From Phormidium tenue FACHB-886 (GTDB taxonomy: Bacteria; Cyanobacteriota; Cyanobacteriia; Elainellales; Elainellaceae), in the NCBI RefSeq assembly GCF_014764505.1, contig NZ_JACXWX010000003.1:1-64000 (forward strand): a DNA stretch of 64,000 nt. The letters are read 5' to 3'. Numbering within the stretch: the stretch's first letter is position 1; every line of letters begins with the position of its first letter. Positions 1 through 64,000 of the stretch are shown one piece after another. Under the pieces are notes generated by a model, which made no database searches, was not told the DNA's origin, and was given only the letters and a program-made list of their open reading frames with translations. A program made the translations under genes and the position numbers.

Positions 1-19
1 CACTACGTGCCTAAATCAA

Positions 20-70
20 AATGTTTTTATGTAAAAGTCCCGCTTTGCGGGACTTTTACATAAAAACATT
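20..70. repeat. Perfect 24-bp hairpin with TTT triloop
   Basis: Positions 20-43 are exactly complementary to 47-70, leaving a TTT loop at 44-46. The stem core is CCCGC/GCGGG with AT-rich flanks. It could act as a bidirectional terminator for the minus-strand gene that ends at 185, but perfect pairing over 24 bp is longer than a usual terminator. The same TTT-loop architecture with another stem sequence occurs at 54700-54738. Function is inferred only. Confidence 0.75.
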
Positions 71-130
71 GTCTCAACATAAGCGCGTAGCGCTATACAT
101 GAGCGTGCTGGAGCGCTAAAGCAGATAGCT

Positions 131-162
131 CAGCCAGGGTAGAGTGCGATCTATCCTGGCTG
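131..162 (-). terminator. Possible terminator hairpin after the GH57 gene
   Basis: An imperfect inverted repeat (131-143 with 150-162, one G.T pair) lies directly downstream of the minus-strand gene that stops at 185. There is no T-tract on either strand, so intrinsic termination is uncertain. Confidence 0.35.
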
Positions 163-184
163 CAAAGAGGCGATCGCTAACTAT

Positions 185-1666
185 TCAAAAATCCGCTTCC
201 AGAATGGCGCTGCCCCGCCGATGAATTTCACGAGCGTATTCCGTCCAGGTTCCCTGCCCCCAATAGCGGAAGCAGCTCGTTTGCAGCAATAAATTGTGCA
301 GCAGGGCATTGCGGTAGCGGTGCTGCTGCGTCAGCGTTGGGTCTGTCTGCAACAGCGGATCGACTGCCTGATGGAACTGAGTGCTGAGCTGGTTCATGGG
401 AGTTAGTACGTTTTCGTAGCCTTCCACCCAGCTCAGATTGTTTGTCCAGGAGGCTCCATCCATGTGGAAATGGGGGTTTTCCTGGCGGATGTTGGCGATC
501 GCTTCTGTCACGGCTGCGGGTGTGGCGTTAGCTGGATCAACGCGCTGCCAAATCTGGTGCTGCCCCACTGCCTGACAGGTCGGGTAATCTTCTGGGCGGC
601 ATCCGGCCGCTTCGATCAGCTCCAGATATTCAGAGCCAGTCATGCCAACCGTGGGCGCATGAGATTTTGCCTGATACCAAACTTGCTTAAAGGCAGGCGG
701 AAACTCATTCATCATCACACCGCCATTCTCGCCATCGCTGATTTGCGTCACCAGCGGCGGCACAGTCACACCGCCCAACTGCACCGGTGAGAGGGTTTTC
801 GCTTCGTAGTAGGGCTGCATTTGTCCAACGAGCTTAGTATCCGATCCCTGTGTTTTGATGAGCGCCGTGATGGCGATCGTCTCGCCGTGCGAGTTGCGAG
901 CGATGAGCTGGTGGGGCACATGCTTGTAGCCAAGCGGCTCACCCGTGAGCGATTCGATCGTATGCTCCTGCACCAGCACCCAACGATAGCCGCAGTCTTT
1001 TAAGGCTTTGACAAACTCATACAGCGTATCTGGATGATTGGGCAAATGCATCTCCGGCGGCGAAAATCCTTTGACCCGCGCCAACGCTTCCCAGCCAAAG
1101 ATTGCCGCGAAGTGATGCTGCCACGCCTGAATGTGTAGCTTCAAATCGGGGATGGGCGTGGAAGGCACAACGGCATGGCTCCACATCGTTCCCAGCCACT
1201 CTACATAGGGTTGATAGGTGGGGTCGCAGGTAATCTGCTTGAGGTTGTCCAGAATATCATCGCGCCCCATTTGCCGTATTCCCCACAGCAAATTGCCGGA
1301 GTAATCCAGCATGACGCGCGGATTGCAGCCTTGCTGAACCAGCTCTGGAATAAACTCTGCCATGCGCATATAGCACCAGGCAAACACACCCGCATTATGG
1401 TTATCGCCTTCCTGGGAATGCTCAAACATGTATTGCAGATGCCCGATCAGTTGCCCTTGTGCGCCTGCCGGAACGGTGGGCTGGTGCATGTGGAGGGCGA
1501 TCGCAAACCCGGCTGAAATGTTTTGCAATTGCAGATTGGTGCGGGGCAGCCAGATCGGCTGATCAGCCTGAGTGACCGACTGCAGCGTTGATTCACTACC
1601 GCAGATGTTGGGTAGATCTTCAATCAGTTCAGGCAGGACAGTTGGAGTGGTTGCAGAAAGTACCAT
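185..1666 (-). CDS. Glycoside hydrolase family 57-type protein
   Basis: A 493-residue protein that I assign to the GH57 superfamily, whose members act on alpha-glucans (amylases, 4-alpha-glucanotransferases, branching enzymes). The sequence shows the family's N-terminal strand ending in LHMHQP (about residues 58-63), followed by GVFAWCYMRMAEFIPEL and LDYSGNLLWG, typical of the (beta/alpha)7 barrel. Later parts (FSPPEMHLPNH, ISDGENGGVMMNEFPPAF) resemble conserved GH57 segments with acidic residues. The ATG at 1666 is preferred over the in-frame TTG at 1672 because GGAG lies just upstream. No signal peptide is evident, so it is probably cytoplasmic and involved in glycogen or maltodextrin metabolism. 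Substrate cannot be told from sequence. It stands alone, with no clear operon partner. Confidence 0.85.
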   Translation of the reverse strand: MVLSATTPTVLPELIEDLPNICGSESTLQSVTQADQPIWLPRTNLQLQNISAGFAIALHMHQPTVPAGAQGQLIGHLQYMFEHSQEGDNHNAGVFAWCYMRMAEFIPELVQQGCNPRVMLDYSGNLLWGIRQMGRDDILDNLKQITCDPTYQPYVEWLGTMWSHAVVPSTPIPDLKLHIQAWQHHFAAIFGWEALARVKGFSPPEMHLPNHPDTLYEFVKALKDCGYRWVLVQEHTIESLTGEPLGYKHVPHQLIARNSHGETIAITALIKTQGSDTKLVGQMQPYYEAKTLSPVQLGGVTVPPLVTQISDGENGGVMMNEFPPAFKQVWYQAKSHAPTVGMTGSEYLELIEAAGCRPEDYPTCQAVGQHQIWQRVDPANATPAAVTEAIANIRQENPHFHMDGASWTNNLSWVEGYENVLTPMNQLSTQFHQAVDPLLQTDPTLTQQHRYRNALLHNLLLQTSCFRYWGQGTWTEYAREIHRRGSAILEADF

Positions 1667-1756
1667 GAGCAACTCCGGAAAGGTCTACCCTAACGCTACA
1701 TGCTCCTTTCTAATTTGGGCGGGGTTGCTTAATGTTTTGCATCTGCCGCTACAAGC

Positions 1757-2980
1757 CTAGCGCTTTGCCAGCTCCGGGCAGCGTCCCACCCCACCCGTCA
1801 TTAGCCACAGCGCTATAAACTTCAATGGGCGGACATGGCGCATCAACGACAGCCCCAGCCGCCGTACAGCAACCAGCGGCAGCCAGCGATTGGAAAAGAC
1901 GCGATCGAGCACATCTGTAAAACCCAGAATCGTTAAATTCTCTAGTTTGCGCCAGCGTTCATAGCGCTTCAGCACCGCCAGACTGCCAATATCTTCACCG
2001 CGCTGCTGGGCTGCCTGCAGCACCTGCGCCAACGCTGCCACATCGCGGATTCCCAAATTTAGCCCCTGTCCGCCCACGGGATGACAACAGTGTGCCGCAT
2101 CCCCCACCAGCGCCAGCCGATTTTGCGTGTAGCGATCGCTCTGCATCAGCTGCACCGGAAACAGCGTCCGCTTGCCGATCAGCTCTAGCTTGCCCAACTG
2201 CCCTGCATAGCGCCGGTTTAGCTCGCTCAAGAATTCAACCTCCTCAACTTCCAGCCACCGCTTCGCTTCAGCGTGGGGAGCCGTCAGCACAATCTGGTAG
2301 CGGTTTCCAGGCAGCGGCAGTGAGGCAAAAGGACCGCTTTGCCAGAAATGTTCGCGGGCAACGTTCTGGTGGTCTTTCTCAGGACGAATTACCGCCGTTA
2401 CGCAAGATTGCCAATATTGCCAGCCTTTAGTGCCAATGCCTGCCTGCTGGCGGATTGGCGATCGGGACCCATCTGCCGCAATTAACAGCCGCGATCGCAC
2501 CTGCTGGAGTTGTCCGTCGATCGACACGGTAAGTTCTACAAAATCTGGCAGATAATCTGCTTTTTGTAGTGTTGCCGGACAAAGCCAGGTGATCGAATCA
2601 GCATCCTGCAGCTTATCCAGCAGGGCTTTTACTAAAACGCAGTGTTCGCCCACATAGCCCAGTTCGGCTGTGCCCAAATCCTCCGGCTGCAGATTGACAA
2701 TGGTAGGATGCTCTGCGTCAGCCAGCCGAATCTGCTGAAAGGTGCTAATCTGCGGCAGAATGTCATCCCAAACGCCCAATCCTTGAAAGATACGCCCCGA
2801 CATCAGCGTGATTGCGTAAGCGCGGCGCTGGGTGAGCCCAGCTTCACGGGGGTTGGCTTCAATCAAGGCAATCTTTAGTCCGGTGTCTTTGAGGGCGCAA
2901 GCCAACGTCAGACCTGCAATTCCAGCTCCGACGATCGTGATGTCAAATTCGGCAGGGGTGGGAAGGGAATACAGCGACAT
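1757..2980 (-). CDS. FAD-dependent monooxygenase, UbiH/Coq6 family
   Basis: A 407-residue flavoprotein hydroxylase. The N-terminus has the Rossmann dinucleotide motif GAGIAGL (about residues 18-24) followed by the ribose-binding acidic residue in LIEAN. A second FAD motif, LALVGDAAHCCHPVGGQGLN, lies at about residue 290 and is diagnostic of the UbiH/VisC/Coq6 aromatic hydroxylase family. These enzymes add oxygen to the ring of quinone or other aromatic precursors. In cyanobacteria the substrate is not settled by homology; a quinone or tocopherol precursor is a reasonable inference. A hydrophobic C-terminal stretch (FIALWLMTGGVG) could associate with membranes. The gene lies 90 bp upstream of the GH57 gene on the same strand. 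Length is normal for the family. Confidence 0.85.
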   Translation of the reverse strand: MSLYSLPTPAEFDITIVGAGIAGLTLACALKDTGLKIALIEANPREAGLTQRRAYAITLMSGRIFQGLGVWDDILPQISTFQQIRLADAEHPTIVNLQPEDLGTAELGYVGEHCVLVKALLDKLQDADSITWLCPATLQKADYLPDFVELTVSIDGQLQQVRSRLLIAADGSRSPIRQQAGIGTKGWQYWQSCVTAVIRPEKDHQNVAREHFWQSGPFASLPLPGNRYQIVLTAPHAEAKRWLEVEEVEFLSELNRRYAGQLGKLELIGKRTLFPVQLMQSDRYTQNRLALVGDAAHCCHPVGGQGLNLGIRDVAALAQVLQAAQQRGEDIGSLAVLKRYERWRKLENLTILGFTDVLDRVFSNRWLPLVAVRRLGLSLMRHVRPLKFIALWLMTGGVGRCPELAKR

Positions 2981-3170
2981 GAGGGGGAAAGCAGCAATAC
3001 ATACTTCTTAATATTGTGACGTGAGTGCGGCTGGGCATCAAGTCACCGCTGCAAGTTCCAATTGCTGCAAGTTCTAAAGTCTGATGTAGTCTTACAGTTT
3101 TACCATTTAGACAGCCTTACTATTTAGAATGTGCTGTCTTTTGTGCGATCGTCGTCGCTTACTTCAGCTC

Positions 3171-3698
3171 ATGACCCAAAATAGCTTGCCTCAACCTATC
3201 AAAGCAGCTTTTGCAGAATCTTCTGAACCAGAAGCCGTCTTCAATGCTGTGCTGCCTGCGGTTTGCGAAATGCTGCAAACCGATCGCTGCTTTTTAGTCG
3301 TGCGGAATCCAGACACCCGGATGCAGCGAATATTTTGCTGGCGGCGCAGCGATCAGTTTCCAGATGTGAGTACGTCCGGCTGGGAAGCTGAGGAGGAATG
3401 GGAGCGAGACGATCCTATGTATGCAGCCGCCCTGAAGGCAGAAGCATCTATTTTTGTGGAAGATGTTGAAACTGCCGGTCCTGAAGTGCTGAACGTGGAG
3501 TTTGAGCGGCAAAATTTTGGGCATCGGGCGCTGGTTCATGCCCATCTACGGCAGGACGCACGACTTTGGGGCATTTTGCAGCCCTGCGTGTTCAAACATC
3601 CCAGAGTGTGGAGCGAGTTCGATCGAGCGCTGATCGCCCAAGTTGTGGAGCAGCTCACCCCGATCGCCATTACCTACGTCAAGGCAGCAGACGTATAG
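3171..3698 (+). CDS. Small stand-alone GAF domain protein
   Basis: About 175 residues forming essentially one GAF domain: an N-terminal helix (EAVFNAVLPAVCEMLQTDRCFL), a central sheet (RIFCWRRSDQFP), and a C-terminal part (RALVHAHLRQDARLWGILQPC...WSEFDRALIAQVVEQLTPIA) typical of GAF folds that bind bilins or small molecules. One Cys lies in GILQPCVF but a bilin-attachment motif of the Cys-His type is not evident, so chromophore binding cannot be claimed. There is no histidine kinase, GGDEF or DNA-binding partner in the same protein. I use the ATG at 3171; an in-frame ATG at 3129 would add 14 unlikely residues. It converges on the HEAT-repeat gene, with only 2 bp between the stops. Confidence 0.75.
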   Translation: MTQNSLPQPIKAAFAESSEPEAVFNAVLPAVCEMLQTDRCFLVVRNPDTRMQRIFCWRRSDQFPDVSTSGWEAEEEWERDDPMYAAALKAEASIFVEDVETAGPEVLNVEFERQNFGHRALVHAHLRQDARLWGILQPCVFKHPRVWSEFDRALIAQVVEQLTPIAITYVKAADV

Positions 3699-3700
3699 CG

Positions 3701-4666
3701 CTAGTAGGCTGCCGAAAGCAAGCTTGGTTCTCCGCGTTCCTCGACTGCCGCTTCAACCCGCTGCCAGAGCAGTTTGTCCTGCTGATAGAGCTTCAGGGCA
3801 GCGATCGCATCTTTGGCATCGAGCGGTCGTCCTTTGGCAACGAGCGACAGCAAAAATTGAATTGCTTCATCCGAGCGCAGCATGGCGATCGCCAGCAGTG
3901 CAGATTTTCGCAGCTCTGGGTCGGTTTGCCGCCCCCACCAGGGTTGCAACAAGCCAAACGCGCCCGACAAGCGAGATTCACCGATTGCCAAAGCCGTCAG
4001 CTCTTGAATTTGGGCAGACGGCGCATCCAGAAAACGAGCGGCAAACGGCAGGGCTGAATGCGGCGTTAGCTTTATCAGCGCACCCAAGCATTCGGCAATT
4101 ACTTCGGCTTCGTCTCCTGCCAGCGATCGCAGCCGCAGCAGCGGTGCGCCGGACTCGTTGCCGCTGTAGGCGATCGCTCGGGCAGCGGCAATGCGGGCAG
4201 GAATTTCGGGGTCAGCCAGCAGATCTGCGAGTTCCGTCAGAGCATCTGGGTAATTCATCCGCACCAAGCCCATCGCGCAGATGCCGCGCAGTGGGGGGGC
4301 TGTATCTACTCGTCCTCCCCAAACGGGTTCCATCTGAATGTGGCGAATTCCCTGCAGAAAGACGGCTTCGGCGCTGGCGTTAAGCCGGTAGAGGGCATCG
4401 GCAATCGCTCCCTTGGCGTGGCAATTGGGGTCAGTTTCGACAGGTTTAATCAAAAAGCGATCGAAGGCAGCAACCAGATCGGGAATGAGCTGCGTCAAAC
4501 CCTGCTCGCCCACCCACTTCGCTGTGTGCATCACTGCCAGCATTTGCTTGCTTTTGAGCAGCTGACGCGCCTCTGCCACCGCAGCTTCTAGCTCCGAATC
4601 AGAATTCAAGCGATCGCGGAGAATGGCAAGCTGATTTAGCAGCGCTTCGACGTTAAACTTTGCCAT
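3701..4666 (-). CDS. HEAT-repeat protein, function unknown
   Basis: A 321-residue helical repeat protein. HEAT-like helical pairs can be read throughout, for example ALTELADLLADPEIPARIAAARAIAYSG and QIQELTALAIGESRL. It resembles cyanobacterial HEAT-repeat scaffolds related to the CpcE/NblB-type superfamily, but I see no feature that assigns it to phycobilin lyases. No signal peptide or membrane segment is seen. The C-terminal 85 residues (starting FGLLQPWWGRQTDPELRKSA) are closely copied in the small divergent gene at 4715-4990, which suggests that this end is a separable module. The two genes start only 48 bp apart and share a promoter region with an A/T-rich TATATAAT-like stretch at 4677-4684. 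Confidence 0.75.
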   Translation of the reverse strand: MAKFNVEALLNQLAILRDRLNSDSELEAAVAEARQLLKSKQMLAVMHTAKWVGEQGLTQLIPDLVAAFDRFLIKPVETDPNCHAKGAIADALYRLNASAEAVFLQGIRHIQMEPVWGGRVDTAPPLRGICAMGLVRMNYPDALTELADLLADPEIPARIAAARAIAYSGNESGAPLLRLRSLAGDEAEVIAECLGALIKLTPHSALPFAARFLDAPSAQIQELTALAIGESRLSGAFGLLQPWWGRQTDPELRKSALLAIAMLRSDEAIQFLLSLVAKGRPLDAKDAIAALKLYQQDKLLWQRVEAAVEERGEPSLLSAAY

Positions 4667-4714
4667 TGGGGTTTAGTATATAATCGTTGCTAATGCTTTC
4701 TAAAAGTTTACTTG

Positions 4715-4990
4715 ATGGTTGCAGACACATTCGAGATTTTACGAGACTGGTGGCACCAACAGGCAGACCCAGATTTGCGCCGTAGTGCTCTCCTAGCGAT
4801 CGCTTTGCTGTATTCCGAGATTTCGCGCGAGTTTTTGCTGGCGCTGATTGCAATGGGTAAACGAGCGGATGTTCAGGATGCTTACCGTGCTTTAGAGGTT
4901 TATCAGGAAAATTCGTCGGTTTGGGAGCAGGTGCAACGGGCAGTAGAGAGCCGCAAGCGGGCAAATCAACTGCTGCGAGTTGGAGAGTAA
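4715..4990 (+). CDS. Mini-protein matching the HEAT protein's C-terminal module
   Basis: A 91-residue protein (ATG at 4715; an overlapping TTG is at 4712). Its sequence lines up without gaps to the last 85 residues of the divergently encoded HEAT protein: both have F-x-L-x-x-WW-x-x-Q-x-DP-x-LR-x-SALLAIA, then FLL-x-L-x-A-x-G, then AL-x-x-YQ, then a W-x-x-V-x-x-AVE-x-R end. About half the residues are identical by eye. It is therefore a duplicated, free-standing module rather than a random ORF. It might compete with or cap the parent protein, but that is inference. It converges on yebC, separated by 38 bp containing a small GGGCGA/TCGCCC hairpin. Confidence 0.7.
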   Translation: MVADTFEILRDWWHQQADPDLRRSALLAIALLYSEISREFLLALIAMGKRADVQDAYRALEVYQENSSVWEQVQRAVESRKRANQLLRVGE

Positions 4991-5028
4991 GGGCGAGCAT
5001 TCGCCCCTACTGAAGCATTGAATATGGC

Positions 5029-5826
5029 TTAAACCATGCTCACTGAGAGTAAATCTTCTGCCATGTCAAAGTTTGCCGTGACGCTTTGCACATCGTCTAG
5101 CTCTTCCAAGGCATCCATCAGCCGCAGCAGCGATCGCGCCTGTTCTGAGTCGGTAATTTCAACGCTATTGCTGGGAATCCAGCGAAGTTCGGCTTGCACA
5201 ATAGTGTAGCCTCTGTCTTTCAAAAATTGGGTCAAGGCTTCCAGGCTGCCAGCCTCGGTAAATACCTCTGCTCCTGGCACGTCTTCTTCAATATCAACCA
5301 GATCATAGGATTCGGCTCCGCCTTCTAGAGAGGCTTCCAGCAGGGCATCTTCGTCGATCGGCTCATAGCCGCGTCCTTTAGGGAGTTCTTTGCCCTTCAG
5401 TGTCACCACGCCTTTTTGCTCAAACATCCAGCCGACGCAGCCCGTTTCGCCCAAGTTGCCGCCTCGCTTGCTGAAGGCAGCTCTCAGGTCGGCGGCAGTG
5501 CGGTTGCGGTTGTCTGTCAGCGCTTCCACGATCACAGCAACACCACCTGGTCCATAGCCTTCATAGCGGATGACTTCAAGGGTATCTTCATTGCCTAACT
5601 TGCCTGCACCCTTAGCAATCGCTCGATCGATGTTGTCTTTAGGGACGCCTGCGGCTTTGGCTTTGTCGATCGCCGTGCGGAGTTGGAAGTTGCCATCGGG
5701 ATCGGCTCCACCCGTCCGGGCAGCGACGATGATTGCCCGCGAAACTTTGGCGGCGGTTGCGCCTTTAACGGCATCAACTCTGGCTTTCTGCCGCTTAATG
5801 TTTGCCCACTTACTATGTCCTGCCAT
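5029..5826 (-). CDS. yebC: YebC/PmpR family protein
   Basis: A 265-residue member of the YebC/PmpR family. It begins with the signature [20 protein letters not shown] and continues with [29 protein letters not shown] and [17 protein letters not shown], all family landmarks. Members were first described as DNA-binding regulators, and some have since been linked to relief of ribosome stalling. Which role applies here cannot be told. It is slightly longer than the usual 245-250 residues. It is transcribed towards the HEAT mini-gene, and the pentapeptide gene lies 129 bp downstream of its start side on the same strand. Confidence 0.95.
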
Positions 5827-5955
5827 GCGTTGACTAACTGATACACATCAAAACTCTTTTTCCAGGATAGACGCTGAGCGATCGGCAACGTCAGGCGATC
5901 CTGGAAATTGTGCTGTAAATACTGTCCGCAAATTAGATAGCTCGCCCGTAGCAGT

Positions 5956-6894
5956 TCATCCGTGCAGGTGAGCGATGGTGACCCAGCTCAGGTCTACTTG
6001 ATCCAGATTGGCTTGGGCGACCTTAGCATCAACCAAAATTGCTCCCCGCAAAATCGCAGAATTTAAAGCAACTTGAGTCAGAATTGCCCGGGTCAAATTT
6101 GCGCCGCTCAAATTCGCGTCATCCAGGTTTGCCCAGCTCAGGTCAGCCTCGGTCAAGTTTGCCTTGGTCAACTCCGATCGCTCTAGGTTTGCTCCCCGCA
6201 GCACTGCCAAGGTCAACTTAGCATCACTTAAATTTGCTCGATTTAAGTTAGCTCCCATGAGGCTCGCCTCCGTTAGGTTTGCAGCCGCCAAATTCACTGC
6301 CGCGAGATTTGCGCCATTCAGGTTTGCCCAGCTCAGGTCAGCCCCAGTCAAGTTTGCCTTGGTCAACTCCGATCGCTCTAAGTTTGCCCCCCGCAACACT
6401 GCCAAAGTCAGGTTAGCTTCACTTAGATTGGCTCTACATAGCTTGGCTTCTATCAGCTCTGCCTGATGCAAATTCGCATCTTTCAAGTTGGCTCCACTCA
6501 GGTTGGCTCCGCAGAAATTTGTATGGCTTAAATTCGTCTCATGCAGGTTAGTCCGACCCAAATTTGCACCGCTCAGATTTGCGTTCCGCAAAACAGCCCG
6601 CCACAGCGTTGCACCACTCAAATCTGCATTCATCAACACTGCTTCAGACAGTTCTGTTCCAGTCAGGTGAACGCCATTGAGGTTAGCACCCTGCAGGTTT
6701 GCCTGCCGCAAGAGCACCCCATTCAGATCTGCCCCAACCAGGTTTGCCTCGCTCAAATCTGCTCCAAATAAGATCGCTTTTTTCAGCGCTATTCCTCTCA
6801 AATCAACTTGATGCAGGTTTGCGCCACTCAAATCTACAGCATGAAAGTCTCGTTCTCCTGCAGCATAGCGATTCAGGAGTTCTTTGGTATCCAT
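5956..6894 (-). CDS. Pentapeptide-repeat protein with internal duplication
   Basis: A 312-residue protein made almost wholly of A(N/D)LxX pentapeptides (GANLHQVDLRGI, GADLSEANLVGADL and so on), which fold as a right-handed quadrilateral beta-helix. The N-terminus (ELLNRYAAGERDFHAVDLS) matches the N-terminus of the second pentapeptide protein at 60131, so the two belong to one cyanobacterial subfamily. A block beginning LTLAVLRGANLERSELTKAN occurs twice, 65 residues (195 bp) apart, and is near-identical in DNA (about 6125-6240 and 6320-6435), which indicates a recent segmental duplication. No signal peptide or membrane segment is visible. The role is unknown. Confidence 0.9.
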   Translation of the reverse strand: MDTKELLNRYAAGERDFHAVDLSGANLHQVDLRGIALKKAILFGADLSEANLVGADLNGVLLRQANLQGANLNGVHLTGTELSEAVLMNADLSGATLWRAVLRNANLSGANLGRTNLHETNLSHTNFCGANLSGANLKDANLHQAELIEAKLCRANLSEANLTLAVLRGANLERSELTKANLTGADLSWANLNGANLAAVNLAAANLTEASLMGANLNRANLSDAKLTLAVLRGANLERSELTKANLTEADLSWANLDDANLSGANLTRAILTQVALNSAILRGAILVDAKVAQANLDQVDLSWVTIAHLHG

Positions 6895-7044
6895 ACGTTT
6901 ACCTCGTCAAGCCAGGAATATAGACGATCCTGATGCTTTTCATTCCCTGTCAATCTACTGTCCCATCTTCGAGTACGCCTACCTGCACCGTTTGATCCAC
7001 AGCTCGCACCTCCACCTTGGTCACAGTCATATATCCCATGGTTC

Positions 7045-7187
7045 ACCCTCAAGTTCTCTTGACTCGCAAAATTGTTCAGTAGTAGTAGGTTGTAAACTCT
7101 ACCGAGACTGCCCGGACTAGCTTCTCACATAAGTTCAGCCACATTAATTCCAGCCTGCTCTACCCTTTGCAATGTGACTTGAGCCAT
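7045..7187 (-). pseudogene. Decayed start of a ferritin-like gene
   Basis: On the minus strand an ATG at 7187, preceded by an AAGGAA ribosome site, opens a 20-codon ORF (MAQVTLQRVEQAGINVAELM, stop at 7125-7127). Shifting frame at 7117 gives VRAVSVEFTTYYY, a stop at 7076-7078 where another residue would be expected, then TILRV. The string VEFTTYYY.TILR resembles the first helix of bacterial ferritin-like (four-helix, di-iron) proteins. Two frame disruptions within 140 bp and no further coding sequence point to a relic. A further small ORF of 29 codons (6950-7039, reading MGYMTVTKVEVRAVDQTVQV) lies between it and the pentapeptide gene and may be another fragment. The family call rests on pattern memory and is uncertain. 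Confidence 0.45.
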
Positions 7188-7550
7188 GATGAGATTCCTT
7201 ATTCATCAAAAAATGCTTTAAATCTGTTGATTGAATTTTAATCACTCCTCATCTGCTATTTTTGGCGTTGCTAATTTGAGGAATGAATTTGTTCAAACTC
7301 ATTCCCTGAGTTGAGTGCCATGCCCTGTTCTCTGTGTGGCGAATATGAAAGACAGCAGAGCATTTAGACGATCGGGCAACAGGATTTGAAATTCAATTTT
7401 TCAGGTGGAGTTTATTCCTGCGGCATATTCTAATTGTCCAGGAGTTCTGCGAAAAGGAACAGCAGATTTGATGTTTATTTATACTCGGTATGAGTATACT
7501 TTTCTGTAGCAGTATAGAGGTATAAAAACTTGATTTAGGAGCTGAATGGG
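7188..7550. other. Intergenic space upstream of the Fur-family gene
   Basis: No coding sequence was recognised here. The region is AT-rich and holds the likely promoters of both the decayed minus-strand gene and the plus-strand regulator, including the dyad at 7480-7498. Confidence 0.6.
7480..7498. promoter_or_regulatory. Dyad operator candidate before the Fur-family gene
   Basis: TATACTC (7480-7486) and GAGTATA (7492-7498) form a perfect 7-bp dyad with a 5-bp centre, 53 bp upstream of the regulator's ATG. The position suits autoregulation by the Fur/PerR-type protein, but the sequence is not a textbook Fur or Per box. Confidence 0.45.
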
Positions 7551-7970
7551 ATGGCTCCCCATCTGAAATCTTACGATGAGGCTTTGGAATATTGCTGTGA
7601 GCAGGGAATGCGCCTGAGCAAACAACGGCAGCTCATCCTTAAACTGCTGTGGGAAACCGATGAGCATCTGCTAGCGAAGACGATTTACGATCGCCTGCAT
7701 CAACGTGGTGAAGTCATCGGTCACACGTCGGTTTACCAAAATCTGGATGTGCTGGCAAAAGCGGGTGTCGTGGAGCGACTGGAAACCGCAGAAGGGTTTC
7801 TCTACAGCCATCAAACTCTCTGCCATTCCCACATTCACGATCTGGATGACGGACGCATTATTAACGTGATGGTGACCCTGCCGCCGGAAGTGATTGCTGC
7901 CGTGGAGGAGCCACTTGGGCTGGAGATTGTGGGGTATCGGATTGAGTTTTTTGCTCATCAGCGATCGTGA
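7551..7970 (+). CDS. Fur-family regulator, PerR/FurC-like
   Basis: A 139-residue Fur-superfamily repressor. The winged-helix part is clear: GMRLSKQRQLILKLLWETDEHLLAKTIYDRL, then GHTSVYQNLDVLAKAGVVERLE, the recognition helix region. The dimerisation domain is short, with the LCHSHIHDLDDGRI region in place of the usual HHHHxxCxxCG. The CxxC pairs of zinc-binding Fur proteins are absent. This pattern resembles the cyanobacterial PerR/FurC group, which senses peroxide in other strains; the assignment is by similarity of remembered sequences. An AGGAG site at 7537-7541 supports the start. A dyad at 7480 may be its operator. The nearby ferritin-like relic would suit an iron/peroxide regulon. It converges on aspS. 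Confidence 0.8.
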   Translation: MAPHLKSYDEALEYCCEQGMRLSKQRQLILKLLWETDEHLLAKTIYDRLHQRGEVIGHTSVYQNLDVLAKAGVVERLETAEGFLYSHQTLCHSHIHDLDDGRIINVMVTLPPEVIAAVEEPLGLEIVGYRIEFFAHQRS

Positions 7971-8012
7971 CCACCACGACCGCTGACAAACCCTCAACCC
8001 GTCTCAACCTGC

Positions 8013-9800
8013 TTACTCTTTCGGCTTTTGCACCGTGGTAATGTGCAATTCCTTGAGCTGCCTGTTGTCTACCTCAGACGGCGCATTCGTCATCAGGCAG
8101 CGGGCTTGCTGCGTCTTCGGAAAGGCGATGGCATCTCGGATCGACTCTTCGCCTGCCAGCAGCATCACAAGCCGATCGAGCCCATAGGCAATACCTCCAT
8201 GCGGTGGGGTGCCATACTCAAACGCTTCTAGCAAAAAGCCGAACTTGTTGTGTGCCTCTTCAGGCGTTAAGCCGATCGTCTCAAACACCTGCTGCTGCAG
8301 TTCTGGCTGATAGATCCGCAGGCTGCCGCCGCCTACTTCAAAACCGTTGAACACCAAGTCATAGGCTTGGGCGCGGGCGGTTTTGAGGTCGTGCGCTTCC
8401 TCAGGAAGGGGCGCGGTAAACGGATGGTGCAGCGCTTCTAGCCGCTTTTCGTCGGCGTTCCACTCAAACATGGGGAAGTGGGTGATCCAGAGCAGATTAA
8501 TCTTTTTAGAGTCAATCAGCTTGAGTTCGCGGGCGAGCACCTGACGCAGGCGATCGAGAGTCTTGTTAACCGTGGGCGCGTCACCTGCGCCAAACAGCAG
8601 CAGATGCCCAGCGGTTGCGCCAGTGCGCTGCAGGATTTCCTGCTTCTGCGCCTCGCTCAGGTTGTCTTTAATTGCGCCGATCGAGTCGATCTCGCCGTTA
8701 TCGCGGACACGGATGTAGGCGAGCCCCTTTGCGCCTGCCTCGCTGGCTTCTCTAAAGAGATCGCCGCCCGGCTTAATGCGCACATTAGAAACGGCATCAT
8801 TGCCACCCGGAATTGGCAAAATCTTGACGATACCGCCCTTGCTCACCGCATCCGAGAAGACCTTGAAGCCCATGTCTTTCACTACATCCGAAACATCGAC
8901 TAGCTCCAGCCCATAGCGGGTGTCGGGCTTGTCGCAGCCGTAGCGATCCATGGCATCTTGGTAGGTGAGCCGAGGAAACGGACGGGGCAGATCGATTCCT
9001 TTCACCTGCTTGAAGATGTGGCAAACCAGGTTTTCGTTCAGCTCCATCACTTCATCCTGCGACATGAAGCTCATTTCCATGTCGAGCTGGGTGAATTCAG
9101 GCTGGCGATCGGCTCTCAAATCTTCGTCCCGGAAGCAGCGGGCGATCTGGTAGTAGCGATCGAACCCCGACACCATCAAAATTTGTTTGAACAACTGGGG
9201 CGACTGCGGCAGCGCATAAAACTCACCGGGATTAACGCGGCTGGGCACCAGATAATCGCGAGCGCCTTCGGGAGTCGAGCGGGTCAGCATCGGCGTTTCA
9301 ACTTCGATGAAGCCTTGCTCATCTTCTAGATAGCGGCGAGCTGCCTTGACGATCTGGTGACGGATCTGCAGGTTGCGGCTCATCCGCTCTCGCCGCAGAT
9401 CCAAATAGCGGTAGCGCAGGCGCAAATCTTCCCGCACAGGTTCGACATCTGCCGTGGAAACCTGAAAAGGCAATTGCTTGCGCACCGCGTTGAGCAACTC
9501 AATTTGGTCGGCATAGATCTCGATTTCGCCGGTGGGAATGCGCGGGTTGAGAGATTCTGGCGGACGCTGAGTGACTCGTCCCGTCACTTTAACAACGTAC
9601 TCGTTGCGGAGATCGTCTGCTGCCGGATAAGAGGCTGGCGTTCGTTCTGGATCGCTGACAATCTGAGCAATGCCCGTGCGATCGCGCAAATCCACGAAAA
9701 TCACGCCTCCATGATCTCGACGGCGATCGACCCAACCAAACAGAGTGACGGTTTGCCCAATATGTTCGGCGCGGAGTTGACCGCAATAGAGAGTACGCAT
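8013..9800 (-). CDS. aspS: Aspartyl-tRNA synthetase
   Basis: A class II synthetase that charges tRNA-Asp in the cytoplasm. The start at [18 protein letters not shown] (9800) gives 595 residues, normal for bacterial AspRS; a longer frame to 9917 adds an unconvincing tail. The N-terminal OB fold ([26 protein letters not shown]) binds the anticodon. Motif 2 is visible in [24 protein letters not shown] and motif 3 in [13 protein letters not shown] near the C-terminus, with the bacterial GAD insertion between them. In many bacteria lacking AsnRS this enzyme is non-discriminating and works with GatCAB; that cannot be decided here. It converges on the Fur-family gene with 42 bp between. Confidence 0.97.
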
Positions 9801-10192
9801 GGAAGAAATATAGGGATGAAGGATTAATGGAAGGGGCGACAGGTTCGCCTGAAAGAATTGATTCACAGCAGCCGTAGCGATCGCGTCGCCGACGGATTCG
9901 AGTGAAAACCCTTCCATTATCCAGCATTGGTTGAAATCCTGATCAGAAAAGTTGGCGATCGTTCGGTCAGCTCTTTACCGTTGCCTCCCAGGAAGAGGGC
10001 AAATTAAACACACTTAGTAGAGAAATGTAGAGAAATGCGCTTCGCTCACTCCTTCGCTACAGCGCCTCCACTATAGGGCTATGCGCCCAAATTAAAAGCC
10101 GTTTTATATGAAAACTCTACGAAGCGGGGCTTTCATATAAAACGGTTTAGCTGGATGGGCATATGGACTTGTGTAAGCCTTAGGCAAGCAGC
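9801..10192. other. Intergenic space between aspS and htpX
   Basis: No gene is seen. It contains the 15-bp hairpin at 10099-10145 and upstream of it a stretch rich in GCGCTTCGC-type short palindromes. Confidence 0.6.
10099..10145. repeat. 15-bp hairpin downstream of htpX
   Basis: Positions 10099-10113 pair exactly with 10131-10145 around a 17-nt loop. It lies 48 bp past the stop of the minus-strand htpX gene, so it may help end that transcript. The stem is AT-rich and lacks a clear T-tract, so it may instead be a dispersed palindromic repeat. Confidence 0.6.
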
Positions 10193-11083
10193 CTAGAAGC
10201 TCAGCGGCGACTGAGGCACTCGTGACGAACCCAGCGCCCGCTCCAGCTTCAGCAGATTTTCAATGCGGGCTTCTGTCGAGGGGTGCGTTGAGAAGAGGCT
10301 GCTAAAGGCTTGCTTGGGAATAGCGTTCATGATCAGCAGCGGCTCAAAGGCAGGGTTAACACCGATCGGCATCTGACGGGCGCTGGCATCCAACCGCTGC
10401 AAGGCTCTCGCCAACGCGCGTGGATTGCCTGTCAACCGAGCCGAGCCAGCATCTGCTTCAAATTCACGGGTGCGAGAGATCGCCAATTGAATGACCGTAG
10501 CAGCCAACGGTGCCAAAATAATCGTCGTCAACAGCGCGATCGGATTGCCCCCACCACCCCGCTCGTCTTGGCGAGAGAACCCGCCAAACATTGCCCCAAA
10601 TTGCAGCACCTGCGCCAGATAAGAGATTGCCCCTGCAACGGTTGCAGCAACCGCTTGAGTTAGCGTATCGCGGTTTCTGACGTGGCTCAGTTCGTGGGCG
10701 ATCACTGCCTCTAGCTCATCTTCGGGCAGCATGTTAACAATCCCTTGCGTGACAGCAACAGCAGCGTGTTGAGGATCGCGCCCGGTCGCAAAAGCGTTTG
10801 CGCCTTCTGTCGGAATCAGATAAAGCTTCGGCATGGGCAAGCCTGCTCGCTGGCTCAGCCGCTGCACTATCTGGTAGAGTTTGGGGGCTTGAGCAGGCTC
10901 GATCGGCTGAGCGCGATAGGCAGCGAGGGCGATCTTATCCGACGAGTACCAGGAGAATAAATTTGTAGCAGCCGCAAAAACTAAGCCAAGCAACGCACCG
11001 CTGGAGCCGCCCAAGAAGTAGCCAATTGCCACTAGAAGCCCACTAAGTAAACCTAATAAACCAACTGTTTTGATCTGATTCAT
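10193..11083 (-). CDS. htpX: Membrane zinc metalloprotease HtpX-type (M48B)
   Basis: A 296-residue inner-membrane protease of family M48. Two N-terminal transmembrane segments (about residues 7-24 and 27-46) precede the catalytic domain, which carries the zinc motif HELSH at 130-134 and the third ligand region SRTREFEADAGSARL at about 200-214. Two further hydrophobic segments lie between them (AVAATVAGAISYLAQVL and IALLTTIILAPLAATVI). HtpX degrades damaged membrane proteins in concert with FtsH in other bacteria; the cytosolic active site is known from the family. The start at 11083 is the first Met and fits the membrane segment. It is not obviously in an operon. Confidence 0.93.
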   Translation of the reverse strand: MNQIKTVGLLGLLSGLLVAIGYFLGGSSGALLGLVFAAATNLFSWYSSDKIALAAYRAQPIEPAQAPKLYQIVQRLSQRAGLPMPKLYLIPTEGANAFATGRDPQHAAVAVTQGIVNMLPEDELEAVIAHELSHVRNRDTLTQAVAATVAGAISYLAQVLQFGAMFGGFSRQDERGGGGNPIALLTTIILAPLAATVIQLAISRTREFEADAGSARLTGNPRALARALQRLDASARQMPIGVNPAFEPLLIMNAIPKQAFSSLFSTHPSTEARIENLLKLERALGSSRVPQSPLSF

Positions 11084-11349
11084 ATCCAGCTTCCCTTATC
11101 TAACTTTCCTTATCCAATGAGTTCTGTCTCTGAATCGACAGGCTTTCTAGAGCAGCAAGTCCGTAAAAGATGTGCGTTTAGCGATACGTTCTAAACTTCC
11201 TAATCCACAAAATGCACTATGGATACAAAATCGATACAAGACTTGCATAAGCCTGGAAGCGATATTTTGATTCTATTAAAAAAAATTTAGCGGCTGGGGT
11301 GAGAAAACCGTTATTTAAGAGTGTGGATCTGCGATCGCAAAAACAAAAA
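11084..11349. other. Intergenic space upstream of htpX
   Basis: AT-rich, with no coding sequence recognised. It should hold the htpX promoter. The terminator of the next minus-strand gene lies at its right end. Confidence 0.6.
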
Positions 11350-11373
11350 GGCAAGGAGACTGCACTCCTTGCC
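11350..11373 (-). terminator. Intrinsic terminator of the SPOR-like gene
   Basis: GGCAAGGAG (11350-11358) pairs with CTCCTTGCC (11365-11373) around a 6-nt loop. Read on the minus strand, the stem is followed directly by TTTTTGTTTTT. It sits 22 bp after the stop of the gene that ends at 11396. This is a strong rho-independent terminator. Confidence 0.9.
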
Positions 11374-11395
11374 TTCCTTAAATCTTTGCCTGCTT

Positions 11396-12061
11396 CTATG
11401 GACGAAAAACAACTCGTGCTGGCAAGCCGTTATTCCGGAGACGATTGGATGCCTCACCGGCATCCTCACGCGATCTATAGCCACCCGCGTTGATATATTC
11501 ACCGCGCTCGCCGGATGCGTCAGCCAAGAAAGCATTGGGCACAAACTGCTGTACGTCGTCTAATCGGCTTGTATCCGGCACTACGACTACATAAGGACCA
11601 CCAACTTCTCCACCCGGCAGAATTGGACGGAAACCTTCATCATCACCTGGGAAAATAGGACGGAAGTCGCCATCAGCAATGCAGGTTCCAGAAGCGATCG
11701 AGCTGAGGGTGTCATCTCCGGCAATCCCATCTACCTGCAAGCCACAGCTCCGCTGATAGCGGATCACCGCTAGTTCGGTTTCTCTTCCATAGACGCCATC
11801 CGCAGAGATACCCAGAGCGGTCTGGAGGTTGCGAACGTCTGAGCCAGTATTCCCAAAGAACAGATCCGCCGAAGCTTTGGGGGCAATGCTTAGAACGGAG
11901 GCGATCGCCATTACAGACAGCAAACCTTTCCAAATAAACCCTGAAGTCAGGCTTGACAATTTGGGAGTCTGCAACTTAAATTGCTTCAGTTTCATCAGTT
12001 CAGGAGGTCTCTCTGTAGGCTGCTCCGCAAGAGCAGGGTGAATTAACGCTAGGAGTTTCAT
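11396..12061 (-). CDS. Secreted peptidoglycan-binding / SPOR-like protein
   Basis: A 221-residue protein (ATG at 12061; a start at 12076 adds five residues). A hydrophobic stretch at about 45-65 ending in PKASA looks like a late signal peptide, which places the product outside the cytoplasmic membrane. The first domain is a PG_binding_1 repeat (GNTGSDVRNLQTALGISADGVYGRETELAVIRYQRSCGL), which in other proteins binds the peptidoglycan stem. After a Pro/Gly-rich linker with a repeated FRPIxPG motif, the last 65 residues (YVVVVPD...YINAGGYRSREDAGEASNRLRNNGLPARVVF) resemble a SPOR domain, which recognises denuded glycan. The role in cell-wall handling is inferred. It has its own terminator. Confidence 0.8.
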   Translation of the reverse strand: MKLLALIHPALAEQPTERPPELMKLKQFKLQTPKLSSLTSGFIWKGLLSVMAIASVLSIAPKASADLFFGNTGSDVRNLQTALGISADGVYGRETELAVIRYQRSCGLQVDGIAGDDTLSSIASGTCIADGDFRPIFPGDDEGFRPILPGGEVGGPYVVVVPDTSRLDDVQQFVPNAFLADASGERGEYINAGGYRSREDAGEASNRLRNNGLPARVVFRP

Positions 12062-12118
12062 GGGTTCCTTGCTCACTTTGTTGTTGTGAATTCAGACTCA
12101 GGTGAAACGGTTAGCAAG

Positions 12119-12150
12119 GCTCGGTGTAGCAGCACCGAGCTTTGCTTTTT
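12119..12150 (+). terminator. Orphan terminator-like hairpin
   Basis: GCTCGGTG (12119-12126) pairs with CACCGAGC (12133-12140), followed on the plus strand by TTTGCTTTTT. No plus-strand gene precedes it within 8 kb except through antisense regions. On the minus strand it lies 58 bp upstream of the SPOR-like gene and would sit in its leader. Confidence 0.6.
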
Positions 12151-12189
12151 AATGGCTTCACCAGCGTCAGCGATGGAGGAGATTTCATG

Positions 12190-12221
12190 GTTTTCTAGCT
12201 TATAAGTTTTCTAGCTTATAA
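12190..12221. repeat. 16-bp exact tandem repeat
   Basis: The unit GTTTTCTAGCTTATAA occurs twice in direct succession (12190-12205 and 12206-12221). A 9-bp inverted repeat, CCAAACAAG/CTTGTTTGG, follows at 12228-12250. Both could be sites for a regulator of the downstream minus-strand gene. Confidence 0.8.
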
Positions 12222-12824
12222 ATGAATCCAAACAAGACAGACTTGTTTGGGCAGAAAACCAATGCGATTCGCCTCAACCAGAGTGGAGTTAGTTTCTGTT
12301 AGCTTTTGAAGCAGTTAACACCTCTAACAACAGCAATTTTTTGCTTTGTAGGGCAGCACCGCGCAAAAACAAAAGCACACTCCTATCCTTTGCAGTAGAA
12401 AAGTTGGACATCTCTAGAGACGGGGTGACGTCGTTGATCCTAAATAGGATGAATTAGAAGTAGCCCAACTTATTTTTACTTTATCTTTATTTTTACCCGG
12501 AAATCCTCAAGACGCTAGATGTAGAGCGGCATTGATCGATCGCTCATCTGATTTCAATTACTAAATGTAGGAAGTATTTTGGTCAATATCCAATAGTTCA
12601 CTCCATAAATAGCGTTTTGAATTTTTTTACAAAAAATAGATTTTTGCTCTCACCAGAGACGATTGCTCTATCCCTCGCGAGCCTTTCCTTTCAGTGTTTT
12701 CTATCAAAAGGCAGAGAGACGCAGAATTCTACGTCTCTCAAATAGGTTTCAGAAGCGACAAATCTTTGAGTTCCTAGCGCTAGTTCTACGATCAATTGGC
12801 AGACGTTTCTGCTGGAGTGAGCAA

Positions 12825-13205
12825 CTACACCACCGCCGGAATTAAACCAATTGACCCCAAAATTTGAAAGAGAATACTGTTGATGATGCTAAGGGCGATT
12901 GCGCCCAAAATGGCACTCACAAAACCATTCCGCAACCTAAAACCTTCAACTAGTTTGGCGGCTAGCCCAAAGATAATCACATTGATCACGAAGGCAAACA
13001 AACCAAAAGTGAGAAAGGTGATTGGCGCGGCCAAAAATGAAAGAATTGGTTTGACAAACGCAGTCAGCAAGCCGAATATAAGTCCGGAGATCAGCGCCTT
13101 GCTAACACTATCGATCTCAACTCCCAGGAACGGAATTTTGGAAATAATAATCAAACTGATTGCTGTGACGATCGCTGCCACAATAAACAGAATTAGATCA
13201 CCCAT
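12825..13205 (-). CDS. Four-helix membrane protein, phage-holin-like family IV
   Basis: About 126 residues from the ATG at 13205, which has an excellent GAGGAG ribosome site; the frame extends to 13253 but those residues are unlikely. Four hydrophobic segments are evident (LILFIVAAIVTAISLIIIS, ALISGLIFGLLTAFVKPIL, ITFLTFGLFAFVINVIIFGLAA, FVSAILGAIALSIINSILFQIL). The pattern matches the widespread PF04020 family, named after a mycobacteriophage holin but common as a chromosomal membrane protein with no proven function. Nothing phage-like surrounds it. The name should not be read as evidence of a prophage. Confidence 0.8.
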   Translation of the reverse strand: MGDLILFIVAAIVTAISLIIISKIPFLGVEIDSVSKALISGLIFGLLTAFVKPILSFLAAPITFLTFGLFAFVINVIIFGLAAKLVEGFRLRNGFVSAILGAIALSIINSILFQILGSIGLIPAVV

Positions 13206-13409
13206 AATTTTTCTCCTCACAAAGGACAAGGGTTCAAGTTCAGTAAACGGCAAGCGCTCAAAAGTGTCAATCTGTGTATTAAGCAGATGAAATAGAACGC
13301 TTGAAAAAAGGAGGCTTGCAGTGTGCCGACCGACATAAACCTCTGACGTCGCTGAAAATTGCGGCTAAAAATTGCGACAAAACCTGGGTTGTCTTGCATC
13401 AAAAGGAGA

Positions 13410-14393
13410 ATGATTTTGCAATTGCTGAATGCCCTGAGATCTTTGCCCGATCGTCTCCAGGAAGTTTCTAGCCAGCTAGCTACACTGCTGAAGCGCCTTA
13501 GCCAGCTCACTCAAAAACTTAATAAACTGGAGCGGCAAACGCAGAGCCTAAGAATTATCCGCAGCAGCAAAGTGCTAGCTGCTCTCTCCACTGATGAGTT
13601 TTTAGCCGTTTGTCGGCTTGCCTGCCACAGCACCTACCTGGGAGATCAGGTCGTTTTGTGCCGTATCCTGTCCGGGTTCATGCTCTACGGCGATGCCAGA
13701 GATGCCCAAATTTTGCCGCATTTTTGTCTGAATGGCTTTTGGGAACCGAGCCTGACGCTGCTGATGCTGCGGACTGTGCAGCCCGGTTGGTACTGCCTCG
13801 ATATTGGGGCAAACCAGGGCTACCATACAGTCGTGATGGCCTGTGCAGCGGGAGCAGCGGGGCGGGTGGTGGCAGTAGAACCAAACCCACGGCTGGTAGC
13901 CCTGATGCAAAAAACGGTATTAGCGAACGGCTTTAATGCCTGGACAAATATAGTTCCCAAGGCAGTTAGCGATCGCGCTGGGGAAACTGTCCAGCTCTCG
14001 GTGCTGCCAGATTGTCCGGGTGGGGCATCAATCATGTGGAATTTGTCTCCGGCAGCAGAGTCGATCGCCGCTGAAACCACCACGGTCGATCAGCTAACTG
14101 CCGATTGGCAGCGGGTTGATTTCATCAAAATTGATGTGGAAGGCGCAGAGGAGCAAGTCTGGCGCGGCATGCAGAAGACCATTCAGCTCAACCCGCAGCT
14201 AATCATCGTTATGGAATTTGCCGCCGAGCGCTACGCCAACCCGAAAGCCTTTCTTGAAGAAGTACAGGCAACCGGATTTCAACTCACTTCAGTGGAACCC
14301 GGCGCAGAACTGCGATCGCTGACGATCGAGCAATGTTTGGCTGAACCCGCCAGTCGGCTTTGGGAGCTGTTCTTGCGCCGCGCCACTGTCTAA
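13410..14393 (+). CDS. FkbM family methyltransferase
   Basis: A 327-residue SAM-dependent methyltransferase. The SAM-binding motif I is PGWYCLDIGANQGYHTVVM, with GRVVAVEPNPRLVALM as motif II, and the family-typical C-terminal stretch is VDFIKIDVEGAEEQVWRGM. The N-terminal 90 residues are helical and may be coiled coil (LLKRLSQLTQKLNKLERQTQSLR). FkbM enzymes O-methylate sugars or polyketides; a polysaccharide or glycolipid substrate is plausible but unproved. An AAGGAG site lies one base before the ATG at 13410, which is tight, so the in-frame TTG at 13416 is also possible. It converges on pmbA. Confidence 0.85.
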   Translation: MILQLLNALRSLPDRLQEVSSQLATLLKRLSQLTQKLNKLERQTQSLRIIRSSKVLAALSTDEFLAVCRLACHSTYLGDQVVLCRILSGFMLYGDARDAQILPHFCLNGFWEPSLTLLMLRTVQPGWYCLDIGANQGYHTVVMACAAGAAGRVVAVEPNPRLVALMQKTVLANGFNAWTNIVPKAVSDRAGETVQLSVLPDCPGGASIMWNLSPAAESIAAETTTVDQLTADWQRVDFIKIDVEGAEEQVWRGMQKTIQLNPQLIIVMEFAAERYANPKAFLEEVQATGFQLTSVEPGAELRSLTIEQCLAEPASRLWELFLRRATV

Positions 14394-14406
14394 TTCGGTG
14401 CGGCGA

Positions 14407-15735
14407 CTAATTCTCACTCCGTCCTGTGGTCGAAAGCCCTTCCACCGTGACAGAAGGCGTATAGCAAGACCCATTCCAGCCTGCATCGTCGCCCAATTCC
14501 ACCACATTCTTCAGCGCTGCGTAGATGTTGCCCGCCACCATGGTGTCTTTGACTCGCCCAATAATTTCACCCCGCTCCACTCGATAGCCCAAATCAACAT
14601 TGATCGAAAACTCACCCGAAATCCCGGCGCTCCCGCCCAGCATTTGATCGATCACAATGCCTTGGTCGAGATTGGCAATTAGCTCAGACAGCGACTTAAA
14701 ACCAGGCTGAATCAGCAGGTTAAACAATCCGGGAGTGGGATAGCTGCCCAGCCCCGGACGGAAGCCGTTCCCTGTGGTGCCGCTCCCCAAAGCCCGCCCA
14801 ATGGTTCGATCGGTATAAAACAGCTGCAGTGTCCCATTCTTAATGAAAGTAATGGGGCGGGTGGGGGTGCCTTCATCATCAAAGGGGCAGCTAAAAGGCC
14901 CGGCATCCGGCTGCTGCGACAGAGTGAGAATTGGCGAGGTTACAGGTTCACCCAGACGATCGCTCCAGGGTGAAGCCCGTTCGATCACCTGCTTGCCGTT
15001 GAGGGCAGCCTGCACAGTGTCCCACAGCATATCAGCAGCTTTGGCAGTAAACAACACGGGCACTCGGCCGTTAGGTGGAGCAATGTTGGTCTGTGCCCAG
15101 GCGAGCCGCTGCAGCACCTCTTGCGCTAGCGCCATTGGATCGAGGCGATCGCGCTGGGTCTGCCCATCTGAAACGCTCAAAAAATCTTCGCCGCGCACCC
15201 ACTCTGCCGACAGGAAGCAGCTTAGCGTAGTGTCGGTGTAGCCGCAGTCCAGCCCGCGTGAGTTCATCAAACGGGTTGTTTCCATATCGCACTCCCACTC
15301 GGCAGCACAGAGCACTTCTGGGTAGACCTCACGCACCAAGGCGATCGCTTCTTTGCCCCACTCCACAAGCTGCGAGACTGGAACGGCTACCCCCAGATCC
15401 GGGTAGTGGATCTGCGTGGCAGATGTAGCCAGTTCGATCGGCTCTGGCTCATTCAATTGGCTAATCGCCAAGGCCCGATCGACGAGTGCCTGCGGCGAAA
15501 CCGCTCCGTAGGCAACGGCCAGCCCCGGACGACCCCGCTGCCAAAGCCGCAGGGCAATGCCCTCAGCCTGGGAGCTTTCTAGCTGTTTCAATCGATTGGC
15601 TTCGAAGAAGACGGGACGTGACATCGAGCCAGATTGAAAGACCTCTGCTGCTTCTGCGCCCGATCGCAACGCCAGTTCTAGCAGTTGTTCCGCGAGGGAG
15701 TCTTCTGCTGGGGGCTGCGAGTTGTTAAAACTCAT
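14407..15735 (-). CDS. TldD/PmbA family metalloprotease subunit
   Basis: A 442-residue protein of the TldD/PmbA (TldE) family. These form a hetero-oligomeric protease that degrades unfolded peptides and processes some ribosomally made peptides. Conserved stretches include the AIALRLWQRGRPGLAVAYGAVS region, LSCFLSAEWVRGEDF, and SPWSDRLGEPVTSPILTLSQQ. The HExxxH zinc motif of TldD is not seen, so this is the PmbA/TldE-like non-metal partner. The ending (GEIIGRVKDTMVAGNIYAALKNVVELGDDA) is typical. A TldD partner is not in this window. It converges on the FkbM gene 13 bp away. Confidence 0.88.
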   Translation of the reverse strand: MSFNNSQPPAEDSLAEQLLELALRSGAEAAEVFQSGSMSRPVFFEANRLKQLESSQAEGIALRLWQRGRPGLAVAYGAVSPQALVDRALAISQLNEPEPIELATSATQIHYPDLGVAVPVSQLVEWGKEAIALVREVYPEVLCAAEWECDMETTRLMNSRGLDCGYTDTTLSCFLSAEWVRGEDFLSVSDGQTQRDRLDPMALAQEVLQRLAWAQTNIAPPNGRVPVLFTAKAADMLWDTVQAALNGKQVIERASPWSDRLGEPVTSPILTLSQQPDAGPFSCPFDDEGTPTRPITFIKNGTLQLFYTDRTIGRALGSGTTGNGFRPGLGSYPTPGLFNLLIQPGFKSLSELIANLDQGIVIDQMLGGSAGISGEFSINVDLGYRVERGEIIGRVKDTMVAGNIYAALKNVVELGDDAGWNGSCYTPSVTVEGLSTTGRSEN

Positions 15736-15870
15736 AAGGACTGTTCAAATGCTGAATGAGTCGCCTCGTGGGAATCGCACGAGTTTTCGGAAGGTAGACA
15801 CAGCCCACCCCCGAAAACTTGAAAGGTGATCTATCCCGCTTGCTTTTCTATCTTCCGGGATTGGGGGACA

Positions 15871-16731
15871 TTAGGCTAGATTCAATTCCTGCATTAGCCA
15901 AAATCCGGCAAACGACTCAGAAGCAGGGTCAGACTGCACCGCTACAAAGTGAATTTGGTTTGCCTGCTGCTTGGTTTTCTCAAAACCCTCTGCCTCTGCC
16001 TGTAAAGCGGGGTTGGGCAAGCTCGCTAAGATCCAGGCATCGTTAGCTCCGGTTTCTAGCACGAGCTGAGCCAGATCTCGCCGGAATTTGAGGCAGGCTA
16101 GCTCTAATCCAGACATCCAGCCTGCTAAGGGCAAGGCGCGCGAGGAGTAGATGATTACACCAGGAATGGAGGTGGTGGGGCTAGCACCAAACAACGTGGG
16201 GGGAAAGGCTTCGCTAAAGCCAATGTCCCACTCTGGCATCTCCTCGAAGGCACTGGCCTCCAGCGAGACAAACCGCCACTTTTCACCAATCAGCGCGGCT
16301 GGCAGAGGCTGCGGCGCGGCCGTGGGTAGGGCAACTGAGGGGTTGCTGCCTGCCTGGTAGTTGGGCAACGTCGGGTAATAGTCTTCCATCCGCTGCTCGA
16401 TCCACTGGTGCAGAGCTAAAGTACGGCGGCTAGGATAAGCAGGAACCCCAGCTTCTTCGCAGGCTTTAGTAATCATGTTGCTCATCTGCCGCCGAAAGAA
16501 GCGCACTCGGGCGGGCGGGTTGGGGGCAGTGGCGATCGCCTCCTGCACAGCAGTTTTCAGCGAAACAGAATTTACCTCTGTATTGGCAAAATATTTAGAG
16601 TAGCGAAACAGTGCCTCTGGCTGCGCCCTAACCTGCAAAGGACTCTCGCAGATCAGCACTTCCCAAAGCTTCTTCTGGTTTTCATCAAGCACTGGACGCG
16701 AGTAAAAATCTAGCTCCCAAATCGTGGTCAT
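15871..16731 (-). CDS. Tab2/Atab2 family RNA-binding protein
   Basis: A 286-residue protein whose start (MTTIWELDFYSRPVLDENQK) and internal blocks (VRFFRRQMSNMITKACEEAGVPAYPSRRTLAL, WRFVSLEASAFEEMPEWDIGF, PLAGWMSGLELACLKF) are characteristic of the Tab2 family restricted to oxygenic phototrophs. Chloroplast Tab2 binds psaB mRNA and promotes its translation; the plant homologue acts in assembly of both photosystems. A cyanobacterial role in photosystem I expression is an inference. No membrane segment is present. It diverges from the DUF4079 gene, with about 160 bp between the two ATGs. Confidence 0.92.
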   Translation of the reverse strand: MTTIWELDFYSRPVLDENQKKLWEVLICESPLQVRAQPEALFRYSKYFANTEVNSVSLKTAVQEAIATAPNPPARVRFFRRQMSNMITKACEEAGVPAYPSRRTLALHQWIEQRMEDYYPTLPNYQAGSNPSVALPTAAPQPLPAALIGEKWRFVSLEASAFEEMPEWDIGFSEAFPPTLFGASPTTSIPGVIIYSSRALPLAGWMSGLELACLKFRRDLAQLVLETGANDAWILASLPNPALQAEAEGFEKTKQQANQIHFVAVQSDPASESFAGFWLMQELNLA

Positions 16732-16889
16732 AAAGGTGAGGGGTGTTCTTGCTTTTTGATCTTGCCATTTATGGGGAAGGGAATGACGAAGACTTTGAGC
16801 GCAGGTGCTGTGGGAAGCGCGTACAATATTTTTTACAAATTGTTAAGCCGGTTTTTGAGTTGAATGTGTTTGCAGCTAAGGAGAATTCA

Positions 16890-17426
16890 ATGTCGTTAGT
16901 AAATCCGGTGGGGTATCAGTTAAGTCAGATGCTGGAGCCGATCGCGGCTTGGTTTCGGGATATGGATTTGCCAGAGCCAATTGTCCACTGGGGACATCCG
17001 CTGATGATGGCGATCGTGGTGTTTGTGATGGGCAGTGCCGTGGGCTTGACGGGCTGGCGGGGGCGGGTGCTGGCAGCGCAACCAGCAACCCCAGAAGGGG
17101 CAACCCTGTCAGACCCAACGGCGGCAGCCAAAAGCCGGGCGGCCCACCGCAAAATTGCGCCGCTGATGTTTTTGTTTATTGCGCTGGGATATACAGGCGG
17201 CGTTTTGTCGCTGGTGATGCAAAAGCAGCCGATTTTGCAGAGTCCTCACTTTTGGACAGGCTCCACTGCCCTGCTGCTACTGACGGTCAATGCCGCGATC
17301 GCTGCTACGGGTTTTGGGAAGAATAGCGGTGGGCTGCGGACGATTCACGCCTATTTGGGCAGTATCGCGCTGTGTCTACTGTTTCTCCATGCCTTATTTG
17401 GCTTAAAGCTGGGATTGGCAATCTAG
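16890..17426 (+). CDS. DUF4079 membrane protein
   Basis: A 178-residue integral membrane protein (ATG at 16890 with TAAGGAG upstream; a longer frame from 16743 is unlikely). Four hydrophobic segments can be read: MMAIVVFVMGSAVGLTGW, PLMFLFIALGYTGGVLSLV, GSTALLLLTVNAAIAATGF and AYLGSIALCLLFLHALFGLKL. The pattern and the histidines near helix ends (VHWGHP, IHAYLGS, LHALFG) suit the DUF4079 family found in cyanobacteria and plastid-bearing eukaryotes, whose function I do not know. Its mRNA probably ends at the hairpin immediately downstream, which runs into the comEC start. Confidence 0.8.
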   Translation: MSLVNPVGYQLSQMLEPIAAWFRDMDLPEPIVHWGHPLMMAIVVFVMGSAVGLTGWRGRVLAAQPATPEGATLSDPTAAAKSRAAHRKIAPLMFLFIALGYTGGVLSLVMQKQPILQSPHFWTGSTALLLLTVNAAIAATGFGKNSGGLRTIHAYLGSIALCLLFLHALFGLKLGLAI

Positions 17427-17464
17427 AAGATGAGGTAATCTTTGCGCCTGATGCTTCAAGGTTG

Positions 17465-17505
17465 ACACCCCGGAGAGGCAGCCTGTTGTCTTCGGGGTGT
17501 TTTTT
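17465..17505 (+). terminator. Terminator abutting the comEC start codon
   Basis: ACACCCCG (17465-17472) pairs with CGGGGTGT (17493-17500), and the stem can be extended by about three pairs. Five more T residues follow (17501-17505), and the ATG of comEC begins at 17506. It looks like the intrinsic terminator of the DUF4079 gene, with its T-tract serving as the last bases before the next start codon. Confidence 0.8.
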
Positions 17506-19866
17506 ATGCTGGCAGATCGGATCGCGCTAATGTGTTTGGCATACATTGCGGGGCTATTGCTGACCGGGTTGCCAGGGCAGTTTTTAGGACTGCCCATTGG
17601 AATGATCGTTCTTCTAGCAGCAGGGGCAATTATGCCTGTAGCAAGGCGGTTGCTGAAGTGGCGCTCGGCTCCCAAGGCAAGCTGGTGGCTAGCGGCTACC
17701 GTGGTGGGTCTGCTAGGGATGCTCCAGTTTCAGCGGAGTTTGCCTCAGCCTGCCGCAAACGATATTTGCCGCTGGCTGAATAGCCCCCACAATGGAATTT
17801 GTCAGCCGATCGCCACGGCAGTCCAGCCCGAGTGGGGACAGCAGTTTGAGGTGAAAGGGACGATCGCCACAGTCCCCCGCCGCACTCGCAGCGATCGCTA
17901 CAGGTTTCATCTGACGGCGGCTGAGGTAGCGGCAACGCAGGAAGGCAAAGCGCTGATTCCGAGGCAGGCGATCGGGGGAACGGTGTATGTAACGGTGCCG
18001 CTAGAGCAGGGAGAAGCGCTCTATCCAGGGCTCAAGGTGGCTGTGGCTGGCTCGCTCTACAAACCCGATCCTGCGGCAAATCCGGGCGGCTTCGACTTCC
18101 AGAAGTTTTTAGCCAAGGACGGGATTTTTTCGGGATTGACGGGGCAGGCAATTCAGCTCGCAGAAATCCAGCCACCACCGCCGCTGTCTTGGCTGCTGCG
18201 GCAGCGCATTGTTCGTTCGCAGGAGGCTGGGCTGGGAGCCGCTGAAGGACATTTACTGAGCGCAATAGCGATCGGTAAGTCGGCGGTGGATGTGTCTACC
18301 GAGCTACAGGATGAGTTTCGCAAAGCAGGCTTGACTCATGCCCTAGCCGCCTCTGGTGCCCAGGTTTCACTGTTGATTGTGGTAGTAGTGACGCTGACGC
18401 AACGCTGGTCGGTGATCTGGCGGTTGGCGATCGGCAATGGCGTCATCTTGGGCTACCTTGGGCTAACTGGCGCGGAGCCTTCTGTGCTGCGGGCAGCGCT
18501 GATGGGCAGCGCGGCGCTGTTTGCACTCAGTATCGATCGCAAGGTGAAACCGCTCGGCTTGCTGCTGTCTGCGGCCACTGTGATTTTGATCTATGATGCC
18601 AGCCTAATCTGGGATTTGGGCTTTCAGCTCAGTTTTTTGGCAACTCTGGGGCTGCTGGTCACGGTTCCCATCCTCAGCAAATGGCTCGACTGGCTGCCCA
18701 GCGCGATCGCTTCTTTGTTTGCTGTGCCTATTGCCGCTAGTCTCTGGACGCTGCCCATCCAGCTCTTCTCGTTCAGCATTTTTTTGCCATATAGCGTGCT
18801 CGTCAATGCGATCGTGGGGCTGCTGATTGTGCTAGTGAGTTTAGGCGGGATGGCTAGCGCGCTGTTGGCGCTGCTTTACCCACCGCTCGGTAGCTTTGCG
18901 GCTGGGCTGCTGCACTATCCGCTGTGGCTGTTTATTGAGATCGCCCGCTGGGGAAATCGGCTGCCAGGTAGCCAGTATGCGGTAGGCACTATTAGCCCGC
19001 TGCAGGTATTGATTTTATATGGGCTGATTGTGCTGGTTTGGCAATGGCGACGGCTGCAGCCCTATTGGTGGCTGGCGCTGGTGCTGGGTATTAGCCTGGT
19101 GGCAGTTCCGGCAGGGGTAAAAGCAGCTTCTTGGCAGCAGGTGACGCTATTGGCAACGGCAGGCGATCCGGTGGTGGTAATTCAAGACCGGGGTACGGCA
19201 ATGCTGATCAACATTGGCGATGAGCCTGAGACTCGCTTCACAATTCTGCCATTCTTGCAGCAACAGGGTATTAACCAGATCGATTGGGCGATCGCCCCTG
19301 CCTTGAAACCTGCCGATTTTGCTAGCTGGGAGCAGATCGCTGCAGCAGTGCCAATTCGGATGCTTTACCACCAGCCTGCCGTTCCTACGGCAGCGAGTGA
19401 GGCAGCCTCACTCGCTGTCTTTCAGTCAGCCTACGCTGCTTTCCTGAAGCAGCTACAGGCCCGGCACAGCGATCAGCTCCGTCTGTCTGATAGCCAAACG
19501 CTGCGCTGGAAATCTACGACGATCCAATTTTTGAGTCCGGGTGCGCTAAAAATTCAGGTTGGCGACCAAAGCTGGCTCTTGCTGAACGCTCTGTCGCCTG
19601 CTGATTACCGACGTGCTAAGCAAGGTCGCCTCCTGCCGCGATCGCAGGTTCTTTGGTGGAGAGGACGCGAACTTGATACCGCGGTGCTGGAGGCAGTCAG
19701 CCCCAAGATGGCAATTGCTCCACAGTTACGGCTTAAGGCAAATTCCCCTACCCAAGGCTGGCTGGATCAGCATCAGGTGCAGGTGTATGCGATCGAGCAA
19801 ACTGGAGCAATGCAGTGGCAGGGCAAACAGGGAATAGTGACTACGGTACTGAGTGAGGCACCTTAG
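17506..19866 (+). CDS. comEC: ComEC/Rec2 DNA-uptake channel with degenerate MBL domain
   Basis: A 786-residue polytopic protein (ATG at 17506; an in-frame GTG at 17497 lies inside the terminator stem). It has two N-terminal membrane helices, an OB-like DUF4131 region (FEVKGTIATVPRRTRSDRYRFHL), and the competence domain with GLTHALAASGAQVSLLIVVVV and a string of helices to about residue 540. ComEC carries single-stranded DNA across the inner membrane in natural transformation. The C-terminal domain has the outline of a metallo-beta-lactamase fold, but where an HxHxDH motif is expected it reads INQIDWAIAPALKPADFASW, with no histidines. No strong ribosome site precedes the ATG. Confidence 0.88.
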   Translation: MLADRIALMCLAYIAGLLLTGLPGQFLGLPIGMIVLLAAGAIMPVARRLLKWRSAPKASWWLAATVVGLLGMLQFQRSLPQPAANDICRWLNSPHNGICQPIATAVQPEWGQQFEVKGTIATVPRRTRSDRYRFHLTAAEVAATQEGKALIPRQAIGGTVYVTVPLEQGEALYPGLKVAVAGSLYKPDPAANPGGFDFQKFLAKDGIFSGLTGQAIQLAEIQPPPPLSWLLRQRIVRSQEAGLGAAEGHLLSAIAIGKSAVDVSTELQDEFRKAGLTHALAASGAQVSLLIVVVVTLTQRWSVIWRLAIGNGVILGYLGLTGAEPSVLRAALMGSAALFALSIDRKVKPLGLLLSAATVILIYDASLIWDLGFQLSFLATLGLLVTVPILSKWLDWLPSAIASLFAVPIAASLWTLPIQLFSFSIFLPYSVLVNAIVGLLIVLVSLGGMASALLALLYPPLGSFAAGLLHYPLWLFIEIARWGNRLPGSQYAVGTISPLQVLILYGLIVLVWQWRRLQPYWWLALVLGISLVAVPAGVKAASWQQVTLLATAGDPVVVIQDRGTAMLINIGDEPETRFTILPFLQQQGINQIDWAIAPALKPADFASWEQIAAAVPIRMLYHQPAVPTAASEAASLAVFQSAYAAFLKQLQARHSDQLRLSDSQTLRWKSTTIQFLSPGALKIQVGDQSWLLLNALSPADYRRAKQGRLLPRSQVLWWRGRELDTAVLEAVSPKMAIAPQLRLKANSPTQGWLDQHQVQVYAIEQTGAMQWQGKQGIVTTVLSEAP

Positions 19867-19927
19867 CAAGCGTAAAGCCGCTTTGTGACGTGCAGCGATT
19901 TGCCCAACACACAGTACAATATCTTGT

Positions 19928-20014
19928 GGAGAGGTGGCAGAGTGGTTGAATGCGCTTGACTCGAAATCAAGTTTGGAGTCACATCCAACGGGGGTTCGAA
20001 TCCCCCCCTCTCCG
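19928..20014 (+). tRNA. tRNA-Ser(CGA)
   Basis: A class II tRNA of 87 nt. The acceptor stem GGAGAGG pairs with CCTCTCC (discriminator G). The anticodon stem CTTGA/TCAAG encloses the loop CTCGAAA, giving anticodon CGA (serine, codon UCG). A long variable arm (TTGGA/TCCAA) is typical of tRNA-Ser. The T arm is GGGGG-TTCGAAT-CCCCC. CCA is not encoded. Confidence 0.97.
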
Positions 20015-20026
20015 TCGGATTAGCTG

Positions 20027-21277
20027 ATGAAACCGATCGATATTCTGATTCTCTCAAATGGACCTGGCGAACTCACCACCTGGGTTCGTCCGGTGGTGCA
20101 GGCGTTGCGGCAGCAGCTTGGCGAAGATCGCGATCGCATCCGCATTTCGCTGGTGCTGTCGCCCTGTCCCAATGCCAGCGGACGCGAGGTTGCTATTGCC
20201 CAAAGCTATTCGGAGATCGACCGGGTACAGGCTGCTGAGCAGTTCTTTCCTTTTTTGCTATCGGGCAAAACAGCAGCAGGGTGGGACTGGCGCAAGCAAG
20301 GCGTGGTGCTGTTTTTAGGCGGCGATCAGTTCTTCTCGGTGGTAATCGGCAAGCGGCTGGGCTACCGGGTCGTCGTTTATGGCGAATGGGAGACGCGCTG
20401 GCATCGCTGGGTCGATCGGTTTGGTGTGATGAAGGCTGAGCTGATCGATCGAATGCCGCGCCAGTATGCCTACAAGGGGACGGTGGTGGGCGATCTGATG
20501 GCGGAGGCGGGAAGGGCGGTCGGAGAGCCTCAAACCTCTACTCCTCTCATTGGTTTCTTGCCCGGCTCTAAATCTGCCAAGCTAGCTCAGGGTGTGCCAT
20601 TGGCATTGGCGATTGCGCGTCATTTGCGCCAGGCTTTTCCAGATTTGCGCTTTGTGATTCCGGTTGCGCCAACGCTAGATTTACCAACGCTGGCTCGGTT
20701 TGCCAACCCAACTGAAAACCCCATGGTAGAGATTTTTGGAGAAACGGGGGCAACTCTGATCCACAAACCGCCGCCTCAAGATCCTTGTTTGAAGACTGCT
20801 GATGGGCTGCAGATCGAGCTATGGACAACCTCGCCTGCGTATGATTTGCTGGCGCAGTGTCGGCTATGTTTTACAACGGTGGGCGCAAACACAGCCGAGC
20901 TAGGAGCGCTGGCAGTGCCCATGATTGTTGTGATTCCAACCCAGCAGCTAGATGCCATGCGGGCTTGGGATGGGCTGCCGGGTCTGCTTGCCAATCTGCC
21001 TGGTGCAGGCGCGGCCTTTGCCAAGCTAATCAACTGGTGGTTTTTGCAGAAGTCGCGGCTGCTGGCTTGGCCCAATATTTGGGCGGGCGAGGCGATCGTC
21101 CCAGAGCTGGTCGGCAAGCTACAGCCAGAGGCAGTGGCAGGACTAGCAATTGACTGGCTGAAGCATCCAGAAAAGCTGGAGCAGATCCGCGCTAGGCTGC
21201 GGCAGGTGCGGGGGGAGGCAGGTGCAGCCCAAAAGCTGGCAGAGCTGGTGGCAGATGCACTGATTGAAACAGATTGA
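20027..21277 (+). CDS. Lipid-A-disaccharide synthase-related glycosyltransferase
   Basis: A 416-residue GT-B-type protein of the LpxB-related group found in cyanobacteria. It starts MKPIDILILSNGPGELTTWV, in which NGPGE corresponds to the glycine-rich loop of LpxB. Further landmarks are VVGDLMAEAG, IGFLPGSKSAKL and the nucleotide-sugar site region FTTVGANTAELGALAVPMIVV. True LpxB joins two UDP-linked acyl glucosamines in lipid A synthesis; this group is more divergent and its substrate is not established. The gene begins 13 bp after tRNA-Ser, so the two may be cotranscribed. No membrane segment is convincing. Confidence 0.8.
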   Translation: MKPIDILILSNGPGELTTWVRPVVQALRQQLGEDRDRIRISLVLSPCPNASGREVAIAQSYSEIDRVQAAEQFFPFLLSGKTAAGWDWRKQGVVLFLGGDQFFSVVIGKRLGYRVVVYGEWETRWHRWVDRFGVMKAELIDRMPRQYAYKGTVVGDLMAEAGRAVGEPQTSTPLIGFLPGSKSAKLAQGVPLALAIARHLRQAFPDLRFVIPVAPTLDLPTLARFANPTENPMVEIFGETGATLIHKPPPQDPCLKTADGLQIELWTTSPAYDLLAQCRLCFTTVGANTAELGALAVPMIVVIPTQQLDAMRAWDGLPGLLANLPGAGAAFAKLINWWFLQKSRLLAWPNIWAGEAIVPELVGKLQPEAVAGLAIDWLKHPEKLEQIRARLRQVRGEAGAAQKLAELVADALIETD

Positions 21278-21435
21278 ACCGAGTGCAGATCGGTCAGCAA
21301 AGACACCAGTCCGCAAAGACAGAGAATAAACATTAGGGCTTCTACAGGCTGACTAGAGAGGAGACACGATATAGTCTGTACAGACGCTCTGTAGGGTGTC
21401 CATAACATTTCCCGCGAAGGCAGATCCCAAAACTG

Positions 21436-21918
21436 ATGGCTGTGAATCGACCCGATCGCAAACACCAATTGCCCTGGCTGTCGCTGCTGCTGCTGCTTGC
21501 TGCCTACGCTACCTTTAGCTGGTTCCTTACCCATACCTTTAACCAGTTCCTTACTTTCTCTACCACAGCTTTTCTCGCATGGGGATTGGTACTTAGTTTC
21601 ACGCTGCTGCAGGCCTTGCTGCTAACCACGCTGTTTGATGGGCTAAAGCTATTTTTAAACCGATGGCTGCGGTCGGATATTGGCTATTTTAGTTTGATCA
21701 TCATTCTTTCCATGGGCGTGACGATCGCCATTGTGTGGTTCGGCATCACAAACTATTTTGTAGTGCTGATCGCCGCTGAGCTACTAGCTCGGCTTGATTT
21801 AGAGAGCGCTCGCTTCTCGCGGCTGCAGACCTTGTTGATTCTGTCGCTAATTTCTATAGGAGGACTGGCGATCGGGCTGTTTGCAACGGTGCAGCTAGAC
21901 GAAATGAGCTCTATGTAG
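21436..21918 (+). CDS. Membrane protein of unknown function
   Basis: A 160-residue protein I do not recognise. Four hydrophobic segments are apparent: WLSLLLLLAAYATFSWFL, TAFLAWGLVLSFTLLQALLL, YFSLIIILSMGVTIAIVW-FGITNYFVVLIAAELL, and LLILSLISIGGLAIGLF. A positively charged N-terminus (RPDRKH) suggests it faces the cytoplasm. The gene follows the LpxB-like gene on the same strand by 158 bp and ends 15 bp before the convergent BenE gene. Codon use looks like its neighbours, so it is probably genuine. Confidence 0.65.
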   Translation: MAVNRPDRKHQLPWLSLLLLLAAYATFSWFLTHTFNQFLTFSTTAFLAWGLVLSFTLLQALLLTTLFDGLKLFLNRWLRSDIGYFSLIIILSMGVTIAIVWFGITNYFVVLIAAELLARLDLESARFSRLQTLLILSLISIGGLAIGLFATVQLDEMSSM

Positions 21919-21933
21919 AAGTATGGAGCTTAG

Positions 21934-23109
21934 CTATAGAGGCTTGGCTATATTAGAGCGCCATAACATCAGCGACAAGGCGCCGCCCACCAGCCCCCAG
22001 AACGCCGAGCCGATTCCAAATAGTGTGACACCGGATGCTGTCACGAGAAATGTTACAAGCGCAGGTTCCCGCTCTTTTTCATGGATTAGCGCTGCTGCTA
22101 GCCCATTACCGATCGTTCCTAAAAGCGCGAGTCCGGCGATCGCCAGGACAAGTTCCTTAGGAAACGCTGCAAACACAGCGCCTACCGTTGCCCCAAATAG
22201 CCCAATCACCATGTAAAACACACCAGCCGCGACAGCCGCAACATATCGCTTGGCTGGATCTTCGTGCGCTTCTCGCCCCATACAGATCGCGGCAGTAATG
22301 GCAGCAAGGTTCAAAGCAAACCCGCCAAATGGCGCGAGGACAATTGTTGCAGCTCCTGTCCAGCCGATCAGCGGCGAGAGGGGCACAGAATATCCGGATG
22401 CCCGAATCACCGCAACCCCCGGTACGTTTTGAGATGCCATAGTCACCACAAACAGCGGCAGCGCCACCCCCACCAGCGCCCCGATCGAGAACTGCGGCAG
22501 CGTTAAAACAGGCTGCGCTAGCTGCAGACGCACGGTTTCCAGGTGCAGCAATCCCTGGGTACCCGCAATCAAAATGCCCAGCACCAAGGCAGAAATTACC
22601 GCATAGCGCGGTAAGAAGCGGCGGGCAACCAAGTAAGCACAGAACATGGCAAAGGTAAGGGCAAACTGGGTTTGCATAGCGGTGAAGATATCCAGCCCAA
22701 AGCGCAGCAAGACACCAGCCAGCATTCCTGAGGCGATCGACATAGGAATTTGGTTGATAATGCGCTCAAACCAGCCGCTAAAGCCGCAGAGTGTAAGCAG
22801 AACTGCCGAAACCAGGAAAGCACCGATCGCCTCTGGCATAGTGACACCTGCTGCAGTGGTGATGAGCATCGCCGCACCGGGCGTAGACCAAGCGGTGACA
22901 ATCGGCACTCGGTAGCGCAGGGATAACCCAATAGAAGTGAGACCCATGCCCAAGCCCAGGGCCCACATCCAGGAACCAATTTCGCTGACTGAAGCACCGA
23001 GGGCTTGGGCCGCTTGAAACACAATAACGGCTGAACTGGTAAAGCCAACCAGGACGGTAACAAAGCCAGCAATGACCGCAGAGATAGAAAAGTCCTTGAG
23101 TAAAGCCAT
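21934..23109 (-). CDS. BenE-type benzoate/H+ symporter family transporter
   Basis: A 391-residue transporter with about 12 membrane segments, of the BenE family (amino acid/purine/sulphate transporter-like fold). Characteristic parts are SVIAGFVTVLVGFTSSAVIVFQAA, TAWSTPGAAMLITTAAGVTM and GPF-like loops in PFGGFALNLAAITAAICMG. The founding member imports benzoate by proton symport in Acinetobacter; in a phototroph with no benzoate genes nearby the real substrate may differ. No degradation genes lie in the window. The start at 23109 fits the first hydrophobic segment. Confidence 0.85.
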   Translation of the reverse strand: MALLKDFSISAVIAGFVTVLVGFTSSAVIVFQAAQALGASVSEIGSWMWALGLGMGLTSIGLSLRYRVPIVTAWSTPGAAMLITTAAGVTMPEAIGAFLVSAVLLTLCGFSGWFERIINQIPMSIASGMLAGVLLRFGLDIFTAMQTQFALTFAMFCAYLVARRFLPRYAVISALVLGILIAGTQGLLHLETVRLQLAQPVLTLPQFSIGALVGVALPLFVVTMASQNVPGVAVIRASGYSVPLSPLIGWTGAATIVLAPFGGFALNLAAITAAICMGREAHEDPAKRYVAAVAAGVFYMVIGLFGATVGAVFAAFPKELVLAIAGLALLGTIGNGLAAALIHEKEREPALVTFLVTASGVTLFGIGSAFWGLVGGALSLMLWRSNIAKPL

Positions 23110-23608
23110 ATCCCACAGATCAAAATATGTTTATAGCTGCCACCATTACATTCAAGACATTCTTATGAGTGCGGTGCGCCCAAAAAAATGTCCCGGTCCC
23201 ACCGCTGTAGCAGTTGCTATGGCGCACCGCGCCTGGATTGAAATTCTTTTTGTGTAAAAGGTTTGTCCTAGCGCATGCGCATAGCGCTATAACGGCAGGG
23301 CAAGTGGAACAACGTTTGTAGCAGTTTAAGTTGCCCTAATTTTTCTGTCTTGGATGTTCTTGCAGGTGGAAGTGCGGCAGGCTTTCCGCATTCCCCAGCC
23401 TTTGCCTAGAAATGATGCTTCGGAGGCTTTGCCTTCAGTACAGCGATAGAAGGCGAGGCATTCAGAAGCGCACTGCAGGCTAAAAGCCTGCAACTGACCT
23501 GCAACGAGAGAAACGTCAGGGAAATCTTTTCCAATGAAAAAGCAGCCCCTTGGGGCTGCTTCTCATACATGAGGTGCGTGAGGAGTGATTCCTCTTAACC
23601 ATAAGGTT
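23110..23608. other. Intergenic space with short palindromes
   Basis: No gene is seen. The left part should hold the benE promoter. Short GC-rich palindromes (GCGCATGCGC around 23273) and a CAGGCTAAAAGCCTG hairpin near 23485 are present, with the ycf66 terminator at the right end. Confidence 0.6.
23540..23561 (-). terminator. Intrinsic terminator of ycf66
   Basis: AAGCAGCCCC (23540-23549) pairs with GGGGCTGCTT (23552-23561). Read on the minus strand the stem is followed by TTTCATT, with five T in all at its foot. It lies 48 bp after the ycf66 stop. Confidence 0.8.
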
Positions 23609-24316
23609 CTACAACTCGTCCGGATGCCGAGTTACAGATTTTGATACAGCGATGTTTTTAGCGCTATCCATAGTTTCCATCTCTGGGTGGCTTTCTGGTT
23701 CTAGCTCATCCCATTCTGCGACCACTCCCTCCCCAACCGGAGGTGTTTTGACTTCTACCGCTGCAGTGGAAACGTCCTCTACTACCTTTGAAGAAGACGG
23801 AATAGACGATCTAGCAGCATCTTGGTTGCGGTCTTGGCTGTCCTCAAACTGCTGCGGCTGGAACGTGGTGCTAAGCAATGCCTCTAGCTGGCTCTGCCAC
23901 ACTTTTAGCACAACCACAAGCTGGGCAGGAGCGCGATCGATCCAGCTGTACAGCAGAGATTTCCAGGAGCCATCCTCAACGCGAGCTTGGAGCCGCTTCA
24001 GTTGAATTTGTGCGACTGCGGCAAACGAATTTGCTGTTTCTAGAAAGGCAGGACGTTGGGCGATCGGCAGCTGCTGCCAGCGCAGCTCCAGCGTTTGCCA
24101 GACATACCAGCCTAGCAGCGCCACACTTGCCATCTGCCCTATCAAAACTCCACCCTTGATCTGTCCAGCACAGACCCAGAGAACCAGCGCATAGAACAGC
24201 CCAACCCCGCTCCAAACCAGATCGTATTTGCGGTAGACTGCCGGAAACCAGAAGGCAGACAGGTACAGCCCAAAGCTACCCAAGCCCACTGCCAGCGCCA
24301 AAATATAGGTTAGCAT
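23609..24316 (-). CDS. Ycf66 family protein
   Basis: A 235-residue protein with three N-terminal membrane segments (MLTYILALAVGLGSFGLYLSAF, DLVWSGVGLFYALVLWVCAG, LIGQMASVALLGWYVWQTLEL), the conserved core of Ycf66, a family found in cyanobacteria and some plastids with no assigned function. The long C-terminal half is hydrophilic and acidic, rich in Ser, Glu and Val, and probably disordered. The ATG at 24316, with AGGAG eight bases upstream, is preferred to an adjoining GTG at 24319. It is followed by a clear terminator and preceded by the TPR gene on the same strand, 73 bp away. Confidence 0.85.
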   Translation of the reverse strand: MLTYILALAVGLGSFGLYLSAFWFPAVYRKYDLVWSGVGLFYALVLWVCAGQIKGGVLIGQMASVALLGWYVWQTLELRWQQLPIAQRPAFLETANSFAAVAQIQLKRLQARVEDGSWKSLLYSWIDRAPAQLVVVLKVWQSQLEALLSTTFQPQQFEDSQDRNQDAARSSIPSSSKVVEDVSTAAVEVKTPPVGEGVVAEWDELEPESHPEMETMDSAKNIAVSKSVTRHPDEL

Positions 24317-24389
24317 CACAGTTCTCCTGGAAGCATTGCGTGATGGGAATCCTAAATGAAGGGATCTGCCTGCCAGTCAAGCCCGCGCG

Positions 24390-24923
24390 TCACGACGAGG
24401 GAACCAGCCGCTTTCGCAAAGATTCCGCCCGGCGCCGAGCAACCGCATTTTTGGGATCGATAGAGATAGCCTCTTCATAAGATTGCAGCGCTTGCGTCGT
24501 TAGCTGCTTTTTCTCGTAGGCAAAGCCTAAGTTGTTTAGCGCAACCGAATAGTTGGGCAGCAGCTCTATAGCTTCTTTGTAGTGTTTGATCGCCAGGTCA
24601 AACTGTTCCTGGGCAGCATAAGCATAGCCTAAGGCATTCAGCAGCAGCGCTCGGTTTTCTTCGCCTTGAAGGTCTTTTGACTTCAGCGCTTTTTGAAATA
24701 GCGTGATGGCTTGCGTGTACAGCCGTTTGTCTAGCAAAATGCCGCCTAGCTCATAGTATTCCTGCGCAGTGCCTTTTTCCTGCGTCAGTTTCTTCTGTAG
24801 CCGTGACAGCGTTAACTCGGTGCGGCGCGATCGCCAAATTTGTCGAAGGACAAACCAGCTGGCTGCGCTCAATAAAACAACCAAAATTCCTAAGTAGATA
24901 ACCGGAAGCAGGCGATTGTCCAT
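24390..24923 (-). CDS. Membrane-anchored TPR protein, Ycf37-like
   Basis: A 177-residue protein: an N-terminal membrane anchor (LPVIYLGILVVLLSAASWFVL) followed by three tetratricopeptide repeats, the clearest being FDLAIKHYKEAIELLPNYSVALNNLGFAYEKK. Size and plan (one anchor, three TPRs) fit Ycf37, a thylakoid protein that assists photosystem I assembly in Synechocystis. TPR sequences are too degenerate to be certain. Its position just upstream of ycf66 on the same strand suggests an operon of photosynthesis-related genes. Confidence 0.7.
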   Translation of the reverse strand: MDNRLLPVIYLGILVVLLSAASWFVLRQIWRSRRTELTLSRLQKKLTQEKGTAQEYYELGGILLDKRLYTQAITLFQKALKSKDLQGEENRALLLNALGYAYAAQEQFDLAIKHYKEAIELLPNYSVALNNLGFAYEKKQLTTQALQSYEEAISIDPKNAVARRRAESLRKRLVPSS

Positions 24924-25122
24924 AGCCCTTTAAAAATCCAATTGTGAAATAGAGCATTTAAGCCTCCTTCCAGACTACCGCAGAAGTAGTAGGGCTGAGG
25001 AGACCCGCTCCTAAGCCGCCCCTAGTGTGCCTTTGGAGAGCTGTTTGGCATTTCGGCGTTTGAAGTTTATGTGAACTTCCCAGAAAATAATGACATTTCG
25101 GTCTGATTGAAGTGGGCAGGGT

Positions 25123-26805
25123 GTGAAAAGTTTGGAGATTGCCGTAGATTGGACGCTTACGTCGCCTATGCCACGCCAACGTTTTGCAAGCTCAATTGAA
25201 TCAGTGGTTCAGCCCGTGGGGCTGATACTTGCTACCATTACAACCGCTTATCCTGCGCTTGCCGTTACACCACTGCCCGCTGCCGCACCGCTGCCTGCCG
25301 CTACTCCTGTTGCGCCCGCCGCTTCACCTGTGTCCACCCCTGCACCTCCGGTTGCTCAGATGTCCACGCCGGTTCCTAGTGCAGTTCCTAGCGCGACTCC
25401 TAGCCCGGCTCCCTATGCAGCTCCCAACGCAGCTCCCAACGCAGCTCCCAGAACAACGCCCAGCGCCCCCCCAGTCCGATCGAACGTTTATTTACAGCCG
25501 GAGGCTCCCTATGTGCTGGGATCGGGCGATCGCGTCCAGATCGATATTTTTCAGGTGCCTCAATACAGCGGACAAACCGACGTGTTGATCGATGGAGCGC
25601 TCAATTTGCCTCTGGTCGGCAAAATTCCGGTGGGGGGATTGACGATCGAGCAAGCAACAGCTGCCGTTTCAGCAGCTTATGGGCAGTTCCTCAGGCGGCC
25701 GATCGTCACGATTAGCTTGCTAACCCGCCGCCCGCTAGAGATCGGTATTGCAGGCGAAGTCAATCGCCCCGGTTCCTACACCATCAGTCAAGATGGCGCT
25801 CAATATCCAACGGTGACGCAGCTTTTGCAAACTGCAGGCGGACTCACCCGCATTGCCGATGTCCGCAACGTGCAGATTCGCCGTCCGCAGCAGAGCGGGC
25901 TAGAGCAGGTGATCAACGTAGACCTGTGGCAGCTTATCCAAACGGGCGATCTACGCTATGACATTCCCTTACGCGATGGCGATACAGTCTACATTCCCGA
26001 AACAAACGTGGATTTAGCAGAGTCTGCGGTGCTAGCATCCACCAGCTTTTCGGCTCAGGAGGAGCGCCCGATTAACATTGCGATCGTCGGCGAAGTCTTC
26101 CGTCCGGGTACGTATTCCGTTACCGGTGAAACCTCCACCACTGAAGAGGCAGGCACAGTGGGCAGCAACACAGGCAGCAGCACTTTGCCGACCGTGACGC
26201 GGGCAATTCAGGCGGCAGGCGGCATTAAGCCACTTGCCAACATCCGTGAAGTGGAGGTGCGCCGCCTCACCCGAGCAGGAACTGAACAGTCCTTCAAGGT
26301 CAACCTGTGGGCGCTGCTGACTGAAGGCGATCTAAGACAGGATGCCCTTCTGCAGGAAGGCGATACCGTCGTGATTCCTACAGCGACCCAGCCTACGCCC
26401 GCTGAAGCTGCACAAATTGCCACCGCTAGCTTCTCGCCCGATCGCATCCGGATCAATGTGGTGGGTGAAGTCACAGCTCCTGGCGTTGTAGAAGTTCCAC
26501 CCAATACGCCGCTAAACCAGGCAATTTTGGCAGCGGGGGGCTTTAACACACGAGCACGTCGCGGCAGCGTTGACCTGATTCGCCTGAATCCTGATGGAAC
26601 CGTGACGAAGCAAGATATCGATATCGACTTTGAGCGCGGAATTAACGATGCTGGTAACCCAGCGCTCCGCAACAACGATGTTGTGATCGTACGGCGATCG
26701 GGCTTGGCAAGCGTTGGGGATGCCCTCGGTACGATCTTGAACCCACTGAATGGTTTGGTCAATGTGATTACCGCGCCTTTCCGGTTCATCGATATCTTCG
26801 AATGA
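25123..26805 (+). CDS. SLBB-domain polysaccharide export protein (Wza-like)
   Basis: A secreted protein of up to 560 residues. The GTG at 25123 or, more likely, the ATG at 25168 begins it; a signal-like segment (LILATITTAYPALAV) follows. A Pro/Ala-rich low-complexity linker with short repeats (AAPNAAPNAAP) covers about residues 48-125. Then comes the Poly_export domain (YVLGSGDRVQIDIFQVPQYSG) and three SLBB beta-grasp domains, each with an INIAIVGEV-RPG or RINVVGEVTAPG start. Such proteins form the periplasmic/outer-membrane channel for capsule or exopolysaccharide. The next gene, a Wzc-like co-polymerase 80 bp downstream, confirms the context. Confidence 0.9.
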   Translation: MKSLEIAVDWTLTSPMPRQRFASSIESVVQPVGLILATITTAYPALAVTPLPAAAPLPAATPVAPAASPVSTPAPPVAQMSTPVPSAVPSATPSPAPYAAPNAAPNAAPRTTPSAPPVRSNVYLQPEAPYVLGSGDRVQIDIFQVPQYSGQTDVLIDGALNLPLVGKIPVGGLTIEQATAAVSAAYGQFLRRPIVTISLLTRRPLEIGIAGEVNRPGSYTISQDGAQYPTVTQLLQTAGGLTRIADVRNVQIRRPQQSGLEQVINVDLWQLIQTGDLRYDIPLRDGDTVYIPETNVDLAESAVLASTSFSAQEERPINIAIVGEVFRPGTYSVTGETSTTEEAGTVGSNTGSSTLPTVTRAIQAAGGIKPLANIREVEVRRLTRAGTEQSFKVNLWALLTEGDLRQDALLQEGDTVVIPTATQPTPAEAAQIATASFSPDRIRINVVGEVTAPGVVEVPPNTPLNQAILAAGGFNTRARRGSVDLIRLNPDGTVTKQDIDIDFERGINDAGNPALRNNDVVIVRRSGLASVGDALGTILNPLNGLVNVITAPFRFIDIFE

Positions 26806-26885
26806 TAAGAGAAGAAAGGGGGTACGTCTGCTGTGTGGTATCGCTCGCCCCTTGCTAATCGTCCATTACACTCGCCCAAAGAACC

Positions 26886-29084
26886 ATGAAGGCTGCTCAA
26901 ACTCCTCCCGTTTCATCTACTCCTACCGTTCCGATGGTTCAACCGAGTGAAGGAGGACTCGATCTCGGTCAGGTTTTTGCCACCCTCAGACGAAAAGCGC
27001 TGTTGATTGCAGGCGTGACGATCGCCGTTAGCTCAGCAGCCGGAGCCGCTGCCCTGCTGAGTCCACCTAGATATGCCACGGGCTTTGAGATCTTGATCGA
27101 ACCCAACAACGCTGAGTCAGCAGTAATTGCCTCAGTTCCGGGGTCGTTGACCGGGCAGACCGATCAGCCTGGTACGGTCAACACAGATTTGATTAAAGTT
27201 CTCTCTAGCCCTCGGCTGGTTAGACCCGCGCTGCAAAAGCTAGAAGCAGAGAACCCAGGAGCCTGTAGTGCGTTGGTCAGCGCTAGTGCCGGACGACCCG
27301 TTAAATTCAGAACGTTTGACGAAGATGCGCTAAATTCCTGCTATGGCGTAGTTGCGCCCAATCTAACGTTCACCATTGGCGGCAGAGATGCCAAAGCAAC
27401 CGCTACCACAGGGGCTTCGACGATCTTAGGCGTTACATTTCAGAGCCAGGAACCCAAAGCCGCAGAAGCCTTTACCAGGCTGCTGGCGCAGGCTTATTTG
27501 GATTACAGCTTAGAGTCTCGGCAAGCCGATGTACGACGCGGAATCGATTTTGTAAACAAAAAGCTGCCTGACCTACAGGGGCGCGTTGAAGATCTACAGG
27601 GGCAACTTCAGCAGCTCCGACAAGACTACAACTTGATTGATCCCAACACTCGCGGCGCTCAGCTTTCTGGGCAGGTGGGCTCCTTCACCCAACAGCTCCT
27701 AGATAACCAGCTCCAGCTAGAGCAGCTCAGGGCAATCTCGGGCGATCTGCAAGCCCAGCTCGCCCAACAGCCCTCCGAAATGGCTGCTTCTTCTGCCCTC
27801 AACCAAAACCCTCGCTTCCAATCGCTGCTCAATCGAATTTTGGAGCTAGATAGCCAAATTGCTGCTGCTTCAACGCTGTATTTGGGCACCAGCCCGGATA
27901 TGCAGGTGCTGCAAGACCAACGCCAAAACTTGGTGACGCTGCTGGCAAAGGAAGGCGAACAGGCACAACGGGAAGTTTTAAATCAAATTCAAAATCTAGA
28001 AACGCGGGATCAGGCGCTACGCCAAACGCTCAGTGAACTAGATGCCGGAGTCAACGATCTATCGGCTATTTCCCGCGCCTATGTAGATATCCAGCGGGAT
28101 CTAGATGTTTCAACGCAGACCTACACCCAATTTCTGGCAAAGCGGGAAGCACTACAGATTGATGCCGCGCAGCAGGAGGTGCCGTGGGAAATTTTGACCC
28201 CTCCTTCGTCTCCCTCGCCTTCTGCTACCAGCGTCATGCAGAACCTGATTTTGGGGGCGCTGTTGGGCTTGCTGCTGGGGGCAGGTGCAGCGCTGGCAGT
28301 CGATCGACTCACCGATGTTCTCTACAGCCCCGAAGAGCTGAAGCGCATTACTCGGCTACCGCTTCTGGGCGCGATTCCGCTCAACCGCAACATTGAAGAA
28401 TACCGGACGCAGAGAGTCCGCCCTGGGACAACGCAGTCGGGAACATCAGCAGAAACGGCAACCGTCAGACCTGATGGCTATCGCTCTGATCCGTTCTTTG
28501 AAGCATTCCGCTCGCTGTTTGCTAATATTCGCTTGCTCAATACAGATAGCCCTGTGCGATCGCTGGTGATTAGCTCCACAATTCCTGAAGAAGGCAAGTC
28601 GATCACTTCGACTTATCTAGCGCAGGCAGCGGCGGCAATGGGTCGACGGGTGCTGCTGGTCGATACCGACCTCCGCAGACCGCAGCTCCATCAGTATATG
28701 AACCTGGAAAATGTGCGCGGACTCACAGACATCATCTCGGATGTGCGAGAGCTGTATGATGTGATTCAGCAATCGCCCCAGGAGCCGAACCTCTGGGTTC
28801 TCCCCTCTGGAAGTATTCCGCCTGATCCAACGCGCTTCTTATCATCGCAAAAGATGCAACATCTGATGGAGCAAATCCAGGATCAGTTTGATTTGGTGAT
28901 CTACGACACACCGCCGCTGAGTTTTGCAGATGCCTTCCTAACAGCAGCTCATACCGATGGGCTTGTGTTAGTCGCTGAATTGGGTAGACTCAAGCGATCG
29001 CTACTGGAACAATCCCTAGAACAAGCCAATATATCAAATACACCAATTCTAGGAATTGTGGTGCAAAAAGCAATGGGAACGTAA
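26886..29084 (+). CDS. Wzc-like polysaccharide co-polymerase / BY-kinase
   Basis: A 732-residue inner-membrane protein. The Wzz domain starts after residue 20 (LGQVFATLRRKALLIAGVTIAV is the first membrane helix), a long periplasmic coiled coil covers about 215-420, and a second helix (LILGALLGLLLGAGAALAV) leads to the cytoplasmic P-loop domain. Walker A is STIPEEGKSITSTYL, Walker A' is VLLVDTDLRRP, and Walker B is LVIYDTPPLSFAD. These proteins control chain length and export of surface polysaccharide. The protein ends shortly after GIVVQKAMGT, so the tyrosine cluster of E. coli Wzc is absent. Together with the SLBB gene it forms an export operon ended by a terminator at 29215. Confidence 0.92.
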   Translation: MKAAQTPPVSSTPTVPMVQPSEGGLDLGQVFATLRRKALLIAGVTIAVSSAAGAAALLSPPRYATGFEILIEPNNAESAVIASVPGSLTGQTDQPGTVNTDLIKVLSSPRLVRPALQKLEAENPGACSALVSASAGRPVKFRTFDEDALNSCYGVVAPNLTFTIGGRDAKATATTGASTILGVTFQSQEPKAAEAFTRLLAQAYLDYSLESRQADVRRGIDFVNKKLPDLQGRVEDLQGQLQQLRQDYNLIDPNTRGAQLSGQVGSFTQQLLDNQLQLEQLRAISGDLQAQLAQQPSEMAASSALNQNPRFQSLLNRILELDSQIAAASTLYLGTSPDMQVLQDQRQNLVTLLAKEGEQAQREVLNQIQNLETRDQALRQTLSELDAGVNDLSAISRAYVDIQRDLDVSTQTYTQFLAKREALQIDAAQQEVPWEILTPPSSPSPSATSVMQNLILGALLGLLLGAGAALAVDRLTDVLYSPEELKRITRLPLLGAIPLNRNIEEYRTQRVRPGTTQSGTSAETATVRPDGYRSDPFFEAFRSLFANIRLLNTDSPVRSLVISSTIPEEGKSITSTYLAQAAAAMGRRVLLVDTDLRRPQLHQYMNLENVRGLTDIISDVRELYDVIQQSPQEPNLWVLPSGSIPPDPTRFLSSQKMQHLMEQIQDQFDLVIYDTPPLSFADAFLTAAHTDGLVLVAELGRLKRSLLEQSLEQANISNTPILGIVVQKAMGT

Positions 29085-29579
29085 AAGAGGGTCTCAGCCG
29101 CCGAGTTTTGGTTTTCAGGCAGTTGTGCTGGAAGCAGTTGTGCTGGATGACAAACCAAGACGCTCTATTTGCCCGTTCCCTTGGCAAAGGTTAAACTGTG
29201 CTAGCTAGCCGCACAGCTGACCGGAGAACTGTGTCTATGCCGGTCAGCTTTTAACTTTTGAAAAGAGTGTTAACGATCGCCACCGCATCCGCTGCTTTGA
29301 GCTAGATTGAAAACAAAGCATATAGTATCCAACTAAACAGGGTGAGAAAAGAGCTGCCTTTAGTCTAGAAGGTGGAGCTACAAGGTTGGGATAAAATCGC
29401 AGTGTTAAATGGCTGTCTTTGGATTGCGGCACTGGTTCGCTCTGCTTGCGCCGCACCCAATCAAATGCGGTGTCCAGAAGCTACGAAAGCAGCAAGCTAT
29501 AAGAGCGGAATATATCCCAAAGGCGAGTTGCTCAATTCTTGGTTACTGATACTCTTTTTTCATACATTTCAACTCACTT
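29085..29579. other. Intergenic space after the export operon
   Basis: Contains the operon terminator at 29215-29253 and otherwise no recognised gene. An 87-codon ORF at 29372 has unlikely composition. The right part should hold a promoter for the zinc-ribbon gene. Confidence 0.55.
29215..29253 (+). terminator. Terminator of the polysaccharide-export operon
   Basis: AGCTGACCGG (29215-29224) pairs perfectly with CCGGTCAGCT (29240-29249) and is followed by TTTAACTTTTG on the plus strand. It lies 130 bp after the Wzc-like gene. Confidence 0.85.
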
Positions 29580-30002
29580 GTGTCGCTGCTACCTGTGCAA
29601 CACTCAAAGATCCAAAAAATCGATCCCACTGCTGAATACCCCTGCCCCTGCCGCCGTCGGGGGCGCTTAACACCGATTGTCTTAACGGAGGCGTTTGGCT
29701 GCGACCGGTGCCAGCAGATCTTCGTAGTACAAGATAATGGCTATGTCCTGGAACAGCTTTCGACAAACTACCCCTACAAACGAGCCTGGCGCTGGACAGG
29801 GCACCAGTGGAATATTGCCCATGCGAGTTTGGGGCGCGGCTATTTTCCACTGACGCTGTTAATTATTTTTGGGCTAATTTTTCTGTTAGTGCTGATGGCG
29901 TTGCAGTCACCCTTGAGTTCCAGTGTCACCATCCGAGTGATTGCGGCCCTGGTTGTGTCGATGATGATAGTCTTGATCCTATGGCTAACCTTTAGGCATT
30001 AA
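29580..30002 (+). CDS. Small zinc-ribbon membrane protein, unknown function
   Basis: A 140-residue protein starting with GTG at 29580. The N-terminal third has a four-cysteine ribbon: CPC (residues 22-24) and CDRC (41-44), with basic residues between (RRRGRL), a likely zinc-binding knuckle. Two membrane helices follow (YFPLTLLIIFGLIFLLVLMAL and VTIRVIAALVVSMMIVLILWL). I do not recognise a named family. It ends 29 bp before the ProA-like gene on the same strand, so the two may be cotranscribed. An alternative start is not obvious. Confidence 0.65.
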   Translation: MSLLPVQHSKIQKIDPTAEYPCPCRRRGRLTPIVLTEAFGCDRCQQIFVVQDNGYVLEQLSTNYPYKRAWRWTGHQWNIAHASLGRGYFPLTLLIIFGLIFLLVLMALQSPLSSSVTIRVIAALVVSMMIVLILWLTFRH

Positions 30003-30031
30003 TCCTGGACATTAACTTCCGGCGCAATCCC

Positions 30032-31288
30032 TTGAACGCTTCATCTGTTCCCACGACTGCATACCAGGCTTACCAAGCCTCCTTAGATCTGGCAGCGATG
30101 CGTGGCACCGATCGCACTCGTGCCTTGTTGCTTATGGCAGAGGCGCTGAAAGATCGCCAGGATGACATTCTAGAGGCAAACACGCTGGATCTGGAAACCA
30201 GCCGCGAGATGGCAATTCCAGATTTGGTCTTAGACTGGCTAAAGCTGACCCCTGAACGCCTACAAACGGCAGGACAAATCCTACAGCGGTTGGCAGAATT
30301 ATCTGATCCGATCCAGCAGGTCTTGAACATTCCATCCCTGCAGGTGGATCAGTGCCAAACTTACTACCAGCTCACCCCGCTGGGCGTGATCGCCTTTATC
30401 TCAGAAGCATTTCCTGAACTGGGAGCAATTGCTGCTGGGCTGTGTATCCGCACCTCTAACAGCCTGATCCTGCGAGGCGGGGTTGAGGCAAGCCACACCA
30501 ACCAAGTGCTTGCCGAAACGTTGAAGCTTGCTATTGAAGATGCCGGATTGCCTAACGACTGTATTCAGCTGCTTCAGCCTGACTACGGCGACCAGGTACG
30601 GGAGCTGGTGATGCAAGACCAATTCATTAATTTGGTGATTCCCTACGGGCGACCAAGCCTGGTTCAGCAAGTAGTGCGACAAGCTACAGCTCCAGTCTTG
30701 AAAACAGCCATCGGCAACTGCTACCTTTACTGGTCGCCCTCTGGCAGCTTGGAGATCGCCCGCTGGATGATCCTAGACAGCCATCTCAGCGTTCCCGATC
30801 CGGTGAATGCGATCGAGAAAGTGCTAATTCATCGACACCATTCCGCTTCGTCTCTGATGCTGCTGTGGGCAAGCCTCAGAGACAAGGGTTTTGTGCTGAA
30901 GGGGGATAACATTCTCACGGCAGAATTTCCAGATATTTTTACGGTAGAAGCGACAGAGCTAGAGTGGGATCAAGCCTACCTGAATCGATCGATCGCCTTC
31001 AAAGTTGTAAACGGCTTGGAAGCAGCGATTGCCTGGATCAATCGTCATAGCAGCGGACATGCAGACTGTCTGGCAACAGAGTCCTATCAGGAAAGCCGCC
31101 AGTTCGCCATCGAGATCGGTAGCGCTATGACCTATATCAATGCCTCCCCTCGGTTTTATCGCAACCCAAAGCGGGGCAGCCCGATCGCATTAGGCATGTC
31201 CAACCAGAAGGGGCAACGGCGGGGATTAATTAGCGTAGAAAGCCTGACCACGCTGCGCCACATCATTCAGGGAAATGGCATTGCCTGA
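30032..31288 (+). CDS. ProA-like protein lacking the catalytic cysteine
   Basis: A 418-residue aldehyde-dehydrogenase-fold protein closest to gamma-glutamyl phosphate reductase (ProA), which makes glutamate-5-semialdehyde in proline synthesis. Family blocks are present: LGVIAFISEAFPELGAIAAG, NSLILRGGVEAS, and the C-terminal region around SVESLTTLRHIIQGNG. However, the stretch that should read PGVCNALE reads PDPVNAIE (residues 255-262), so the cysteine is Val258 (codon 30803-30805), and the usual IPRGG is IPYGR. It is therefore unlikely to be a working ProA and may be a paralogue with another role. The start codon is TTG at 30032; ATG at 30098 is an alternative. Confidence 0.8.
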   Translation: MNASSVPTTAYQAYQASLDLAAMRGTDRTRALLLMAEALKDRQDDILEANTLDLETSREMAIPDLVLDWLKLTPERLQTAGQILQRLAELSDPIQQVLNIPSLQVDQCQTYYQLTPLGVIAFISEAFPELGAIAAGLCIRTSNSLILRGGVEASHTNQVLAETLKLAIEDAGLPNDCIQLLQPDYGDQVRELVMQDQFINLVIPYGRPSLVQQVVRQATAPVLKTAIGNCYLYWSPSGSLEIARWMILDSHLSVPDPVNAIEKVLIHRHHSASSLMLLWASLRDKGFVLKGDNILTAEFPDIFTVEATELEWDQAYLNRSIAFKVVNGLEAAIAWINRHSSGHADCLATESYQESRQFAIEIGSAMTYINASPRFYRNPKRGSPIALGMSNQKGQRRGLISVESLTTLRHIIQGNGIA

Positions 31289-31314
31289 TTATGGCTGCGT
31301 TAGCCCTAATTGCC

Positions 31315-32997
31315 TTAGGGTTCCTGCTCCGGAAATTCTTCCTGCAGAATCGGCAAGGGTGCGAAGGCAGGACAATAGCCATCAGGTGTCACTTTAAATC
31401 CAAACAGCGGTGAGGCTTGGTTCCAGCAGCGCTGCCCTCGACAGTGGATGCAGTTGCCGCAGCACTCTACCCCCACTGAAGGAATCACCTCTCCTTGGGT
31501 CATCAGCTCCCGCTGGGATATTCCCCGCAGCACTAGATCTTCACCCTGCCAACGCGCCTCAACAATGCCTGTATCCGCAAAGTCCTGCCAGCGTGGATCG
31601 GCGGTAATGGTATCAGGCAGCGTGATATTTATTGCTGTGCCGTATTGAGTCAGCTCCCCTTCGTACTGGGACTCTGGCGCAGCAGGCTGCAAAAAGGTCT
31701 CGCCGATCGGTAGCTCTACAGGTGTTCCGGCAGAAGGCGTGTGCAGATGGTAACGGTTTTGCAGCTCTTCCAGCCCGGTGAGATCGCCGAGGTAGGCAGG
31801 TGAGCCATGAACAAAAACCACATGCTGTGGACGCAGATTGTGAATCAGCTGGGTGGTGCCGGCTCCATCGGCGTGATCGCCCAGTAGGTAAGTTTCGATC
31901 GATAGCTGACCCGATCGTAGCTGGGCTTGCAGCTGCGGCGAAGCGTCTAGCGTTTGAGCAACTGCTGTTTCTATGGAGCCAGTTCGCCCAGGCTGCTGAG
32001 GCACCAGCACTAGCCAAGGGCTCGACTGCGCTTGGCAGTATTGGCTCAAATCGGCATCTTTGTCGGTTAGTACGATATTAGGCGCCTGTGCCAGCAGCGC
32101 TTGCCTCTGGGCACGATCGGCTAAAGTGGGTAGCTGCCGGACGCGCGGACGAATCCGCTCATCCCAAAATAAAGGCTGATGGCGAGCAAAATTCTGCACC
32201 GTGCTAGGGAAATGAGACAGCATCTCTAGGTAGGCGTCGCAGCCCTGCGCTACATTTCCATCTACCCAGATGTTGATCTCCCGCCCCGTAAAGTGATGGT
32301 GGCTCCGGAGGAGCATCAGCAGCTCTTGCCCCAACCCTAGCGCAGGTGTAGGCAGCAGCACAGACTGCCCATCGGCAATGGCTCGCTGGATTCGATCGGC
32401 AAGCTGGTTTTCCTGCTGCCGCCGGTGCGGAAACCGCGCTGTGCCATAGCTGCCTTCTGCAATCAGCACGTCTGGCTTCAAGCCGCGTAGCTCTTCTAAT
32501 GGCAAGCCATCGACTAAGCGCGAGCTAGACAGCAAGAAATCACCCGTGTAGAAGACCGTGTAAGCCCGCTGCTCGGTTGTATAGGTCAGCAGCAGCGCTG
32601 CTGCCCCTGGCAAGTGCCCCGCCGGAAACAGCTCTGCGGTTAAGCCTTCACGAAATTCCATGGGCGATCGCCAAGGCAACGCCTGACAGATGCCCGAATG
32701 AGCACCTGAGTCCGGCGATTGCCCCAGGGACAAGAGCTGTGTTGTCACCTCGCTGGCGTAAATCGGCAGTTTTGGAAAAGCTTGGCGCAGCGCAAACAAG
32801 CCTCTGGCGTGGTCAGCATGGGCATGGCTGCATAGCACCAAATCAGCCGGAGGAACCGAGTTCTGCTCCGCGATGAGGGGGTGAATACTGCTTAATCCGC
32901 AGTCCAGCATGATCCGATGAGGTCCCATCCGCAGCAGCAGACAAATGCCCTCATCGGCATGACCTACGCCAAACGGCAAGCATTCTAGCTGTTCCAT
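31315..32997 (-). CDS. Beta-CASP metallo-hydrolase with C-terminal Cys cluster
   Basis: A 560-residue metallo-beta-lactamase/beta-CASP protein of the RNase J/CPSF type, probably an RNA-processing nuclease. The zinc motif HAHADH is at residues 58-63; later motifs are FYTGDFLLSSSRL, the acidic LIAEGSYG, and a beta-CASP region ending with HGSPAYLGDL. A long insert follows. The last 60 residues carry a cysteine cluster, CCGNCIHCRGQRCWN followed by YCPAF, seven cysteines in all, which could bind zinc or an iron-sulphur cluster. That tail is not usual in RNase J. It converges on the ProA-like gene 26 bp away. Confidence 0.8.
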   Translation of the reverse strand: MEQLECLPFGVGHADEGICLLLRMGPHRIMLDCGLSSIHPLIAEQNSVPPADLVLCSHAHADHARGLFALRQAFPKLPIYASEVTTQLLSLGQSPDSGAHSGICQALPWRSPMEFREGLTAELFPAGHLPGAAALLLTYTTEQRAYTVFYTGDFLLSSSRLVDGLPLEELRGLKPDVLIAEGSYGTARFPHRRQQENQLADRIQRAIADGQSVLLPTPALGLGQELLMLLRSHHHFTGREINIWVDGNVAQGCDAYLEMLSHFPSTVQNFARHQPLFWDERIRPRVRQLPTLADRAQRQALLAQAPNIVLTDKDADLSQYCQAQSSPWLVLVPQQPGRTGSIETAVAQTLDASPQLQAQLRSGQLSIETYLLGDHADGAGTTQLIHNLRPQHVVFVHGSPAYLGDLTGLEELQNRYHLHTPSAGTPVELPIGETFLQPAAPESQYEGELTQYGTAINITLPDTITADPRWQDFADTGIVEARWQGEDLVLRGISQRELMTQGEVIPSVGVECCGNCIHCRGQRCWNQASPLFGFKVTPDGYCPAFAPLPILQEEFPEQEP

Positions 32998-33060
32998 CCT
33001 GCCTCAATACCCCCGCACCAGCCTGTCCAGGCTATATTCCTACATTAATGGCTGCGCTAT

Positions 33061-33183
33061 CTAATGTGCCGAGCCATTGCCGTGGTAGTTATCAGTGTCA
33101 TAGAACCCATTGCGGGTTCCGAAGAAGAGGCAGGCGAGGATGAAGATCGGGGTAAGTCCCAACAGAATCAATTTGACATCCAT
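33061..33183 (-). CDS. 40-residue single-helix membrane protein
   Basis: A short ORF, ATG at 33183, encoding one membrane helix (KLILLGLTPIFILACLFFG) followed by a hydrophilic tail (TRNGFYDTDNYHGNGSAH). The sharp division between helix and polar tail, the Met directly before the helix, and a tail rich in Asn, Tyr, Asp and His make it look like one of the small thylakoid-complex subunits of cyanobacteria. I cannot name it with confidence. It lies between the beta-CASP gene and the peptide-binding lipoprotein gene, on the same strand as both. Confidence 0.6.
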   Translation of the reverse strand: MDVKLILLGLTPIFILACLFFGTRNGFYDTDNYHGNGSAH

Positions 33184-33391
33184 AAGCGATGAGTAGAGTG
33201 GATTCGATGGCGATAATCGGACTAATTCACAGCTGAGTAGTCGATTATCTTTTACGGTTAGATTATAAGGGGCTTTCCCCCGGAAGCCAGTCTCCCTACC
33301 AATAGACTTAAGGTACACCAGAAGGTATGTCAGGCTACATCGCGTTTAAAAAACTGATCGCGCTATGGAAGATCGGCAGCCGTGCCACCCA

Positions 33392-35224
33392 TCAAGACTC
33401 CTCTAGCCGCAGTTCCTGCACATTCCACAACCCCCAACTCGGTAAACCGTTATAATCCAGCCCTTGGATGCGATCGCGCACTGCCATCAGCGCAATTTCA
33501 TGCACCAGGTGAATCAAGGGCAGCTGCTCCTGCACGATCTGCTGAAATTCGCTATAAAGCTGCTTGCGTTTAGCTTCGTCTCGCTCTTGGGCAGCAGCCT
33601 TCAGCAGTCGATCGATTTGCTGCTCCCACTCTGACGCTACCCAACCCCGCAGCGGTGCCTGACCGGGCTGTGGACCCAGATTAAAATTGTGCGAGCTGCC
33701 CGTACTCAGCCACAAATTAGAGCCACTGTAAGGATCAACACCGCCCGTAAAGCCAATCAGGATGCAGTCCCAATCGCGGGTGTCGTTGAGCTTGCTAATT
33801 AGCGAGTTGAAGGCAAGCGGGTTAAAGTCCACCTGCATGCCAATTTTGGCAAGATCCGAACGAATCTGAGAGCCGAGCGCTTCCCGAATGCGGTTGCCTG
33901 CGTTGGTATGCAGCGTAAACTGGACGCGGTTGCCCTCAGCATCAAACAGCTGCCCGCGATCGTTGTACCGGAAGCCCGCCGATTGCAAAAGCTGCTTCGC
34001 TTTTTCTGGATTGTAATCATAGGACTTCAAGCCTGCTTCTGACTTCAGGTAATAAGGACTCTGCACCGAAACTGGTGAATCTTGGGGGGCACTGATGCCA
34101 CGATAGATATTGTTAATCATGCGGGGGCGATCGATCGCGTGAGCCACCGCCTGCCGGAACGCCAGCGTGTTGAACCAGCGGGACTTGATGGGATTAACGA
34201 CAGGCTGCCCCTGCTGATTCTGGGCTTGGTTGAGGTTGAAGTGGATAAATGTGGTTCCCGACCAAGCGCCGCCATTGTAGAGCGTGAATTTGCCGCGCTT
34301 TTCTTCCCGTTTTAGCAGCGAGTAATATTCTGGTCGCAGCGGACGCACATCCCCAATTGCATCTAAATCACCCGATCGAAAAGCGAGCAGCTGCGTATCG
34401 GTTGATTCTGCGATTTGCCAAACAATCCGATCGATATAAGGAAGCTGCCGCCCTGCTGCATCCTGCTTCCAGTAGTATGGATTGCGGCGAAAAATCAGCC
34501 GTTCTCCGGGGCGGTACTGCTCAATCAGATAGGGACCATTGACCACGATCTCTTGCGGGCTGGTATCTGTGCCCCAGGTCGAGAGAAACAGCGGGTTGCC
34601 TTGAGCATCCAATGTTTGCAGCGATTGCTCTAGCTTGTGCTTAGGCAGAATCACAATATTGGTGGGAGGCCCACTCGTTGCCCGCAGAAGCGGCGAAAAT
34701 GGCTCTGGCAGCAGAAACTCGATTCGCCGATCGTCTAGCTTCTGCACCTGGGGCAGTGAGCGATTTGCGCCGATCCGCAGCGCGTCTCTTGCCTCAGCAG
34801 GCACCTTTTCGTTAAACACTACATCTCGATAGGTGAACACCACATCATCGGCGGTAAGCGGCTGCCCATCCGACCACTTCAAGCCCGACCGCAGGGTAAA
34901 GATAATGCGCCGATTGTCCGGCGAATACTCCCAGGACTCCGCTAAATCCGGCTGAATGTCTCCCGTTGTTCCTTCCTGCTGGGTCAGCCCCCGGAAGCAG
35001 AACAGGAAAATGCTGGGAAACTCCTGATTCAGCGCATAGTTAAAGGTTTTAGGGTCTTGAATGGTTGAAAGAATGATCTGGGTGCCGCGCGCTGCTTGAG
35101 TCCGAAGTGCCAGCGCCTGACAGCCCATCAGCAGACCACATAGAGCAATGCCGAGCAGCAGCGTCAGCCAAGGGCGGGGTAAACGAGACCGGATGCCAGC
35201 CAGAATCCTTAAAAGCTTCGGCAT
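33392..35224 (-). CDS. Oligopeptide-type ABC transporter binding lipoprotein
   Basis: A 610-residue solute-binding protein of SBP family 5 (OppA/DppA type). The N-terminus has a signal peptide with a lipobox LLMGC (Cys about residue 35 from the ATG at 35224; a TTG at 35242 is an alternative), so it is membrane-tethered. The family signature is FTLRSGLKWSDGQPLTADDVVFTYRD. Typical blocks continue with FAFRQAVAHAIDRPRMI-like and PYSGSNLWLSTGSSHNF. The ligand (peptide, nickel or other) cannot be deduced. The permease and ATPase genes are not adjacent, which is common for cyanobacterial Opp-type systems. Confidence 0.9.
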   Translation of the reverse strand: MPKLLRILAGIRSRLPRPWLTLLLGIALCGLLMGCQALALRTQAARGTQIILSTIQDPKTFNYALNQEFPSIFLFCFRGLTQQEGTTGDIQPDLAESWEYSPDNRRIIFTLRSGLKWSDGQPLTADDVVFTYRDVVFNEKVPAEARDALRIGANRSLPQVQKLDDRRIEFLLPEPFSPLLRATSGPPTNIVILPKHKLEQSLQTLDAQGNPLFLSTWGTDTSPQEIVVNGPYLIEQYRPGERLIFRRNPYYWKQDAAGRQLPYIDRIVWQIAESTDTQLLAFRSGDLDAIGDVRPLRPEYYSLLKREEKRGKFTLYNGGAWSGTTFIHFNLNQAQNQQGQPVVNPIKSRWFNTLAFRQAVAHAIDRPRMINNIYRGISAPQDSPVSVQSPYYLKSEAGLKSYDYNPEKAKQLLQSAGFRYNDRGQLFDAEGNRVQFTLHTNAGNRIREALGSQIRSDLAKIGMQVDFNPLAFNSLISKLNDTRDWDCILIGFTGGVDPYSGSNLWLSTGSSHNFNLGPQPGQAPLRGWVASEWEQQIDRLLKAAAQERDEAKRKQLYSEFQQIVQEQLPLIHLVHEIALMAVRDRIQGLDYNGLPSWGLWNVQELRLEES

Positions 35225-35323
35225 GAGGGGGAGCGATCGCAACTGTTGTTTTATTTAGCGTACCTATAGAAGAAAAATAAAGTGATACCAGTTCTCTAAA
35301 TTTGATTTAGAGTTGCCGCTATG

Positions 35324-35409
35324 AGAAAAATACTGTGGGCACGCTCCGCGCCCACAGTATTTTCTAACTGCTATAGCAAACCATTTCACAACTCAAATAG
35401 GATCGCTAC
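35324..35409. repeat. Hairpin followed by a copy of a dispersed 33-bp repeat
   Basis: Positions 35327-35340 pair with 35350-35363 (14 bp, loop of 9). After a 13-nt spacer, positions 35377-35409 are identical to 40977-41009. The first part may end transcription; the second marks membership in a dispersed repeat family described under the findings. Confidence 0.8.
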
Positions 35410-35480
35410 CTGGAGGTGCTATGTAAATTCTCCAAGGGACGAACTGTTGGGCGTCTAGGAGTTGCTAACGCGTGTTGCGT

Positions 35481-36509
35481 CTAGCCTTCTGCATTAGCTT
35501 CTTGCGTTTGGATCGATTCAATCAGCGATCGCACCTGCTGCGTGCCCTCTGAAGGTTCAAACACAAACGGGAATTTGCCCCGTACCAGCATTCGCAGCCC
35601 CAGCGGACCCAGGCTAGCCAGCCCTTTAACGTCACGGAAGGAATTGCCCACCACCTTGACCCCAAACCGCCGCTCGTCGATCCAGCCGCCTTCTTTAACC
35701 AGGTCGATCAACACTTTGCGGTGACGCACCGGACGGCTCGATTGGTCATCCTGGCGATCGAGAATTTCTTGCTTGATTTTGCTGATCTGCTCCATCGGCG
35801 CAACTTCCATCGGGCAAACAGAGTTGCAATAATAGCAGCGCGTACAGCCCCAGACTCCCTGAGTCCCCTCAGCGTATTTTTCGAGCCGTGCTTCGGTTTG
35901 GCTGTCTCTGGAATCGGCTACGGTGCGGTAGGCTTTGGCGAGAGCATGTGGACCCACAAACTCAGGATTGACTTCGCGGGCATTGCATTCTGAATAGCAA
36001 GCGCCGCAAAGAATGCAGTTGCCAACCTGGTTAAGACGATCGCGCTCCTCGGGTGACTGCAAAAATTCGCGTTCTGGAATCTGCCTGCCCGCAGTGCTGA
36101 CGAAGGGATCGACGGCTTCCAGGGTATCCCAAAAGCTTTGCATGTCTACGACCAGATCTTTGATCACTGGCATGTTGCCCATGGGCGCGATCGTGAAGGT
36201 GGGGATCTCTGTAGCCCCCACAGAACCCGCTGAACTGGGTGCCTCCGCTTGGATAGCCTGTAGACGAGCGAGCTCGCTGCCAATGTTCTCTTTGCAGGCA
36301 AGCGCCGATCGTCCATTGATTCGCATTGCGCAACTGCCGCAAATGGTGTTGCGGCAATTTTTGCGGAAGGCAAGACCGCCGTCTTGCTCCCATTTGATGC
36401 GGTTGAGGCAATCTAAAATCGTATTTCCAGGTTCAACATCTAGTTCATAAGACTGGATATGAGGAGCCGAGCCAGTCGTTTGCCGGATCACCTTAAACAA
36501 AACTTGCAT
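35481..36509 (-). CDS. sdhB: Succinate dehydrogenase/fumarate reductase iron-sulphur subunit
   Basis: A 342-residue protein with the SdhB cluster ligands: a plant-type 2Fe-2S site (CRNTICGSCAMRINGRSALAC), a 4Fe-4S site (CILCGACYSECN), and the 3Fe-4S/4Fe-4S partner CTRCYYCNSVCPMEVAP. It passes electrons from the flavoprotein SdhA to plastoquinone in thylakoid or plasma membranes. The C-terminal 90 residues extend past the last cluster and are longer than in typical SdhB (about 240 residues), a feature of the cyanobacterial enzyme. A membrane-anchor or SdhA gene is not in the window; in cyanobacteria these are commonly scattered. Confidence 0.93.
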   Translation of the reverse strand: MQVLFKVIRQTTGSAPHIQSYELDVEPGNTILDCLNRIKWEQDGGLAFRKNCRNTICGSCAMRINGRSALACKENIGSELARLQAIQAEAPSSAGSVGATEIPTFTIAPMGNMPVIKDLVVDMQSFWDTLEAVDPFVSTAGRQIPEREFLQSPEERDRLNQVGNCILCGACYSECNAREVNPEFVGPHALAKAYRTVADSRDSQTEARLEKYAEGTQGVWGCTRCYYCNSVCPMEVAPMEQISKIKQEILDRQDDQSSRPVRHRKVLIDLVKEGGWIDERRFGVKVVGNSFRDVKGLASLGPLGLRMLVRGKFPFVFEPSEGTQQVRSLIESIQTQEANAEG

Positions 36510-37018
36510 ACTAACCTACTGCCGTTAAAACCGTGCTGTTAAAGAAGTGCCCGAATGTCTTTGAGTGCGATCTCTAGTCTAGACAAAACCTATTTGTGAT
36601 TGCCATAACCGAATTACTTTAGATTAACATTACTAAAACTCATTCCTTCTAGCGAGCAAGATTGAGAAAACATTTGATAATGTCCAAACGCCCCAATCTA
36701 ACTTTATTTCTAGAAGCAGTAAGTTAGGTCAAGCTATTTCATTTAACAGCAGAATAGACTTTGTAGGAGTCACTGGCTCATTCATTGCTGATAAGCTCTA
36801 TTGATAGCTTCTGTTGACAGTTTGCGAAATTCATGCAGTCTTTCATCTATTAACAAGCTGCGAACAGACTGCTGCCTAAACTAACAAGCTCTTCTGCTTG
36901 ATTTTGTATACTCAGCGTCCAACATTCAATTAAGTGGCGGTCCTCTCTGTATTAGATCTTTACTTGCCAAATTGTTGGATTTAATCACTAAGTTTTTGAC
37001 TTGAGGAAGTGTCACATC
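36510..37018. other. AT-rich intergenic space upstream of sdhB
   Basis: No gene recognised. It should contain the sdhB promoter. No strong hairpin was noticed. It is markedly more AT-rich than the flanking genes. Confidence 0.5.
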
Positions 37019-37216
37019 TCAATCTCTTGCAAGAGGAACACCTCTGGCTTTCAAAGCATAAAGTATAAAATATACAGCCTCCAAATTCGCTTCTAAAGTC
37101 TCTATCTCTATCAAATATCGGAACTTTAGAGCTATAGTCTTTATATAGTCTTCACATGACTTCAGGTTGGTAGCACCCTGTACTGATAAACCCAATTGGG
37201 GATCTCTATAACCCAA
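37019..37216 (-). CDS. Possible small protein of 65 residues
   Basis: An ORF between sdhB and abrB, divergent from abrB. The translation (helical-looking KFRYLIEIETLEANLEAVYFILYALKARG) has natural composition but uses A/T-rich codons unlike its neighbours, no known motif and no good ribosome site. It might be a real small gene, a relic or chance. The distance to abrB is only 26 bp, which leaves little room for two promoters, so I doubt it. Confidence 0.3.
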   Translation of the reverse strand: MGYRDPQLGLSVQGATNLKSCEDYIKTIALKFRYLIEIETLEANLEAVYFILYALKARGVPLARD

Positions 37217-37242
37217 GAGATGCTAAGGAACTTTGAACGGCA

Positions 37243-37656
37243 ATGACTGACTCGGCACCTGTCCCTTTAACGGGAAAAGCATTACTTCAAAAGATTAAAG
37301 AACTCTCTGATTTGCCTCGTCGGGAAAAGGCGAAGCGCTGTGGCTATTATTCCACTGGAAAGAACGACCAAACTCGTGTTAATCTAGCGGATTTCCTTGA
37401 TGCACTCCTGGAAGCAAGAGGGATAACGCTAGATGCAGAAGGCTCGAAAGATGGTCGAGGGCGAGAGCCAACCTATCGAGTTAGTGTTCATCAAAATGGG
37501 CAAATTGTAATTGGCTCAACCTATACACAAAAGATGGGACTAAAGCCCGGAGACGAGTTTGAAATCAAGCTGGGCTACAAGCATATTCACCTTATTCAGA
37601 TCGATAACAACGATAACGACACAAACGGCAACGACTCAGACGACGATGAATTTTAG
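37243..37656 (+). CDS. AbrB family transcriptional regulator (cyAbrB)
   Basis: A 137-residue protein of the cyanobacterial AbrB-like group. The N-terminal conserved part is GKALLQKIKELSDLPRREKAKRCGYYS, followed by the C-terminal SpoVT/AbrB-type swapped-hairpin domain (YRVSVHQNGQIVIGSTYTQKMGLKPGDEFEIKLGYKHIHL). In cyanobacteria the AbrB domain sits at the C-terminus, the reverse of Bacillus AbrB. Family members (CalA and its paralogue) affect nitrogen, carbon and redox genes, with broad DNA binding. The protein ends in an acidic run of Asp and Asn (DNNDNDTNGNDSDDDEF). Which paralogue this is cannot be fixed. Confidence 0.9.
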   Translation: MTDSAPVPLTGKALLQKIKELSDLPRREKAKRCGYYSTGKNDQTRVNLADFLDALLEARGITLDAEGSKDGRGREPTYRVSVHQNGQIVIGSTYTQKMGLKPGDEFEIKLGYKHIHLIQIDNNDNDTNGNDSDDDEF

Positions 37657-37717
37657 AGTCGTGCCAGCACTGATCAGTTACTGCTTCTTAGACGGTACAA
37701 TTTCGTTTATTTGAACT

Positions 37718-38575
37718 GTGCCGCCTTCTTTTATTTTGATTACTCTAATCCCAGCAGGATTTGCGGGGTCTGTGTTAAAAGTCCTCGCTTTTTTTCTAGT
37801 GTGGCTGGGGCTATGGTTGCCGATTGCCATTCCCTTAGCATTTTGGCTCAAATGGCGGCCACCGCAGCCGATCGCCCCCGCCCAAAAGCTGCCCCTGCTG
37901 GCTTCGCTGTATCTGCTCGCGCCGCTGGTGCTATGGGGAGTGGTTCGGCTGGAAGATGGCTCCTTTGCAGACTATGGCTTGTCTTGGGCGATGCTGCAAT
38001 CGGCAGGGGTTGGACTAGCGCTAGGCGCTTTAGGGCTATTAAGTATGTTTGCGGCTGAAGCACAGGTAGGATGGCTAGTTTGGCAGCCTTCAACCCCTGC
38101 TGGCTGGGGATCGACAGTCAAAACCCTAACGCTAACCCTGCTGCTGGGAGTTTGGGTCAGCTTTACCGAAGAGCTAATTTTTCGAGGATTTTTGCTGAAT
38201 CAGTTCCAGCAGGGCGAGCCAGCCTGGACACTTAGCGCATGGTTGGCAGGGGCAATCGTCAGCGTCATCTTTGCCGTTCTCCACCTCGTTTGGGAAGGAC
38301 GAGAGAATCTGCCGCAGATGCCTGGACTATGGCTGATGGGACTGGTGCTGGTGGTTGCCCGCTGGGTAGATCACAACCAACTTGGGCTTGCCTGGGGCTT
38401 ACATGCAGGCTGGATTTGGGCGATCGCCAGCCTCGAAACCACTCAAGTCATCCGCTACACCGATCGGGCTTCACCCTGGCTAATTGGCTGGGGCGGCAAA
38501 CCGATCGCAGGCTTAGTTGGCATCCTAGCGCTGCTGTTGACAGGTGTTGTGGTGGGGCTGGGTGCTGGGGTTTGA
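37718..38575 (+). CDS. CPBP family intramembrane metalloprotease
   Basis: A 285-residue membrane protein with the CPBP (Abi/CAAX protease) motifs: EELIFRGFLLNQF, the EExxxR motif, and the second motif ...FAVLHLVWEG containing the conserved His, followed by HAGWIW. About eight hydrophobic segments can be read. Family members cleave prenylated or membrane proteins, or act in bacteriocin immunity; the target here is unknown. The start is GTG at 37718 with no good ribosome site, 61 bp after abrB on the same strand. It converges on the GT4 gene across a strong hairpin at 38602. Confidence 0.87.
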   Translation: MPPSFILITLIPAGFAGSVLKVLAFFLVWLGLWLPIAIPLAFWLKWRPPQPIAPAQKLPLLASLYLLAPLVLWGVVRLEDGSFADYGLSWAMLQSAGVGLALGALGLLSMFAAEAQVGWLVWQPSTPAGWGSTVKTLTLTLLLGVWVSFTEELIFRGFLLNQFQQGEPAWTLSAWLAGAIVSVIFAVLHLVWEGRENLPQMPGLWLMGLVLVVARWVDHNQLGLAWGLHAGWIWAIASLETTQVIRYTDRASPWLIGWGGKPIAGLVGILALLLTGVVVGLGAGV

Positions 38576-38601
38576 GGGAGTTGTGCTTGATCTAAGTCTA
38601 G

Positions 38602-38640
38602 ATAGTAAGAGAGCCACGCACAGCGCGGCTCTCTTACTAT
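38602..38640. terminator. Convergent-gene hairpin
   Basis: Positions 38602-38619 pair with 38623-38640 (18 bp, one mismatch) around a 3-nt loop. It lies 27 bp after the plus-strand CPBP stop and 67 bp from the minus-strand GT4 stop, so it may serve both genes. No T-tract on either strand. Confidence 0.6.
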
Positions 38641-38676
38641 TGGGCTCTATTTAGGTTAAAGCAGTTTTTAGCAATC

Positions 38677-38731
38677 GCTTAGTACTTGATGCTTAGTACT
38701 TGACGCTTAGTACTTGACGCTTAGCACTTTG
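38677..38731. repeat. 14-bp tandem repeat over the GT4 stop codon
   Basis: The unit GCTTAGTACTTGAC/T recurs head to tail at 38677, 38691 and 38705, with a decayed fourth copy from 38719. The stop codon of the minus-strand glycosyltransferase (38707-38709) is inside the third copy, so the final residues come from repeat sequence. Confidence 0.85.
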
Positions 38732-39993
38732 GCTTGCTCTGCAGCCGGAACACTGCTGGACTGCATTGCCATCTTGTAAATCTCTATCATGCGATCAACC
38801 TTGCTCTCCCAGCTAAAGTGTTGCTTGACCCTCATCAAGCCTGCCTTTCCCAACTGCGTCCCCAATTCTGGGGAGTAAATGAGCTGTAGCATCGCCGCAG
38901 TCAACCCTTTTATGAAAGCCGGGCGAGACGTGGGATCAACCAGGATGCCGCAAGTTTCGTCTAGATAGTCGGCAGGACCGCCCCAATTCGTGGCGATGAC
39001 TGGACGTGCCATTGCCATTGCTTCTAGCACCACCGCTCCGCCACACTCATACAGGCTGGGCAACACTAATGCCGTTGCCTCCTGTAAACAGGTAGCACAC
39101 TCCGGCTGAGACAGCCAGCCTCGGAAAATCACGCGATCGCTCAATCCTAGCTGAGCAACCAACGCCTCCAAAGATGGGCGCATCTCTCCCTCGCCGATAA
39201 TCTCCAAAATGGCATTGGTCTGAGCGGCAACGGGCTGAAAGGACTGCAGCAGAATGTCGACAGCCTTCCAATCGACCAATCGACCCATGAACAGGAATCG
39301 CGGTGTATCTGGCGGAGCAGGCACTGAGGATTCAGGCAAACGCCAGAGGTCTAAATCCACCCCATTTTCCACAAGTTCTATTACCGGACCCCGCAAGCCT
39401 GCTGGCAAAGCCGCTCCTGTTCGTGGGTTAGATACCAGCAAAACTTCTGCCTTGCGTTTGCCGGGAATCAAATAGTTCATCCAACGAGCTACCCACCGCC
39501 CCACTGAGAGCGTAATTTTCTCTACAGTGCTGCGCTCACTCTGGAAGGCAGGCGGAAAATTCATGCCGCCATTCATCGGACCAATCACTACAGGCGCACC
39601 TAGATCGAACATCAGCGACGGCTGTTTTGGCGAAACCGGAACAGGTTGATGCACAATATCAATTCCGTGGTCTCGAACGAGCTGCCGAACAACGCGCCGC
39701 TGTATCAGTTGGGTATATAGGTAGCCCAAGACGTTAGTTGTGAGTGAGCCAAGTCGGCTGGGGAGAGGGCGAGTTAACCGATGCATCCAGTAATGCACCT
39801 GTGTGTCTGGCACGAAGTGAATTCGATCGTGTTCATCGGGAAAGAGGGCTTGCAAATGCTCTTTGGTGCGGTCTTGCACAACCAGCTGCGCTTCAATCCC
39901 ACGCGATCGTAATTTGCCAAAGTAATGTAACGGTAAGATTGCTTCTCCCCCAAATCGGGCAGAGGCATATTCAGCCACAATTAAAACTCGCAT
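38707..39993 (-). CDS. Glycosyltransferase family 4
   Basis: A 428-residue GT-B glycosyltransferase. The C-terminal GT1/GT4 domain carries FLFMGRLVDWKAVDILLQSF and the EX7E-type region SLYECGGAVVLEAMAMARPVIATNWGGPADYLD, with E-x7-E spacing at the nucleotide-sugar site. The N-terminus (MRVLIVAEYASARFGGEAILPLHYFGKL) matches the acceptor domain of this family. No membrane segment is strong. It probably adds a sugar to an exopolysaccharide or glycolipid, but no cluster surrounds it. The last residues, SVKY, come from the tandem repeat at the gene's end. Confidence 0.9.
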   Translation of the reverse strand: MRVLIVAEYASARFGGEAILPLHYFGKLRSRGIEAQLVVQDRTKEHLQALFPDEHDRIHFVPDTQVHYWMHRLTRPLPSRLGSLTTNVLGYLYTQLIQRRVVRQLVRDHGIDIVHQPVPVSPKQPSLMFDLGAPVVIGPMNGGMNFPPAFQSERSTVEKITLSVGRWVARWMNYLIPGKRKAEVLLVSNPRTGAALPAGLRGPVIELVENGVDLDLWRLPESSVPAPPDTPRFLFMGRLVDWKAVDILLQSFQPVAAQTNAILEIIGEGEMRPSLEALVAQLGLSDRVIFRGWLSQPECATCLQEATALVLPSLYECGGAVVLEAMAMARPVIATNWGGPADYLDETCGILVDPTSRPAFIKGLTAAMLQLIYSPELGTQLGKAGLMRVKQHFSWESKVDRMIEIYKMAMQSSSVPAAEQAKVLSVKY

Positions 39994-40920
39994 AGCTCGA
40001 TGTGAAGAAACAACTGAACATCACGGAATAGTTAAGGTGCTGGATCAGGCATCGGTCAACCTGCGGCGCTTTGTATTAGGTCTGGTAGATAGCAAAGCTA
40101 AGTACGAACCTAACAAGTTCCGCCTTTGCGGCTGAACATGCAAAGGCCAGCTCAGACGAAATACTTGAAGACTGCCTGCTTCAATGTAGCTAGAACACAA
40201 AACAAGATTACGTTCAAAATAAGTTCAGCCTTGAAATTGACATAGTTGGGAATTCATCTACTCAATGAGTTTCATTGAGATTTCGCAATTTCACACTTGA
40301 AGAACTAGAAGCTGAAAATTAATGACAGTCGTCATACAACCCTAAATGGAACTCCATTCTGCCAAAGATTAGTTTCTACTCAATCTGCCTTGAGAGGTGC
40401 TTGAACGATTGATAACAAATCCAACCGAAATTACGTTAGCACTAGCATTGTGTCCCTGTCCGTTATTTCCCAAACAGAACTACTATCCTTATTCAAGAGA
40501 TTTGTACTTCCAGATAGATTAGCAGCAGATATTTTCAAGCTCAAAGCTTTAGAGATAAGACTATAGTTTCTTAAGGTCGCGTATGGAGCGTCATGACCAG
40601 GGTTACACCTGAGAAACCCCGTCCATATGACAAAGCCACTATAGCACCATGGCTACAGAAGCAAATTAATACTCTAGTGGCTAAATATTGCTGCAATTCG
40701 CCATACAGCCATAGAAAAAATCGCTTTTCGCTTGTTGTTTGACGGTATGCTCTGCTATTTGCTTTCTGCAGTTGCCGTACTCAATCAAACCTGCAATTTC
40801 TATGATTTTTATGTGAAGAAATGGCTTACTTAATCAAGTTTTTATAAAGTTTATGATGTTCAGCATCAGAAAGATAAAGTTTGTCCAAAAACAGATGTCT
40901 TACTCTGTGTAGGAAGCAAT
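39994..40920. other. Long intergenic space, no convincing gene
   Basis: This 930-bp AT-rich region has no full gene. A short coding-like segment (40039-40137, starting with GTG, VLDQASVNLRRFVLGLVDSK) uses codons like the real genes and may be a fragment of one. A single repeat element follows at 40921-41009. Confidence 0.5.
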
Positions 40921-41009
40921 ATAGCAATCCGAAATGGTTTGTGAGAGGTGGGCGAGCTTCGCTTGCCCACCTCTCACAAACCATTTCACAACTCAAATAG
41001 GATCGCTAC
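40921..41009. repeat. 89-bp hairpin element, MITE-like
   Basis: Inner arms 40931-40957 and 40961-40987 pair over 27 bp with one G.T, closed by a TTC loop. Outer 10-bp arms (40921-40930 and 41000-41009) match at 8 of 10. One arm has an extra 12 nt (40988-40999) missing from the other. The right 33 bp recur at 35377-35409. It ends 20 bp before the pcyA stop, so it also sits where a terminator would be. Confidence 0.8.
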
Positions 41010-41028
41010 AGCTTAACGAGACGCAGTG

Positions 41029-41766
41029 CTACGTTTCAGCAGGAACATCAAATAACACCGTCGTTAGATAACGCTCTGCCCATTCCGCGCCAAAAGCTTT
41101 TTCCAAAACACGACGGGTTTTATCGTTTTGCTGCTGCTGGCTACAATAGCGGCGCTGCCCAGCAAGAATTTCAGGACGGCGATCGGGAGTTGGCGGTGTG
41201 GCGATCGCCTGCTGGCAATGCACCGTGAGAAAGTCTTCCACACGCCGCAGGAACTGCGCTTCTTCGGCGGCGCTGCCAGGACGAATCAGCACGCAAAACT
41301 CTGAAAAGATATCCCCCCAGTTGGGAACAGTGCGGGCTTCAGAAAACTCTAGCGGCGGCAGCGCTGTGAGTTGAGCTTGGTAAGCTTCGGGCAGGGCGTG
41401 ATCGGTGCGTATGGGCGAGAGATCCGCGATCGCCATACTGATTTGCCCGCGCCCCCCAACTAGATCGCAGCCAAACATGGGCAGATCGTAGGTGGGATGT
41501 GGAAACATCACGCAGTGCAATATATCTAGCGACGTGCCTATTTTTGCTAGCTCCATATGCAGCTTGCGAAACTGAGGCGTTTGGTAGCAGTGATTCTCAA
41601 TCACCAATTTCTCGCCTTCCAAACGTCCTTCTACATAGCCCAAATCTTCGGGAAGCTGGTAGGGGGAAAGCTCTAGGTGCCGTTGCCAAACCGCTTCAAT
41701 GCAGCCAGCGAGCTGGCGAATTAGGGGATGCTGCTGTTCGCGGATTGAGGCAGTGGCAGAAGACAT
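41029..41766 (-). CDS. pcyA: Phycocyanobilin:ferredoxin oxidoreductase
   Basis: A 245-residue ferredoxin-dependent bilin reductase, making phycocyanobilin from biliverdin IXalpha for phycobilisomes and phytochromes. Family blocks visible are [34 protein letters not shown], the catalytic region [24 protein letters not shown] (with the conserved His and Asp), and [14 protein letters not shown]. Length agrees with known PcyA. The start at 41766 is the first Met. No bilin reductase partner is nearby. It is followed by the repeat element at 40921. Confidence 0.96.
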
Positions 41767-41941
41767 GAGTTTAGCTCTAAAAAAATCTAGAATCTTATGA
41801 AGCCCTAAGCATTACGGAGAACAGCGTATTGCTGTGAACAGCGCTGCAACATAATGGTTTAAACAGGCGGTAGGTTTAAGAATACCGCAGTTCGGCAAGC
41901 AAAGCCGGACGGAGTACCCGTTACTATCAGGAGACAGATGT

Positions 41942-42121
41942 ATGTTCGGTCTTGGCTGGCCCGAAATTGGAATTATTGCGATCGCTGCTGTCTTGATTTT
42001 TGGACCTAAAAAAATCCCAGAGTTAGGCAGCGCTTTGGGCAAAACCCTCCGGGGCTTTAAGGAAGAAGTGAACAAACCAAACGACGAACCGGAAAAGCTA
42101 GAAGGGCAAGACGAACCCTAA
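41942..42121 (+). CDS. tatA: Twin-arginine translocase subunit TatA/E
   Basis: A 59-residue protein below most ORF-length limits. It starts MFGLGWPEIGIIAIAAVLIFGPKKIPELG, the TatA/TatE signature: an N-terminal helix, the FGP hinge, then an amphipathic helix (SALGKTLRGFKEEV) and a charged tail. TatA multimers form the pore for folded proteins across the thylakoid and plasma membranes. AGGAG lies 11-12 bases before the ATG at 41942. The gene points towards cphA, and a hairpin at 42128 separates their ends. TatC is not in the window. Confidence 0.92.
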   Translation: MFGLGWPEIGIIAIAAVLIFGPKKIPELGSALGKTLRGFKEEVNKPNDEPEKLEGQDEP

Positions 42122-42150
42122 AAAAATCGGGTATGGCATTGCCATACCCG
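42122..42150 (-). terminator. Terminator between tatA and cphA
   Basis: CGGGTATGGC (42128-42137) and GCCATACCCG (42141-42150) form a perfect 10-bp stem. Read on the minus strand it is followed by ATTTTTTT, making it an intrinsic terminator for cphA, which ends at 42176. It may also end tatA on the other strand. Confidence 0.88.
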
Positions 42151-42175
42151 CTACAGGAGCAAACCAAATCAACCA

Positions 42176-44890
42176 CTAGCCGCCAGATTGGGCATATTCT
42201 TCTGCGCTGCTGTGCTGTAGCCCGTTAATGCCATTACTAGACAGCGACGGCTGTGCTTCTGCCCGGACACCTTGAGGCAAATCCAGACTGGGCAGCGGCT
42301 GTCGGGCTTCGATTAAGCCGATCGCCCGACCAACGCTTTCCGGAAAGATGACAACCAAGCTGCCTTCCGGGGCTCGATCGAGCGCCGTGTTGAGCGCTTC
42401 GGTTTCATCGAGAATAGTTTCAAAAGAAGCGCCTGCTGCTTCTAGCCCTTGAATGATCAGCTGGGCAGCCTCACCTCTGGGTCTGCCTCTGGTATCGTTG
42501 TCTTCTTTGACGATGATCTGATCAAATATTTGAGCCGAGAGCTTGCCCAGTGCCACAAAATCTTCGTCGCGGCGATCGCCAGGTCCACCCACTACGCCAA
42601 TTCGCTGACCCGGCCAATTGCGGATAAACCCGCCCAGCGCCTCATAGCTATGAGGATTGTGGGCATAATCCACCATGGCATGGAAGTGACCCAGATTAAA
42701 CAAATTCATCCGTCCTGGCGTCTGACCCACCGAAGCCTGGAACGTGGCTAAAGCAGTGCGGATGTCTTCGATCTTGACGCCATGAGCAAAGGCAGCAAGG
42801 CTAGCCGCTAGCGCATTGGCGATCATAAAGGGGGCGCGTCCGCCCATCGTTAGGGGAATTTGCGTTGCCTGCTCGATTCGCAGCGTCCAGTCGCCCTTGA
42901 GAATCGACAGATAGCCGTTTTCATAGACGGCTGCCAGCCCGCCTTGGTGCGTGTGGCTACGGATTAGCTCGTTGTCTGGATTCATCGAGAAGTAGGCGAT
43001 CTGGGCTTTGATGCGAGATGCCATTGCTGTCACCAGCGGGTCATCGGCGTTGAGGATCGCGTAGCCGTTGGGTCGGGCGCTTTCTACAACCACGCTCTTG
43101 AGATGGGCTAGCTCTTCAACAGTATCAATATCACCAATACCCAGGTGATCGGCTGCTACGTTGAGGACAATACCGACATCGCACTGGTCAAAGCCCAAAC
43201 CCGATCGCAGAATGCCACCCCGTGCCGTTTCCAGCACCGCCACCTCCACGGTCGGGTCTTGCAGAATTACCTGAGCGCTCTGCGGGCCGGTGGTGTCGCC
43301 CTTCTCAACTAAGTAGCCGCCGATGTAAATGCCATCGGTGGTGGTGTAGCCAATGATTTGCCCTGTCTGCTTAAGGATATGCGCCAGCAGGCGAGTAGTT
43401 GTAGTTTTGCCGTTTGTGCCGGTCACCGACAAGATGGGGATGCGGGTCGGCATACCAGGCGGAAACAGCATATCTAAGACTGGCTCAGCCACATTGCGGG
43501 GAATCCCTTCGCTGGGGCAGAAGTGCATCCGGAAGCCGGGAGCCGCATTCACTTCCACGATTACTCCGTCTACCTCATGCAGTGGCTTGCTGATGTCGCT
43601 GGTCACCACATCGATCCCGGCAATATCCAGCCCGATCGTTTTAGCCACCCGCTGGAACAGCCAGATATTTTCTGGATGCACTTCATCGGTGCGATCGATG
43701 GCGCTCCCGCCCGTACTCAGGTTGGCAGTTGCTTTCAAGTAACAGATTTCGCCCGGTTTGAGAATGGTTTCGAGCGTAAAGCCTTGCCGATCGAGCAGTT
43801 CCCAGGAGGTGCGATCTAACTGGATGCGGGTGAGAAGATTATCATGACCGTCACCACGGCGGGGATCGCGGTTAGTTTCTTCAATTAGTTCTTCGATCGT
43901 TGATTTGCCGTCGCCGATCACATGGGCTGGAACCCGCTCTGCCACAGCCACCAGCTTGCCATTGACTACCAGCACTCGGTGATCGCGCCCGGTATAGTAA
44001 CGCTCGACGATAACACCCTTGGAGACTTCCTTGGCGGCATCGTAGGCATCTTCTGCCAGCTCCCAGTCGTTGATGTTGATGGTGATCCCGCGGCCGTGGT
44101 TGCCGTCTAGGGGCTTCACCACAATGGGGTAGCCGCCTACATCTTCGATCGCCTGCTCTAGCTCATCCAAAAAGTAAACTACCGTGCCGCGCGGCACCGG
44201 CACCCCTGCATCTCGCAAGATCCGTTTGGTAGCTTCTTTGTCTGAGGCAAGCTCAACACCCAAAATGCTGGTGTAGTTGCTCAGCGTCGCCTGAATCCGC
44301 TTTTGGTACACCCCCTGACCGAACTGAATAATTGCCCGTGCCCCTAGCTGCACCCAGGGAATTCCACGGGTTTCAGCTTCACGGACAATGCATTCGGTGC
44401 TGGGACCCAGCGAGGCTTGCATCCAAAAATCCTGCAAATCTTTCAGGTCTTTCTCCAGTTCCGTCTGCAGATAGCTGCCCGTTTCCACGATGCTTTGGCA
44501 AAGGCGAACGGCAGCCCTAGCGGCATAGCGACCTGCCTGTTCGTCAACATACTCAAACACAACCTGGTAGACTCCGGGTGTTGAGGTCGATCGGGTTCGC
44601 CCAAAGCCAACTGGCATGCCAGCAAGCGTTTGTAGCTCTAGGGCAACATGCTCAATTACCTGATTCATTAGCGTCCCAGCCTGAACCTGCTTTAAAAAGC
44701 TGGGTTCTTCTGCCGAAGCATGGTCTGCCAAACTGGGTAGGGCTTCTCGCAAGCCAATATAAAAATCTGGAATCTCGTGGGTATAGCGCTCCGCCAACTC
44801 TTCTAAATCCAAGCGAATCACAATTAACTTTTTGTACCTGATGCTCCAGTAGTTGGGTCCACGGAGTGTTTGGGTCTTAAGAATTTTCAT
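42176..44890 (-). CDS. cphA: Cyanophycin synthetase CphA1
   Basis: A 904-residue enzyme that polymerises aspartate and arginine into cyanophycin, the nitrogen reserve. The start at MKILKTQTLRGPNYWSIRYK (44890) is the typical one; the frame continues to 44923 with an unlikely tail. The N-terminal ATP-grasp domain (about 225-480; GGYPIVVKPLDGNHGRGITI) adds Asp; the C-terminal Mur-ligase-like domain (P-loop ITGTNGKTTTTRLLAH-like at about 495) adds Arg. It lies directly downstream of cphB on the same strand. A 3' terminator follows. Confidence 0.97.
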   Translation of the reverse strand: MKILKTQTLRGPNYWSIRYKKLIVIRLDLEELAERYTHEIPDFYIGLREALPSLADHASAEEPSFLKQVQAGTLMNQVIEHVALELQTLAGMPVGFGRTRSTSTPGVYQVVFEYVDEQAGRYAARAAVRLCQSIVETGSYLQTELEKDLKDLQDFWMQASLGPSTECIVREAETRGIPWVQLGARAIIQFGQGVYQKRIQATLSNYTSILGVELASDKEATKRILRDAGVPVPRGTVVYFLDELEQAIEDVGGYPIVVKPLDGNHGRGITININDWELAEDAYDAAKEVSKGVIVERYYTGRDHRVLVVNGKLVAVAERVPAHVIGDGKSTIEELIEETNRDPRRGDGHDNLLTRIQLDRTSWELLDRQGFTLETILKPGEICYLKATANLSTGGSAIDRTDEVHPENIWLFQRVAKTIGLDIAGIDVVTSDISKPLHEVDGVIVEVNAAPGFRMHFCPSEGIPRNVAEPVLDMLFPPGMPTRIPILSVTGTNGKTTTTRLLAHILKQTGQIIGYTTTDGIYIGGYLVEKGDTTGPQSAQVILQDPTVEVAVLETARGGILRSGLGFDQCDVGIVLNVAADHLGIGDIDTVEELAHLKSVVVESARPNGYAILNADDPLVTAMASRIKAQIAYFSMNPDNELIRSHTHQGGLAAVYENGYLSILKGDWTLRIEQATQIPLTMGGRAPFMIANALAASLAAFAHGVKIEDIRTALATFQASVGQTPGRMNLFNLGHFHAMVDYAHNPHSYEALGGFIRNWPGQRIGVVGGPGDRRDEDFVALGKLSAQIFDQIIVKEDNDTRGRPRGEAAQLIIQGLEAAGASFETILDETEALNTALDRAPEGSLVVIFPESVGRAIGLIEARQPLPSLDLPQGVRAEAQPSLSSNGINGLQHSSAEEYAQSGG

Positions 44891-44966
44891 AACTGGGTCA
44901 AAGAATCTGTTGGCAAGGGGCACAGTAATCTAGTCTTGACGCTGAACAGTCCCCGAATTTGTTTTC

Positions 44967-45004
44967 TGTGAACAGTTTGACCAAAAAATAATTTGTTGTT
45001 CACA
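44967..45004. promoter_or_regulatory. Inverted repeat between cphB and cphA
   Basis: TGTGAAC (44967-44973) and GTTCACA (44998-45004) are perfectly inverted with a 24-bp centre, 77 bp upstream of the cphA start. A related TGAACAG occurs at 44943. It might be a regulatory site, which would let cphA be expressed apart from cphB. Confidence 0.4.
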
Positions 45005-45136
45005 AGTGAAGTGGCAGGTCTAGGTCAAAGCTACATGAGAACAGGTATAAACACAGCGGCTCAAGGGGACTGATTTATAAAAGCCATGAAACGGGTTATT
45101 AAACTGCCCCCATTGTGGAAAAATTGGGATCTCCTG

Positions 45137-46066
45137 TTATCGGCTCTCGGGCATAATTTGTCGTTTTTGCAGATCGTAGCGATCCCCATGGCTTAAAATG
45201 TGGAGACGCAGGTTATGCAAACTTAGCGGCTCTGCTGAGCCGATCGCTCCACAGTTTGTATAAGAAGACTCGCCTGGATCAACGATCGTCACTGTGCCTT
45301 TGCCGATCACCTGAAACGTGCCATTGTTCTCAAACATGGCGCAGGTATCTTCATCGATGCCAATCGCCAGCTTATCCATATGGGAGGCGAGTGCACTCAG
45401 CAGCCGCGCCATCCGATTGCGGTTGTGAAAGTGCTGATCCACGACGACTTCAGGAATGATTCCCAGCCCGGTGGTCATATCAACTAGCGATCGATTCGGC
45501 GATTCGCCGCTGCCACCACCTGCGATCATCTGCTGCCCCATGATGGCAGCACCAGCACTGGTGCCTGCCAGCGTAATTTCGCCAAGCTGCGCCCGCGTCC
45601 GCACACATTCCATAATTGGTGTATCTGAGAGCAGCCCGCAGAGACGAAGCTGATCGCCGCCTGTTAGAAACACACCCGTGCAGTCTTCGACAAATGCCTG
45701 CCAGGTTGGATCAGCGCCATGCTCGCGATCTCGGATATCAATGACCTCGATTGCTTTTGCGCCCATCTCTTCAAAAATCGTGGTATAACGACCGCCCGTA
45801 GCAGCAGGCTCCCGTGAGGCAGAAGGGATAATGGCGATCTTGGCATCTGTGCCGCCAGAGCGCTGAAAAAATGTTTGGAGAATCAGCCGTCCATGAATTT
45901 TATCTTCGGCTCCGCCGATAACCATGACGGCTGTTTTGGTAGGCTGAGGCATCCTTTGCTGAAGGAATTTAGGGTCTAGTTGCAGCATCATATCGCTTCT
46001 GGGAACACTTCTAGGCACAAGATGAGTAATACGCTCCAGTAGCCGATTGAAGGAGATGCCTTGCAT
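45137..46066 (-). CDS. cphB: Cyanophycinase
   Basis: A serine peptidase (family S51) that cuts cyanophycin into beta-Asp-Arg dipeptides. The core starts with TKTAVMVIGGAEDK and includes the nucleophile elbow LAGTSAGAAIMGQQMI; GIDEDTCAMFENNG is also typical. It acts in the cytoplasm. The whole frame is 309 residues; a start at the adjacent Met pair (about 45985-45990) would give 283, nearer the usual 270-280. Neither start has a clear ribosome site. It is followed by cphA on the same strand after 246 bp. Confidence 0.95.
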   Translation of the reverse strand: MQGISFNRLLERITHLVPRSVPRSDMMLQLDPKFLQQRMPQPTKTAVMVIGGAEDKIHGRLILQTFFQRSGGTDAKIAIIPSASREPAATGGRYTTIFEEMGAKAIEVIDIRDREHGADPTWQAFVEDCTGVFLTGGDQLRLCGLLSDTPIMECVRTRAQLGEITLAGTSAGAAIMGQQMIAGGGSGESPNRSLVDMTTGLGIIPEVVVDQHFHNRNRMARLLSALASHMDKLAIGIDEDTCAMFENNGTFQVIGKGTVTIVDPGESSYTNCGAIGSAEPLSLHNLRLHILSHGDRYDLQKRQIMPESR

Positions 46067-46610
46067 ATCTTGTCCGTGCCTAACTGAATAAGCTTTCCGG
46101 GCTGTAATCTGTGGCTTCTAGGAACACTATTCTACTCTTCCCTCTCAACATTTTTAAGAGTAAATTCCTTTGAAGCAAAATTAGAGCTAGCTTCCTCCAC
46201 CCTTATCGGAGTTTAAGTTGAAGTAAAGCCTAGTGAACAAGTTCCAGACGCTCTAGAACTAGCAGCTCTAAAACTTAAGAAGAGCCATCAAGCCGCGAAA
46301 ACCTTAAAACTACTCCAAATTTGCTCAGTTTGCAATCCACAGCCTGCTTTGCACTCAGTATCTCACCTTTTGTTCAATCCGGGCTCACTGTTCAACTCTG
46401 CTTTTGCAACGCTGCTTCTACGAAGGTTGAGCCCTTCCGAAAACATTAGAAATTGCCAAGCAGTTATACTCCACACTGTTCCCAGCCTACTTGCTTCAAC
46501 TGCACCACATTGTGTCGGTTCTTACACGATCGCCAGAAAAAGGCTATCTGCTGAGAAGAGCGGACGCTCCACCCTTTAAAATCATCTTGGTACCTAAAAT
46601 TCATCGCGCT
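46067..46610. other. Divergent intergenic space upstream of cphB and ubiA
   Basis: No gene is recognised. It must contain the cphB promoter and the ubiA promoter. I saw no GTAN8TAC-type NtcA site when reading by eye, which is not an exhaustive search. Confidence 0.5.
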
Positions 46611-47486
46611 ATGCTGACCCAGCACCCCCCCTCCGAACCTATTTGGCTGACAATTGTTCGTTTATTACGCTGGGACAAGCCTGCCGGGCGGCTGATTCTA
46701 ATGCTGCCTGCACTGTGGGCAGTTGTGCTCGCTAGCAAAGGCAACCCGCCGCTGTCCCTAATCGGCATTATTGTGCTGGGAACGCTGGCAACGAGTGCCG
46801 CAGGCTGTGTGGTCAACGACCTCTGGGATCGCGATATTGATCCGCAGGTCAGCCGCACTCGTACCCGTCCGCTGGCATCCAAAGCGCTTTCGGTGAACAC
46901 GGGGATCGTAGTAGCGATCATCTCTTTTGCTTGCGCTTGGGGTCTGGCGGCTTATCTAAATTTCTTCAGCTTTTGCTTGTGTGTTGCGGCGATCCCGTTT
47001 ATTGTCTTGTACCCGCTGGCTAAGCGCGTGTTTCCAGTTCCGCAGCTGGTGCTGTCGCTTGCTTGGGGCTTTGGCGTTTTGATTAGCTGGAGCGCTGTCA
47101 CGGGCAATTTAGAGTTGCCCACCGGGCTGCTTTGGGGGGCAACGGTTCTCTGGACGCTGGGCTTTGACACGGTCTACGCAATGGCAGACCGAGAAGATGA
47201 CGAGCGAATTGGCGTTCAGTCTAGCGCTCGCTTTTTTGGACGCTATGCGGCAGATGCGGTCGGTATTTTCTTTGCGGGTGCTGCAGCGCTGATAGCAGCG
47301 ATCGGCGGGGTGCTATCGCTCAAGGTTTGGTTTTGGCTGGCGTTGGCAGGGGCGATCGGCGGTTGGACTTGGCACTATTTACAGCTGCGTTCCCCGGCTC
47401 CTGAGCCAAGCATCTATGGTCAGGTGTTTGGGCAAAATGTCTGGATTGGTTTTCTGCTGCTGGCAGGGATGGTTTTGGGTAGTTAG
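46611..47486 (+). CDS. 4-hydroxybenzoate polyprenyltransferase (UbiA family)
   Basis: A 291-residue membrane prenyltransferase. The start at MLTQHPPSEPIWLTIVRLLR (46611) suits the family; longer frames add unlikely residues. The first Asp-rich motif is NDLWDRDIDPQVSRTRTRPL, and the second is DTVYAMADREDDERIGVQS; both bind Mg-diphosphate. About eight helices are visible. In cyanobacteria this enzyme attaches the solanesyl tail to 4-hydroxybenzoate for plastoquinone synthesis, which is the likely job here. No other quinone gene is adjacent. Confidence 0.92.
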   Translation: MLTQHPPSEPIWLTIVRLLRWDKPAGRLILMLPALWAVVLASKGNPPLSLIGIIVLGTLATSAAGCVVNDLWDRDIDPQVSRTRTRPLASKALSVNTGIVVAIISFACAWGLAAYLNFFSFCLCVAAIPFIVLYPLAKRVFPVPQLVLSLAWGFGVLISWSAVTGNLELPTGLLWGATVLWTLGFDTVYAMADREDDERIGVQSSARFFGRYAADAVGIFFAGAAALIAAIGGVLSLKVWFWLALAGAIGGWTWHYLQLRSPAPEPSIYGQVFGQNVWIGFLLLAGMVLGS

Positions 47487-47759
47487 ATGTTAGGCAATCC
47501 AGGCGTGAAAAAAGGAGGGAACCGAGCTACTCTTCGCCTTTTCAGAGGAGCTTAGACCATTAACGGTGGAAGAACGTTGCTTCTAACAGCTGCTTTGGCG
47601 AGCGCAGCCCTACTTTGGGTACAACTACTCTCTTTCCGATTGTGGAGGTCTCTTGTCCTGGGTCACGGATTATGATTACAGCAGAGTTACGTAATCATAC
47701 GAGCTACGTGACTTCTCTCCAAGCAGTCAAGCGCCGGATTGGAGGCGGAGGATCGCGCC

Positions 47760-48419
47760 ATGCAGATACGGTTCCGCGATCGCCAAGATGCAGGACAACA
47801 GTTGGCAGCTAAGCTCAGCCAATATGCCAATCGCTTAGATGTACTGGTGTTAGCACTGCCGCGTGGCGGTGTGCCTGTGGCATATGAGATTGCCCAAGAG
47901 CTCAAGGTGCCTCTAGATATTTGTCTGGTTCGTAAGTTAGGTGTGCCCGGACAAGAAGAGCTAGCGATGGGTGCGATCGCTACGGGCGATATTCTGGTGC
48001 TGAATCAGGAAGTGCTGCAATCAATGGATATTTCCCGATCGAGCTTAGTGGAAGTAGCAGCAGCAGAAAAGCTAGAGCTAGAACGACGCCAGAAAACCTA
48101 TCGGGGCGATCGGCTCGCCCCAGAGGTGAGCAACCATACGGTGATTCTGGTGGACGATGGCATTGCAACCGGCTCAACGCTGCGGGCTGCCATTGCTGTT
48201 CTGCAGCAGCAGAATCCTCGCGAGATTATTGTTGCTGTGCCGGTTGCACCGCCCTCCAGCTACGAAGCGCTAAAAACAGAGGTAAGTGAAGTAGTTTCTC
48301 TGTTGACTCCTACTCACCTCAATTCGATCGGGCAGTGGTATCGAGATTTTTCGCAGACCAGCGATGAAGAAGTTTGCCGATTGCTAGAGCAAGCCGCTAA
48401 ATCACTTAAGCCGTTATAG
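47760..48419 (+). CDS. Phosphoribosyltransferase-domain protein
   Basis: A 219-residue protein with the PRTase fold. The PRPP-binding motif is VILVDDGIATGSTLRAAI. Start and later parts (VLALPRGGVPVAYEIAQELKVPLDICLVRKLGVPG) match the COG1926-like group, whose substrate is not known; members are often annotated as phosphoribosyltransferases because of the motif. The ATG at 47760 has GGAGG/GGAG upstream. The 3' end overlaps the convergent BioD/DRTGG gene by 14 bp. Confidence 0.85.
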   Translation: MQIRFRDRQDAGQQLAAKLSQYANRLDVLVLALPRGGVPVAYEIAQELKVPLDICLVRKLGVPGQEELAMGAIATGDILVLNQEVLQSMDISRSSLVEVAAAEKLELERRQKTYRGDRLAPEVSNHTVILVDDGIATGSTLRAAIAVLQQQNPREIIVAVPVAPPSSYEALKTEVSEVVSLLTPTHLNSIGQWYRDFSQTSDEEVCRLLEQAAKSLKPL

Positions 48420-49500
48420 CAGTTTCCAACTCTAGCTTTGCCAGCAGCCGATCGACATCAAAATACTTCGCCATCATCTGACAAACGGCTTGCACTTTAA
48501 TGGGTTCGTGGAGCCGCACCTGCCCAAAGGCACGATCGACAATTTCAACGGTCGTCAGGGTATCTAGATCAACCGAGAGAATGGGGATCTCCAAATCTTC
48601 AGCCCGACTAAGGATGGTCCTGGAAGGCCGAATGTGTCCCGTGAGAATCAGACATTGGGTAGAGGTTTCTAGTGCCGCAAGCTGAATATCTGTGCGATCG
48701 CCGCCGGTAATTACCGCCATATTGCGGGCTTTCCGAAAATAGCCCAGCGCCGAGTTGACATTCATTGCGCCGATCTTCAAGCTTTCTACCATCAGATCTA
48801 GCCGATCGGGACGGCAAAGCACCTCTGCACGCAGCTGATGTACCAGTTCTGCAACGCTGACGCTCCGCAGCAAGTCATTTCGCGGCAGCAGCGCCAGCAC
48901 CTCGATGCCCTGCCCTTCCAGAAAAGGTTTGATCTGGCTGGTCAGTAGATCAAGGCGATCGCGCGGAATGTCATTAATCAATACACCAATTAGGCGATTG
49001 CCCAACTTTTGCTTAGCGGCAAGCAGTTCCTCAACGACCAACTCAGAATGGAAGCGAGACACCAGCACAACAGAGGCATCTAGCGTCTGCGCGATTTGCG
49101 GTGTCGACAAATCAAACAGCCTACCTTCTTCCAAGGTTCCGGCTCCTTCTAGCAGCACCAAGTCTCCCCAACCTGTCTGCAGGTACTCTTGGAGGTGCTG
49201 CGTGTAATTTGTTGGGTCGGCTCCAGTCAGGCGCCTGGTAATCGTCGGCTGGCTGAGCGGCAGCAGCATCGGCAGAATCCGCGTTTGGGGCAATTCCAGC
49301 GTTTGTGCGATGAACTGGATATCTTCTTCAACGGGAGTTGCTGGAGGCTGAGCCTGACTGAGGCAAGTGCCGATTGGCTTGCCATAGGCAATATCTAGCC
49401 CTTTTTCCTTGAGCCGATGAGCTATTCCCAAAACAATTGCAGATTTACCGCTATAGGCTTCGGGCGACCCAACGATTAGATATTTGGCAGATTTTGGCAC
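48406..49500 (-). CDS. BioD-like AAA_26 plus DRTGG-domain protein
   Basis: A 364-residue two-domain protein. The N-terminal P-loop domain (LIVGSPEAYSGKSAIVLG) is of the dethiobiotin-synthetase/AAA_26 type with the acidic LVLLEGAGTLEEGRLFDLS and LIGVLINDIPRD. The C-terminal DRTGG domain starts after residue 215 (VESLKIGAMNVNSALGYFRKARNMAVITGGDRTDIQLAAL), where GGDRTDI is the domain hallmark. The same pair of domains forms the regulatory N-terminus of bacterial phosphotransacetylase, but the catalytic PTA domain is absent, so it may be a free-standing regulator. It overlaps the preceding gene tail to tail. Confidence 0.85.
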   Translation of the reverse strand: MPKSAKYLIVGSPEAYSGKSAIVLGIAHRLKEKGLDIAYGKPIGTCLSQAQPPATPVEEDIQFIAQTLELPQTRILPMLLPLSQPTITRRLTGADPTNYTQHLQEYLQTGWGDLVLLEGAGTLEEGRLFDLSTPQIAQTLDASVVLVSRFHSELVVEELLAAKQKLGNRLIGVLINDIPRDRLDLLTSQIKPFLEGQGIEVLALLPRNDLLRSVSVAELVHQLRAEVLCRPDRLDLMVESLKIGAMNVNSALGYFRKARNMAVITGGDRTDIQLAALETSTQCLILTGHIRPSRTILSRAEDLEIPILSVDLDTLTTVEIVDRAFGQVRLHEPIKVQAVCQMMAKYFDVDRLLAKLELETAITA

Positions 49501-49668
49501 GTCCCCACTCCTAGATCAAACTCGCTGAATCAATCCTGACAACCAAACACTTTAGCAAAGTAGATTGAATACTTCAGTAAAGTGTAGGGGGTTTAACTCA
49601 GTTTAAGCAGGTGTCCTCAACAAATTGCCAGTTTATTGAGGAGACGTCTAGCAAGACTGCCGAAACGA

Positions 49669-50358
49669 CTAGAGCCGCTGCAGTAGGTTCAAGCCGTGTG
49701 TGTCGGTGCCGCAGGTATTGAGCAGCTGTTGAGCAGAGCCCAACGCTTTAACAACCTCAGTTTGTTTGGGGCTGGGCGACCAAGGGGAGGGATTGTGATA
49801 GGCGTAGAAAGTCTCGATGCCATCCACACCGCTCTGCGCTGCTGCTGGAATTAGCTCAGCGGGCGATCGACGATATCGCGCTGGATGTGCCAGCACCGCT
49901 ACACCGCCTGCTGCATGGAGAGCGGCAATCACGCTAGATGCCTCATAGTCCTGCCCAGTTGTAATGCAGCTCTGAAGATAAGGCTGCAGAGCAGAGTGTG
50001 ACGGGTCAAACGCGTAGCCCAAAATATGCACTTCGTCTTCAAGCAGGGCAGCACTTATTTCTACGCCTGTCCAGAGCCGAGGCAACGTTGGGGCTATCGG
50101 CTGCTGCGACAGCCACTGCTGTGCCCGCCGATAGCCCTTGACGCTGTGATGATCAGTGATTGCCAGCCCTCGCAGCCCGATTGCCACCGCTTGTTCCATC
50201 AGCTGCTCTGGCTGAAGCCTGCCGTCAGAGCAGACGGTATGCATGTGGAAGTTAAAAGACCTAGGACAACTTGCAGCAGTAATTGTTTCAAATACCGATC
50301 GCAGCGCAGCAGCATCCTGGGCAGATCTTTCGGCATCCTGAGCCAGATTGGCAGCCAT
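49669..50358 (-). CDS. PHP-domain metal-dependent phosphoesterase
   Basis: A 229-residue protein with PHP motifs: FNFHMHTVCSDGRLQPEQL (motif I), GLAITDHHSVKGYRRA (II), and VLAHPARYRRSP (III), all carrying metal ligands. Members hydrolyse phosphate esters, for instance 3',5' nucleotide bisphosphates or histidinol phosphate; those related to YciV/RNase AM act on RNA ends. The precise substrate is unknown. It ends before a 170-bp space and follows ispF by 81 bp on the same strand. Confidence 0.88.
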   Translation of the reverse strand: MAANLAQDAERSAQDAAALRSVFETITAASCPRSFNFHMHTVCSDGRLQPEQLMEQAVAIGLRGLAITDHHSVKGYRRAQQWLSQQPIAPTLPRLWTGVEISAALLEDEVHILGYAFDPSHSALQPYLQSCITTGQDYEASSVIAALHAAGGVAVLAHPARYRRSPAELIPAAAQSGVDGIETFYAYHNPSPWSPSPKQTEVVKALGSAQQLLNTCGTDTHGLNLLQRL

Positions 50359-50439
50359 AGTTCCCTTAACGGTTATTTACATTGCTGCTACCACTATAGC
50401 TTGGGGTTGATTGGGGGTGATGTAGAACGAGGCCCGCCC

Positions 50440-50925
50440 CTAAGGGTTGCCCGCCACCAGCAGCGCCACTGCATAGGCAGCAATGCCCTCTTCCTGACCG
50501 ATTGCATCAAGCTTTTCGTTAGTAGTGGCTTTGATGCCGATCTGATTGGGGGCAATTTGGAGAACGCTGGAGAGACGATCGCGCATGGCGGCAATGTGCG
50601 GTTTGATTTTAGGGCGTTCCGCTACGATCACGGTGTCTAGGTTGCCGATCTGCCAGCCCTGCTCTTGAATCAGCTGATTGACCTGGGCTAGTAATTTGAG
50701 GCTGTCAGCATCCTTCCATTGCGGATCACTAGGCGGGAAGTAGTGCCCAATATCGCCTAGACTCAGTGCGCCTAACATAGCATCCATGATCGCGTGGGTG
50801 AGCGCATCAGCATCGCTGTGCCCTAACAAACCAAGATCATGAGGGATGTGAACACCCCCCAGAATCAGGGGACGACCGCCGACTAAGCGGTGAATATCAT
50901 AACCATTGCCAATCCGAATATTCAT
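50440..50925 (-). CDS. ispF: 2-C-methyl-D-erythritol 2,4-cyclodiphosphate synthase
   Basis: A 161-residue enzyme of the MEP pathway for isoprenoid precursors, releasing CMP and forming the cyclic diphosphate. The start is [14 protein letters not shown] (50925), which gives the standard length; the frame runs on to 51120 with no family similarity. GYDIHRL and [25 protein letters not shown] carry the zinc ligands and the substrate site, and [25 protein letters not shown] is the conserved C-terminus. It works as a homotrimer in the cytoplasm. Confidence 0.97.
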
Positions 50926-51043
50926 TTCTTGTCCGGCTAAACTGCTAATTTTGTCTAGGCAACTGCTTGGGTAACGCTGCCGCTTCCTAAACAAAAATAC
51001 AGTATTCCAAAAAATCCATCCTTCCCTTACTGCCTCTGTGTTC

Positions 51044-51943
51044 TTACTGCCTTTGTGCCCTCTGCAGTGCCGTTTCACTATTTTGCCGATACTGCTGTAC
51101 CCGGTTTTGGGCAGTGGCATAGCGCGAATCGGTTGACGGAATTTGGCTCATTAGATCTGAAGCGCGCTGCCAGCGCGTTGCCACCTCTAGCCAATCTGCA
51201 GAGGTTTGGGCTGATTGGCCAGCAGTCACAGTTTCTTCGGCAAGCCGCACTGCTTCCGCAAAAGGATCGACTTTTGCAGGGGCGGCAGTTGACGGAGGGC
51301 TAGGGGCGACTGGAGCGGCACTGGGAGCTTCTCCGGAAGCTGTTTGGGATGGAGCCGTTTGTGACGAGGCTGCTTCTGACAGCCTGGAGCTAAGCCAGTT
51401 GTAAGTCGCCCAGCCCAGCAGCAGCAAAAACAAGCTCAAACTTGCGCCGCCTACCAAGCCCCGCCAAAACAGTTTCTTTTCTCTGGCTAATCGTTTGGGT
51501 GTGGGTTTCGGCAGGTCAGACCGCGCCGGGTCAAACTGGCGATCTTTGGCATCTTGCGTTAGCCGCTGCATGAGGGTGGGCTGCCGCAGGGTAATTTCTT
51601 CAGACCACAGCAGTTGATTATCTGGATCACGACTAATTTCTTCTAGCCATAGCAATTGCTGCTCTCGAACTACGCGGCAGTTGATATTAACTCGGCGAAT
51701 ATTACGAGGCCGCAGGGATTCCAAAATTTGTCGCACCTGAGGAACCACAGCCGACTGCTCTAATTGGTCTGGTTTTAATCCTTCACAGAGCAATTGCAAA
51801 ACGCCTTGAGCAAATATTGCTCTTGTGCGAATTCCAGAGCTAGCCAGCTTTTCATTTAAGACTTGAATAATTGCAGAAACACTACCCTGGCGGGCTTGTC
51901 TTGCAATATCGTCTATTGGATCTACCATGGTTCCGTTTAGCAT
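51044..51943 (-). CDS. Single-span membrane protein of unknown function
   Basis: A 299-residue protein with no recognised domain. Residues 1-120 are soluble and mixed alpha/beta ([24 protein letters not shown]). A basic stretch ([14 protein letters not shown]) leads into one membrane helix ([21 protein letters not shown]). After a Ser/Ala/Pro-rich linker the last 75 residues ([42 protein letters not shown]) form a helical segment seen in other cyanobacterial membrane proteins. The start may be the Met at 51943 or 51928; neither has a clear ribosome site. It lies upstream of ispF on the same strand. Confidence 0.65.
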
Positions 51944-52113
51944 TGGGTTAAGTTCAACCCCTAAAATTTTGAGAATACTAGTTAAAAATCAACGCCCATA
52001 TTTTAGCTATAACTTGTCTACTAAACCTAAAGATACATTAAATTTATAACTTGATAATTAAAGATATACAGCGCTTCCTAATCTTGTTGGGTGCAAGTTA
52101 GGTGCGAATTTGT

Positions 52114-52146
52114 TGTTGGGTACGGTGCGGAGTGCGGCACCCAACA
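52114..52146. repeat. Imperfect hairpin, cyanobacterial-repeat-like
   Basis: TGTTGGGT (52114-52121) is inverted as ACCCAACA (52139-52146) around a GC-rich centre. A partial direct copy (TTGTTGGGTGC) lies just upstream at 52084. It lies 71 bp after the histidine-phosphatase stop and could be a dispersed repeat or weak terminator. Confidence 0.5.
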
Positions 52147-52216
52147 GACTCCAGCCAACCATAAACTCCAGATAGAGCAGCAATCTGATGAGATGCAGTT
52201 TGCTTAGTGAGCTTCC

Positions 52217-52978
52217 CTATTCTTCTTGAATTTTGACGATGTGTTGGTAGTCGTTAAAGCGGCGAATCTGCCAGAGATCTGTGTTGAAACGATTTTGATC
52301 AGTTTGCTGCCAGCGCGATCGATCGATCCAGAATTCAAATAGCGCGGTGTTGCGGGCGTGCATCCGCCAGGAGCGATCGCAGCCCAGCAGGGTAGAAATG
52401 AGATGCTGCAAGATCCAGCTATGGCTAATGATCCAAATTTGTTCGCCGTTGGTATGCCGCTTTAACAATGTTTGGATAAAGCGCTGGGCACGATCGCGAG
52501 CATCTTGCAGGGATTCAGCTCCGGGAATGGCAATCCAGTCGGGCGTGCTTTCTAACGCTTTGCAGAGATCAGGATAGCGCCCCATTGCTTCTGCCCAGGT
52601 CAGCCCCTCAAAAATGCCGTTTTGGTGTTCGCGCAGTTCATCGGCATAGTGAATGGGGATTCTTTGAGGATGGTCGGTGGTGCTGAGGACACCCAGTGGT
52701 TCATCTACTTCACCGTCGATTAGATCGCTGACGACTGCCGGCAGCGGTTCTGCCAGAAAGGGAGCCAGCAGGATTTCGGCAGTCTGCACGGTGCGTTTGA
52801 GAGGGCTACTGTAAACGCAGGACGGATGCCAAGCCTCTGCTAAAAGGCGCTGCGCTAGCTTCTCTGCTTGGCGCTTGCCCAGCTCCGAGAGTTCAAATTC
52901 GCCGTTGCCCTGCATTCGTTTTTGCTGATTGCCGATCGACTGGGCATGGCGAATAAACAGCAGTTTTAGGGGAGTCAT
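52217..52978 (-). CDS. Histidine phosphatase superfamily protein
   Basis: A 253-residue protein (ATG at 52978) of the phosphoglycerate mutase/histidine phosphatase group. The catalytic motif RHAQS lies near the start (LLFIRHAQSIGNQQ), the second conserved part is VYSSPLKRTVQTAEILL, and the second catalytic His is in WIISHSWILQHLISTLLG. The substrate may be a phospho-sugar or another small ester; it is not a glycolytic mutase by eye. An N-terminal extension to 53146 is not plausible. It transcribes away from the outer-membrane-type gene. Confidence 0.88.
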   Translation of the reverse strand: MTPLKLLFIRHAQSIGNQQKRMQGNGEFELSELGKRQAEKLAQRLLAEAWHPSCVYSSPLKRTVQTAEILLAPFLAEPLPAVVSDLIDGEVDEPLGVLSTTDHPQRIPIHYADELREHQNGIFEGLTWAEAMGRYPDLCKALESTPDWIAIPGAESLQDARDRAQRFIQTLLKRHTNGEQIWIISHSWILQHLISTLLGCDRSWRMHARNTALFEFWIDRSRWQQTDQNRFNTDLWQIRRFNDYQHIVKIQEE

Positions 52979-53312
52979 AAACGTGGTGTGGACAGGAGCA
53001 GCTTTAGAGTTACCTCGAACCAAACTTAAAGAGTGTGAGGAAAACGATAGATCAACGTTGCAGCGTTGAGGCTGTTGATTATAAGCAAAATTTTGAAGAA
53101 GAGCGAGTTCTGCAGCGGCAATGCCAGCAAAACCGTCATAATTCACGAAATTTAATGGGATATCTAACCCCAGATGGAAGCTGGTGAAATGAAATCCCCG
53201 CTAGGGTTTATGCAATAGGAGTTATGACTCTCGTAACCTTTGGCTTTTTCCAAGAACGGCGAAGCCTTGGGTTTTTCCTCATCAATTAAGATTTTGTAGG
53301 AGTGGGTGTGGT
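52979..53312. other. Divergent promoter space
   Basis: A 334-bp gap between divergent genes. It contains a CCAAG.../...CTTGG imperfect hairpin with a following GTTTTTCC near 53250, plus promoters for both genes. AGGAG stands 14 bp before the next ATG (53313). No coding sequence recognised. Confidence 0.5.
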
Positions 53313-54659
53313 ATGAGTAGCAAAAATTTTCGGCATGTTATCTTCTCGTTAAGTATTGCCGCTGTAGCGATCGGCTTGAGTGAATTACCTGTTAAAGCCG
53401 AGGCTGAAAGCCCTCTCTCAAACAGTTCAACAGCTTTAGGGGCTGAACCGATCGAGCGTTCGGCTGCTCCTTTAAGCGTAGAGACAGGCGAAGTGGCGGG
53501 AGCAGTCTTTTTACCAGAATTAGCCCAAGCTGCTCCTCAGCAGGCAGAAGGGGAATTTTCATTAGCTCAAAGTATAACCCAGACGCCCACGGAACCCCGC
53601 CCCTCTACTCCCTACGAAACTAACCCTGATACAAACCCGGCTGCAACTTCACCGCGTCCTGCTGCGCCCGCTACACCCGGAGCAAGTATGCCTGACACCA
53701 CCACACCGGGCACCACTTCCCCAGGAACGCTTTCCCAGGACACGACAACTCCCCGTCCGCCGCGTCCTACCAATTCCCCAGGTGAAGACAATCCTGAAAC
53801 CAATCCCAGCGCCACCCCTGATCCCGATACCACGACACCGGGCAATAGCAGACCGGGTACTACTTCCCCAGGTACTACTTCCCCAGGGACCACCACGCCT
53901 GGCACCAGCAGACCGGGCACTACTTCCCCAGGTACCACTTCCCCAGGAACATTTCCTCAGGACACGACAACTCCCCGTCCGCCGCGTCCTACCAATTCCC
54001 CGGGTGAAGACAATCCTGAAACCAATCCCAGCGTCACCCCTGATTCGGATACCACGACGCCTGGCAACAGCAGACCGGGCACAACTACACCCGGCAACAC
54101 GACACCCAACAATACTACGCCTGATACAGATACCACGCCCGACGATACCACGACACCCGACGAACCTGGAGTCGATCGCACCCCACCTGGAACTTTCACA
54201 CCAGATACAAGCGACGTTTCTCCGGGAAGAGCAACGCGATCGGGTTCTAGCTACATCGGCGTGGGCGGCAGTATTGGCTTAGGCGATGGCGACACTGCAC
54301 TGGGCGAAAGCAGCTTCAGCGTGTTCAGTAAAGTGGGATTGACTAGCAACATTTCTGCTAGACCTGCTGTTCTAATCTCAGACGATCCAACCATTTTGCT
54401 GCCGCTAACCCTTGACTTTACGCCCTTTATAACAGGGGCAACAGAGGATTTGACATCAGAGATCGGTCGTCGGGTTTCGCCTTATCTGGGCGCAGGTGTC
54501 GCCATCTCCACCGGAGACGATAGCACCGTTGATTTTCTAGCAACGGCAGGCTTAGATGTGGCACTCACCTCTGAATTTACGGCAACGGCTGCAGTCAATG
54601 CGACATTATTTGATAATCCAGCCGTTGGGCTACTGCTGGGGGTTGGCTTTAACTTCTAA
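53313..54659 (+). CDS. Thr/Pro-repeat protein with outer-membrane barrel domain
   Basis: A 448-residue exported protein. The signal peptide is at about 8-27 (VIFSLSIAAVAIGLSELPV). Residues 90-300 are low complexity, built from TTPG and TSPG pentads/tetrads with two near-identical 74-residue blocks (DNA 222 bp apart, e.g. at 53739 and 53961). The last 140 residues (SSYIGVGGSIGLGDGDTAL ... LLLGVGFNF) alternate hydrophobic and polar and end in Phe, as expected for an eight-stranded beta barrel. It is probably a surface or outer-membrane protein with a flexible stalk; its role is unknown. Confidence 0.75.
   Translation: MSSKNFRHVIFSLSIAAVAIGLSELPVKAEAESPLSNSSTALGAEPIERSAAPLSVETGEVAGAVFLPELAQAAPQQAEGEFSLAQSITQTPTEPRPSTPYETNPDTNPAATSPRPAAPATPGASMPDTTTPGTTSPGTLSQDTTTPRPPRPTNSPGEDNPETNPSATPDPDTTTPGNSRPGTTSPGTTSPGTTTPGTSRPGTTSPGTTSPGTFPQDTTTPRPPRPTNSPGEDNPETNPSVTPDSDTTTPGNSRPGTTTPGNTTPNNTTPDTDTTPDDTTTPDEPGVDRTPPGTFTPDTSDVSPGRATRSGSSYIGVGGSIGLGDGDTALGESSFSVFSKVGLTSNISARPAVLISDDPTILLPLTLDFTPFITGATEDLTSEIGRRVSPYLGAGVAISTGDDSTVDFLATAGLDVALTSEFTATAAVNATLFDNPAVGLLLGVGFNF
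53690..54130 (+). repeat. In-frame TPG/TSPG repeat array with 222-bp tandem unit
   Basis: Codons for TTPGT, TSPGT and SRPGT recur with few silent differences. A longer unit, starting with QDTTTPRPPRPTNSPGEDNP, is present twice exactly 222 bp apart (53739 and 53961), keeping frame. Copy number is likely to vary among strains. Confidence 0.85.
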
Positions 54660-54699
54660 GCTTTAACGCTCAAGCTTTGCAGCGCCTTGCGCTACACCT

Positions 54700-54738
54700 A
54701 AACTACTAAAGCCGCGCTTTGCGCGGCTTTAGTAGTTT
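54700..54738. terminator. Perfect 18-bp hairpin with TTT loop
   Basis: Positions 54700-54717 pair exactly with 54721-54738 around TTT. It lies 41 bp after the plus-strand barrel gene and 41 bp before the end of the convergent YbjN gene, so it probably serves as a shared terminator. The architecture matches the hairpin at 20-70. Confidence 0.75.
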
Positions 54739-54778
54739 GGAGCCGATCTGTTTATTGACCGGCGCGAGTCACTTCAGG

Positions 54779-55249
54779 TCAGGCAGCGCCAAATTGCGCC
54801 TGTAGCGCTTCGTCGTGATCGTCTGCAACTGTAGCGACGATCGTGATGTTTCGCGAAACTTCAGCCGGAGAAAGCTCGGCTAGAGTTCGTTTGGCACAAA
54901 CCACAACTTGGCTGTCAACAATGGCAAATTTGGATTCAAACGTGCTACTCCAGTTCAGCTCCATCAGCTTCCGAAATAACCCCGTTTCATCTTTGGCAGG
55001 CAACTTGATCACAGACGCCCAGACGGTGAGTTCGTCTTCTTCGCTCAAGCCCGGAAGCTGGACAAACACTTCAACGCTGCCGTACTTAAATTTCCAGACA
55101 TAACCGCTGTCGGAGTGGCTAACCATCGCGCTCTGGTCTTCTTGGAGACTGGCAATTACGGTCTCAATGATCTCGACATAGTTAAGCGAGAGTTCGCGAT
55201 CGGCATTGGGGTTATCGGCGGGTTCGATATCGAGTTCGTAGGCGCTCAT
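54779..55249 (-). CDS. YbjN domain protein
   Basis: A 156-residue protein with a YbjN domain (PF10722-like): MVSHSDSGYVWKFKYGSVEVFVQLPG, DELTVWASVIKLPAKDETGLFRKLMELN and STFESKFAIVDSQVVVCAKRTLAELSPAEVSRNITIV, the last block being the most conserved. The fold resembles type III secretion chaperones; E. coli YbjN affects stress, biofilm and motility, mechanism unknown. No membrane or signal segment. It converges on the barrel gene. Confidence 0.85.
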   Translation of the reverse strand: MSAYELDIEPADNPNADRELSLNYVEIIETVIASLQEDQSAMVSHSDSGYVWKFKYGSVEVFVQLPGLSEEDELTVWASVIKLPAKDETGLFRKLMELNWSSTFESKFAIVDSQVVVCAKRTLAELSPAEVSRNITIVATVADDHDEALQAQFGAA

Positions 55250-55427
55250 AGATTCTCGGCGTGTAATTTCGCGTAATTTTTGTCGTTTAAAGGCTTGCCT
55301 CCCCCAACTCTACCGTTTGCAGAGGCGATCGGGCGGCAGACGCAAAATTTTCTTTGGGTTTTGTTACCTGCTGGGCTGGGCGGGTGTGCTGCATTCAAGT
55401 AGTTTGAGGCTGCCATAGCTTGAGCGG

Positions 55428-56849
55428 CTATTGCTGCTGCTCTTTCCGCTGCTGTAGCTTCAACAGTATTTCAGCATGGACAGTCCGGGTGATTGGGTAA
55501 AAATAAGCCAGCACCAGCCCCACCAGCAGCGCAATCGTTGGCACTGGCCCAATCGATAAGCGAATCGCCAGCAGCACACTATTGGGCTGAATCGGCAGCG
55601 CGATCGCCTCAGTAGGTTTGATGTAGCCTGTCCACTCCAAGCTTTGTAGCACCAGCGCCACCGCAATGCCCAAGCAAACTTTTTGCAGAAAGGTCATAAA
55701 GCTATAGAAAATGCCTTCGCGTCGTTGTCCAGTTCGCAGCTCGTCTAGTTCGATCACATCGGGCAGCATCGACCAGGGAATCAAATAAGCGACCGAAATG
55801 CCAAACCCAGCCATCACCGCCAGGATGTACATCAACGTAACCTGACCCGGCTGCAGAAAGAATAAACCCGCTTGGGCGATGATCCAGGCAGCCATGCCCA
55901 TACCATAGACGCCTCGCTTTCCTACACGGTGACTAATCCTGCTCCAGACGGGCAGCATCGCCATTGCCGTGAGCTGCACTGCCAGCACCACCGAAGGCAC
56001 TGCCCAAGGGCTATTGAGCCGCATCCAGCTGCCTACGAAGTAGGGAATAATTGCGGCGGTGAGCTGGAAACTTAGCCAGGAGCAGAGATAGATCCCTACC
56101 ACAAACAAAAATGGGCGATTGCTCAGCACAATTCGCACCTGCTGCCAATAAGGTAGGGAAACGGGCTGTTCGGCTTCGGGGTGCTGCAGTCCCACGGCCT
56201 TCATCCGGGCTTTTGTGCCCCAAACGCACAGGAACAGCGGCAGCACCGAAAGAATGCCGCACACCAAACCGATCGCCAGATATCGCTGACCCGGATTAAC
56301 AATCAGAGAGCCAATGACGCCGACCAGGATGATCGAAAGAATGCCGCCGCCAATCGAAAAGGCAAACCGGAAGCTATTGAGACTGGTGCGCTCATCGTAG
56401 TCTTGCGTTAGCTCTGGGGTAAGTGCCGTGTAAGGCAGGTTAACGATCGTAAAAAGCCAGTTGAAGCCGATCGAAACGAAGGTGTAGTACCAGAACATGC
56501 CCCACTGGTTTTGGGTTGGCACGATCCACTGCAGCAAGAAAAAGATCCCAAATGGAACAGCTCCAAAGAGAATCCAGGGATAGCGCCGCCCCCAGCGCGA
56601 TTTGGTTTTGTCACTCAGAACGCCCACCATCGGGTCATTCACTGCATCCCAAACTTTGCCAATCAGCTGCGTTTGCCCTGCCAGTCCGGGGCTTAGACCC
56701 GCAACATCGGTGAGGAAAGGCGAAAGATAGAAAATCAAAATGTTTGAGGTGATCGCTGGTCCCAAATCCCCTGCCCCAAACGCCAGTTTTGTGCTGAGGT
56801 TTATTGGCTCGATCGACTGCGGCACAGGCTGAGAAGAAGAGGAAGTCAT
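55428..56849 (-). CDS. MFS transporter, glycoside-pentoside-hexuronide (GPH) type
   Basis: A 473-residue transporter with twelve membrane segments. It has the GPH/MelB-like features: LAFGAGDLGPAITSNILIFYLSPFLTDVAGLSPGLAG near the start, the conserved DAVNDPMVGVLSDKTKSRWGRRYPWIL loop and the second-half AYLIPWSMLPDVIELDELRTGQRREGIFYSFMTF. These transporters usually take up sugars with Na+ or H+, but no sugar gene adjoins. The start at 56849 gives a normal N-terminus. Confidence 0.88.
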   Translation of the reverse strand: MTSSSSQPVPQSIEPINLSTKLAFGAGDLGPAITSNILIFYLSPFLTDVAGLSPGLAGQTQLIGKVWDAVNDPMVGVLSDKTKSRWGRRYPWILFGAVPFGIFFLLQWIVPTQNQWGMFWYYTFVSIGFNWLFTIVNLPYTALTPELTQDYDERTSLNSFRFAFSIGGGILSIILVGVIGSLIVNPGQRYLAIGLVCGILSVLPLFLCVWGTKARMKAVGLQHPEAEQPVSLPYWQQVRIVLSNRPFLFVVGIYLCSWLSFQLTAAIIPYFVGSWMRLNSPWAVPSVVLAVQLTAMAMLPVWSRISHRVGKRGVYGMGMAAWIIAQAGLFFLQPGQVTLMYILAVMAGFGISVAYLIPWSMLPDVIELDELRTGQRREGIFYSFMTFLQKVCLGIAVALVLQSLEWTGYIKPTEAIALPIQPNSVLLAIRLSIGPVPTIALLVGLVLAYFYPITRTVHAEILLKLQQRKEQQQ

Positions 56850-56929
56850 AGGGGGGCGAAAATAAAGCTGCCTTCTATCTTGCCGTATGAGTTGGGCGAT
56901 CGGATGTTAAGAAATCAGCCCTACGTTAA

Positions 56930-56964
56930 AAAGCGGCGCTTTTCTAATAGAAAAGCGCCGCTTT
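56930..56964 (-). terminator. Intrinsic terminator of the 97-residue acidic protein gene
   Basis: Positions 56930-56945 and 56949-56964 form a perfect 16-bp stem (loop AAT). Read on the minus strand it follows the stop at 56991 by about 26 bp and is trailed by TT, with further T at its foot. A strong terminator. Confidence 0.8.
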
Positions 56965-56990
56965 AATGCATTTAATTACGTCAATTGATT

Positions 56991-57284
56991 CTACAGTCTG
57001 GGATTGACTTCTTTTGCCATGTCTCGATACTGATCAGGATCAGCGTCTGATTCAGTCGGCTCCGATCTCATCTCTTTTGCTTCAGGCACTTCGAACTTTG
57101 GAGCGGTTGCTTCGTGGGCAGCCTTGTCCCCTGCTTCAGTCTTATCAATGTCGGCAACGGCGAACTCTTTAGACAATTCATAGTCAGATTCAACATTTAC
57201 TTTCGGCTGCTTTTCTTCGCCTTTAGCAATGTCTTCAGACAATTGTTCTGCATCGAAATTATTGGTTTCATCTAAATTCGCCAT
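56991..57284 (-). CDS. Small acidic, likely disordered protein
   Basis: A 97-residue hydrophilic protein rich in Glu, Asp, Lys and Ala (EQLSEDIAKGEEKQPKVNV, DKTEAGDKAAHEATAPKFEV). It has no cysteine, no tryptophan, no membrane segment. An AAGGAA site lies well before the ATG at 57284, so it is likely translated. It is divergent from the HCP gene with 164 bp between starts. A stress-type or protein-interaction role is possible, but nothing identifies it. Confidence 0.65.
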   Translation of the reverse strand: MANLDETNNFDAEQLSEDIAKGEEKQPKVNVESDYELSKEFAVADIDKTEAGDKAAHEATAPKFEVPEAKEMRSEPTESDADPDQYRDMAKEVNPRL

Positions 57285-57448
57285 GATGAATTCCTTTTAT
57301 TCAAATTGATGCACCCATCATACAAAGGCAAATTTTGACGTTAGACCCTCTGAGGATAGATCTAAACTCTCCTGCCTCAGGGAGATTTTCTCCTAGAAAC
57401 AAGCTGGTACATCTAGAGGCAGAAAAACTAAAAAATTAGGATAAATTT

Positions 57449-57970
57449 ATGTCAGAAGGCGCTAATTCTCAATTTCTTTCTCAAGAATCCCAGGGCATTT
57501 TCGATGCTTATTCTGCCCTTGGCGTTGATGAAAAGCTGGCTTTGCTTTACTACATTTATGAAGAGATGGGCAAGTCAATTACGCCCGCTGCTCCTGCTGC
57601 CGCCAATCCAGAGCTAGCGCCAATTTTACTTGGAGATTACTATCAACTATCGGACGAAGAACAGCTAAACATCATGCGGCAAATTGTTAGCGGTGAAGAG
57701 AATGAATATTCTCACGCTTATGGCTCGCTAACGGCTGATAACCAATTGCTTGTATGGTTCGCTTGGGCGCAAGGCATGGGTGAAACGATTGTAGATATGC
57801 CCGGAGATTACAATCCTGCTGAGGCGATCGGCAACGTCCTCGGTCAGATCAAAAAGCTAGACTTTCAAGAGCAAATTTCGGTGCTGCGGGAGATCGCCAG
57901 CAAAATGGGCTATAGCAATATTAAGCCCGCACCCAAGCAAGCCGAAACAGGCAAAACAGCTAGTTTGTAG
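57449..57970 (+). CDS. Helical carotenoid protein (OCP N-terminal domain homologue)
   Basis: A 173-residue protein equivalent to the N-terminal domain of the orange carotenoid protein, without the C-terminal NTF2-like domain, so a stand-alone HCP. Family blocks are FDAYSALGVDEKLALLYYIYEEMGKSITPAAP, LSDEEQLNIMRQIV and LLVWFAWAQGMGETIVDMPGDY. HCPs bind a keto-carotenoid; some quench phycobilisomes, others quench singlet oxygen. The clade cannot be set by eye. A terminator at 58007 follows. No carotenoid gene adjoins. Confidence 0.88.
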   Translation: MSEGANSQFLSQESQGIFDAYSALGVDEKLALLYYIYEEMGKSITPAAPAAANPELAPILLGDYYQLSDEEQLNIMRQIVSGEENEYSHAYGSLTADNQLLVWFAWAQGMGETIVDMPGDYNPAEAIGNVLGQIKKLDFQEQISVLREIASKMGYSNIKPAPKQAETGKTASL

Positions 57971-58006
57971 GCTCAGTTTAAGTAGCTTTTTAAGTAGCGT
58001 TGGCTG

Positions 58007-58036
58007 AAATAGGGCGGCAATTCTGCCGCCCTATTT
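58007..58036 (+). terminator. Hairpin after the HCP gene
   Basis: Positions 58007-58019 and 58024-58036 pair over 13 bp (loop ATTC), 37 bp downstream of the HCP stop. It ends in TTT, so it is a plausible terminator. Confidence 0.75.
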
Positions 58037-58230
58037 GCTACCTTTCATTTTGTCTTTGTTAAAAAAACCATTGCTTGTTCCCCTCGATCGCCTCTGCCTC
58101 GATAAAATAGGGCAGTTGGGTTGGATGACCAAAACATCGGTCAAGCGTATCTATCGAAACAATTTACGGACAGCTTCAAGGCTTAAAACCAAGTCAGCTC
58201 AAGCAACTGCAGCGGCTCTATCATCAGCGA

Positions 58231-59838
58231 TTGCCGATCGATCGCCTGACAACGCCAGAGTTTGCTCAGCGGCTAGCAGCAGCCAGCACCGAGATCGATC
58301 AGCCCGTCTGCGCCTACGTCAATCGGCGGGGGCAGGTGATTCGGGTAGGGGTTGGCACGGTGCGGCAAACGCAAATTCCCCTGCTAGAGCTGCCGCGCTA
58401 CGGGGCAGAACGGCTGAGCGGCATTCGCTGTATTGCTACCCAGCTCAAGCCAGAAGCGCCCAGCGACGCGACACTGACCGCAATGGCGCTACAGCGGCTT
58501 GATGCACTCGCGGTGCTAACCCTCTCAGGTGGTGGCTTCGAGCGGCGCGGCGGCGGCGCAACTGGCTATATCAAAGAAACTTATCTAGCGCATCTGGTGC
58601 CTCATCCCGAAGCCAACTGGACGGTTTCGCCGCCGCTCAGCCTGGATATGCTGACCCAGCAGGATTTTCTGGATCTGACGGAAGGGCTAGAAGAGGAATT
58701 TCGGCGTGAGTTTGTTGCCCAGCAGGTCGGGGTGGATCGCGATCGCGTTCTCTTAGTGGGTTTGCTGACCGATCATACCAGTCCGCTCCGGTTCCAGAAT
58801 GGCTTGGCAGAGGTGGCAAGGCTTGTGGAAACGGCAGGCGGGGAAGTGCTGCAGGTGATGCGGCAACGTCGCACTCAGCCGCATCCTCAAACTGTAGTGG
58901 GGGAAGGAAAAGTTCAAGAGATCGCGCTGACGGCGCAAACGCTCGGTGCCAATCTCATTGTGTTTGATCGTGACCTTTCTCCGGCTCAGATTCGCAACCT
59001 AGAGCAACAGATCGGCGTGCGGGTGGTCGATCGTACCGAGGTTATTCTCGATATCTTTGCCCAAAGAGCGCAATCGGGAGCTGGCAAGCTGCAGGTAGAG
59101 CTGGCTCAGCTGGAATACATGCTGCCCCGCCTCACGGGTCGCGGTCGGGCGATGTCTCGGTTGGGGGGCGGCATCGGGACACGGGGTCCCGGTGAAACGA
59201 AGCTGGAGACCGAGCGCCGCGCCATCCAACGACGCATCTCGCGGCTGCAGCAAGAAGTGAATCAGCTTCAGGCACATCGATCGCGTCTACGCCAGCAGCG
59301 CCAGCATCAGGAAGTACCTTCAATTGCGATCGTCGGCTACACGAATGCGGGCAAATCCACACTGATGAATGCCCTGACCAACGCAGAAGTCTACACGGCA
59401 GACCAGCTTTTTGCTACACTCGACCCCACCACGCGTCGGCTAACCATCCCTGATAGCCGTACTCAAGAGCCGCTGTCGATCGTCCTCACGGACACGGTAG
59501 GGTTCATTCACGATCTGCCCCCCTCTCTGGTTGATGCCTTCCGTGCCACGCTAGAAGAAGTGACCGAAGCCGATGCCCTGCTGCATGTGGTGGATCTCTC
59601 CCACCCAGCCTGGCAGAGCCAAATTCGCTCAGTCATGGCGATCCTATCGGAGATGCCAATTACACCGGGTCCTGCTCTGCTTGCTTTCAATAAGATTGAC
59701 CAAGTAGAAAGCGACACGCTTGCGTTTGCCCAGGAGGAATACCCGCAGGCGGTGTTCATTTCGGCAGGCGATCGGCTGGGCTTGGAGACGCTGCGGCAGC
59801 GATTGGCACAGCTGGTCAAATATGCCATGTCGCCCTAG
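58231..59838 (+). CDS. hflX: GTPase HflX, start uncertain
   Basis: A 535-residue (from TTG at 58231) Obg-like GTPase. The N-terminal HflX domain ends with VVGEGKVQEIAL...NLIVFDRDLSPAQIRNLEQQIGVRVVDRTEVILDIFAQRA; the GTPase domain has G1 GYTNAGKST, G3 DTVGFI and G4 NKID. HflX splits stalled ribosomes or acts in ribosome rescue. Coding sequence that matches the family continues upstream in the same frame (ETIYGQLQGLKPSQLKQLQ-) to a TGA at 58126-58128, but no ATG, GTG or TTG is found; the codon at 58153, where Met is expected, is ATC. See the findings. The coding region probably begins at 58153 or by use of an unusual start. Confidence 0.9.
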   Translation: MPIDRLTTPEFAQRLAAASTEIDQPVCAYVNRRGQVIRVGVGTVRQTQIPLLELPRYGAERLSGIRCIATQLKPEAPSDATLTAMALQRLDALAVLTLSGGGFERRGGGATGYIKETYLAHLVPHPEANWTVSPPLSLDMLTQQDFLDLTEGLEEEFRREFVAQQVGVDRDRVLLVGLLTDHTSPLRFQNGLAEVARLVETAGGEVLQVMRQRRTQPHPQTVVGEGKVQEIALTAQTLGANLIVFDRDLSPAQIRNLEQQIGVRVVDRTEVILDIFAQRAQSGAGKLQVELAQLEYMLPRLTGRGRAMSRLGGGIGTRGPGETKLETERRAIQRRISRLQQEVNQLQAHRSRLRQQRQHQEVPSIAIVGYTNAGKSTLMNALTNAEVYTADQLFATLDPTTRRLTIPDSRTQEPLSIVLTDTVGFIHDLPPSLVDAFRATLEEVTEADALLHVVDLSHPAWQSQIRSVMAILSEMPITPGPALLAFNKIDQVESDTLAFAQEEYPQAVFISAGDRLGLETLRQRLAQLVKYAMSP

Positions 59839-60130
59839 TTTTGTGCTTAATTTATAGGCTGCACTTGTTTAACTGCTCATCCAACGCGGCGATCGAGTTA
59901 GAACAATTGCAGTTGTGCTCCTGAGCGCTGCTGTAAACCACAGGTAAAAAAAATCTTAAGTAATTCGCCTGGCATCGATCTCTTTTGTAAACTTTTACGA
60001 AGGTTAAGCATTAATACCTACCAGGCAGGCGAAATTCCTGCGAAGTCCAAAGTCAGAGAGGTGACATGTACCTTGCGCTGTTTTGAACCCAAAATAGCGC
60101 TGCTTGTCGCTGCGATCGTTTGTCTAATCT

Positions 60131-60658
60131 ATGCAAAGAATATCGGTTGAACAATTGCTAGCTGACTATGCGGCTGGCAGACGAGACTTTATAGAAGTTG
60201 ATTTGAGCCAAACAGATTTATTTGGATGCGATCTGCAGGAAATAAAGCTGCAGAGGAGCAACCTGAACCAAGCGTATTTACCCTACGCCAACCTCAGCCG
60301 CGCCAGCCTTGAGGATGCTCGACTGCAGGGCGCAGAGCTGAGCAATGCCCGCTTCCAGCTTGCCAACCTGGCAAATACTAATCTGCAGCAGGCAATTCTG
60401 CTGAGAGCTGATTTGGGCTATGCCCAGCTGCAAGGTGCAAACCTAGCAAATGCCAACCTGCAGAGCGCTGATTTGCGCGGCGCAAACCTGACTGCCGCCG
60501 ACCTAACCAACGCCAACTTAACCAACACGAATCTAGACCAAGCAAATTTGGCGGGCGCAAATCTAAGCGGCTGCAACTTATCGCGGGCGCAGTCGATTAA
60601 TTTGAGTGGGGCGATCGTTGATGAAACAACCATCTATCCGAATGGGCACCGGGGGTGA
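60131..60658 (+). CDS. Pentapeptide-repeat protein
   Basis: A 175-residue protein of A(N/D)LxX repeats (about residues 25-160; LANTNLQQAILLRADLGYAQ and so on), predicted to form a short right-handed beta-helix. The N-terminus (EQLLADYAAGRRDFIEVDLSQ) parallels that of the longer protein at 5956 and marks the same subfamily. It ends with NLSGAIVDETTIYPNGH, a common cap for this family. The function is unknown. It converges on rimM with about 100 bp between. Confidence 0.9.
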   Translation: MQRISVEQLLADYAAGRRDFIEVDLSQTDLFGCDLQEIKLQRSNLNQAYLPYANLSRASLEDARLQGAELSNARFQLANLANTNLQQAILLRADLGYAQLQGANLANANLQSADLRGANLTAADLTNANLTNTNLDQANLAGANLSGCNLSRAQSINLSGAIVDETTIYPNGHRG

Positions 60659-60759
60659 AGATCTGGGCTATCTTTTTCCAGCTGGAAAACCAAATCTTCG
60701 GGTACGGGTGCGCGTGCAGTCACGCGTGCAGCCAGTTATGAGCGGTCTGCCTGCAATGA

Positions 60760-61296
60760 TTAGTCGATCAAGCCGGTCGGCGGTGTAATCTCAATTCGTC
60801 GCTGTGGCAGGTCTACCACTGGCACGATCGCTTTCACAAATGGAATCAAGATTTTGGGTGCTTCAGCATTATCAGTGGGCTGCACTTCCAGCAAATCATT
60901 TCCTGCCGGAATGACATCTGTCACGATCCCAATCAGCCGCTGGGTTGCCTGCTCAAACACCTCTAAACCCAGCAAATCTGGCACATGAAACTCGTCCTCC
61001 TCCAATAGAGGACGATCCCCTTCTGGTACAAAAATGCGACAGTCTCGCAGCGCTTCGGCTTGAGTGCGATCGTCAATGCCCGCGAATCTAACTAGATACA
61101 ATCCTTTGCTGTTGAGATAGCGCCCAGATTTTAATTCAATTGACTCTAGTTCAGTGCTGCCGGGGCGCAGAATCCAGCGTTTTCCAGGCTGCACAAAGCG
61201 TTCCGGAAAATCGGTGTTGGGATAAATTCGCAGTTCGCCTTTCAGCCCTTGAGCGCTGACAATTTTACCGATTTCTAGCCATTCGTTGGGTTGCAT
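60760..61296 (-). CDS. rimM: Ribosome maturation factor RimM
   Basis: A 178-residue protein (ATG at 61296; GTG at 61314 is possible) that helps assemble the 30S head with protein uS19. N-terminal RimM barrel: WLEIGKIVSAQGLKGELRIYPNTDFPERF. C-terminal PRC barrel: HVPDLLGLEVFEQATQRLIGIVTDVIPAGNDLLEV...ILIPFVKAIVPVVDLPQRRIEITPPTGL. rpsP and trmD are not adjacent, as is usual in cyanobacteria. It follows nifU on the same strand across a hairpin at 61363. Confidence 0.95.
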   Translation of the reverse strand: MQPNEWLEIGKIVSAQGLKGELRIYPNTDFPERFVQPGKRWILRPGSTELESIELKSGRYLNSKGLYLVRFAGIDDRTQAEALRDCRIFVPEGDRPLLEEDEFHVPDLLGLEVFEQATQRLIGIVTDVIPAGNDLLEVQPTDNAEAPKILIPFVKAIVPVVDLPQRRIEITPPTGLID

Positions 61297-61362
61297 GGGC
61301 GATCGAAGAAGCACGATCTGACTGAATTACAGTGATGAAAAACCAAAACTTAGAAACCAAAG

Positions 61363-61393
61363 TACGGCAGATTTGGGTTGCAAATCTGCCGTA
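61363..61393 (-). terminator. Hairpin between nifU and rimM
   Basis: TACGGCAGATTTG (61363-61375) pairs exactly with 61381-61393 around a 5-nt loop. It lies 60 bp downstream of the NifU-type gene in its direction of transcription. The T-tract is poor, so it may be a weak terminator or processing site. Confidence 0.55.
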
Positions 61394-61453
61394 TTCTTTA
61401 GGGTTAATCAAGTGTCGATCAGAGTCAGGCTGACATATTTCAGGCTGATAATA

Positions 61454-61684
61454 CTACAGAACCTGCTCTACTTCGGCAATTTCTGGAATGAACTCGCGCA
61501 GACGGCGCTCAATGCCCATCCGCAAAGTCATGGTTGAACTGGGGCAAGAACCACACGCACCTTGAAGCCGCAGCCGCACAACAGGTCCGTCAATCTCAAC
61601 GAGTTCCACATTGCCGCCATCGGATATTAGGTAAGGGCGCAAATCATCTAAAACGGTTTCAACGTTTTCTGTCGTTAGCTCCAT
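61454..61684 (-). CDS. NifU-like iron-sulphur scaffold
   Basis: A 76-residue protein made only of the NifU C-terminal domain: [23 protein letters not shown] and [30 protein letters not shown]. The CxxC (GACGSCP) binds a transferable 4Fe-4S cluster. In cyanobacteria the stand-alone form (NfuA/CnfU) is essential for housekeeping cluster assembly, including photosystem I. The ATG at 61684 gives the expected length. It is probably cytoplasmic. Confidence 0.92.
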
Positions 61685-61981
61685 CGTTGGCATAAGTTGT
61701 CTCACTCACGATATTTGGCTTTGGCACAGGAGGTGAGGCAGAAGCCCACTCTTTATCATGTTCCTGTGTAAAATCATATCCCTGCATAGTCGCTCTAGTT
61801 TGATCCTAGCTTGGTTCCCTGAGAATTTGCTGAGGATAGCTGTGGTGAAAACCCTCTAATTAGCGACTGTTTTATTAATCTTCCAATCAATTTTTGCTGA
61901 TTGAGAGCAAGTCATTTCTGAAGAAGCACACAGGCAAGGTCCAGAAACACCTCGTGCTAGTTCAATTGCAAAGCGCAATGC

Positions 61982-62668
61982 TTACTTCAGCAGCTCAATG
62001 TTGGAGAACAGGAATTCGCTGGTTGTCTGTTGACCATCTTGCTCGGCTTGAATTGAACGACGGCTCAAAATATAGTAGCCGCCCACGTTCTCGTACTCAT
62101 CTTCAAACACCTGTGAGCCTTTCTGCTCGCCCGTTTGAGCATCGTGATACACGGAGTCGTAGCGGTGCGATAGATAGCCCTGACCCGTTTGGTGGCTGCC
62201 GAAGGTGTTGATCGTCACCACAACATTGTGAATATGACGATGCACTAAAGAAACTTCGTTATTACGGACTTTGTAGCGATCGCCCATCGCCTTCCCGCTC
62301 ACAAAAATCTCCACTGCGCCTGTTTCATCCGTTTCGCCCAACGTGAAGCGGTTTTCGCCGTGGCTCTGCTCAAAGGTATTGCGGACACGGTGAATGGCAA
62401 TTTCCCAGGCTTGCCCCATCAGTGCCTTTTTCGCTGCTTCGTCTGACACCTCAGTAACTTCGTGCGCTAAGTTGCCGTCGCCTTTCGGGTAAATCTTGAG
62501 TTTGCCCTTGTAGGTTTGGTCTCCTTCCTTCAAGACGACATCTGCCGTGTAGCCCGGAAACTGCTCGTCCCAGGTATAGCGGTTCTCATATGCCGCCCGA
62601 AACAACGATCGCGCCTCTGGCTGCTCGGTCACTTGCTCAACGGTTTTATCAATCAGTTGTTCAGACAT
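61982..62668 (-). CDS. DUF3386 family protein
   Basis: A 228-residue soluble protein with no signal or membrane segment, beta-rich (YTADVVLKEGDQTYKGKLKIYPKGDGNLAHEV; GQGYLSHRYDSVYHDAQTGEQKGSQVFEDEYENVGGYYILS). It matches DUF3386, a family of oxygenic phototrophs with no known role. The start at 62668 (MSEQLIDKTVEQVTEQPEA) agrees with family members. It stands 55 bp from the kinase gene on the same strand. Confidence 0.85.
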   Translation of the reverse strand: MSEQLIDKTVEQVTEQPEARSLFRAAYENRYTWDEQFPGYTADVVLKEGDQTYKGKLKIYPKGDGNLAHEVTEVSDEAAKKALMGQAWEIAIHRVRNTFEQSHGENRFTLGETDETGAVEIFVSGKAMGDRYKVRNNEVSLVHRHIHNVVVTINTFGSHQTGQGYLSHRYDSVYHDAQTGEQKGSQVFEDEYENVGGYYILSRRSIQAEQDGQQTTSEFLFSNIELLK

Positions 62669-62723
62669 GCGTTTCCCTTGTTGACACCAGTTCTCAGTTT
62701 AACGTGACTTCGACAGGGCTGTT

Positions 62724-64000
62724 TTAGCCACTCAACCTTGCTTTCGCCTCTCGACGCAGCTTTTGGGCATTTGCATCTTTGGGGTTTAGCTGGAGGGCTT
62801 TGTCCAGCGCCACGACCGCCTCTTCATAGCGTTGGAGGTTCAGCAGCGCTGCTCCCCTAGTTTTCCAGGCTTCGGCAGAATTGCGCTGGATGCGGATTCC
62901 CTCATCTAGAGCAGTCAAAGCTTCGGCAGAACGTCCTAGCATTTGCAGCGCCACGCCCCGTTTTACCCAACCGTTAGCAAAGTCCGGTTTGGAAAAGGTC
63001 ACTTCTTCATAAATTTTTAGCGCTTCGTAGGTGCGGTTTTGCTGAAGCAGCGCATTCCCTTTGCTCCAGAGGGCTTCTGGGTAGTCAGGTCGATAGGCAA
63101 GGGCATCATTGCAGGCAACAACCGCCTCTTCTGGACGCTTCAGCAGGTTTAGCGTTTCGCAGCGTCCGGCGTAAGCTTCGGCAGAGTTCACATTTAGCGC
63201 GATCGCTTGGTTATAAAGCGACAGGGCGTCTTGATACTGCCCTTTCTGCTGAAGCTGTCCGGCCCGATTCACAAAAAAGGCAGCTCTTTTGATCGGATCG
63301 CTTGGTGGAGGCAGGTCGGCTGCAACCGAGGGATCGACAGTGGGAGGGATGGAGGGATCAGAGCGCTCGCTCTGATATTGCACAACTTTTGTGGCTACCA
63401 ACGCTGCCCCGACTGCCAGCGCGATCGCCAGCAGCAACCCCCAGCGCCACCGAGCAGGACGCGAGCTGTTGACAGGCTGCTCTGCTGGTGGAGGTGGACG
63501 GCTAACAACCTGAGTGAAGCCAGTACCCATGGTGTTGCCAGTGCCGTTGGTATTGCCAGTGTTGCCAGTACCATTCCTAGTACCACTAGTGCCACTATAC
63601 GTACTGCTGTAAGCACCACTGTACGTGCCATTGTGAGCAGCGCCGCTATGATTGCCGGTGTGATTACCGTTATAGCCGCCATTGCTGGCAGTTCCGCCAT
63701 TTGAGCTAGATGAACTCCCCACCGGAGATTCTTCAAAATCCCAGAGCGCTGTGGGCGTTAAGTCATCGGCAGAGAGCGTAAAGTCTGCTTCACTAAAATC
63801 TGCGATTGGCAGCGGCAGACTACCCAACTGCCCCATTGGAGCAACTGTCGTTCCGGGCTCTACTGTGCCGTTAGTGGAGACGGGCAGCGGAAACAGCTCT
63901 AACGGATTGACAATGGCCAGCGGAATCATCTCAAGCGCTTCTAGAGCTTCGATCGCCGTATGGTACCGCTCCCGAAAGTCGTAGCGCACCATTCGATCCA
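62724..64000 (-). CDS. C-terminal part of a Ser/Thr kinase with TPRs (partial)
   Basis: The 3' part of a longer gene whose beginning lies past the window. It opens with DRMVRYDFRERYHTAIEALEAL, the characteristic last helix of cyanobacterial Hanks-type kinase domains. A linker contains a Gly/Asn/Thr low-complexity run (about residues 93-160 of this part), then one membrane helix (WRWGLLLAIALAVGAALVATKVV), then five or so tetratricopeptide repeats in the probably periplasmic or lumenal portion (LYNQAIALNVNSAEAYAGRCETLNLLKRPEEAVVAC). This arrangement of kinase, membrane helix and TPR is common in filamentous cyanobacteria. Its targets are unknown. Confidence 0.85.
   Translation of the reverse strand, partial: DRMVRYDFRERYHTAIEALEALEMIPLAIVNPLELFPLPVSTNGTVEPGTTVAPMGQLGSLPLPIADFSEADFTLSADDLTPTALWDFEESPVGSSSSSNGGTASNGGYNGNHTGNHSGAAHNGTYSGAYSSTYSGTSGTRNGTGNTGNTNGTGNTMGTGFTQVVSRPPPPAEQPVNSSRPARWRWGLLLAIALAVGAALVATKVVQYQSERSDPSIPPTVDPSVAADLPPPSDPIKRAAFFVNRAGQLQQKGQYQDALSLYNQAIALNVNSAEAYAGRCETLNLLKRPEEAVVACNDALAYRPDYPEALWSKGNALLQQNRTYEALKIYEEVTFSKPDFANGWVKRGVALQMLGRSAEALTALDEGIRIQRNSAEAWKTRGAALLNLQRYEEAVVALDKALQLNPKDANAQKLRREAKARLSG

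Follow-up and report, generated by a model that had tools for sequence, protein, structure and literature searches.

The genome of Phormidium tenue FACHB-886 encodes, besides a canonical gamma-glutamyl-phosphate reductase (ProA), a full-length ProA paralogue in which the catalytic cysteine is replaced by valine. This Cys-less ProA paralogue (CLP) may descend from the ancestral ProA of cyanobacteria and have been kept as a regulatory, ligand-binding pseudoenzyme at the membrane together with the product of the gene upstream (probability about 0.5). That it has lost the chemistry of ProA is nearly certain, because the established mechanism passes through a Cys-bound acyl intermediate (PMC8963878). 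The features concerned lie in a stretch of 64,000 nucleotides, which is called the window here:

29580-30002, plus strand: ZR, a 140-residue protein with a CPC-x16-CxxC motif (C22, C24, C41, C44) and, at its C-terminus, a pair of predicted membrane helices
30003-30031, plus strand: gap of 29 nucleotides between the stop codon of ZR and the start codon of CLP
30032-31288, plus strand: open reading frame of CLP, TTG start, 418 residues; landmarks are V258 at the place of the catalytic Cys, IPY(205)GR(207), GNCY(231)LYW and SP(373)R(374)F-R(377)
30803-30805, plus strand: codon of Val258, the catalytic-Cys position (computed as 30032 + 3 x 257)

Convergent with CLP, a metallo-beta-lactamase-fold protein (PF12706, PF00753 and PF07521) is encoded at 31315-32997 on the minus strand, and an extra cysteine cluster (CCGNCIHCRGQRCW) is recognized at its C-terminus.

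When CLP was aligned by BLASTP with the other ProA of the same genome (contig C1, L011:4984-6291; 30% identical to CLP), which keeps its Cys, VPDPV(258)NAIE fell on YPSACNAIE and IPYGR fell on IPRGS. An earlier sequence-only reading had claimed that Val258 takes the place of the catalytic Cys and that IPRGG has become IPYGR, and both claims hold; the second, Cys-containing proA whose existence it had left as a question is present. In a phmmer alignment counted by hand, the Cys of this canonical ProA corresponds to residue 598 of Drosophila P5CS, which is named as the catalytic Cys (PMC8963878, PMC11061531). The aldehyde dehydrogenase (ALDH) superfamily is recognized in CLP by Pfam (PF00171, 46.7 bits against a cut-off of 23), and its best solved relative is the ProA of Thermotoga maritima (E-value = 6 × 10-60). 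The best Foldseek matches were 1o20 (E-value = 5 × 10-24, TM 0.56), 8zoo, 8zon and 8zok, a result that rests on a structure model with a pLDDT of only 67.6 and a poor region at residues 364-418. As to ProA itself, CLP passes the NCBIfam equivalog model NF001221 (306.3 bits, cut-off 289) and fails TIGR00407 (262.5 bits, cut-off 317.45), and a second CLP (L308) is below both cut-offs, with 272.6 and 236.7 bits, respectively. By its residues, CLP has V258 for the catalytic Cys of the P-x-x-C-N motif, keeps the substrate-binding Arg (R374) with R377 in place of the Asp, and has Y205 and Y231 for the Arg of IPRG and the His of GxCH. The features of an ALDH pseudoenzyme that can be seen in its sequence are an ALDH-type fold, an absent nucleophile and a constrained site.

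The substitution is conserved, a point that the sequence-only reading had also left to be checked. A total of 226 distinct sequences were sorted by best match into 162 CLPs (56 of them in named records, 106 in unnamed ones), 24 Gloeobacter-type ProAs and 40 canonical ProAs (the taxon names of the coded genomes, namely Gloeobacter-, Synechocystis- and S. elongatus-like, are those that we presume). Cys at position 258 was found in none of the 162 CLPs, which have 150 V, 3 I, 2 A, 1 P and six gaps (the six gapped ones have a motif without Cys), and in all 64 of the non-CLP ProAs. The exchanges are not confined to this position. In a comparison of 48 CLPs with 43 active-type ProAs, which omits six near-duplicate CLP rows, the f5 forms and most of the f36 forms, a column was called invariant at 94% and fixed at 90%; of the 64 columns invariant in the active ProAs, CLP keeps 36, varies in 22 and has six fixed exchanges (R69W, R205Y, H231Y, C258V, T373P and D377R). 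The varying columns include R127 (mostly F or L in CLP) and the Arg of position 186 (about 90% G), and R207 exists in all 48 CLPs and in none of the 43 active ProAs. Because 42 of the 64 ProA-invariant columns are conserved in CLP, as compared with 82 of the remaining 350 (odds ratio 6.2 in Fisher's test, p = 10-10), the former active site is still strongly constrained; the ex-catalytic motif itself ranks among the most conserved segments of CLP.

In Drosophila P5CS, binding of the substrate has been reported for R712 and D715 (PMC11061531, citing Zhong et al.). By hand count on the alignment, D715 is position 377, where Arg has a frequency of 1.00 in the 48 CLPs, and R712 is R374, which is retained. 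For R525 of Drosophila P5CS, a contact with the NADP(H) adenine is reported (PMC8963878). The counterpart of R525 in CLP is not Arg: it is either G186 (about 90% in the 48-CLP alignment) or D184 (by BLASTP, in which a gap makes the place unsure). The loop of this adenine contact is less conserved in ProAs anyway (PMC11061531). Retention of NADPH binding, which had been expected, was unsupported because the R525 equivalent is not Arg.

An active enzyme with a new, Cys-independent chemistry in the remodelled pocket would be consistent with the fixed or nearly fixed Y205, R207, Y231, P373 and R377, with the high conservation of the former catalytic motif, and with Cys230, which is found in 48 of the 48 CLPs. 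However, Cys230 is equally invariant in the active ProAs (43 of 43) and is missing from the fast-evolving CLPs L223, L224, L227 and L230-L233, so it is no general substitute for the nucleophile and was rejected as such, and no known catalytic set could be recognized in CLP. We therefore regard a new chemistry as unlikely. The sequence-only reading had called the protein either a pseudoenzyme or an enzyme of changed chemistry: its ground is firmer now, with the loss of the nucleophile fixed in every CLP and a Cys-containing ProA in the same genome, and the sequences are compatible with either of the two.

CLP is widespread in the class, and most of the sampled oxygenic cyanobacteria carry a Cys-less second ProA. 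In 53 of 60 relatives, the Cys-less paralogue is present at full length, and all 53, when read, have V or I at position 258; two have a fragment (G010 and G035), G039 has a degenerate form, and G028, G036, G048 and G051 have none. In a draw of 98 genomes from the phylum, 37 of the 40 of the same class match at 577 bits at least. None of the 58 outside the class exceeds 310 bits, an absence that is partly score-based: the 16 that were read all have the Cys, and the scores alone are compatible with a divergent Cys-less form in the other 42. Of 145 genomes of the class, 97 are of CLP type by score (at least 345 bits, Gloeobacter-like families excluded, and not all of them read for the Cys), and in one family 118 of 118 genomes have CLP-type scores. 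A scan of the named genomes by pattern matched 541 stretches, 525 of which encode relatives; the best 80 of the 525 are all cyanobacterial as far as could be judged. Among 33 pattern matches in viral contigs, none encodes a viral relative of CLP.

Weaker forms exist at the margins of this distribution. The seven f36 genomes match at 276-300 bits, and the three that were read have A, P or A at position 258; the eight f5 genomes and G279 show a second weak match, without Cys in the five of the eight and in G279 that were read. At L230-L233 (f5) and L225 (G279), the ProA-type gene is linked to ZR, its catalytic motif is replaced by other sequence, and it also has IPCGR or VCGRS; this is perhaps a second, independent kind of degeneration. 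One ProA and no match in the CLP range were found in all 13 f2 and all eight f17 genomes, and also in G093 and G310, and the ProAs of G036, G051, G273 and G304 (f2/f17) read as canonical. The fast, degenerate forms of f36 and f5 and the missing matches in f2 and f17 could point to a decaying relic that is retained by chance, but the near full length, the residues fixed over the sampled class and the 118 of 118 scores of one family make such a relic very improbable.

Two single-contig genomes, G105 and G238, show the Cys-less paralogue only (that is, two of 118 genomes of one family are without a canonical ProA), and proB is present with CLP, the canonical ProA not being found, in G105, G017 and G033; for G105, with 5000 N in the 15001 bases of the fetched stretch, this absence is unsafe, and the assembly of G033 is incomplete. 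Substitution of CLP for a missing canonical ProA in G105 and G238 was considered and set aside, as synteny with folB was uninformative and the G105 stretch is rich in N: folB has no canonical proA nearby in G161 or G238, and it is at a contig end in G017. TIGR00300, which we take to be an alternative proline route, is present in G017, G238, G000, G161 and G048 but not in G105, G033 and G046. The genomes G105, G017 and G033 (CLP with proB) and G238 (CLP only), together with the NF001221 score, are what speaks for the annotated function, by which CLP would still be a gamma-glutamyl-phosphate reductase. Against this stand the loss of the nucleophile and of the reported substrate-binding Asp, the failed TIGR00407 cut-off and the small number of genomes without a canonical ProA, with the gaps in G105 and G033 as described, so that we give the annotated function hardly any credence.

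Of the 160 distinct CLP loci with room for it (two more have no room), 152 have the gene for ZR directly upstream of CLP and in the same orientation, which means that the pairing is not a local coincidence, and the gap has a median of 22 nucleotides over 159 loci (some genomes counted twice). The sequence-only reading had suggested that CLP might share an operon with the gene of a zinc-ribbon membrane protein 29 bp upstream; the pairing is borne out, and one transcript for both genes is what we infer from gene order and spacing. The pair is not obligatory, since eight of the 160 CLPs are without ZR (including those of the S. elongatus-like G258 and the Synechocystis-like G129 and G145) and seven of the eight f17 genomes have ZR with no match in the CLP range. 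In 33 ZR rows, C22, C24, C41 and C44 are conserved at 90% or more, and a YPYK-x-x-W-x-W-x-G stretch is also conserved. The helices occupy residues 89-109 and 114-139 in a structure model (mean pLDDT 70.8), and in our reading they probably span the membrane. We could not find any Pfam or NCBIfam match over cut-off for the ZR of the window, any significant structural match, or any ZR-type protein in the 58 genomes outside the class. A weaker second ZR-type protein (48.7 bits) is encoded elsewhere in the genome of FACHB-886, outside the window at G000:C112:89866-90204, and similar ones exist in many genomes of the class.

Two further expectations about the pair were not supported. A mirror-tree comparison over 32 genomes gave no coupling of CLP and ZR evolution beyond that explained by canonical ProA (partial r 0.21 for pairs and -0.035 per genome); in this set, which includes degenerate forms, CLP has about 2.5 times the mean pairwise distance of canonical ProA. 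Regulation of the ZR promoter by NtcA was rejected, as GTAN8TAC occurs in nine of 129 upstream regions and 10.4 are expected. Nor was any further partner of CLP adopted, because a ribH-like cluster (lumazine-synthase-like, named from sequence) is near ZR-CLP in only 37 of 103 loci (flanks of L041-L063 and L081-L160) and other neighbour clusters in at most 49 of them. In the S. elongatus-like genomes G046 and G258 (L302 and L303), which are ZR-less, a ribH-like gene directly precedes CLP.

In two f17 genomes, ZR is found 34-37 nucleotides upstream of the canonical, Cys-containing ProA, and in G051 and G262 (f17) it has no adjoining ProA. A hydantoinase/5-oxoprolinase-like gene (named from sequence) is divergent upstream of ZR at the f17 loci L219, L220, L221 and L222, with a further frame between the two genes at L221; gamma-glutamyl phosphate gives rise to 5-oxoproline as a side product. 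The nine Gloeobacter-like genomes (f14, f47 and f48) have one ProA each, all with the Cys, IPRGG and GNCH, and in eight of them this ProA is directly downstream of ZR (in G283, the two genes are on different contigs). The position of ZR upstream of a Cys-containing ProA in both the two f17 and the Gloeobacter-like genomes hints that ZR may work with ProA-type proteins in general.

A tree of 63 rows was constructed, unrooted, with eight of the nine Gloeobacter-like ProAs and three long CLP end branches, and with the fastest f36 forms omitted. One 100/99 branch set CLP and the degenerate f5 forms apart from the rest, and a second 100/99 branch separated CLP, the f5 forms and the eight Gloeobacter-like ProAs from canonical cyanobacterial ProA. 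Because the sole ProA of the Gloeobacter-like genomes keeps the Cys, sits in the ZR pair and groups with CLP, CLP seems to be the original ProA of the cyanobacteria, which was demoted in genomes that have a second one. The simplest reading of these sequences is that ZR and ProA are the older pair, that a second ProA joined the lineage, and that the old ProA then lost its Cys; the pair is probably older than that loss. Both the age of the pair and the exchange of residues besides the Cys go beyond what the sequence-only reading had noticed.

A doubtful but serious alternative is that CLP acts as an inactive subunit of the proline pathway, which would join ProB and/or canonical ProA and tune how gamma-glutamyl phosphate, which is labile, is channelled; ZR would bring this complex to the membrane. 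The pairing of ZR with a Cys-containing ProA in eight of nine Gloeobacter-like and in two f17 genomes would agree with this, as would proB, present in 10 of the 10 genomes tested, and the correlation of CLP and canonical distances after ZR is taken into account (partial r 0.63, which may be shared phylogeny). However, the 13 f2 and eight f17 genomes all have one ProA and no CLP-range match, and neither proB nor canonical proA was noticed next to CLP at the loci that were read.

Bearing on the regulatory pseudoenzyme that we prefer are the reported phenotypes of a presumed orthologue in Synechocystis PCC 6803. In the Synechocystis-like genome G129, CLP is divergent from a cph1-type gene and has on its other side a gene for an AI-2E-type transporter, followed by rpsD; the canonical ProA of this genome is followed by urtE, and carB precedes it, two small frames away. 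The CLP copy of G145 has the same neighbours, namely cph1 (1155 bits to 2vea) and the transporter, and in G071, which has the genus code of G129 and G145, CLP and canonical ProA both have other neighbours. Cph1 is presumably slr0473. In PCC 6803, urtE is sll0374, and proA is found in the legend of a map of the urea genes (PMC6737895). Since urtE adjoins canonical ProA and cph1 adjoins CLP in G129, sll0373 should be the canonical ProA and sll0461 the CLP of PCC 6803, as judged from the synteny in G129 and G145 and from the gene names. Disruption of sll0461 raises PHB (PMC3859321 and PMC3766872, both citing earlier work). By RT-PCR, sll0461 and sll0373 are both reported to be up under nitrogen starvation (PMC12386471), and sll0461 is down under high copper (PMC4182526) and up under butanol (PMC3726282).

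At the level of sequence, then, the loss of the nucleophile is fixed, other invariant residues are exchanged, the remodelled site is constrained, pairing with a membrane-protein gene is frequent, and CLP groups with a Cys-containing, ZR-paired ProA. A regulatory pseudoenzyme fits best because of the constraint on the site, the pairing with ZR and the PHB phenotype of sll0461. Once a second, Cys-containing ProA was present, the old ProA would have lost its gamma-glutamyl-phosphate reductase chemistry and stayed as a pseudoenzyme; CLP would still fold like ProA and would be held at the membrane by ZR or together with it. The remodelled pocket would bind a small ligand, either a glutamate-family metabolite or a nucleotide, and CLP with its ligand would regulate the flow of carbon/nitrogen or of reductant. 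More tentatively, a second ProA could have taken the place of the native one throughout the oxygenic cyanobacteria, and the native one, its active site rebuilt, could have become a membrane-tethered metabolite sensor that divides fixed carbon and reductant between nitrogen assimilation and PHB storage, with the enzyme form persisting in Gloeobacter-like lineages.

In the literature searched, from which subscription journals were largely missing, we could not find any description of a Cys-less ProA paralogue, or any biochemical or genetic test of a CLP as such, in the parts of the papers that were available. One study, by whose count 27 cyanobacteria have a single ProA each, states that the catalytic Cys is conserved in the sequences that it collected (PMC11061531). 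Many cyanobacterial genomes have a gene that can be named proA by an NCBI model and should, by its sequence, be unfit for the chemistry of ProA. At least the PHB phenotype of sll0461 and the RT-PCR of 'two proA genes' (PMC12386471) may have been taken as matters of proline biosynthesis although they concern another protein. In short, the gene carries an enzyme label but probably encodes something different, a regulator being the likeliest choice. It merits attention for how widely it occurs in the class, for the Cys-bearing form that survives and for the new reading of an annotated gene. Since the Gloeobacter-like form keeps the Cys, the step from enzyme to pseudoenzyme can be tested residue by residue.

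Compared with known systems, CLP is like ProA (TIGR00407/NF001221; 1o20, 8zok and 4ghk) in length, in fold, in 36 of the 64 invariant columns and in R374, and is different from it in that the catalytic Cys is absent, R205, H231, T373, D377 and R127 are replaced, and a membrane-protein gene mostly lies upstream. The GPR domain of P5CS (7f5t and 2h5g; TIGR01092) can be aligned over nearly the whole of CLP, with C598 at V258, whereas CLP has no fused kinase domain and lacks the nucleophile, D715 and the adenine-contacting Arg R525. Pseudoenzymes with the ALDH fold are known, such as ALDH16A1 and omega-crystallin. They share with CLP an ALDH-type fold without the nucleophile; unlike them, CLP belongs to another subfamily, is bacterial, is mostly paired with a membrane protein, and has a likely ancestor form that is extant. 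That form, the ZR-ProA of the Gloeobacter-like genomes (L064/L210 and L211-L218), has the same upstream gene in eight of nine cases and lies, with its eight members in the tree, on the same side as CLP; in contrast to CLP, it keeps the Cys, IPRGG and GNCH and is an ordinary ProA by its sequence.
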